Source: Lysobacterales bacterium
GTDB taxonomy: Bacteria > Pseudomonadota > Gammaproteobacteria > Xanthomonadales > Ahniellaceae
NCBI GenBank assembly: GCA_017997455.1
Contig: JAGOEZ010000003.1
Location: 1 to 34,088, forward strand
Direction of reading: 5' to 3'
Length of the DNA stretch: 34,088 nt
Of this stretch, positions 1-34,088 are shown in pieces (within the stretch, counting starts at the first letter, position 1; the number at the start of each line of letters is the position of its first letter). The position numbers and the translations under genes were made by a program. The notes beneath the pieces were generated by a model. That model saw only the letters and a list, made by a program, of their open reading frames with translations. It ran no database searches and was not told the DNA's origin.

Positions 1-133
1 AGGCGATCAGGAAGGCGTCGGTCGCGGCGGTGGCGCCGAACACGCCGGCCTGCACCAGGTCGCGCGCGTAGCCCGACAGGCGCGACAGGAAGGTCATCGA
101 GCCGAAGCTGAGCGTGGAGCGCAGGAGCTTCAT
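1..133 (-). CDS. murJ: Lipid II flippase MurJ (MviN), N-terminal fragment
   Basis: The gene runs off the left edge, leaving only the first 44 residues. They begin MKLLRSTLSFGSMTFLSRLSG and continue into YARDLVQAGVFGATAATDAFLIA, the first membrane helix and loop of MurJ/MviN. The family flips the undecaprenyl-linked peptidoglycan precursor lipid II across the inner membrane. The ATG (131-133 on the complement) has a GGAGG ribosome site 7 bases upstream (141-145). It diverges from rpsT with a 116-bp gap that holds the rpsT promoter. The family call is firm because the N-terminus is highly conserved. Nothing can be said about the rest of the protein. Confidence 0.9.
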   Translation of the reverse strand, partial: MKLLRSTLSFGSMTFLSRLSGYARDLVQAGVFGATAATDAFLIA

Positions 134-177
134 GGCGCTGCCTCCGCCTGTCGCGCCTGGATGCGAATCGGGAATAA

Positions 178-206
178 TTGACGAAAGCCGCGCAAATCCG
201 GATACT
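178..206 (+). promoter_or_regulatory. Sigma-70 type promoter of rpsT
   Basis: A -35 box TTGACG (178-183) and a -10 box GATACT (201-206) are separated by exactly 17 bases. Transcription would start near 213, giving a leader of about 37 bases before the TTG start of rpsT. Boxes and spacing are seen directly; promoter activity is inferred. Confidence 0.65.
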
Positions 207-249
207 TGCGCCCCTTTTTCCCACCTTTCCCAGATTCCGGAGTCATCCC

Positions 250-513
250 TTGGCAAACATCAAGTCCGCGAAGAAGCGCGCCCGCCAGGCGGTCAAGCGC
301 AACGCCCGCAATGCCGGCCAGCGCTCGGCCATGCGCACCTCGCTCAAGAAGGCCGTCAAGGCCGCCGAGGCCACCGACAAGGCCGGCGCCGAAGCCGCGC
401 TCAAGAGCGCCGGTTCCGCGCTCGACCGCGCCGCCGCGAAGGGCCTGATCCACAAGAACAAGGCCGCCCGGCACAAGAGCCGCCTGAGCGCGAAGATCCG
501 CGCGATGGCCTGA
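250..513 (+). CDS. rpsT: 30S ribosomal protein S20
   Basis: This encodes 87 residues, the usual length of S20, a primary 16S rRNA-binding protein of the small subunit. It starts with [12 protein letters not shown] after the initiator and is Lys/Arg/Ala rich throughout, ending in [11 protein letters not shown]. The start is TTG at 250-252, placed 7 bases after a GGAG ribosome site (239-242). The open frame extends further upstream, but without S20-like sequence. A TTG/UUG start is also known for E. coli rpsT, where the weak start is tied to translational feedback by S20, so the same control is plausible here. The gene stands alone between a good promoter and a rho-independent terminator and is convergent with obgE. 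Confidence 0.96.
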
Positions 514-550
514 TCGCGCTCGCGCCGCAAGGCGCGCATGCGATGCATCG

Positions 551-577
551 AAGCCGGCGCAAGCCGGCTTTTTTGTT
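551..577 (+). terminator. Rho-independent terminator of rpsT
   Basis: An 8-bp perfect stem AAGCCGGC (551-558) / GCCGGCTT (563-570) with a GCAA loop is followed by a T-rich run (TTTTTTGTT including the end of the stem). It lies 38 bases after the rpsT stop and just before the convergent obgE stop. Confidence 0.85.
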
Positions 578-586
578 GCCCGCCGC

Positions 587-1730
<1,144 letters not shown>

Positions 1731-1803
1731 CTCCGAGTCTGCGCCAGCTTGGCGTGCCTGGCTGTCGTCATGGAGCCCTGATTGTGGCGATTGTCGGGGA
1801 AAA

Positions 1804-1830
1804 TGGATTCCCGCCTGCGCGGGAATGACG
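1804..1830 (-). repeat. GTCATTCCCG/CGGGAATCCA palindromic repeat, copy 1
   Basis: Read on the minus strand this is CGTCATTCCCG, a short loop, then CGGGAATCCA. It is an inverted copy of the element at 1922-1948 and shares the flank GGGTGGGGCGTCAT with the copy at 24594. It resembles the ATTCCC-N8-GGGAAT (dRS3-type) intergenic repeats known in Neisseria and other Proteobacteria. It is non-coding. Confidence 0.75.
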
Positions 1831-1921
1831 CCCCACCCGACGAGGGCGATCGATCCACCGGCGCCGCTCGCCTCCACCGGGGCCAGTGCCGGTCCTGGGC
1901 CTGACTCGTGACCAACAAGGA

Positions 1922-1948
1922 CGTCATTCCCGCGCAAGCGGGAATCCA
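1922..1948 (+). repeat. GTCATTCCCG/CGGGAATCCA palindromic repeat, copy 2
   Basis: CGTCATTCCCGCG, then AAGCGGGAATCCA. It forms an inverted pair with copy 1, with about 90 bases between, so the two could also pair with each other in one transcript. It lies just downstream of the rpmA terminator. Confidence 0.75.
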
Positions 1949-1968
1949 TTTTGTTCACCCACCAAACG

Positions 1969-1993
1969 AAAAGCCCCGCGCGAGGCGGGGCTT
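1969..1993 (-). terminator. Rho-independent terminator of rplU-rpmA
   Basis: The 9-bp stem AAGCCCCGC (1971-1979) / GCGGGGCTT (1985-1993) is followed on the minus strand by a TTTT run (complement of 1969-1972). It lies 24 bases past the rpmA stop and would separate rpmA from obgE. Confidence 0.8.
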
Positions 1994-2017
1994 GTCGGCG
2001 CCAGTGGACGGCAAGCC

Positions 2018-2275
2018 TCAGGCGGACTTGACGCTCACGGTGCGGCGCTTCTCGGCGCCCTTGATCGAGAACTCGACGGTGCCATCGGTGAGCGCGAACA
2101 GGGTGTGGTCGCGGCCCAGGCCGACATTCTTGCCCGGATGGAACTGGGTGCCGCGCTGGCGCACGATGATGTTGCCGGCGTCGACCGCCTGGCCACCATA
2201 GAGCTTGACGCCCAGGTACTTGGGGTTCGAATCGCGACCGTTGCGGGTACTACCGCCAGCCTTCTTGTGTGCCAT
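2018..2275 (-). CDS. rpmA: 50S ribosomal protein L27
   Basis: An 85-residue protein with the L27 core [20 protein letters not shown], whose N-terminal tail reaches the peptidyl-transferase centre, followed by LGVKLYGGQ and [15 protein letters not shown]. There is no N-terminal extension of the Firmicute type that needs processing. It lies 27 bases downstream of rplU, and the two are surely cotranscribed. A strong terminator follows. Confidence 0.98.
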
Positions 2276-2302
2276 GGCTATCTCTCCTCGCTACGGTGCG
2301 GA

Positions 2303-2617
2303 TCAGCCGGCCGAAATGCCGGTGATCTCGATCTCGGTGTAATGCTGGCGGTGGCCCATCTGCTTGCGATGGTGCTTGCGCCGGCGGAACTTGACGATGG
2401 TGACCTTGTCGTGGCGGCCGTGGCCGCGCACGGTGGCGGCGACCGAGGCGCCCTTCACCAGCGGCGCGCCGATGGTGATCTTGTCGCCGTCGCCGACCAT
2501 CAGGACCTGGTCCAGCGTGACGGTGGAACCGGGCTCGACCTCGAGCTTCTCGACGCGGATCACCTCGCCGGGCACGGCCCGGAACTGGCGTCCGCCGGTG
2601 ACGAACACTGCGTACAT
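2303..2617 (-). CDS. rplU: 50S ribosomal protein L21
   Basis: A 104-residue protein starting [18 protein letters not shown], with the conserved C-terminal [19 protein letters not shown] segment that binds 23S rRNA. The ATG at 2615-2617 is chosen because it gives the standard L21 N-terminus and has AGAGGAAT upstream. The longer open frame to 2695 covers the promoter. It is the first gene of rplU-rpmA. Confidence 0.98.
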
Positions 2618-2666
2618 GGCTATTCCTCTGTAGTTATTCTTGGGCTTACGCCGTAACGAGCCGCGT

Positions 2667-2695
2667 AGAATAGTGATCTTTGTGCGCTGCGTCAA
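2667..2695 (-). promoter_or_regulatory. Sigma-70 promoter of rplU-rpmA
   Basis: Read on the minus strand: TTGACG (complement of 2690-2695), a 17-base spacer, then TATTCT (complement of 2667-2672). Transcription would start near 2660, leaving a leader of about 43 bases to the rplU ATG. It is one of the best promoter matches in the window. Confidence 0.7.
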
Positions 2696-2763
2696 CCAGT
2701 TAGGGCGGAATCGCGGGGCGGCGGTGCGTCGAATGGACTTGGGCCCAAAGGGAGCGCATTCAG

Positions 2764-2853
2764 CCGCGGGCGAGGCTTATCGCCCGCAGAGCGGGCTCCT
2801 GCAGAGCCGGCCTTGTAGGAGCCCGCTCTGCGGGCGATAAGCCTCGCCCGCGG
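2764..2853. repeat. Large REP-type palindrome upstream of uvrA
   Basis: Two perfectly complementary 37-base arms (2764-2800 and 2817-2853) flank a 16-base loop. The arms contain GAGGCTTATCGCCCGCAGAG and the REP head AGGAGC. After arm 2 comes TCGAAGCCGCTCCC, a further REP half. The element is a relative of the one at 11158-11315. It fills most of the gap between rplU and uvrA, where there is no gene. The arms are seen directly; assignment to the GTAG-REP class is inferred from the TAGGAGCGGC-like heads. Confidence 0.85.
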
Positions 2854-2948
2854 TCGAAGCCGCTCCCATTTCGGGAGGTCCACGGGCAGACAGTCCCGTG
2901 ACACCCGGGGGCGCTAAACTAGAGCGTTCCCCATCCGTCCTCCGGTCC

Positions 2949-5795
<2,847 letters not shown>

Positions 5796-5817
5796 ACCCC
5801 CAACCCGGAACGCCCGC

Positions 5818-6219
5818 ATGACCGACAAGGCCCTGCTCAGTCTCCCGCTCAGCGTGCGCTGGGGCGACATGGACTCGTTCAACCACGTCAACAACGCGGC
5901 CTTCGCGACCTATCTCGAAGAGGCGCGGATGCACTGGTTCACCAGCCTGGGCCCGGGCTGGATCGACCAGCGCATCATGCCGATCCTGGCCGCGCAGACC
6001 ATCAACTACCGCATCCCGATCGAATGGCCGGCCGCGATCGCGGTGGAACTGCGCACCGAGCGCATCGGCCGGACCAGCCTCACGCTCGCATTCCGCATCG
6101 TGTCGACCGGTACGCCGGTCCGCCATTACGCCGATGGCAGCCACGTGCTGGTGTGGGTCGATCGCGCGAGCGGACGTTCGGTCCCGCTGCCGGAGCTCGT
6201 GCGCAGCGCCGCCGCCTGA
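5818..6219 (+). CDS. Hotdog-fold acyl-CoA thioesterase (4HBT/YbgC-like)
   Basis: A 133-residue single-domain protein with the 4-hydroxybenzoyl-CoA thioesterase pattern: SVRWGDMDSFNHVNNAAFATYLEEAR at about residues 11-36, where the Asp of the WGDMD segment is the usual catalytic acid. INYRIPIEW and HVLVWVDRASGRSVPLP follow later. The family hydrolyses acyl-CoA thioesters, often as tetramers in the cytoplasm. The substrate cannot be read from the sequence. It starts 22 bases after uvrA and may be cotranscribed with it. It is convergent with the copper chaperone gene, with 11 bases between the stops. Confidence 0.85.
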   Translation: MTDKALLSLPLSVRWGDMDSFNHVNNAAFATYLEEARMHWFTSLGPGWIDQRIMPILAAQTINYRIPIEWPAAIAVELRTERIGRTSLTLAFRIVSTGTPVRHYADGSHVLVWVDRASGRSVPLPELVRSAAA

Positions 6220-6230
6220 CACGCGCGCAG

Positions 6231-6650
6231 CTACTGCGGCTGGCGCACCTCGAAGTCCGCGCCCACCGCCGCCGCGCCTTCGACCTCGAACTCGATCCGG
6301 ACCAGATCGCCGGCGCGCAGCGCCCGCGCCGGGCGCATCAGCATCAGGTGGTTTCCGCCCGGCGCAAGGCGCACGCTCGCGCCGGCCGGCACCTCGATCG
6401 CTTCCAGCGCGCGCATGCGCATCATCCCGCCATCCATGCGCATCTCGTGCAGTTCGACCGCGCCGAAATCGGCGCTGCGCGCGCCGGTCACGCGCAGCGG
6501 CGTCGCGCCCGTGTTGGCGAGTTCGGCATAGCCCGCGAGCATGGCCGCGGTGGGCGGCGCCTCGCGGATCCAGGCCTCGCGCAGCTCGAGTCCGGCCGCG
6601 GCCGCGTCGTGGCCCAGCAGCAACAGCAGGCAGCACAGGGTCGAGCGCAT
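6231..6650 (-). CDS. PCu(A)C-type periplasmic copper chaperone
   Basis: The 139-residue precursor has a signal peptide (MRSTLCCLLLLLGHDAAAA, cleavage near residue 19) and a cupredoxin-like PCu(A)C domain (DUF461). The copper ligands are visible as HEMRMDGGMMRM and, later, GNHLMLM, matching the family pattern of a His/Met pair followed by HxM. Such proteins hand Cu(I) to the CuA or CuB site of cytochrome oxidase in the periplasm. No oxidase or Sco gene lies nearby, so the partner is unknown. It has an AGGAAG ribosome site and diverges from the isomerase gene at 6720 through a shared A+T pocket. Confidence 0.88.
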   Translation of the reverse strand: MRSTLCCLLLLLGHDAAAAGLELREAWIREAPPTAAMLAGYAELANTGATPLRVTGARSADFGAVELHEMRMDGGMMRMRALEAIEVPAGASVRLAPGGNHLMLMRPARALRAGDLVRIEFEVEGAAAVGADFEVRQPQ

Positions 6651-6678
6651 CGCCAGTCTTCCTGCTTCCCGGGGTCGC

Positions 6679-6685
6679 TATAGTA
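6679..6685. promoter_or_regulatory. Overlapping divergent -10 elements (6650/6720 genes)
   Basis: TATAGT (6679-6684) on the plus strand and TACTAT (complement of 6680-6685) on the minus strand overlap almost completely. Leaders would be about 29 bases to the ATG at 6720 and about 23 bases to the ATG at 6650. No good -35 box is seen on either side. Confidence 0.45.
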
Positions 6686-6719
6686 CGACCTCGACCCACG
6701 CCGGCCAGCAGGAATACCC

Positions 6720-7490
6720 ATGCTCGACGTCCAGCGCCACGACGCCATCCTCGAAATGCGGCTTGCGCGCCCGCCGGTGAACGCGCTCGACCCGGCGCTG
6801 GTGCGCGCGCTCAAGGACACCTTCCTCGAAGCGCCGGGCACCGGCGCCCGCGCCATCGTGCTGTCGGGCACGCCGGGGCTCTATTCCGGCGGCCTCGACG
6901 TGCCGGCGCTGCTGGCGCTGGACCGCGCGGCGATGCAGGATTTCTGGCGCGACTTCATCGGCCTGCTCGGCGCCATCGGGCGCTGCCCGGTTCCGGTGGT
7001 CGCCGCGATCACCGGCCACAGCCCGGCCGGCGGCGCGGTCCTGGCGATCTTCTGCGACTACCGCGTGATGGCGCGTGCCACCGACCCGGCCAAGCCGTAC
7101 CGCATCGGCCTCAACGAGGTCCAGGTCGGCCTCTCGGTGCCACCGGCGATCCAGTTCGCCTACCGGCGCCTGCTCGGCAGCCACCGCGCCGAACGACTGA
7201 TGGTCGCCGGCGCGATGGTCGATTCCGAAACCGCGCTGCGCATCGGCCTGGTCGATGAGCTGGCCGCTGCCGCCGAGGTGGTGCCGCAGGCCATGGCGTG
7301 GTGCCGCCAGCACCTGGCCTTGCCGCCCGAGGCGATGGCCGAGACCCGCCGCCTGGCGCGCGCCGACCTGCACGAGATGCTGGGCCGGTCGATGAACGAC
7401 CCGGCCGAGGACTTCATGGCGCGCTGGTTCAGCGCCGAGAGCCAGACCGTGCTGCAAGCGCTGGTGGCGAAGCTCAAGTCGAAGGGCTGA
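6720..7490 (+). CDS. Delta3,delta2-enoyl-CoA isomerase-like crotonase (ECI1 type)
   Basis: A 256-residue crotonase-fold protein. The oxyanion-hole segments are LYSGGLDVPAL (about 54-64) and ITGHSPAGGAVLAIFCDYRVM (97-117). The first catalytic Glu of hydratases is missing: the usual GGGxEL reads AGGAVL. The segment YRIGLNEVQVGL, with Glu133, matches the catalytic stretch of mitochondrial ECI1 (GLNETQLGI). The best reading is therefore an isomerase that moves 3-enoyl double bonds to the 2-position during beta-oxidation of unsaturated fatty acids, rather than a hydratase. AGGAA precedes the ATG. It is convergent with sseA. The family is certain and the exact reaction is inferred. Confidence 0.82.
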   Translation: MLDVQRHDAILEMRLARPPVNALDPALVRALKDTFLEAPGTGARAIVLSGTPGLYSGGLDVPALLALDRAAMQDFWRDFIGLLGAIGRCPVPVVAAITGHSPAGGAVLAIFCDYRVMARATDPAKPYRIGLNEVQVGLSVPPAIQFAYRRLLGSHRAERLMVAGAMVDSETALRIGLVDELAAAAEVVPQAMAWCRQHLALPPEAMAETRRLARADLHEMLGRSMNDPAEDFMARWFSAESQTVLQALVAKLKSKG

Positions 7491-7518
7491 GGCCCGCGCC
7501 GCGGGGCGAATGCGGCGC

Positions 7519-8376
7519 CTATGCGGGTCCGGTGGCAACCGGGCGCGAGCGGTCGGAGACCCATTCGCTCCACGAGCCCGGGTAGATCCGCGCGCCATGC
7601 AGGCCCGCGTGCTCCATCGCCAGCAGGTTGTGGCACGCGGTCACGCCGGAGCCGCACATCAGCACGGTGTCCTGCGGCGGGTGGTCGCGGGCCAGCGCGC
7701 GGAAATCCGCAGCCAGCCCGGCCGCATCCTTGAAGCGGCCATCCGCCGCGAGGTTGTCGGTGTAGGGCCGGTTGCGCGCCCCGGGCACGTGCCCGGCGAC
7801 GGGGTCCAGCGGCTCCAGCTCGCCGCGGAAGCGCGGCGCGGCGCGCGCGTCGAGCAATGCGATGCGCGACGCAGCCAAACCGCGCTGCAGGGCCTCGGTT
7901 TCGACGATCCGGGCGCGGTCGTAGCGGACCTCGCGCTGCACGGGCGTGCGGGTTTCGATGCCGGTCTCGACCGGAAGGCCCGCGGCCAGCCAGGCCTGCC
8001 AACCGCCATCGAGCACGGCCACTTCGTCGTGTCCGACCAGGCGCAGCATCCACCACAGCCGCGCGGCCGCGAGCGCGCCGCCCATCGCGTCGTAGGCGAT
8101 CACGAGGGTGCCGGGCGCGATGCCCCACGCCGACAGGCAACGCGAGAATGCCTCGGCGTCCGGCAGCGGATGGCGGCCGCGACCCTTGATCGTGAGATCC
8201 GCCAGGTCGCGATCGAGGTCGGCGCGCGGGGCACCGGGCAGGTGGGCGCTGGCGTGCAGCGCATCGGCCACGGCCGGATCGCGGTTGGCGAGATCCGCCC
8301 TGCAATCGATTGCGACCACGGCGTCCTTGCGCAGCAGCGCCCACGCTTCCTGCGGACCGACCAGCACGCGGCTCAC
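7519..8376 (-). CDS. sseA: 3-Mercaptopyruvate/thiosulfate sulfurtransferase (SseA-like)
   Basis: The 285-residue protein has two rhodanese domains: an inactive N-terminal one (AIDCRADL...VIAYDAMGG, about 20-132) and a catalytic C-terminal one with CGSGVTACHN, Cys241 being the persulfide-forming residue. The CGSGVTA loop is that of mercaptopyruvate sulfurtransferases; thiosulfate rhodaneses usually have CRKGVTA. The predicted role is moving sulfane sulfur from 3-mercaptopyruvate to thiol acceptors or cyanide in the cytoplasm. The GTG start (8374-8376) shares GTGA with the nudL stop, indicating translational coupling; the frame extends upstream without homology. Confidence 0.87.
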   Translation of the reverse strand: MSRVLVGPQEAWALLRKDAVVAIDCRADLANRDPAVADALHASAHLPGAPRADLDRDLADLTIKGRGRHPLPDAEAFSRCLSAWGIAPGTLVIAYDAMGGALAAARLWWMLRLVGHDEVAVLDGGWQAWLAAGLPVETGIETRTPVQREVRYDRARIVETEALQRGLAASRIALLDARAAPRFRGELEPLDPVAGHVPGARNRPYTDNLAADGRFKDAAGLAADFRALARDHPPQDTVLMCGSGVTACHNLLAMEHAGLHGARIYPGSWSEWVSDRSRPVATGPA

Positions 8377-9005
8377 GGCTCGCCTGCCGCGCGCTGCCAG
8401 CGCCGCGCGAGGTTGAGCAGCATTGACGCGGTCGCGCCCCAGATCTCGCGACCGCCCCACGTATAGACGTGGTAGTGGCGCACGCGTCCCTGGAACTCGC
8501 GCGAGCGCTCCTCGCAATGCGCCGGATCGAGGAAGAAGTCCAGCGGCGCCTCGAAGATCTCGTCGACCTCGCGCGGATCGGCGCGGAACGAGGCCGCGCG
8601 CGACACCAGGCCGACCACCGGCGTGACCCGGAACGCGGTGATGGTCGCGAAGGGATCGAGATAGCCCAGCGCCTCGGTCAACTGGCGCCCGAGGCCGATC
8701 TCCTCCTCCGACTCGCGCAGCGCGGCGGCCAGCGGCGACGCGTCCTCGCGCTCGATCCGGCCACCGGGAAAGCTGATCTGGCCGGCATGATGGGTCAGCG
8801 CGGCGGTACGGCGGGTCAGGACCACCTGCGGCCCGGCGCCGCGCATCACGATGGGCACCAGCACCGCCGCGGGGCACAGGGTGTCCAGCGGCGGCAGCAG
8901 GTCGATGAGCTCGGCGGCGTTCCAGGGCACGTCGGTCGGCGGCGAGCCCAGCGAATGGGTGGCCGCGGCGAGGCGCCGGCGCAACGCATCGGGCACGCCG
9001 CTCAT
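8373..9005 (-). CDS. nudL: Nudix hydrolase, CoA pyrophosphatase type (NudL/YeaB)
   Basis: A 210-residue Nudix protein with the family preface VLTRRTAALTHHAGQISFPGG, typical of CoA diphosphatases (UPF0035 signature), followed by the Nudix box ending RESEEEIGLG, whose Glu residues bind Mg. These enzymes cleave CoA to phosphopantetheine and adenosine 3',5'-bisphosphate; activity on other nucleotides is possible. The ATG at 9003-9005 overlaps the stop of the DUF1289 gene (ATGA), and its own stop overlaps sseA (GTGA). The three genes therefore form one tight operon. The upstream part of the open frame is the DUF1289 gene in another phase. Confidence 0.88.
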   Translation of the reverse strand: MSGVPDALRRRLAAATHSLGSPPTDVPWNAAELIDLLPPLDTLCPAAVLVPIVMRGAGPQVVLTRRTAALTHHAGQISFPGGRIEREDASPLAAALRESEEEIGLGRQLTEALGYLDPFATITAFRVTPVVGLVSRAASFRADPREVDEIFEAPLDFFLDPAHCEERSREFQGRVRHYHVYTWGGREIWGATASMLLNLARRWQRAAGEP

Positions 9006-9193
9006 GTGCGCGTGGCCTCCCGTGCCGGCAGCACCTCGTTCATGATCGCCAGCCGCTCGAGGTCGGGCAGCTGCGACCACTGCGCGATCTCGTCGCCGGT
9101 GCGGAAGCAGCCGTCGCAAAGGCCGTCGGGGCCCAGCGTGCAGATGCCGATGCAGGGGGTGATGACTGGGGTGGGGGCGAGTCGTTGGAACAT
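9002..9193 (-). CDS. DUF1289 small cysteine-rich protein
   Basis: A 63-residue protein with the DUF1289 signature CIGICTLGPDGLCDGCFRT, with four cysteines that probably bind a metal or Fe-S centre, followed by EIAQWSQL and ERLAIMNEV. Its biochemical function is unknown. The ATG at 9191-9193 gives the typical short N-terminus before TPCIGIC; the frame continues upstream to 9271 into the repeat at 9249-9293, which argues against the longer version. It is the first gene of a coupled operon with nudL and sseA. Confidence 0.8.
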   Translation of the reverse strand: MFQRLAPTPVITPCIGICTLGPDGLCDGCFRTGDEIAQWSQLPDLERLAIMNEVLPAREATRT

Positions 9194-9248
9194 CGCAGCG
9201 GCGGAACGAGTCAGGGGCGCCAATGCGCCCCTGACGAAATCTCTCGAA

Positions 9249-9293
9249 CTGGATCCCGGATCATCGCCCATCCATGGGCTGTCCGGGATGACG
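9249..9293 (-). repeat. GTCATCCCGG...CCGGGATCCAG repeat with enlarged loop
   Basis: On the minus strand the arms are CGTCATCCCGG and CCGGGATCCAG, as in the copy at 24594-24621. The centre is enlarged to a second palindrome around CCCATGGATGGG. It lies between the FKBP gene and the DUF1289 gene, where no other feature is seen. Confidence 0.7.
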
Positions 9294-9304
9294 GCATCCT
9301 GCCG

Positions 9305-10048
9305 TCACTTCACGTCGATTAGCTTGATGTCGAAGACGAGGGCTTCGTTGGGGCCGATGACCGGGGCCTGGCCGCGCATGCCGTAGGCCTTTTCCGGCGG
9401 CAGGAACACCTGCCAGTGGTCGCCGATCTTCATCAGCGGCAGGATTTCCTTCCAGCCGTCGATCACGGTGTCGACCTTGAAGCTCGCCGGCTGGCCGCGG
9501 GCGAAGGAGCTGTCGAACTCGAGGCCGCTGGAGAGCGAGCCGCGATAATGCACGGTGACCTGGCTGGTGGGCGTCGGCTTGCGGCCGGCGCCGTCCTCGA
9601 TCACGCGGTACTGGATGCCCGAGGGCAGGACCACGATGCCCTTCTTGGCGCGGTTCTCGGCCATGAAGCGGTCGCTCTTGGTCTTGTTCTCGCGCGCCAT
9701 CGCCTCGAACTTGACCCGTGCCTCGCCGACCATCTTCTCGCGCATGGCGCCGAGCTGGGCGCGCATGTCGGCTTCGGGCACCGCCGGCGTGCGCTTGGCG
9801 TAGCCGTCCTGCAGCGCGCGAATCACCTGGTTGATGTCGACGTCCATCTTCTTGTCGATGAAGTCGCGGCCGATCTCGTAACCGATCGCGTAGCTGACCT
9901 TGTTCTTGTCGACCGCGACTGCCGGGGCCGCGGGACGCGCCTGCTGCTGCTGCGCCTGGCCGGCCTGCGTGGCCGGCGGCGGGGTCTGCGCCAGCGCGGC
10001 CGGCACGACGGCCAGCGCGAGCACGGCAAAAATGGAGCGGAAGCTCAT
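9305..10048 (-). CDS. Periplasmic FKBP-type peptidyl-prolyl isomerase (FkpA/Mip-like)
   Basis: The 247-residue precursor has a signal peptide (about 1-20, ending AALA), a Pro/Gln/Ala-rich linker (21-45), an alpha-helical FKBP dimerisation domain (about 46-140, starting KVSYAIGYEIGRDF) and a C-terminal FKBP domain. The latter contains VTVHYRGSLSSGLEFDSSF, VIDGWKEILPLMKIGDHW and PPEKAYG. This is the build of FkpA/Mip chaperone-isomerases, which help outer-membrane and periplasmic proteins fold. The active-site aromatic and Asp residues (Y, F, D in GLEFDSS) are kept. A GGAGAG ribosome site is present. A TAGAAT -10-like box lies at 10119-10124 (complement). Confidence 0.92.
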   Translation of the reverse strand: MSFRSIFAVLALAVVPAALAQTPPPATQAGQAQQQQARPAAPAVAVDKNKVSYAIGYEIGRDFIDKKMDVDINQVIRALQDGYAKRTPAVPEADMRAQLGAMREKMVGEARVKFEAMARENKTKSDRFMAENRAKKGIVVLPSGIQYRVIEDGAGRKPTPTSQVTVHYRGSLSSGLEFDSSFARGQPASFKVDTVIDGWKEILPLMKIGDHWQVFLPPEKAYGMRGQAPVIGPNEALVFDIKLIDVK

Positions 10049-10241
10049 GGAACTCTCCGGAACGGAATCGTTAGGAATTCGCTAAGGGGGCCGGGCTGCG
10101 GACCCGCGAAGGTCGCGCATTCTACCGAAGGGCACCCCACCCCGCCATGCGGGACCCGCAACAGACCATGCCGGGCCGGTGAAGTTCAACGGCTGCGCGG
10201 GCCGCCGGACTAGAATGCGGGCCCGTTTCGTGGAGAGCGCC

Positions 10242-11024
10242 ATGGCATTCCGCAACCTGTTGCAGGCCGACGAGGGCGCCGTGCGCACCCTGACGGTCAA
10301 CCGTCCGGACAAGCTCAACGCGCTCAACCGCGAGACCCTGGCCGAGTTGCACCTGGCCTTCGACCAGGCTCGCGGCGACGAGGCGATCCGCGTGGTGATC
10401 CTCACCGGGGCGGGCCCCAAGGCCTTCGTGGCCGGCGCCGACATCGCGGAACTGGCGGCACAGTCGCCGATCGGCGCCCTGGAAATGTCGCGCTTCGGCC
10501 AGGCGCTGATGACCAAGGTCGAGCGGCTGGGCAAGCCGGTCATCGCCGCGATCGGTGGCTTCGCGCTCGGTGGCGGCATGGAGCTGGCGATGGCCTGCAC
10601 GCTGCGAATCGCGGCCGACAGCGCGAAGCTCGGCCAGCCCGAGGTCAACCTGGGACTCCTGCCGGGCTTCGGCGGCACGCAGCGCCTGCTGCGCCTGGCC
10701 GGTCGAGGCGCGGCGCTGGAGCTTTGCCTCCTGGGAGCGCCGATCAGCGCGCAGCGCGCGTACGAACTCGGCATCGTCAATCGCGTGGTGCCGATCGCCG
10801 AGTTGGCGGCCGAGGTGCAGAGGCTGGCCGCGCAACTCGCCGCGTCGGCACCGATCGCGCTGCGCGCGGTGCTCGATGCCGTGTTGCTCGGCGGCGAAGC
10901 GTCGATCGACACCGGGCTCGATTACGAGTCGCAGGCCTTCGCGGTGTGCGTGGCGACCGAGGACATGCGCGAGGGGACCAAGGCGTTTCTCGAGAAGCGC
11001 AAGCCAGCTTTTGTGGGCCGCTGA
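10242..11024 (+). CDS. Enoyl-CoA hydratase
   Basis: A 260-residue crotonase with both catalytic glutamates of a true hydratase: GGGMELAMACTLRIA and GQPEVNLGLLPGFGGTQRL. The oxyanion loop is KAFVAGADIAEL. Predicted to hydrate trans-2-enoyl-CoA to 3-hydroxyacyl-CoA in fatty-acid or short-chain acyl-CoA breakdown. The ATG at 10242 is chosen over the longer frame because MAFRNLL fits the family and GGAGAG lies just upstream. A TAGAAT box at 10211-10216 could be its -10. It stands alone and ends next to a REP cluster. Confidence 0.93.
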   Translation: MAFRNLLQADEGAVRTLTVNRPDKLNALNRETLAELHLAFDQARGDEAIRVVILTGAGPKAFVAGADIAELAAQSPIGALEMSRFGQALMTKVERLGKPVIAAIGGFALGGGMELAMACTLRIAADSAKLGQPEVNLGLLPGFGGTQRLLRLAGRGAALELCLLGAPISAQRAYELGIVNRVVPIAELAAEVQRLAAQLAASAPIALRAVLDAVLLGGEASIDTGLDYESQAFAVCVATEDMREGTKAFLEKRKPAFVGR

Positions 11025-11046
11025 GGGCTGCCGCGAGATCGGGGGT

Positions 11047-11122
11047 CCGGAGCCGTCGGCTTCCGCTTGGCGGCTCGGACATTCAGTGGAACTCGCCTCC
11101 AACCGGAAGCCGACGGCTCCGG
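11047..11122. repeat. 19-bp perfect inverted repeat with self-complementary arms
   Basis: CCGGAGCCGTCGGCTTCCG (11047-11065) is repeated in reverse complement at 11104-11122. Each arm also contains the small palindrome AGCCG-T-CGGCT. It lies just after the enoyl-CoA hydratase gene. No gene is visible from 11025 to 11342. Confidence 0.75.
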
Positions 11123-11157
11123 CCTCGCTTCGAATGCGCGCAAAGGCGAGGCCCGCC

Positions 11158-11315
11158 CCTGTAGAAGCGGCTTCAGCCGCGACCACGCAGAACTTCACCC
11201 AGCAATGACGCCTCGAGGCTTATCGCGCGCAGAGCGCGCTCCTACGAAGCCGGCTTTGTAGGAGCGCGCTCTGCGCGCGATAAGCCTCGGTCGCGGCTGA
11301 AGCCGCTCCTACAGG
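11158..11315. repeat. Composite nested REP palindrome
   Basis: The outer arms (11158-11184 and 11289-11315) pair over 27 bases with one mismatch and carry GTAGGAGCGGCTTCAGCCGC. The inner arms (11215-11245 and 11258-11288) pair perfectly over 31 bases around a 12-base loop containing GCCGGC. The inner part corresponds to the element at 2764-2853. It lies between the convergent ends of the hydratase and DUF1684 genes and could act as a transcript end or mRNA stabiliser. Confidence 0.85.
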
Positions 11316-11342
11316 GGCAAGGCGTTGCGCGGATGCGGCGGC

Positions 11343-12248
11343 TCAGTGCACCACGCCGCGATAGTTGAGCTCGCCCGCGGTCACGGCGAGGTCGAGGCGG
11401 TTCTCGGGCGGCGCCAGCGGACAGGTCGCGTACGGCGTGAACACGCACGGCGGGTTGTAGGACTTGTTGAAATCCACCACGACGAGGTCGCTGCCGGGCT
11501 TGGGCCGGTCGCTGTAGAGGAAGCGCCCGGCGCCATAAGTCTGCTTGCCGCTGGTGCGGTCGGAGAAGATGAACCACAACTGGTCCGGCCCACCGTCGAC
11601 TGCCTCCAGTCGGTACTGCTTTCCGTCGCGCTCGAACTCGACCGCACCAGGATTGGGCGTGTCATCGAGCGTGCCGATCACGTTCGCGATCGGGATCGTC
11701 TTGCCATCGGGATGCGGCAGGAACCTGCCTTCCACGCGCCACGAGGGATCGATGTCGTAGTAGTCCATGCCGACGAAGCCGGTGCGGGTGGCAGCGGCCG
11801 AATCGCGCACGCGCAAGGCATGGCGGCCGGAACGCTCGATCACGATGAAGCTCACGCTGCCGTGCGCGACCACGCTGGGCGTGCCCGAGTCATCGGCCAG
11901 CAGCGTCGCCTGCGTCGCCGGCTTGCCGTCGACCGTCGCGCCGGTGCCTGCCTCCAGTGCAATCGAAAGCTTCCCGTCCGCCAGCGTGAGCGTGCCGAGT
12001 CTGGGCGGCACGCCGGCGATCTTCACGTAGGCATCCGCATCCGGTCCGACGGCGCTCGCGTCCACGGCGCTGCCGATCGCGGTACGGCCGGGCTCGATCC
12101 AGTCCAGCCCGACCAGGCTCAGCCAGCCGTCGGGCAACTTGAGCCGCTCCACCCGCTGCGCGCGCCAGGCTTCGATCTCGGCGCGATGCGGATCGGGGGC
12201 GGCGCCGGCGGCGAGGATCGCGGCGAGCAGCAATGAAGTCGGCGGCAT
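11343..12248 (-). CDS. DUF1684 family exported protein
   Basis: A 301-residue protein with a short hydrophobic N-terminus (MPPTSLLLAAILAAGAAPD), probably a signal peptide. The DUF1684 landmarks are EAWRAQRVERLKLPDGWLSL near the start and the C-terminal FNKSYNPPCVFTPYATCPL followed by PPENRLDLAVTAGELNY. The biochemical role of the family is not established. It follows mutL by 30 bases, a position held by miaA in E. coli, so it may share the mutL transcript. Confidence 0.82.
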   Translation of the reverse strand: MPPTSLLLAAILAAGAAPDPHRAEIEAWRAQRVERLKLPDGWLSLVGLDWIEPGRTAIGSAVDASAVGPDADAYVKIAGVPPRLGTLTLADGKLSIALEAGTGATVDGKPATQATLLADDSGTPSVVAHGSVSFIVIERSGRHALRVRDSAAATRTGFVGMDYYDIDPSWRVEGRFLPHPDGKTIPIANVIGTLDDTPNPGAVEFERDGKQYRLEAVDGGPDQLWFIFSDRTSGKQTYGAGRFLYSDRPKPGSDLVVVDFNKSYNPPCVFTPYATCPLAPPENRLDLAVTAGELNYRGVVH

Positions 12249-12278
12249 GCGGTTTGGTCTCCGGGAATCGGGTGGCGC

Positions 12279-14090
12279 TCAGCGCCCTCGCAGGAACATG
12301 CGGTCCAGTTCGGCCCGCGTCAACTGGACCCAGGTCGGGCGACCATGATTGCACTGGTCGGAGCGCTCGGTCGCTTCCATCTGGCGCAACAGCGCATTCA
12401 TCTCGGCGAGTTCGAGGCGCCGGTTGGCGCGCACCGAGGCATGGCAGGCCATGGTGGACAGCAGTTCGTTCTGGAATTCCTCGAGGCGCGCGCTGCTGCC
12501 GTGGGTGGCGAGGTCGCCCAGCACGTCGCGCACCAGCGCCTCGACGTCGCTGCCTTCGAGCACCGAGGGGATGCGCCGCACCAGCACGCGCTCGTCGGCC
12601 ACGCGCGTGAGTTCGAAGCCCAGCGCGGCGAACTCGGCGGCGTGTTCGTCGACCGCGTCGGCCTCGCGCCGCGACACTGCGACCGGCAGCGGCACCAGCA
12701 GCAATTGCGACGGAATCGAGCCGCAGGCGCGGGCGTCCTTGAGCCGCTCGTAGGTGACGCGCTCGTGCGCCGCGTGCATGTCGACCAGTACCAGGCCGTG
12801 CGCATTCTCGGCCAGCACGAAGACGCCGCCCAGTTGCGCGAGGGCGTAGCCCAGGGGCGGCGGGGCGCCGTCCGCCACGGCATCGCCACCAGCTTGCGGG
12901 ATCGACGCGTGCTGCGTCGATCCCGCGGAATACAGGGCCGCGTAGGCCTGCAGCGGCACCGCCTGGCCGGGAAGCCCGAGCCCGGACTGGCGCGGATTCC
13001 ACGCGGCATGAACCGAACCCGCGGGCTGCGGCGTGGCGAATGCGCCGACGCCATCCGGCATCGCCCCGCCCGCGCGCGTCCCGGCCAGCGCCTCGTGCAG
13101 GCGCCGGAACACGAAATCATGCACGCGGCGCGAATCGCGGAACCGCACCTCGAGCTTGGCCGGATGCACGTTGACGTCGACCGCGCCCGGTTCGAGCGTG
13201 AGGAACAGCACGTAGGCCGGATGGCGCCCGTGGAACAGCACGTCGGCGTAGGCCTGGCGCACCGCGTGCGCCACCAGGCGGTCGCGCACGGGCCGCCCGT
13301 TGACGTAGAAATACTGGCGGTCGGTCTGCGAGCGCGCGGCGGTGGGCGCGCCGATCCAGCCTTCGAGGCGCAGGTCGCCGGCGCTGGTGTCGATGCGCAG
13401 CGATTGCGCCAGCAGGGATTCGTCCAGGGCCGCGCCGATGCGCTGCTCCGCGCTGGCGGCGCCCCAGCGCTGCATTTCGCGCCCGTTGTGGCTCAATCGG
13501 AACTCGACCGCGGGATGCGCCAGCGCCTGCGTGCGCACCAGTTCCTCGACGTGGCCGTACTCGGTGCGCTCGGCGCGCAGGAACTTGCGCCGCGCCGGGA
13601 CGTTGTAGAAGAGGTCGTGCACCGTGACCGTGGTGCCCACCGGATGCTGCGCCGGGCGCGGCGCCGACAGGCGCCCGTCCTCCGCTTCGATGGTCCAGGC
13701 CTGGTCTGCATCATGCGCGCGCGAACTCAGCGCGAAGCGCGAGACCGAAGCCATGCTCGGCAGGGCTTCGCCGCGAAATCCCATCGTGGCCACCGATTCG
13801 AGGTCATCGAGGCTGGCGATCTTGCTGGTGGCGTGGCGCGAGAGCGCAAGCGCCAGGTCGTCGGCCGCGATGCCGTGGCCGTTGTCGCGCACCCGCACCA
13901 GTTTCGCGCCACCCGCCTCGAGCTCGACCTCGATCCGGGTCGCGCCCGCGTCAAGGCTGTTCTCGACCAGTTCCTTGACGATCGACGCCGGCCGCTCGAC
14001 CACCTCGCCCGCGGCGATCTGGTTGACGAGCTGTTCGGGCAACTGGCGGATGCGCAAGGACGCCGGGCCTGCGATGCGGGCCGCGATCAT
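12279..14090 (-). CDS. mutL: DNA mismatch repair protein MutL (endonuclease type)
   Basis: The 603-residue protein has a GHKL ATPase N-terminus ([40 protein letters not shown]), a transducer domain ([25 protein letters not shown]), a variable linker (about 340-410) and a C-terminal dimerisation domain. That domain carries [12 protein letters not shown], the D(M/Q)HA(x)2E(x)4E metal motif of nicking MutL proteins, plus [10 protein letters not shown] and NHGRPTW, the other endonuclease motifs. It is thus predicted to nick the daughter strand itself, unlike E. coli MutL, which relies on MutH. The ATG at 14088-14090 has no clear ribosome site; a TTG at 14055-14057, giving [13 protein letters not shown], is an alternative start. 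Confidence 0.95.
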
Positions 14091-14155
14091 AGCAAGCTGG
14101 CAGTGCGCCGCCGCCGGGAACGGGCGCGGCGACGCGCGCGCAGCGAAGGCCGACC

Positions 14156-15490
14156 TCAGGATTCGCTCGGAATCCGCAGCACCGTGCCCGCGCGCACCAT
14201 GTCGGTGGACAGGTTGTTGACCCGGCGCAGCTCGCCGAGGCTGATGCGGTGGCGCATGGCGATCAGCGAGAGGCTCTCGCCGCGCGCCACGATGTGCTCG
14301 CGCGGGCGCTGCGGATGGGCCGCGATCCAGGAATCGGGCGGCGGCGAACCATGGAAGTAGTCGCGGATGCCGTCGAGCATCGCCTTGGCCAGCACGCGCT
14401 GGTGGCCCGGATCGTTGAGGCGGCGTTCCTCGGCCGGATTGGAGATGAACGCGGTCTCGACCAGGATCGAGGGCACGTCGGGCGAACGCAGCACCACGAA
14501 GTTGGCGCGCTGCACGTTGCGGCTGTGGACCTTGCCGACGCGCGCCAGGCTGCGCAGCACGCTGGCGGCGACCGCGTCGCTGGCGCCCAGGGTCGCGCCC
14601 TGGGAGAGATCCAGCAGCACGGCGGCCAGGGTGTTGTCCTTGTCGTCCAGCGACACGCCACCGACCAGGTCGGACTGGTTCTCGCTGGCGGCGAGCCAGC
14701 GCGCCGCCTCGCTGCTGGCGCCGCGCTGCGACAGGATGTAGACCGAGGAACCCGACGCGGCGCGCCGGGTGAAGGCATCGGCATGGATCGACACGAAGAG
14801 GTCGGCCCTGGCGTCGCGCGCCTTCTGGTAGCGCTGCTTGTGCGGGATGAAGTAGTCGCCGTCGCGGACCAGCAGCGCGCGCATGCCGGGCTCGGCGTCG
14901 ATGGCGACGGCCAGCGCGCGCGCCACCGCCAGGGTGACGTTCTTCTCGCGCGTGCCCTTGGCGCCGATCGCGCCCGGATCCTCGCCGCCGTGCCCCGCGT
15001 CGATCGCGATCACCACGTCGCGCAAGGGGCCCGAGGCGACGGCCGGGACCGACCGCGCCGGCTGCGCCGCCCCGGTGGCTACGCGCGGATACAGGTCGAT
15101 CACCAGGCGGTGGTTCTTCTTGCCGACCGGCGGCAGCAGGAAGGACTTCGGCCGCGTGCCCGGGGTCACGTCGATGACCACGCGCAAGGAATCGACCGTG
15201 GGCTGCCCGGAGCGCAGGCCCAGCACCCGGCCATGCGGCTTGGGCGCGCTGTAGCCGGTCGCCAGCTTGGCGCCCTGCAGGTCGAGGACGACGCGGTCGG
15301 GGTTCTGCAGGGTGAAGAGCTTGTACTCGACCACCCCGCCCAGGTCGAAGACCGTGCGGGTGTATTCGGGGCTCTCCCACAGGCGCACCGCGCGGACGTC
15401 CGTGGGCGCAGCCGCGGACGTGGCCGCCGGCGCCAGTGCGAGCGCCAGCACCCACAAGGTCCCCATCCGCAGCCAGCGCGCGCGTCCCAT
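14156..15490 (-). CDS. amiC: N-acetylmuramoyl-L-alanine amidase with AMIN and LysM domains
   Basis: A 444-residue exported amidase: signal peptide (about 1-27), AMIN domain (about 30-130, [19 protein letters not shown]) that targets septal peptidoglycan, and an Amidase_3 zinc domain with [19 protein letters not shown] and VETAFISN, which supply the zinc and catalytic residues. A C-terminal LysM ([29 protein letters not shown]) binds glycan. It splits septal murein during cell separation, normally under EnvC/NlpD control. The layout resembles AmiB/AmiC, so the letter is a best guess. It lies between tsaE and mutL, as amiB does in E. coli. The ATG at 15488-15490 is chosen for the signal peptide. 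Confidence 0.92.
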
Positions 15491-15564
15491 GCCGGCATTT
15501 GACCGCAACCAGACCGGGAAACGCAAGTGTTTTCCGTTTGTAATCCGTAGCCTGCAGACGATTC

Positions 15565-16041
15565 TTAACCTGAACCCGAGGGGCGGGCCGCGGCCGCGCC
15601 GCGTAGCGCTTCCGCGCCGCCGGGCGTCAGGGCGCGGGCCTCGAGCGTGCGACCCATGCCCGCCACGGCCAGCGCCAGGACCAGATCCGGCGCCGGGACC
15701 GCGCCCGCGCCCCGCTCGGGCCACTCGATCAGGATCACGCCGTCGAGGTCGCGCAGACCGAGGGCCTCGAGTTCCAGCGGCGAGCTGATCCGGTACAGGT
15801 CGAGGTGGTGCAGCAGGCGGGTCGGGGTCGGGTAGGACTCCAGCAGCGTGTAGGTCGGGCTCTTGACCCGCGTGCCGGGCTGCAGCGCCTGGACCAGCGC
15901 GCGCGCCAGCGTGGTCTTGCCACTACCCAACTCCCCGTGCAGGTGGATCACCAGTTGCGCGGGCAATGCGTGCGCGAGGGCCTGGCCGAAGGCGCGCGTA
16001 TGCGCTTCATCGGGCAGCGCCAGGCGCAGCGTGAAGCTCAC
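15565..16041 (-). CDS. tsaE: tRNA threonylcarbamoyladenosine biosynthesis ATPase TsaE
   Basis: A 158-residue P-loop protein with [15 protein letters not shown] (about 33-47), [20 protein letters not shown] and ILIEWPERG, all TsaE landmarks. With TsaB and TsaD it makes the t6A37 modification of ANN-decoding tRNAs. The start is GTG (16039-16041), whose GTGA overlaps the nnr stop by four bases, so it is translationally coupled. The much longer open frame upstream is the shadow of nnr. The C-terminus has a low-complexity Ala/Gly tail. Confidence 0.93.
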
Positions 16042-17510
16042 TGATTGACCGCGGCGCGCAGGCAATCGAGCAGCTCGCTGGCGAGCATCCCGCGCGCGCC
16101 GCGCGCCGCCGCGCGCCGCGCCGCCTCGGCATGCGCGGCGACGCCGACCCGCGCAGCCTGCGCCGGATCGAAGTGCTGGGCCATGAGTCCGGCGATGATC
16201 CCGGTCAGCACGTCGCCCATGCCGCCGCTGGCCATGGCCGGATTGGCCTGCGCGCAGATCCAGGCTTCGCCCGTGGGCGTCGCCACCACGGTGCCGGCGC
16301 CCTTGAGCACGACCACCGCCTGGTGGCGTCGCGCCAGCTCGCGCGCGGCCGCGTAGCGGTCGCGCGCGATCGCCGCAGGCACAACCTCGAGCAGGCGCGC
16401 GGCCTCGCCCGGATGCGGCGTCAGCACCGCCTGCGCCGGCAGCGCGCAGCGCGCCGCGGCGAGCAGGTTGAGTCCGTCGGCGTCGAGCACGCAGGGCTTG
16501 CCCGCCGCTAGCGCCTGGGTCCACAGCGCGCGCGACCACGCCGACTGTCCGAGGCCCGGCCCCAGCGCGATCACGCTGGCGCGCGCCAGCAATGCATCGG
16601 GCAGTTCGCCTTCGACCCCATGGACCATGAGTTCGGGCCGCGCGCCCACCAGCGCGGCCACATGCGCCGCGCGCGTGGCGACGCTGACCAGGCCGGCGCC
16701 GCTGCGCGCAGCCGCTTCGCCGGCCAGGCGCGCGGCGCCGGCCATGCCGTGGTCGCCGCCCACCACCAGCACGTGCCCGTGGCGGCCCTTGTGCGCGGCC
16801 GGCGCGCGCGGCGCCAGCGCGCGCTGGCACTCGGCGTCGTCGAGCAGGCGCGCGTCCGCCGGCACTGCATCGAACACCGCCGCGGGCACGTCCAGCGTCT
16901 CCAGCACGCATTCACCGACGTGGTCCGCCGCGGCCCCGGTCCACAGCCCGCGCTTCCAGCCGATGAAGCACACCGTCAGCGACGCGCGCACGCACGGCGC
17001 GTAGGCGTGGCCGCTGTCGGCATCGAGTCCCGAAGGCAGGTCCAGCGCCAGGACCGGCAGGCCGCAGCGGCCGATCGCGGCGATCGCGTCCGCGGTCGCG
17101 CCCTCGGGATCGCGCCCGGTCCCGATGCCGAGCAGGGCGTCGACCACCAGTTGCGCATCCGCGAACGCCGCGCCGGCATCGGTGGCCACCACGCCGCCTG
17201 CGGCCTCGAAGTCGGCACGCGCCCGGGCCGCCTCCGCGCTGCCGGGCATGCCGGTGGCCAGCACGCGCGCGTCGAGGCCCGCAGCGCGCGCCAGCCGCGC
17301 CAGCACGTAACCGTCGCCGCCATTGTTGCCGCGGCCGCACCAGGCCACGAGCCGTTGCACTTCGGGAAACCTGGCCCGCAGGCGCCGCAGGGCGGCCGCG
17401 CCGGCGCGGCACATCAGCGCATGGCCATCCTCGCCGCTGGCCGCGATCGCGCGCCGGTCGAGTTCGCGCATCGCATCGACGCGGTACAGGCGGAGTTCGG
17501 GGCGCTGCAT
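16038..17510 (-). CDS. nnr: Bifunctional NAD(P)H-hydrate epimerase / ADP-dependent dehydratase
   Basis: A 490-residue fusion that repairs damaged NAD(P)HX. The N-terminal YjeF_N epimerase (about 1-215) shows CGRGNNGGDGYVLAR and LDLPSGLDADSG. The C-terminal ribokinase-like dehydratase (about 230-485) shows KGRHGHVLVVGGDHGMAGA, LTPHPGEAARLL, VVLKGAGTVV and the ADP-site NPAMASGGMGDVLTGII. Both active sites look intact. It is the first gene of nnr-tsaE-amiC-mutL and diverges from queG with only 23 bases between the starts. This matches the E. coli order. Confidence 0.95.
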   Translation of the reverse strand: MQRPELRLYRVDAMRELDRRAIAASGEDGHALMCRAGAAALRRLRARFPEVQRLVAWCGRGNNGGDGYVLARLARAAGLDARVLATGMPGSAEAARARADFEAAGGVVATDAGAAFADAQLVVDALLGIGTGRDPEGATADAIAAIGRCGLPVLALDLPSGLDADSGHAYAPCVRASLTVCFIGWKRGLWTGAAADHVGECVLETLDVPAAVFDAVPADARLLDDAECQRALAPRAPAAHKGRHGHVLVVGGDHGMAGAARLAGEAAARSGAGLVSVATRAAHVAALVGARPELMVHGVEGELPDALLARASVIALGPGLGQSAWSRALWTQALAAGKPCVLDADGLNLLAAARCALPAQAVLTPHPGEAARLLEVVPAAIARDRYAAARELARRHQAVVVLKGAGTVVATPTGEAWICAQANPAMASGGMGDVLTGIIAGLMAQHFDPAQAARVGVAAHAEAARRAAARGARGMLASELLDCLRAAVNQ

Positions 17511-17517
17511 GCGCCCG

Positions 17518-17527
17518 ATTCTATACT
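17518..17527. promoter_or_regulatory. Shared divergent -10 pocket of nnr and queG
   Basis: TATACT (17522-17527) reads towards queG; TAGAAT (complement of 17518-17523) reads towards nnr. Counting about 7 bases to the start point, both transcripts would begin at or next to their start codons, i.e. leaderless. Good -35 boxes are not visible. Confidence 0.45.
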
Positions 17528-17533
17528 TCGGGC

Positions 17534-18613
17534 GTGGAACCCGACGCCGAACATCCCGCCCGCGCGGTCGACTACGCGATGCTGGCCGCCGACATCCGCC
17601 GCTGGGGCACGGAACTCGGCTTCCAGCAGACCGGCATCGCCGGCACCACGCTCGACGCCGACGAGGCGCGCCTGCTGGCCTGGCTCGATGCCGGCATGCA
17701 CGGCGAGATGGCGTGGATGCAGCGCCACGGCACCCGCCGCTCGCGCCCCGCCGAGCTGGTGCCGGGCACGGCGAGCGTGATCTCCGTGCGCCTGGACTAC
17801 CTGCCCGACGCGGCCGACATGGCCGCGACCCTGGCCGATCCCGCGCGCGCCTACGTGTCGCGGTATGCGCTCGGCCGCGACTACCACAAGGTGATGCGCC
17901 AGCGGCTGCAAGGCCTGGCCGAGCGCATCGAATCGGTGGTCGGGCGTTTCGGCCACCGGGTCTACACCGACAGCGCGCCGGTGCTGGAGAAGCCGCTGGC
18001 GCGCAACGCCGGCCTCGGCTGGATCGGCAAGCACACCAACCTGATCAACGCCGGCGCCGGCTCGTGGTTCTTCCTCGGCGAGCTCTACACCGACCTGCCG
18101 CTGCCGGCCGACGCGCCGGCCGGCGACCATTGCGGCACCTGCAGCCGTTGCATCGAGGCCTGCCCCACCGGCGCGATCGTCGCGCCCTACCAGCTGGACG
18201 CGCGGCTGTGCATCTCGTACCTGACGATCGAGCATGCCGGCCCGATCCCGGAGCCGCTGCGGCCACTGCTCGGCAACCGCATCTATGGTTGCGACGATTG
18301 CCAGCTCGCGTGCCCCTGGAACAAGTTCGCGCGGCTCAGCGCCGAGGCGGACTTCCGCGAGCGCCATGGCCTCGCCAGCGCCAGCCTGGTCGCGCTATTC
18401 GCGTGGAACGCCGACGAGTTCCTGCAGCGCACCGAGGGCTCGGCGATCCGGCGCATCGGCCACGCGCGCTGGTTGCGCAACCTCGCCGTGGCCCTGGGCA
18501 ATGCGCCGGGCTCGCCGCAGGTCATCGCCGCGCTGCAGTCGCGCCGCGACGAGCCGGACCCGCTGGTGCGCGAGCACGTGCGCTGGGCGCTGGCGCGGCA
18601 CGGCGCCGGCTGA
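17534..18613 (+). CDS. queG: Epoxyqueuosine reductase QueG
   Basis: This 359-residue iron-sulfur protein is the B12-dependent enzyme that reduces epoxyqueuosine to queuosine at tRNA position 34. Key segments: LGRDYHKVMRQRL, the cofactor region DSAPVLEKPLARNAGLGWIGKHTNLI, the first cluster motif CGTCSRCIEACPTGAI (about 201-216) and the second CDDCQLACPWNKFA. The C-terminus has a HEAT-like repeat. The GTG at 17534 gives the best N-terminus match (TELGFQQTGIAGT); an ATG at 17579 would trim 15 residues. It is convergent with pgi, with 15 bases between the stops. Confidence 0.95.
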   Translation: MEPDAEHPARAVDYAMLAADIRRWGTELGFQQTGIAGTTLDADEARLLAWLDAGMHGEMAWMQRHGTRRSRPAELVPGTASVISVRLDYLPDAADMAATLADPARAYVSRYALGRDYHKVMRQRLQGLAERIESVVGRFGHRVYTDSAPVLEKPLARNAGLGWIGKHTNLINAGAGSWFFLGELYTDLPLPADAPAGDHCGTCSRCIEACPTGAIVAPYQLDARLCISYLTIEHAGPIPEPLRPLLGNRIYGCDDCQLACPWNKFARLSAEADFRERHGLASASLVALFAWNADEFLQRTEGSAIRRIGHARWLRNLAVALGNAPGSPQVIAALQSRRDEPDPLVREHVRWALARHGAG

Positions 18614-18628
18614 ACCCACCTGCGCGCC

Positions 18629-20203
18629 TCAGGAGCGGGCGCGGATCTCCGCGATCGAGGCGGCGGTCGCGGCGTCGATCTCCACCGACGCGGCGCGGCC
18701 CTCGAGCGCCGGCAGCAGGTCGCGCGCGATGCGCTTGCCGAGCTCGACGCCCCACTGGTCGTAGGAGTCGACGCCCCACAGCACGCCGGCGGCGTGGGTG
18801 CGGTGCTCGTACAGCGCCAGCAGCATGCCGAGCGATTCGGGATCCAGCGCGTCGAGCAGCACGATCGAGCTGGGACGACCGCCCGGGCTGCGCCGCCAGG
18901 GCTCGCCTTCCGCGCTGCCGCGCATCAGCGCGGCGCTTTGCGCCAGCAGGTTCGCCAGCAGCGCGGCGTGATGCGCGGCCAGCCCGTGCGCGGGCCGGAT
19001 CGCGGCGACGAACTCGCACGGCACCACGTCGACGCCCTGGTGCAGCGCCTGCATGAAGGCATGCTGCGCGTTGGTGCCCAGTTCGCCCCAGGTCACCGGC
19101 GCCGCGGGGCGCGCCAGCGGCCGGCCCTCGCGGTCCACGCCCTTGCCGTTGGATTCCATTTCCAGCTGCTGCAGGAAGCCCGGCAGCAGCCGCAGCCGCT
19201 CGTCGTAGACCAGCATCGCGCGGGTCGGCAGGCCGAGTGCATTGCGGTTCCAGACCTCGGCCAGGGCCAGCAGCAGCGGCAGGTTGTCATCGGCCGGCGC
19301 GGTCGCGTAGTGCTGGTCCATCGCGTGCGCGCCGGCGAGCAGCCGGCGGAACACCGGCAAGCCCAACGCGATGGCGATCGGCAGCCCGACCGCCGACCAC
19401 AGCGAGTAGCGGCCGCCGACCCAGTCCCACAAGGGCAGCACCTGCGCATCGGCCAGGCCCCAGGCGCGCGCCGCCTCGGGCTTCGCGGTCAGGGCGTGGA
19501 AGCGCTGCGCGAGCGCGAACTCCCGGCTGATGCCGCCGCGCCGCATCCAGTCCAGCACCGCCTCGGCGTTGAGCAGCGATTCCTGGGTCGAGAAACTCTT
19601 GGAGGCGAGCAGCACCCGCGTCCGCGTCGGGTCGAGCCCGGCGATCGCGCGCTCGAAGGCGGTGCCGTCGACATTGGCGAGGAAATGCACGCGCGGCCGG
19701 CCCGGCGTCGGACCCAGGGCCTCGCACACCAGGCGCGGGCCCAGGTCGGAGCCGCCGATGCCGATGTGGATCACGTCGGTCACGTGGCCGGCGGCGTACT
19801 CGGCCTCGCACGCCGCGACCAGCGTGGCCATGCGCGCGAGGGTGGCGTGCGCGGCGCGCGCGGCGTCGGCCGCGGGCGTGCCATCGCCGGACGACGGCAA
19901 CGGCGCGCGCAGGGCCGTGTGCAGCGCCGGGCGTTGCTCGGTGGCATTGACCGCGTCGCCGCGCAGCAGCGCCGCCACGGCCGCGCCATGATCGCAGGCG
20001 CGCGCCAGGTCGTGCAGTGCGGCCAGTGCCGCGAGGTCGATCCGCTGGCGCGCGAGGTCGACCCGCAAGGGTCCCAGGCGCCGCGACAGGCGCTGCAGGC
20101 GCCCGGGCTCATCCAGCAGTCGGGTCGATGCCACGGGCGCGAGTCGCGCTGCGTGTTCGGTCAACGCGGACCAGGCCCGGGAGCGCGGATCGACCGAGCT
20201 CAT
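18629..20203 (-). CDS. pgi: Glucose-6-phosphate isomerase
   Basis: The 524-residue protein has SIS-domain phosphosugar motifs: HIGIGGSDLGPRLV, the first signature near LASKSFSTQESL, WVGGRYSLWSAVGLPIAIALG, ESNGKGVDREGRPL, WGELGTNAQHAFMQALHQG (catalytic His) and the second signature DSYDQWGVELGK with the active-site Lys. It interconverts glucose 6-phosphate and fructose 6-phosphate in the cytoplasm. The ATG at 20201-20203 has no clear ribosome site; the frame continues upstream without homology. A possible promoter (TTGGTG/TACCAT, 19-base spacing) lies between it and the terminator at 20353-20384, so it is probably transcribed separately from panC. Confidence 0.95.
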   Translation of the reverse strand: MSSVDPRSRAWSALTEHAARLAPVASTRLLDEPGRLQRLSRRLGPLRVDLARQRIDLAALAALHDLARACDHGAAVAALLRGDAVNATEQRPALHTALRAPLPSSGDGTPAADAARAAHATLARMATLVAACEAEYAAGHVTDVIHIGIGGSDLGPRLVCEALGPTPGRPRVHFLANVDGTAFERAIAGLDPTRTRVLLASKSFSTQESLLNAEAVLDWMRRGGISREFALAQRFHALTAKPEAARAWGLADAQVLPLWDWVGGRYSLWSAVGLPIAIALGLPVFRRLLAGAHAMDQHYATAPADDNLPLLLALAEVWNRNALGLPTRAMLVYDERLRLLPGFLQQLEMESNGKGVDREGRPLARPAAPVTWGELGTNAQHAFMQALHQGVDVVPCEFVAAIRPAHGLAAHHAALLANLLAQSAALMRGSAEGEPWRRSPGGRPSSIVLLDALDPESLGMLLALYEHRTHAAGVLWGVDSYDQWGVELGKRIARDLLPALEGRAASVEIDAATAASIAEIRARS

Positions 20204-20352
20204 GCGCGCGCCCGCCGGGCCAGGGTCGGCGTGGCGCGGGCGCTGCGCCCGTTCGGGCAAATCGCGGTCACGGGCTCGCACTCCACGGCGTCATCGGGGC
20301 GCGGCTATGGTACGTGGCCACTGCGGCGTCGCACCAACCGGCGAATCGCGGG

Positions 20353-20384
20353 CAAAAAAAACCCTCGCCGAATCCGGCGAGGGT
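20353..20384 (-). terminator. Strong rho-independent terminator upstream of pgi
   Basis: A perfect 10-bp stem ACCCTCGCCG / CGGCGAGGGT (20361-20384) with a 4-base loop is followed on the minus strand by an eight-base T run (complement of 20354-20361). It ends a minus-strand transcript that comes either from the panC operon, about 190 bases upstream, or from a separate small RNA. Confidence 0.88.
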
Positions 20385-20577
20385 AGAATCGGAGTGACGA
20401 TTACCTAAAAGAATGCGCCCTGCTGCCGTTGGGGATCGCTGTGCAGCGGTCAACCCACCGGTGTGTGAACACTATCACGGTGTAGTGCGAAAAGCTACAT
20501 CTGTTGCGTAGCGGACTACATTTGGCGAAAAGTGTTGCTTTTCGGCACTACTCGCCCGAGGCCCGCAAGCGTTTTCC
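20385..20577 (-). ncRNA. Possible small RNA or structured 3' UTR between panC and pgi
   Basis: The 193 bases between the panC stop and a strong terminator carry no credible open frame. They are more A+T-rich than the flanks and contain several small hairpins on the minus strand: a CGAAAAG/CTTTTCG stem (about 20526-20544), GTGA/TCAC (about 20465-20478), CGCT/AGCG (about 20438-20449) and AATCG/CGATT (about 20387-20402) directly before the terminator. I do not recognise an RNA family, and no convincing promoter was found. It may be a free small RNA, an RNA cut from the panC 3' UTR, or just a long UTR. Confidence 0.3.
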
Positions 20578-21423
20578 TCAGCCAATCAACAGGTTGTCGA
20601 TCAGGCGGGCCGTGCCTACGCGCGCCGCGACCAACGCGACCAGGTCTTGGCGGCGGCCCGGCTCGGGAACCGAGAGGTCGTGCGCCGACCGGATCGCCGC
20701 GTATTCGGGCCGCAGGCCCGCTTCCTCCAGCCGCGCGAGCGCGAGGGGTTCGAGCGTGCCGGGTGCCACGCCCGCCAGGATCTGCGCCTCGATCCAGCGC
20801 AGCGTCGCGTGGATCGCGCCCGCGCGCTCGCGCTCGGCAGCCGACAGGTACTGGTTGCGCGAACTCATGGCGAGTCCATTGGCCTCGCGCACGGTCGGTC
20901 CCACCACGATCGTCCCCGGCAGCGCCAGGTCGCGGGCGAGGTGCCGGATCACCAGCGCCTGCTGGTAGTCCTTCTGGCCGAAGATCGCCAGGTCCGCCTG
21001 CGCCATCGACAGCAGGCGCGTGACCACGGTCGCCACGCCGTCGAAGTGGCCGGGGCGGAAGGCGCCGCACAGGGTGTCGCCCAGGCGCGGCACGTGCATG
21101 CGCACCGCGGCCTCGACGCCGTAGGGATACATCTCCTCGACCGTCGGCGCATACAGCAGGTCGCAGCCGTGCGCGGCCAGCCCGGCGGCGTCGGCCTCGA
21201 GCGTGCGCGGGTAGCGCGCATAGTCCTCGCTGGGTCCGAACTGGGTCGGGTTGACGAACACGCTGGCGAGCACGCGCGTGGCCTGCGCGCGCCCCAGCGC
21301 CACCAGCGAATAGTGGCCGGCGTGCAGGTTGCCCATGGTCGGCACGAAGGCGACGCGCTCGCCCGCCGCGTGCCAGGCGGCGACCGCGGCGCGCAGTTCG
21401 ACCACCGTATGGACGATGCGCAT
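20578..21423 (-). CDS. panC: Pantothenate synthetase
   Basis: A 281-residue ATP-dependent ligase joining pantoate and beta-alanine. Motifs: FVPTMGNLHAGH (HIGH-like nucleotide site), SVFVNPTQFGPSEDYARYPR, FRPGHFDGVATVV, IFGQKDYQQ and the KMSKS-like MSSRNQYLS. The ATG at 21421-21423 gives the usual MRIVHTV start and lies 4 bases after the panB stop, so the two are coupled. It is the last gene of pcnB-folK-panB-panC. No panD follows. Confidence 0.96.
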   Translation of the reverse strand: MRIVHTVVELRAAVAAWHAAGERVAFVPTMGNLHAGHYSLVALGRAQATRVLASVFVNPTQFGPSEDYARYPRTLEADAAGLAAHGCDLLYAPTVEEMYPYGVEAAVRMHVPRLGDTLCGAFRPGHFDGVATVVTRLLSMAQADLAIFGQKDYQQALVIRHLARDLALPGTIVVGPTVREANGLAMSSRNQYLSAAERERAGAIHATLRWIEAQILAGVAPGTLEPLALARLEEAGLRPEYAAIRSAHDLSVPEPGRRQDLVALVAARVGTARLIDNLLIG

Positions 21424-21427
21424 GCGC

Positions 21428-22246
21428 TCAGTACGACTCGTGGGCGCCGGGGAAGCTGCCGTCGCGCACCGCGGCGACATAGGCGCGCACCGCATCGGCG
21501 ATGCTGCCGCGACCGGCGAGGAAATCGCGGACGAAGCGCGGTTGTCGATGCAGGTTCACGCCCAGCAGGTCGTACGACACCAGGACCTGGCCATCGCAGC
21601 CCGGGCCCGCGCCGATGCCGATGGTCGGGATCGCCAACTGCGCCGTGATCGCGCCCGCCAGCGGCGCCGGCACGCACTCCAGCACCAGCATGGCGGCGCC
21701 GGCGGCCTGCACCGCCAGCGCGTCGGCGGCCAGGCGCGCGGCCGCGTCGGCGTCGCGCGCCTGGACCTTGTAGCCGCCCATGCGATGCACCGATTGCGGC
21801 GTGAGCCCGAGGTGCGCGCACACCGGGATGTCGCGCTCGGCCAGGTAGCGGATGCAATCGAGCACCGGTCCCGCGCGCTCGAGCTTGACCATCGCCGCGC
21901 CACCCTCGCCCACCAGCCGCGCGGCGCTGCGGTATGCGGCGGCGGGATCGGGGTAGCTGCCGAAAGGCAGGTCCGCCAGCAACAGCGCGCGACGCAGGCC
22001 GCGCGCGACGGCCTGGCAGTGGTAAACGAGGTTATCGAGGGTCACGCCCAGCGTGGTCGCCTGCCCCTGCACGACCATGCCCAGCGAGTCGCCGACCAGC
22101 ACCACGTCGATGCCGGCGGCGTCGAACTGCGCCGCCAGCGTCGCATCGTAGGCGGTGAGCATGGCGATGCGCTCGGCCCGCGACTTCATCCCGGCGAGCG
22201 TGGCGAGCTTCACCGCGGGGGCGGAGGCAGTGGCATGGGCGGGCAT
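21428..22246 (-). CDS. panB: Ketopantoate hydroxymethyltransferase
   Basis: A 272-residue TIM-barrel enzyme that adds a hydroxymethyl group from methylene-tetrahydrofolate to ketoisovalerate. Motifs: [48 protein letters not shown] and [15 protein letters not shown]. The ATG at 22244-22246 has GGAGG 5 bases upstream; the upstream frame is a shadow of folK. It lies 19 bases after folK. The link to folate is metabolic as well as positional, since the enzyme uses a folate cofactor. Confidence 0.96.
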
Positions 22247-22265
22247 GGGACCTCCGGGCCGCGGA

Positions 22266-22805
22266 TTATTGGCCCGGCGGCATCGCCGCCTCAAGCCTGG
22301 CGTCCGCGGCGCGCCGCGCGCTGGCCAATTCCGCGGCCGGCAAGCGTTGCAGGCATTGCGTGACGCTGCCGTGCCCGGGAACCAGCGCATCCGGGGCCAG
22401 CTCCGCCAGCGGCACCAGCACGAAGGCCCGCTCGACCAGCCTCGGGTGGGGAACCCGGCAGCCCGGTTGCGCCAGTTCGCGCTCGCGATACAGCAGCAGG
22501 TCCAGGTCGATCAGGCGCGGACCCCAGCGCTCGCCGTCGCGTTCGCGGCCAAGGGCGCGTTCGGTTGCGAGCAGTGCCTCGACCAGCGCCGCTGGCTCGA
22601 GCGTGGTGTCGACCTCCACCACCGCGTTGGCGAACTCGGGCTGGTCGAGGCGGCCCCAGGGCGCGGTGCGGTAGCAGGCCGAGCAGCGCAACACGCGCAC
22701 CGCGCCGTCCAGTTGCAACTGCCCGAGCGCGCGAATCAACTGCCGCGCCGGGTCGCCGAGGTTCGCGCCGAGGCCGATGTAGACCCCGCCGCGCCGCGCG
22801 CTCAT
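22266..22805 (-). CDS. folK: 2-Amino-4-hydroxy-6-hydroxymethyldihydropteridine pyrophosphokinase
   Basis: A 179-residue enzyme of folate synthesis that transfers pyrophosphate from ATP to hydroxymethyl-dihydropterin. Motifs: [57 protein letters not shown] (Mg-binding Asp residues) and [19 protein letters not shown]. The ATG at 22803-22805 overlaps the pcnB stop (ATGA), so it is translationally coupled. Confidence 0.95.
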
Positions 22806-24121
22806 GCCGGCGGCGCGGCGTCCGCGGCGCCGTTGCGCCGGCGGCCGCCGCGACGACGGCGGCGTTTGCGCGGCGCTGCCTCGGCGCCGGTCTCGTCGTG
22901 CAGCCGTGCCGGCGCCTCGCCGGAATGCTCGCCATGCGGCTTGAGCAGCGCCTCGGTCCACCACTGCGCGAGCTCGCGCACGGCCGGCTCCTCGAGCGCG
23001 CGCAGGACCAGGAAGTCATAGGCGGCACGGAAGCGCGGATGCGACATCAGGCGCGCGACCTTCTTGCGCGCGGTCTGCTCGAAGCGCGGCTGCAGGGCCC
23101 AGATCTCCTGCATCGGGATCGTGAAGCGCTTGGGCATGGCGATGCGCCCGGCCTGCTCGCGCACCGCGCGCGAGGCCGCGCGCGTCCACGCCACTTCCGG
23201 CTCGAGCCCGCCATCGACCAGGGCCTGGTACTCGGCGTGCGCGGCCGGCCACAACAGCACCGCGAGCAGGAAGGCCGGCGTCACCGGCTTGCCGTCGGCC
23301 ACGCGCTGGTCGGTGCCGCGCAGCGCCGCCTCCAGCATCGGCGGGATCGCGCCCTCGCGCCCGTGCATCGCGCCGGCGGCGGAGGGCAGCAGCTGGTGCA
23401 GCAGGCCGCTGGCCTCGAGCCAGCGGAAACTCTCGTGCGCATGCCCGCCCATGAACAGCTTGAGCAGTTCGTCGAACAGGCGCGCCGGCGCCGACTCCGC
23501 GATCAGCGGCGCCAGTTGGTAGATCGCGTCCCAGGCCGCGTCGTCGATGCGGAAGCCGAGCTTGGCCGCGAGCCGCACCGCGCGCAGCATCCGCACCGGA
23601 TCCTCGCGGTAGCGCTGCTCGGGATCGCCGATCAGGCGCAGCACGCGGCGCTGCACGTCCTCGAAGCCACCGGTGAAATCGCGCACCGAGAAATCGCTGA
23701 TCGCGTAGTAGAGCGCGTTGGCGGTGAAGTCGCGCCGGATCGCGTCCTCCTCGATCGAGCCGTACACGTTGTCGCGCACGATCCGCCCGTCGACCAGGTG
23801 GCGATCGCCGGTGCCGTCGTCGCCGCTGGCGCGATAGGTCGCGACCTCGATGATCTCGGGTCCGAAGATCACGTGCGCGAGGCGGAAGCGACGCCCGATC
23901 AGGCGGCAGTTGCGGAACAGGTGGCGGACCTGCTCGGGCGTGGCCGAGGTCGCCACGTCGAAGTCCTTGGGATGGCCGCCCAGGAGCAGGTCGCGCACGG
24001 CACCACCCACCAGGCAGGCTTCGAAGCCGGCCTCGTTGAGTCGGTACAGCACGCGCAGCGCGTTGGGGCTGATGTTCTTGCGCGAGATGCCATGCTGCTC
24101 GCGCGGAATCACGCGCGCCAT
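22802..24121 (-). CDS. pcnB: Poly(A) polymerase I
   Basis: A 439-residue class II nucleotidyltransferase that adds 3' poly(A) tails and speeds RNA decay. The N-terminus carries CLVGGAVRDLLLGGHPKDFDVAT, with the DxD metal site, then RRFRLAHVIFG, EDAIRRDFTANALYY and RYREDPVRMLRAVRLAAKLGF. The C-terminal half binds RNA and ends in a basic run RKRRRRRGGRRR. These features fit PcnB rather than CCA-adding enzyme (no HD domain). The start is uncertain: ATG at 24119-24121 is used, and a GTG at 24158-24160 adds 13 residues; neither has a strong ribosome site. It heads the pcnB-folK-panB-panC operon. Confidence 0.93.
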   Translation of the reverse strand: MARVIPREQHGISRKNISPNALRVLYRLNEAGFEACLVGGAVRDLLLGGHPKDFDVATSATPEQVRHLFRNCRLIGRRFRLAHVIFGPEIIEVATYRASGDDGTGDRHLVDGRIVRDNVYGSIEEDAIRRDFTANALYYAISDFSVRDFTGGFEDVQRRVLRLIGDPEQRYREDPVRMLRAVRLAAKLGFRIDDAAWDAIYQLAPLIAESAPARLFDELLKLFMGGHAHESFRWLEASGLLHQLLPSAAGAMHGREGAIPPMLEAALRGTDQRVADGKPVTPAFLLAVLLWPAAHAEYQALVDGGLEPEVAWTRAASRAVREQAGRIAMPKRFTIPMQEIWALQPRFEQTARKKVARLMSHPRFRAAYDFLVLRALEEPAVRELAQWWTEALLKPHGEHSGEAPARLHDETGAEAAPRKRRRRRGGRRRNGAADAAPPA

Positions 24122-24229
24122 GGTCGTGCGCGGAAGGCTGTCGTCGTTAGGCTTGGGCACGTGTCTGCAAGGCCGCGGGAGTCGTCCGTGTGGTTCGCCG
24201 GCGGAATCGCACCGCGCGCGCGCCCCGGG

Positions 24230-24257
24230 TTGTGGCACGTAGCGAAACCGCTATAAT
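24230..24257 (+). promoter_or_regulatory. Promoter of tRNA-Glu
   Basis: TTGTGG (24230-24235), a 16-base spacer and a perfect TATAAT (24252-24257). Transcription would begin near 24264, about 76 bases before the tRNA. The -10 overlaps the oppositely directed pcnB -10. Confidence 0.6.
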
Positions 24258-24282
24258 ACGCGCCCCGTTTTCCGATGCTCAA
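24253..24282 (-). promoter_or_regulatory. Promoter of pcnB operon
   Basis: Read on the minus strand: TTGAGC (complement of 24277-24282), an 18-base spacer, TATTAT (complement of 24253-24258). The predicted start is near 24246, leaving a leader of about 125 bases to the ATG, or 85 to the GTG. Confidence 0.55.
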
Positions 24283-24339
24283 GCGTTCGGCAAACGGGCC
24301 CCGGGGGAAGCCCCCCCGGCGGTCGCCATCGGGCACCCT

Positions 24340-24415
24340 GCTCCCTTCGTCTAGTGGTCTAGGACACCGCCCTCTCAAGGCGGGAACACGAGTTCGAACC
24401 TCGTAGGGAGCGCCA
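24340..24415 (+). tRNA. tRNA-Glu (anticodon CTC)
   Basis: A 76-base cloverleaf with encoded CCA. The acceptor stem GCTCCCT pairs with AGGGAGC (24405-24411). The anticodon stem CCGCC/GGCGG encloses the loop CTCTCAA, so the anticodon is CTC and reads GAG. The T arm has GTTCGAA. The sequence CTTCGTCTAGTGGTCTAGGACACC is typical of bacterial tRNA-Glu, described here by its key positions 24346-24368. This is the isoacceptor for G-ending codons, in line with the high G+C; the TTC isoacceptor must lie elsewhere. Confidence 0.97.
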
Positions 24416-24506
24416 TTCTTGCCACAAGGCCTCGTCCGGAGCGACTTCATTGCTTTGGGGGTTTTGGTCCAGTTGCGCGCCGCGCCGGCAAGAATGCGTT
24501 GCATAT

Positions 24507-24541
24507 CCCCACAACCCCCAACCCCCTTGACTCAAGGGGGC
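24507..24541. repeat. C-rich palindrome repeat, copy B
   Basis: CCCACAACCCCC followed by the palindrome CCCCCTTGA-C-TCAAGGGGG (24522-24540). It is the partner of copy A at 1676-1730. Both copies are followed within about 80 bases by a GTCAT palindrome. It lies in the 311-bp gap between tRNA-Glu and fdxA; apart from these repeats I see only a GATAAT box (24692-24697) that may belong to fdxA. Confidence 0.7.
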
Positions 24542-24593
24542 TGAAGCGCGGGGCGGTCGAGGAATCTGGTTGGACGCATGTCCCTGGGTGGGG

Positions 24594-24621
24594 CGTCATC
24601 CCGGCGCAGGCCGGGATCCAG
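24594..24621 (+). repeat. GTCATCCCGG/CCGGGATCCAG palindromic repeat
   Basis: CGTCATCCCGG, a CGCAG centre, then CCGGGATCCAG. It shares the upstream flank GGGTGGGGCGTCAT with the inverted copy at 1804-1830. Fourth member of the family in the window. Confidence 0.75.
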
Positions 24622-24726
24622 TGGCGAGGGGCGTGTCGTGGCGGGGGCGCGCGGCGTTAGGGGTCGGGTGGCCTCGCGGCGGCGGGTGGTCGATAATCCC
24701 GGTGGCCACGACCGCGCGGAACGGAC

Positions 24727-25050
24727 ATGCCCTTCGTCGTCACCGAAAACTGCATCAAGTGCAAGTACACCGATTGCGTGGAAGTGTGCCCGGTGGACTG
24801 CTTCCACGAGGGTCCCAATTTCCTGGTGATCGATCCGGACGAGTGCATCGACTGCACGCTGTGCGAACCGGAATGCCCGGTCAACGCGATCTATCCCGAG
24901 GATGACGTGCCGGCCGGCCAGGAGGGCTTCATCGCCCTCAATGCCGAACTGACCAAGGCCTGGCCCGTGATCACCACGGTCAAGCCCGCTCCGGCCGATG
25001 CCAAGGCGTGGGAGGGCGTTCCCGACAAGCTCAAGCTGCTGGAACGCTGA
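24727..25050 (+). CDS. fdxA: Seven-iron ferredoxin FdxA
   Basis: A 107-residue ferredoxin. The first cluster region is [18 protein letters not shown] (about 9-26); the second is [16 protein letters not shown] (about 40-55). The spacing and the long C-terminus ([10 protein letters not shown]...DKLKLLER) are those of the [3Fe-4S][4Fe-4S] FdxA type of Azotobacter and Pseudomonas, a low-potential electron carrier whose partners are mostly unknown. A GATAAT box 30 bases upstream may be its -10. The ribosome site is weak. It is convergent with bamC. Confidence 0.95.
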
Positions 25051-25054
25051 GCAC

Positions 25055-25076
25055 GCGGGCGCCGGTCGGCGCCCGC
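25055..25076. terminator. Hairpin between convergent fdxA and bamC
   Basis: A perfect 9-bp stem GCGGGCGCC / GGCGCCCGC with a GGTC loop sits between the two stops (25050 and 25084). There is no T run on either side, so termination is only a possibility. Confidence 0.4.
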
Positions 25077-25083
25077 ATCACGC

Positions 25084-25728
25084 TCAGCCCAGCCGCTGGC
25101 GCAAGGCCTCGATCACGCGACGCGAGAACTCGTCGCTGCTCTGGTTGCCGGACTCGTCCTCGACCGAGATCAGGCTGCCCTCGCCGTCGGCGACGATGCG
25201 CACCACGCGCGTCACCGCCTCGGTCGTGGTGCCCTGCTTGCCGCCGCCGAACAGCTTCTTGAAGAAACCCTGGTCGGTCGGCGCCGCGACTTCGCGCTGG
25301 CCCATCACGGTGTAGGTGCCGGCGGTCTGGTCGCGACCCGCCACCGCGGCCACGCCCGAGCGCTCCAGCGCGAAGCCCACGCGCTTCCAGGCGCCGTCCG
25401 GCGCATCGACCACGCGCAGCGTCGAATCCTCGCCCGCGGTGTACGAAGACGGCACCGGCGCCGGCGGCGTCGGCGGCACGTCGCCGCTGGGCGGCACGCT
25501 GGTGCCGGGCGCGCTGGCCGATATCCCCGCGGCCGGAGGCCGGGTGTCGGGAATGGTCAGCGCGGAACTGGTCGCGGGCGCGTCCAGGTCGGGCGGGACT
25601 TCCAGCGGCCGTTCCTCGCGGCTGGTCTCGTATTCCTTCGTCTTGCCGCCAAACCAGCCGCAACCACCGAGCGCGAACCCGAGCGCGACGACGGCCAACA
25701 GCAGGGCGACACGGCGGTCGATCCTCAT
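25084..25728 (-). CDS. bamC: Outer-membrane assembly lipoprotein BamC
   Basis: A 214-residue lipoprotein. The N-terminus MRIDRRVALLLAVVALGFAL ends in a lipobox GGC (Cys23). Next come the conserved unstructured segment with RPLEVPPDL, which in E. coli BamC lies against BamD, a Pro/Ser-rich stretch (about 60-100) and a single BamC helix-grip domain (AWKRVGFALERSG...). At 214 residues it is much shorter than E. coli BamC (344) and seems to have one C-terminal domain instead of two. Placement right after dapA, with 34 bases between, as in E. coli, supports the call. It has a clear AGGAG site. Confidence 0.85.
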   Translation of the reverse strand: MRIDRRVALLLAVVALGFALGGCGWFGGKTKEYETSREERPLEVPPDLDAPATSSALTIPDTRPPAAGISASAPGTSVPPSGDVPPTPPAPVPSSYTAGEDSTLRVVDAPDGAWKRVGFALERSGVAAVAGRDQTAGTYTVMGQREVAAPTDQGFFKKLFGGGKQGTTTEAVTRVVRIVADGEGSLISVEDESGNQSSDEFSRRVIEALRQRLG

Positions 25729-25762
25729 CTTCTTCTCCTTGCGTACGCGACGGGAGCGCGCT

Positions 25763-26677
25763 TCAGGCCACGCGGGCGGAGGCCGGATCGGCCGCCGCCT
25801 CGAGTTGGCGGATGCGCGCCACACAGGCTTCGGCTTCCACCCGCCAGGCGGGGCTCAACTCGACCAGGGGCAGGCGCAAGCCGGCCCCGATCAGCCCCAG
25901 GCGGTGCAGCAGCCATTTCGCGGGAATCGGGTTCGACTCCACGCCCAGTATGCGATAGATCGGCAGGAGTTCGCGCTCCAGTGCCTGGGCCGCGCCGCTT
26001 TCGCCCGCGCGCGCCAGCGCGCACAGGCGCGCGAAAGCGCGTGGCACCACGTTGGCGGCGACCGAGACGGTGCCATCGGCGCCCGCCTCCATCGCGCGCA
26101 GCGCGCTCGGGTCGTCGCCGCTGAGCACGCAGAAGTCGGCACGGCGCAGCGGCAGCAAGGCCTGCATCCGCTCGGGCTCCGCGCGCGCCTCCTTGATTCC
26201 GGCGATGCCGGTGCGGGCCGCCAGCCGGGCCACGGTCTCGGGCAGGAGGTCGCAGCCGGTGCGGCCAGGCACGTTGTAGAGGATCACCGGCAGGCCACCC
26301 TCGTCGGCCAGCGTGGCGTAGTGCCGGTAAAGGCCTTCCTGGGTCGGTCGCACGTAGTAGGGCGTGACCACCAGCGCGGCATCGGCGCCGAGCGCGCGGG
26401 CCCGCCGCACCAGGCGCAAGGCCTTGTGGGTGGCGGCCGCGCCGCAACCCGCGATCACCGGCTTGCGGCCATGCAGGCGCCCCAGCGCGGCGCCCAGCAG
26501 GGCGTCGGACTCGGATTCATCGAGCGCAGCCGATTCGCCGGTCGAGCCGGACACCACGATGCCGTCGGTGGCGGCTGCAAGATGCAGTCCGAGCAGCCGG
26601 TCGAAGGCTTCGAGATCGGGCGCGCCGTTGGCGTCGAACGGGGTGACGATGGCGCAGATGCTGCCCTGGAAACGCAA
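25763..26677 (-). CDS. dapA: 4-Hydroxy-tetrahydrodipicolinate synthase
   Basis: A 304-residue TIM-barrel aldolase, the first committed step of lysine and diaminopimelate synthesis. The Schiff-base Lys is in GIKEA (K162), the catalytic Tyr in YNVPGRT (Y134) and the Thr in GSTGES (T46). TPYY and NPIPAKWLL are also present. The start is TTG (26675-26677): no ATG or GTG exists upstream in frame, and RFQGSICAIVTPF fits the family start. The ribosome site is poor, so expression may be modest. It is cotranscribed with bamC and diverges from gcvR, as in E. coli. Confidence 0.95.
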   Translation of the reverse strand: MRFQGSICAIVTPFDANGAPDLEAFDRLLGLHLAAATDGIVVSGSTGESAALDESESDALLGAALGRLHGRKPVIAGCGAAATHKALRLVRRARALGADAALVVTPYYVRPTQEGLYRHYATLADEGGLPVILYNVPGRTGCDLLPETVARLAARTGIAGIKEARAEPERMQALLPLRRADFCVLSGDDPSALRAMEAGADGTVSVAANVVPRAFARLCALARAGESGAAQALERELLPIYRILGVESNPIPAKWLLHRLGLIGAGLRLPLVELSPAWRVEAEACVARIRQLEAAADPASARVA

Positions 26678-26707
26678 GGTCGCGGGCCGGATCGAAGGGA
26701 AGCCGGG

Positions 26708-26737
26708 ATGTTACTTGCGGGGTCGCGGCGCCCACAA
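26708..26737 (-). promoter_or_regulatory. Promoter of dapA-bamC
   Basis: On the minus strand: TTGTGG (complement of 26732-26737), an 18-base spacer, TAACAT (complement of 26708-26713). The leader would be about 24 bases. It overlaps the gcvR promoter on the other strand. Confidence 0.5.
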
Positions 26738-26744
26738 GTATTCT
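26715..26744 (+). promoter_or_regulatory. Promoter of gcvR
   Basis: TTGCGG (26715-26720), an 18-base spacer, TATTCT (26739-26744). The leader would be about 60 bases. The two RNA polymerase sites occupy the same DNA, so dapA and gcvR transcription could exclude each other. Confidence 0.5.
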
Positions 26745-26812
26745 GCCGTGGAGCCGCGCCGCAGCCTGCCGCGCGGGTGCTCACGGGGTTCGATCGGGAC
26801 CGACGCGCCGCA

Positions 26813-27361
26813 GTGACTCGCCCCACCGCCAACGAGAACTTCGTTCTCGTCACCTGCATCGCCCCGCAAGCCAAGCCTGCGCTGGTGCCGCTGACCAAGC
26901 GCATCAGCGACTGCGGCTGCAACGTGGTCGAGGCCCGGGTCTCCAGCCTCGGCGAGGACGTGGTGGTGGCCCTGCTGGCGGTCGGCGCCTGGGATGCCGT
27001 GGCCAAGCTCGAGTCGGGGCTGGCACGCCTCGAGCGCGAGGAGGGCCTCAAGGCCGCGGTGCAGCGCACCGGGGCCAAGCCGCAGGACGCCAAGCTCATC
27101 CCCTACGTGGTCGAGGTGGTCGCGGCCGACCGGCCCGGCGTGCTGCACGAACTGGCCGAGTTCTTCGCCAGCCGCGGGATCTCGCTCGAGCAGGTCAACT
27201 CCTCGCGCTACCGCGCGATGCAGACCGGCGCGGAGATGTTCTCGGCCCAGATCACGGTCGGGATCCCGGTCAAGACCCACATCGCGGCCCTGCGCGACGA
27301 TTTCCTCGAGTTCTGCGATCGCCTGAACCTCGATGCCATCATCGACCCGATGAAGTACTGA
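26813..27361 (+). CDS. gcvR: Glycine cleavage system regulator GcvR-like, two ACT domains
   Basis: A 182-residue protein built of two ACT-like domains: about 8-80 (FVLVTCIAPQAKPALVPLTKRISDCGCNVVEARVSSLGEDVVVALLAVG, noted here by region) and about 93-175 (VVEVVAADRPGVLHELAEFF...). In E. coli GcvR binds glycine and restrains GcvA, the activator of the glycine cleavage genes. The divergent neighbourhood with dapA matches E. coli and supports the name. No gcvA is in the window. The start is GTG at 26813. Confidence 0.86.
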   Translation: MTRPTANENFVLVTCIAPQAKPALVPLTKRISDCGCNVVEARVSSLGEDVVVALLAVGAWDAVAKLESGLARLEREEGLKAAVQRTGAKPQDAKLIPYVVEVVAADRPGVLHELAEFFASRGISLEQVNSSRYRAMQTGAEMFSAQITVGIPVKTHIAALRDDFLEFCDRLNLDAIIDPMKY

Positions 27362-27434
27362 GGCGATCCATCCGAATGCCCGTGCCGCTTCCCGCCACGC
27401 CTGCCCGCGCCGCCCGCGGCGACGGGTACCGTCG

Positions 27435-28937
27435 TTGAGCACGCGCAAGCCTGTCCCGCCGCCGCAAGCGCGCAAGTCCGCGCCGGCGCGCCCCGTCCCG
27501 AATCCTCCCCAGCCGCGCCGGAGCGCCGACCCACGCGCCATGATGTCCGCACGCAAGCGCATCTACGTCCTCGACACCAACGTGCTCATGCACGATCCCA
27601 CCTCGCTGTTCCGCTTCGAGGAGCACGACGTGTTCGTGCCGATGACGGTGCTGGAGGAACTCGACCACGCCAAGAAGGGCTCGTCCGAAGTGGCGCGCAA
27701 CGCGCGCCAGGTCAGCCGCTTCTTCAACGAGCTGATCGAGGTCAACGGCGCCGACCAGATCGAGAAGGGCCTCAGGCTGGTGCGGCCCTCGGGCCTGCGC
27801 CTGCGCAGCGAATCGCAGATCGGGCGACTGCTGTTCCAGACCCGCGCCGCGACCACGCCGGCGCTGGCCGATGGCACGGTGCCCGACAACCGCATCCTCG
27901 CCGCGATCCTGCAGCTGCGCGAGCACCACCCGCAGGTCCCGGTGGTGCTGGTCTCCAAGGACATCAACCTGCGGATCAAGGCCTCGATCTACGGCGTGCC
28001 GGCCGAGGACTACGAGAACGACCGCGCGCTCGACGACTTCAACCTGCTCTACACCGGCCACGTCGAGCTGCCCCCCGATTTCTGGGATCGCCATGCCGAG
28101 GTGCGGTCGTGGTCGGAGAAGGGCCGCACGATGTACGAGGTCAAGCTGCGCAAGGACGAGGACTGGAACCCGCACCAGTGCCTGTACCTGCCCGGCGAGG
28201 AGGAACCCGAGTTCCGGGTGATGAAGCTGCGCGACGGCATCGCCACGCTGCAGATCCTCGACGACTACGAGCACGGCAACCATTCGGTCTGGGGCATCCA
28301 CGCGCGCAACCGCGAGCAGAACTTCGCCCTCAACGTGCTGATGGACCCCGACGTCGACTTCGTCACCCTGCTCGGCACCGCCGGCACCGGCAAGACCCTG
28401 CTGGCGCTGGGCGCGGGGCTGGCGCAGGTGATGGACCAGCAGCGCTACCGCGAGATCATCATGACCCGCGCCACGGTCTCGGTCGGCGAGGACATCGGCT
28501 TCCTGCCCGGCACCGAGGAGGAGAAGATGACGCCGTGGATGGGCGCGCTCACCGACAACCTCGAGGTGCTGGCCGATCCGCAGGAAGGCGGCTCGTGGGG
28601 CCGCGCGGCAACCAATGACCTGCTGGCCTCGCGGATCAAGATCCGCTCGATGAACTTCATGCGCGGCCGCACTTTCCTCTCGCGCTACGTCATCATCGAC
28701 GAGGCCCAGAACCTCACGCCCAAGCAGATGAAGACCCTGCTGACGCGCGCGGGTCCCGGCACCAAGATGGTGTGCCTGGGCAACGTCGAGCAGATCGACA
28801 CGCCGTACCTGACCGAGACCACCTCGGGCCTGACCTACGCGGTCGACCGCTTCAAGGAGTGGCAGCATTCGGCGCACATCACCCTGCGCCGCGGCGAGCG
28901 CTCGCGCCTGGCCGATTTCGCCTCCGAGACCCTGTAG
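27435..28937 (+). CDS. PIN domain-PhoH family ATPase (PhoH2-like)
   Basis: A PIN domain (from RIYVLDTNVLMHDP, acidic catalytic residues, to about residue 180) is fused to a PhoH P-loop ATPase. The latter has Walker A GTAGTGKT, VSVGEDIGFLPGT and Walker B VIIDEAQNLTPKQMK. This is the PhoH2 layout; characterised actinobacterial members unwind and cut RNA. A toxin-antitoxin pairing is not visible here. The TTG at 27435 gives 500 residues with a Pro-rich disordered head; the ATG at 27540 gives 465 residues beginning MMSARKRIYVLD and may be the true start. The TAG stop lies inside a REP head. Confidence 0.9.
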   Translation: MSTRKPVPPPQARKSAPARPVPNPPQPRRSADPRAMMSARKRIYVLDTNVLMHDPTSLFRFEEHDVFVPMTVLEELDHAKKGSSEVARNARQVSRFFNELIEVNGADQIEKGLRLVRPSGLRLRSESQIGRLLFQTRAATTPALADGTVPDNRILAAILQLREHHPQVPVVLVSKDINLRIKASIYGVPAEDYENDRALDDFNLLYTGHVELPPDFWDRHAEVRSWSEKGRTMYEVKLRKDEDWNPHQCLYLPGEEEPEFRVMKLRDGIATLQILDDYEHGNHSVWGIHARNREQNFALNVLMDPDVDFVTLLGTAGTGKTLLALGAGLAQVMDQQRYREIIMTRATVSVGEDIGFLPGTEEEKMTPWMGALTDNLEVLADPQEGGSWGRAATNDLLASRIKIRSMNFMRGRTFLSRYVIIDEAQNLTPKQMKTLLTRAGPGTKMVCLGNVEQIDTPYLTETTSGLTYAVDRFKEWQHSAHITLRRGERSRLADFASETL

Positions 28938-28952
28938 GAGCGGCTTCTGCCG
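28934..28952. repeat. REP half-element containing the phoH-like stop codon
   Basis: GTAGGAGCGGCTTCTGCCG carries the REP head GTAGGAGCGGC with a short GGC/GCC stem. Its TAG (28935-28937) is the stop codon of the PIN-PhoH gene. Confidence 0.6.
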
Positions 28953-28955
28953 GGC

Positions 28956-28981
28956 AAAAAAAGGGGCTCCAGAGGAGCCCC
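28956..28981 (-). terminator. Rho-independent terminator of the FadL-like gene
   Basis: A perfect 8-bp stem GGGGCTCC / GGAGCCCC (28963-28981) with a 3-base loop is followed on the minus strand by a seven-base T run (complement of 28956-28962). It lies 34 bases beyond the stop at 29015. Confidence 0.85.
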
Positions 28982-29014
28982 GCAAGTTTCAGCCCTGAAG
29001 TCCTGTGAAACCGG

Positions 29015-30172
29015 TCAGAAGCGCACGCTCCAGATCGCCATCACCTCGATCTGCTCGCCGCTGGATTCGTCGCCGGAATAGCTGGCATTGCCGACGAAAT
29101 ACTGGGAAGGCGCGTAGGCCGCGCCGAAGCGCAGCGCGCTGTCCTCGCCGAGGCTGTGGTCCAGCGACACCGCGAAGTTGTTGTCGGTGTAGCCGTCCGC
29201 CATCGCCAGGTTCAGGAGTTCCGAGGTCGGCTCGGGCTGCTGCTGGGTGAAGTAGCGCAGCACGATGCGGTTGTCGGCGCTGGCCTGCCAGGCCCAGGCG
29301 GCGCTGTAGACGGTCAGGTCGCGCCACGCGAAGTTGGGCGAAGTGCCGTCGCCCAGCAGCGCCAGCAGGCTGGTCGGCAGCGCGGTGCTGGTGAACGGGG
29401 TGACGTCGCTGTACATCACGCGCGACACGTCGAATCCGAGCGTGTGGCCGCCGCCCAGGTTCCAGTCGAAGCCGGTCTCGACCGAGGCCGGCATGTCGAA
29501 GTCGCCGGCGTCGGCGTACACGCCGCTGTAGCTGCGCAGCGTGCTCATGTTGACCTGCGACTGGTAGGCGGCGCGGAACGACAGCCCTTCGCCCACGTCC
29601 TGTGCCATGCCCAGCCGCACGCCGGAACCGTACGAGGTCTCGCTGCCGGAGGCCGGGAGCGCCGACGGCGGCAGTCCGTCCGGCGACTCGATCGCATTCA
29701 GGTTCGGACTGGCGAAACGCTGGTAGGCCAGCAGCACCGACGCATCGACCCGGCCGCCATCGCCGAAGGCGCGCGAGATCGACGGCGCGACCACCGTGCG
29801 CTCGATGCCGGCACGGCCGTCATCGAGCTCGGCCAGCACCAGCCCGCTGCCCTCGGTGTACGGCGTGTCGCCGGCGAACGCGCGGCTGACGCCGAGCGAG
29901 ATTCCGCCCTCCGCTGCCGGCGCCGCATCGAACTGGAGTTCCGGCATGCGCATCGTGCGCACCGGCTGCAGCGAATCGATCACGCTGGGGCGGACCGCTT
30001 CCACCGCGGGTCGATCGGCCCATTGGTATTCGGGCGTGATCCCGCGCAGCGCATAATCGCGCCACGCGCCCAGCTGCGCTTCGCCCGCGCGCGCGGGAGC
30101 CGCGGTCGAAACCGCCGCCAGCGCAAGGGCGTACAGCATGGTGCGGCGCGCGACTGGACTCACTGCGTTCAA
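29015..30172 (-). CDS. FadL/OmpP1-like outer-membrane beta-barrel protein
   Basis: A 385-residue precursor with a signal peptide (RRTMLYALALAAVSTAAPARA) and alternating beta strands through to a C-terminal Phe (MAIWSVRF), the usual Bam recognition end. Segments such as SGVYADAGDFDMPASVETGFDW and LGFDVSRVMYSDVTPF resemble FadL/TodX transporters for hydrophobic compounds. Residues 45-90 would form the N-terminal plug. The match to FadL is by pattern only, so the substrate is unknown. The TTG at 30170-30172 is chosen because AGGGGA lies just upstream; a GTG (30163) or ATG (30139) is possible. A TTGACA box (30226-30231, complement) lacks a matching -10. Confidence 0.65.
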   Translation of the reverse strand: MNAVSPVARRTMLYALALAAVSTAAPARAGEAQLGAWRDYALRGITPEYQWADRPAVEAVRPSVIDSLQPVRTMRMPELQFDAAPAAEGGISLGVSRAFAGDTPYTEGSGLVLAELDDGRAGIERTVVAPSISRAFGDGGRVDASVLLAYQRFASPNLNAIESPDGLPPSALPASGSETSYGSGVRLGMAQDVGEGLSFRAAYQSQVNMSTLRSYSGVYADAGDFDMPASVETGFDWNLGGGHTLGFDVSRVMYSDVTPFTSTALPTSLLALLGDGTSPNFAWRDLTVYSAAWAWQASADNRIVLRYFTQQQPEPTSELLNLAMADGYTDNNFAVSLDHSLGEDSALRFGAAYAPSQYFVGNASYSGDESSGEQIEVMAIWSVRF

Positions 30173-30333
30173 GCCGTCCCCTGGACGTCGGTCACACCGC
30201 GTAGACTTGCAAGAAAACAACATGGTGTCAATCCGCCACAGCCCGTGATTTCCCCAATCGTGGCCTCATGCTGCCCCAGTCCCGGTGCCGCTTTGGCGAC
30301 CCGACGCACAACCTCCTGTAGCGAAAACACAAC

Positions 30334-31146
<813 letters not shown>

Positions 31147-31224
31147 CCGGCAAGCCGGCTGTGCGAGAATTCCGCCACGACTGAACCGCGCGCAGGCCGG
31201 TCCTGCGAGGAGATTGCGGGTCCC

Positions 31225-31512
31225 ATGATGCCGATCACCCGTTTCGCGGCCCTCGCGGCCGTTGCCCTCGCCGTCGGGGCACCTGCGCTTGCCGCCGGTG
31301 CGCCGCAGCCGGAGTTCCATGCCCTGCGCGCGCCGGAGAAGGCCACCCAGGCCAAGCCCGGTTCCGCGCCGCGCAAGCCGGCGCCGGCCACCACGCGCGT
31401 GGTCGGGACCATCGACGACCAGGGCAACGTGCACATGCAGTGCGCCGAGGAGATCGATGCCGCGCGCGCGCAATGGCATCGCCACCACGACCCGCTGGCG
31501 CAGGAGCGCTGA
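31225..31512 (+). CDS. Small exported protein upstream of the HExxH protein
   Basis: A 95-residue protein with a clear signal peptide (about 1-23: TRFAALAAVALAVGAPALAAG). A Lys/Pro/Ala-rich linker (about 35-55) follows, then a compact tail TRVVGTIDDQGNVHMQCAEE and ARAQWHRHHDPLAQER with a single Cys after the signal. I do not recognise a family. GAGGAGA lies upstream of the ATG pair. Its stop is one base before the start of the next gene, so the two are cotranscribed and probably coupled. A role as partner of the neighbouring secreted protein is an inference from position alone. Confidence 0.65.
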   Translation: MMPITRFAALAAVALAVGAPALAAGAPQPEFHALRAPEKATQAKPGSAPRKPAPATTRVVGTIDDQGNVHMQCAEEIDAARAQWHRHHDPLAQER

Positions 31513-31513
31513 G

Positions 31514-33817
31514 ATGCGCGCCATCCTGGCCCTGCTTGCCGCAACGTCGCTGGCCGTTTCCACCGGCGCCCTCGCCGGACCCAGCATCCCGCTCCAGTCG
31601 GGCGTGTCGCAATCGTTTGCGATTCCGCCCGGCGCCTTCACCAACTCCTATTACATCGACGTCGCCGACACCGACCTGTCGATGGTGCTGGAAATCGAGT
31701 CCTCGACCGCGAACGTCGACCTCGACCTGCTGCTGCGCTACGGCAGCCCGATGCCCGACACGGTCGAGGGCGGCACCCCGGAGGCCAGTTACCTGCTCGA
31801 GTACGCGCAGTATTTCTCGCAATCCCCGGACGACAACGAGCGCCTGGTGATCGATCGCAGCAACCGCTTCCCGCTGCGCCCCGGCCGCTGGTTCATCACG
31901 GTGCTGAACTTCTCCAACGTGGCGGCCAACGCCACCCTCGAGGCCGAACTCCGGACCCAGGGCCCGGTGCCGGTGCCGATCGAGGTCGTGTTCGACGACC
32001 CCTCCAACGATTGCGGTGTCGCGGCCTGGAACGACCCCAGCCCGCGTGCGCCGATCGGCGGCAACAACGGCACCACGCTGGGCGCGCAGCGTCGCAGCGC
32101 GATGCTGCGCGCGGCCGAGATCCTCGGCAACGAGATCCGCAGCCCGGTGCGGGTGCGGGTCCAGGCCTGCTGGGACGACCTCGACGGCGACGCCGAGTCC
32201 GCCACCCTGGCGCAGGCCGGCCCCTACGACTTCCTGGTCAACGACCGCCTGCCGTTCCGCCGCGTCGACGGCCTGGCGCTGTCCGGCGTCGCGCCGTTCC
32301 TCGAGCGCAACTACACGATCTATGCCGCCGCGCCCGCGGGCAAGGCGGCCGGCACGCGCCTGTGCGGCATCCTCGGCTTCGATTGCGCCAGCGACTACGA
32401 GATCCAGGCGACCTTCAACACCAAGGTCGACACCGCCGACGCGCTGGGCGACCGCGGCTTCTACTACGGCAGCACGCCCAGCACCTGCACCGCGGGCTGC
32501 GACTCGGACTTCGTCACCACGGCGATGCACGAGATGACGCACGGCATGGGCTTCATCGGCCTGGTCAACCGCGATGCCGCCGAGGGCGTGGTCGGGGCCA
32601 AGCTCTCGCGCTACGACGACGCCTACATCGCCAACGTGGTCTCGGTGAACGACCCGGGCGGCGGCGTGCCGGCCACGATCCAGCGCTTCACCGAGATCAG
32701 CGATGCCGAGCGTGGCGCGGCGCTGATCTCGCGCAGCGGCTTGCGCTGGGACGGGCTCGATGCGGTCGACTCGCCCCTGAACACGCTGGGGCGCGCCAAT
32801 CCGCCCGGCAACTATCCGCGGCTCTACGCGCCGGACCCGGTGCAGCCCGGCTCCTCGCTCGGCCACCTCACCTCCAGCGGCAACACCCTGATGCTGCCGA
32901 CCATCGTCAACGGCATCCGCAGCATGGGCCTGGCGCGGCCGATGGCGCGCGGCTTCGGCTGGTCCGACGCGGTCGTGGCCCTGACGCCGCCCTTCCTGCC
33001 GCGCAGCACGCTCTATTTCGACCCGGCCCGCGACGGCCACGGCATCGGCTTCACCCGCATCGTCGACAACATCTACTTCCTCGCCTTCTACACCTACGAC
33101 GCCAACGGCCTGCCCGAATGGTACGTGGCGATCGGGCCGGTGATCGACGGCGTGTTCACCCCGGGCAACAATGCCAACGGCGACAGCCTGGTGCGCTACA
33201 AGTACTTCTCCAACCAGCAGCCGCGCCAGCGCGCCGATGCGGCCTTCGACGGCCAGGTCCGCCTCGACTTCAACCAGGCCCAGGTCTCGCCCGCCTGCAA
33301 CGACGGCGTGGCCCGCGACCGCTCCTCGCCGCTGGCGGTGATGACCTGGTCGCTGGGCGCCGACCAGAACCTGCAGTGGTGCATGCAGGCGATCGTGCCG
33401 ACCACGCAGCGCGGCAACCCGGAATACACCGGCACCTGGAGCGCCGGCGATGCCGATGCCGGCTGGGGCTACTCGGTGCTGAGCTTCAACAGCGGCGGCG
33501 GCAACGGCCTGTTCTCGACCCTCTACTACCCGGACGCGAACGGCGACGGCCGCTGGTCCTTCGTCTCCAGCGCCAACTTCGCCAGCGGCCAGACCCTGGC
33601 GCTCAAGCAGCGCCGTGGCTACTGCCGCACCTGCGCCAAGCCGGCCGGCCCCTTCGTCGACGTCGATGCCGGCACCCTCACGCTGACGGTCAACGCCATC
33701 AACGGCAACCTGGGCAACGGCAACACCGCCACCCTCAGCGCCACTTACCAGAACCCGCCGGGCGGCACCTTCAGTCGCAATGGCGCGCCCTTCCTGCTGT
33801 TGTCGGTCATCGACTGA
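31514..33817 (+). CDS. Secreted PPC-domain protein with HExxH metalloprotease motif
   Basis: A 767-residue exported protein. The signal peptide is about 1-21 (MRAILALLAATSLAVSTGALA). A pre-peptidase C-terminal (PPC) beta-sandwich follows at about 25-150 (NSYYIDVADTDLSMVLEIES, PGRWFITVLNFS). The middle region has the zinc motif HEMTHGMGF (His339, Glu340, His343). From about 497 to the end come two diverged repeats of the type FDPARDGHGIGFTRI...FYTYDANGLPEWYVAIGP. The residue three after the Gly of HExxHxxG is not His, so the third zinc ligand is unknown. Predicted to be a secreted protease, but the substrate is unknown. AGGAG precedes the ATG, inside the end of the small gene. Confidence 0.8.
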   Translation: MRAILALLAATSLAVSTGALAGPSIPLQSGVSQSFAIPPGAFTNSYYIDVADTDLSMVLEIESSTANVDLDLLLRYGSPMPDTVEGGTPEASYLLEYAQYFSQSPDDNERLVIDRSNRFPLRPGRWFITVLNFSNVAANATLEAELRTQGPVPVPIEVVFDDPSNDCGVAAWNDPSPRAPIGGNNGTTLGAQRRSAMLRAAEILGNEIRSPVRVRVQACWDDLDGDAESATLAQAGPYDFLVNDRLPFRRVDGLALSGVAPFLERNYTIYAAAPAGKAAGTRLCGILGFDCASDYEIQATFNTKVDTADALGDRGFYYGSTPSTCTAGCDSDFVTTAMHEMTHGMGFIGLVNRDAAEGVVGAKLSRYDDAYIANVVSVNDPGGGVPATIQRFTEISDAERGAALISRSGLRWDGLDAVDSPLNTLGRANPPGNYPRLYAPDPVQPGSSLGHLTSSGNTLMLPTIVNGIRSMGLARPMARGFGWSDAVVALTPPFLPRSTLYFDPARDGHGIGFTRIVDNIYFLAFYTYDANGLPEWYVAIGPVIDGVFTPGNNANGDSLVRYKYFSNQQPRQRADAAFDGQVRLDFNQAQVSPACNDGVARDRSSPLAVMTWSLGADQNLQWCMQAIVPTTQRGNPEYTGTWSAGDADAGWGYSVLSFNSGGGNGLFSTLYYPDANGDGRWSFVSSANFASGQTLALKQRRGYCRTCAKPAGPFVDVDAGTLTLTVNAINGNLGNGNTATLSATYQNPPGGTFSRNGAPFLLLSVID

Positions 33818-33841
33818 GGACGACGCCCCCGCGGGCCCTGC

Positions 33842-33886
33842 AGGAGCGGCTGATTCGCGCCAGGATGGCGCGAATCAGCCGCTCCT
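33842..33886. repeat. REP palindrome with 20-bp perfect stem
   Basis: AGGAGCGGCTGATTCGCGCC (33842-33861) pairs perfectly with 33867-33886 around a 5-base loop. On the minus strand it begins GTAGGAGCGGC, and this TAG is the stop of the dehydrogenase gene. It lies between two convergent genes and may end both transcripts, though no T run follows. Confidence 0.85.
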
Positions 33887-34088
33887 ACAGCCGGGCGATG
33901 ATCGCGTCGCCGAAGGCCGCGGTGTTGCCACTGCCGCCAAGGTCGGGCGTGGTGCGGTCGGCGGCACCCACGGTGGCGCGGATCGCGGCGCGCAGCTGTT
34001 GCGCCTTCGCATCCAGCCCGAGGTGATCGAGCATCTGCGCCGCGGCCAGCAGCAGCGCGCAGGGATTGGCCAGGCCCTTGCCGGCGAT
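33885..34088 (-). CDS. Isocitrate/isopropylmalate dehydrogenase family, C-terminal fragment
   Basis: The gene enters from the right edge; only the last 67 residues are present. They read IAGKGLANPCALLLAAAQML, then DHLGLDAKAQQLRAAI, then TTPDLGGSGNTAAFGDAIIARL. The AGKG(I/L)ANP, LLLAA and T-DLGG pattern is the C-terminal part of NAD-dependent isocitrate or 3-isopropylmalate dehydrogenases. A short ending like this fits the NAD-dependent isocitrate type, but the fragment cannot settle cofactor or substrate. The stop codon TAG is part of the REP at 33842-33886. Confidence 0.85.
   Translation of the reverse strand: MAGKGLANPCALLLAAAQMLDHLGLDAKAQQLRAAIRATVGAADRTTPDLGGSGNTAAFGDAIIARL

Follow-up and report, generated by a model that had tools for sequence, protein, structure and literature searches.

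The window (the whole 34,088-nt stretch of Lysobacterales DNA that was analyzed) carries panC and pgi on its minus strand, and the gap between them holds only small overlapping ORFs in the window's ORF list, none of them a credible gene. The features of the locus, all on the minus strand and given from panC to pgi, are:

21495-20578, minus strand: panC (name confirmed by NCBIfam).
20492..20497, minus strand: predicted -35 element, TAGCTT, 17 nt before the -10 (position computed).
20469..20474, minus strand: predicted -10 element, TAGTGT; homologs have an extended -10, TGTGGTATNNT.
20354..20463, minus strand: predicted small RNA of ~110 nt, its start near 20462 placed from the -10.
20426..20461, minus strand: 5' hairpin P1, from folding z and compensatory changes within two subgroups of relatives.
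20415..20422, minus strand: block A, CAGGGCGC; AGGGCGC is present in 29 of 29 blastn-found loci.
20391..20404, minus strand: block B, GUAAUCGUCACUCC (= GTAATCGTCACTCC), with the proposed pairing segment, TCACTCC, as its 3' part.
20361..20384, minus strand: intrinsic terminator stem-loop, with compensatory changes in 9 of 11 pairs across 39 homologs.
20354..20361, minus strand: the terminator's U run of eight T, whose first T closes the stem.
Start ~20205, end 18629, minus strand: pgi (name confirmed by NCBIfam).

The original prediction described a stretch without a credible gene, on the panC strand and following panC, more A+T-rich than its surroundings and ending in the strongest rho-independent terminator of the window; this description holds. 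The gap (20385-20577) has a G+C content of 54.4%, where the window as a whole has 71.1%, panC 72.9% and pgi 74.8%, and only 0.12% of 193-nt segments taken in 10-nt steps across the window are equally low. The 225 nt of the region fold to -81.8 kcal/mol (z -3.1; as good in 2 of 200 shuffles). The terminator is built of 10 pairs, 8 of them G-C, a loop of 4 nt and eight T. Among the 12 terminator-like sites listed by two scans of the window none has more G-C pairs, and one other site equals it in total pairs, the highest number reached; the element possesses an intrinsic terminator of its own, one of the marks by which an sRNA is judged. The scans find about as many sites as in shuffled sequence (6 versus 5.9 and 6 versus 5.3), so that a single site on its own proves little. 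(A second good terminator-like site, with 8 pairs, 7 of them G-C, and seven T, lies at 28981-28963 on the minus strand.) The small hairpin that was said to share bases with the terminator stem also exists, but the competition between the two folds is not conserved: the perfect AAUCG/CGAUU stem recurs in only 24 of 63 homologs, and a competing hairpin or attenuator is rejected as a conserved feature.

Conservation extends well beyond the terminator, with P1, the two blocks and the promoter-like sequence kept across families. In a blastn search of the window's genome and 150 relatives (151 in all) the 3' part of the query (bases ~141-225) is conserved in several families. All of the 29 best relevant loci (L009-L037; L038 is a chance match) have AGGGCGC, a short variable linker, UCACUC followed by C or U, and a terminator with a U run; TCACTCC is intact in 28, and L033 has TCACTCT. 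These loci are the fairer sample for block conservation: the alignment of 39 homologs has 23 invariant columns, with invariance of the blocks partly a matter of construction, since loci from the pattern scan and regular expressions had to contain parts of them. Families f7 and f9 carry the variant CAGGGCGCGAA..GGUACAUCACUCC, ACATCACTCC is found in 14 of 63 homologs, and GCGGTGCGC replaces GCAGGGCGC at one locus (L191). Mean unpaired probability is 0.58 for UCACUCC and 0.44 for AGGGCGC of block A, compared with 0.39 for the whole RNA. A helix between blocks A and B was considered and set aside: 6 of its 8 pairs never vary, so that covariation cannot judge it, and inspection by eye finds it broken in the f7/f9 variant.

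Hairpin P1 is conserved as a structure. Over 63 homologs the 46 nt before the core have a mean folding z of -2.5 (-0.16 for upstream control stretches), with z below -1 in 54 and below -2 in 38 (12 and 3 for the controls); the window's own copy is modest, at z -1.35. P1 is too variable for MAFFT in the whole alignment (A1), in which RNAalifold returns only 6 invariant pairs, and its pairs were therefore counted within subgroups. Changes on both sides affect 8 of 10 pairs in subgroup A3 (14 sequences) and 7 of 8 in A4 (19 sequences); subgroups A5 and A6 were aligned but lie outside this count. For paired cells and covariation score, none of 500 shuffles equals the real alignment in either A3 or A4, but for the number of A4 pairs changed on both sides 74 of 500 do. 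The conserved structure looked for in an sRNA is thus found, in the folding of P1 and in the paired changes of P1 and terminator. The linker and P1 vary freely in length among homologs, which speaks against coding.

A promoter-like sequence keeps a steady position ahead of P1 among homologs. In 56 homologs a -10 resembling TGTGGTATNNT precedes block A by 38-60 nt, with GTGGTA exact at the site in 46 of 61 (five f1 members were reassigned by eye after misplacement by the script, and the site of L169 is doubtful), and TTGCTT, TAGCTT or TTGGCA-like hexamers, read by eye, stand ~17 nt above it at the place of the -35. In the window itself the -10 matches weakly, and a generic sigma-70 scan of the window detects no promoter at the element. 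The RNA predicted from these sites is 100-128 nt long (median 110) in 60 homologs, a set from which L031, L152 and L169 are excluded. Its predicted 5' end at ~20462 falls inside the interval 20400-20577 in which the original prediction had placed a possible RNA start. In several homologs (e.g. L116 and L199) an inverted repeat, GTGGTA-N4-TACCAC or similar, encloses the -10 and start site; it may be an operator or a mere effect of the extended -10. GCAACA/TGTTGC repeats surround the -35 in f1 relatives (L010, L012, L015, L020; the corresponding region of the window is 20475-20577), and are possibly a regulator site.

The neighbors of the element change, and this bears on what it can be. Within ~1.5 kb on each side (some stretches are cut by contig ends) panC is found at 27 of the 29 blastn loci and pgi at 23. 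At L071, HrpB is upstream on the other strand and PanD and then pgi are downstream; at L032 and L205, PcnB is upstream and pgi downstream; at L010, MurB lies downstream on the opposite strand. (These names are from NCBIfam; PcnB is below the curated cut-off because the ORFs are cut.) Since the element stays in place where other genes stand instead of panC, pgi or both, neither a plain 3' UTR of the one nor a plain leader of the other accounts for it, and its own promoter-like sequence and terminator in the midst of changing neighbors make it most simply a gene. A cis-acting role as leader or attenuator of the gene that follows (pgi or panD) would accord with the element's position upstream of pgi at 23 of 29 loci and with its terminal terminator, but pgi is not found in the excised stretch at the other 6 (some of these being short), the next gene at L010 is murB on the opposite strand, and the competing hairpin is not conserved; we regard it as improbable. 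Still less probable is a panC 3' UTR or an RNase E fragment of one. The element does lie behind panC on the same strand at 27 of 29 loci, but the promoter-like sequence is conserved directly before P1, and the gene is kept behind PcnB (L032, L205) and beside HrpB (L071), with panC not found within those stretches. An untranscribed DNA element, a binding or recombination site, might be expressed in two short frozen blocks, but would hardly call for a strand-specific terminator and a hairpin with compensatory changes, and the window's genome has one full copy, its other matches being chance matches of 14-30 bases; this account deserves very little credence. Of the three options offered in the original prediction, the independent small RNA accordingly fits best, and the RNase E product and the plain long UTR are disfavored, on the basis of conservation beyond the terminator, compensatory changes, the conserved promoter-like sequence and persistence without an adjacent panC.

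As judged by sequence, the gene is kept in many families of Lysobacterales. A pattern scan of named genomes gives at least 117 loci, many of which lie in unrelated phyla and match by chance; its carriers include Dokdonella immobilis and other Dokdonella, Tahibacter soli, Chiayiivirga flava, a Rudaea MAG and many Lysobacterales MAGs. When the order was searched with a covariance model built on core and terminator (R1), 262 of 398 genomes matched at E 0.01 or better, many of the weak matches being terminators alone, and 116 at 35 bits or more (look-alikes in G120 and G149 included; part of the matches was read). Strong matches occur in families f1, f3, f4, f5, f6, f7, f9, f10 and f11, in genera g17, g26, g34 and g54 of f12 and in genera g48, g72 and g97 of f2; among the 398 genomes none is seen in f8 or in most of f2 and f12. 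Of 369 genomes of the class, one from another order (G404) has the only real copy outside Lysobacterales, flanked by panC and pgi. Terminator look-alikes account, on reading, for the matches in G120, G149 and G330 and the second match in G212 (the weak matches were read only in part), and for weak matches in two genomes of other orders (G417, G638) and two Patescibacteria (G859, G1011). A check for absence covered 21 selected genomes, most of them lacking a strong match; 20 yielded PanC. In the 19 with sequence behind panC (that of G008 ends there) the two blocks do not occur together at that place, where panD, pgi or another gene follows; one of the 19 is Stenotrophomonas maltophilia NEC1 (L337), and f2 appears to hold Stenotrophomonas-like genomes. 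IMG/VR gave no exact pattern match to a virus-borne copy.

One copy stands apart. On contig JALHNF010000024.1, labelled Candidatus Paceibacterota, L152:3246-3377 (minus strand) has 35 nt identical to the core of L037 and L071, and scores 49 bits with the covariance model. Its hairpin and terminator differ from those of the Lysobacterales loci, its upstream sequence is no more similar to that of L037 and L071 than shuffled sequence is, and it lies directly upstream of a gene for an AI-2E-family-like transporter. The contig also encodes glycine- and methionine-tRNA ligases, and the impression is that transporter and ligases are of Patescibacteria type. In 379 genomes of that phylum there are two other matches at E 1e-5, both look-alikes. 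Accessions and isolate names suggest that L071 and L108 (the named contig of L037) come from the same study. One might imagine an ancient Lysobacterales RNA whose frozen core touches one essential, slowly changing partner, in place of mRNAs that shift over time, and Patescibacteria of the same habitat that took up this core; the odds are heavily against so elaborate a history. If it were true, the core might act there as a mimic of the RNA made by a Lysobacterales neighbor or host, or weaken that RNA's effect.

The reading that we favor, at a probability of roughly 0.7, is a free-standing sRNA gene of ~110 nt whose product, assisted by Hfq, would pair through UCACUCC over GGAGUGA ribosome-binding sites. 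Its footing in the genomes themselves consists of conservation, compensatory changes in P1 and terminator, the promoter-like sequence, independence of the neighbors and an hfq gene; we infer transcription, Hfq binding, pairing and any target. A promoter within the panC-pgi gap would start the RNA, which would fold into the 5' hairpin, a linker bearing CAGGGCGC and UCACUCC, and the intrinsic terminator with its U tail. Hfq, which is encoded in the window's genome (E 2.6e-29), as an Hfq-dependent sRNA demands, would occupy the U-rich linker and tail, and UCACUCC, complementary to the Shine-Dalgarno core GGAGUGA, would pair over ribosome-binding sites of that type and so repress the mRNAs.

In the window's genome bamA (BamA by NCBIfam) has an exact complement to 11 bases of the core over its ribosome-binding site and start. 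Exact 11-base complements at bamA starts are seen at L221 and L218 (G000 and G002) and in two f3 genomes (L254, L255). Among the genomes read, GGAGTGA precedes bamA in 8 of 9 from f1 and 2 of 3 from f3, but in none of 9 from f11 (8 of them carriers), none of 30 from f4, f5, f6, f7, f9 and f10 (28 carriers at 35 bits or more) and none of 30 from f8 (7), f2 (14) and f12 (9); a script picked the bamA starts, some of which are uncertain. Further f2 and f12 genomes that were read have no unbroken GGAGTGA before bamA, and a related site, GGA..GACG-ATG or GGA..GTGA, occurs there in several f2/f12 genomes lacking the RNA. With GGAGTGA limited to f1 and f3 among the families read, bamA is rejected as a conserved target, and is at most a lineage-specific one. 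A target scan of 1894 start regions in G013 finds no enrichment (1619 versus 1612 +/- 61 for 40 shuffled cores). The best region of G013 is the start of an hda-like gene (L464:17557, minus strand; Hda is the NCBIfam name, slightly under the curated cut-off), with a predicted pairing of -35.3 kcal/mol that employs blocks B and A together at a site overlapping the end of the preceding gene.

Pairing with mRNA is thus a best guess, and its main rival, which we hold to be unlikely though less so than any alternative to a trans-acting RNA, is that the RNA is real but uses its two nearly invariant blocks to bind a protein or ribonucleoprotein and does not pair with mRNA. In its favor, both blocks are almost frozen in surroundings that all vary, and the target searches gave no mRNA pairing that is conserved or enriched; on the other hand, UCACUCC is complementary to a Shine-Dalgarno core, the linker around it is fairly open, and no protein partner is known.

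Searches of Rfam, with the window and with a permissive search of the region, reach no family at gathering score at the element (the sole match at that level in the window is a tRNA gene at 24340-24412, plus strand), and 16 homologous loci have only sub-threshold matches on it. The best of these, NsiR1 (RF02399; 25.4 bits in the window, gathering score 39), ncS54 (RF02871) and anti-hemB (RF02837), follow the terminator part; none covers P1, and they do not recur in most of the 16 loci. The sRNA sX13 of Xanthomonas has an Rfam entry; no sequence relation between it and the RNA described here was found. According to PMC3771888, sX13 is exclusive to Xanthomonadaceae and Hfq-independent, has three stems with C-rich loops, and through its C-rich segments represses mRNAs that carry G-rich motifs close to the start of translation. 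On that description it is an sRNA of the same order, with the same kind of mechanism as proposed here, but the present RNA would have one 5' hairpin, linker and terminator in place of three stems, carries its C-bearing segment in the linker, and is missing from most of f2. The same paper portrays modular Hfq-dependent sRNAs of enterobacteria as comprising a single-stranded targeting segment, a U-rich stretch and a rho-independent terminator with a U tail (PMC3771888). The predicted RNA appears to share all of these, but its conserved segment is internal, behind the 5' hairpin, rather than 5'-terminal as in that portrayal, and Hfq binding is a proposal. No mention of this RNA was found in the literature; supplements and most subscription journals lay outside the scope of that search and may hold an unlisted one. 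A term search of the main text of PMC7694677 gave no panC, panD or pgi.

What lies between panC and pgi looks like a small RNA gene that is conserved in Lysobacterales and uncatalogued in Rfam. It has perhaps been overlooked: the published small-RNA maps found for the order are of Xanthomonas, and the gene is absent from most of f2 and from the S. maltophilia genome that was tested. The homolog set and covariance model could seed an Rfam entry and, together with the predicted 5' end, can be put to the test in cultured Dokdonella immobilis, Tahibacter soli and Chiayiivirga flava. A core that is nearly frozen across so many families must do something that selection holds on to.
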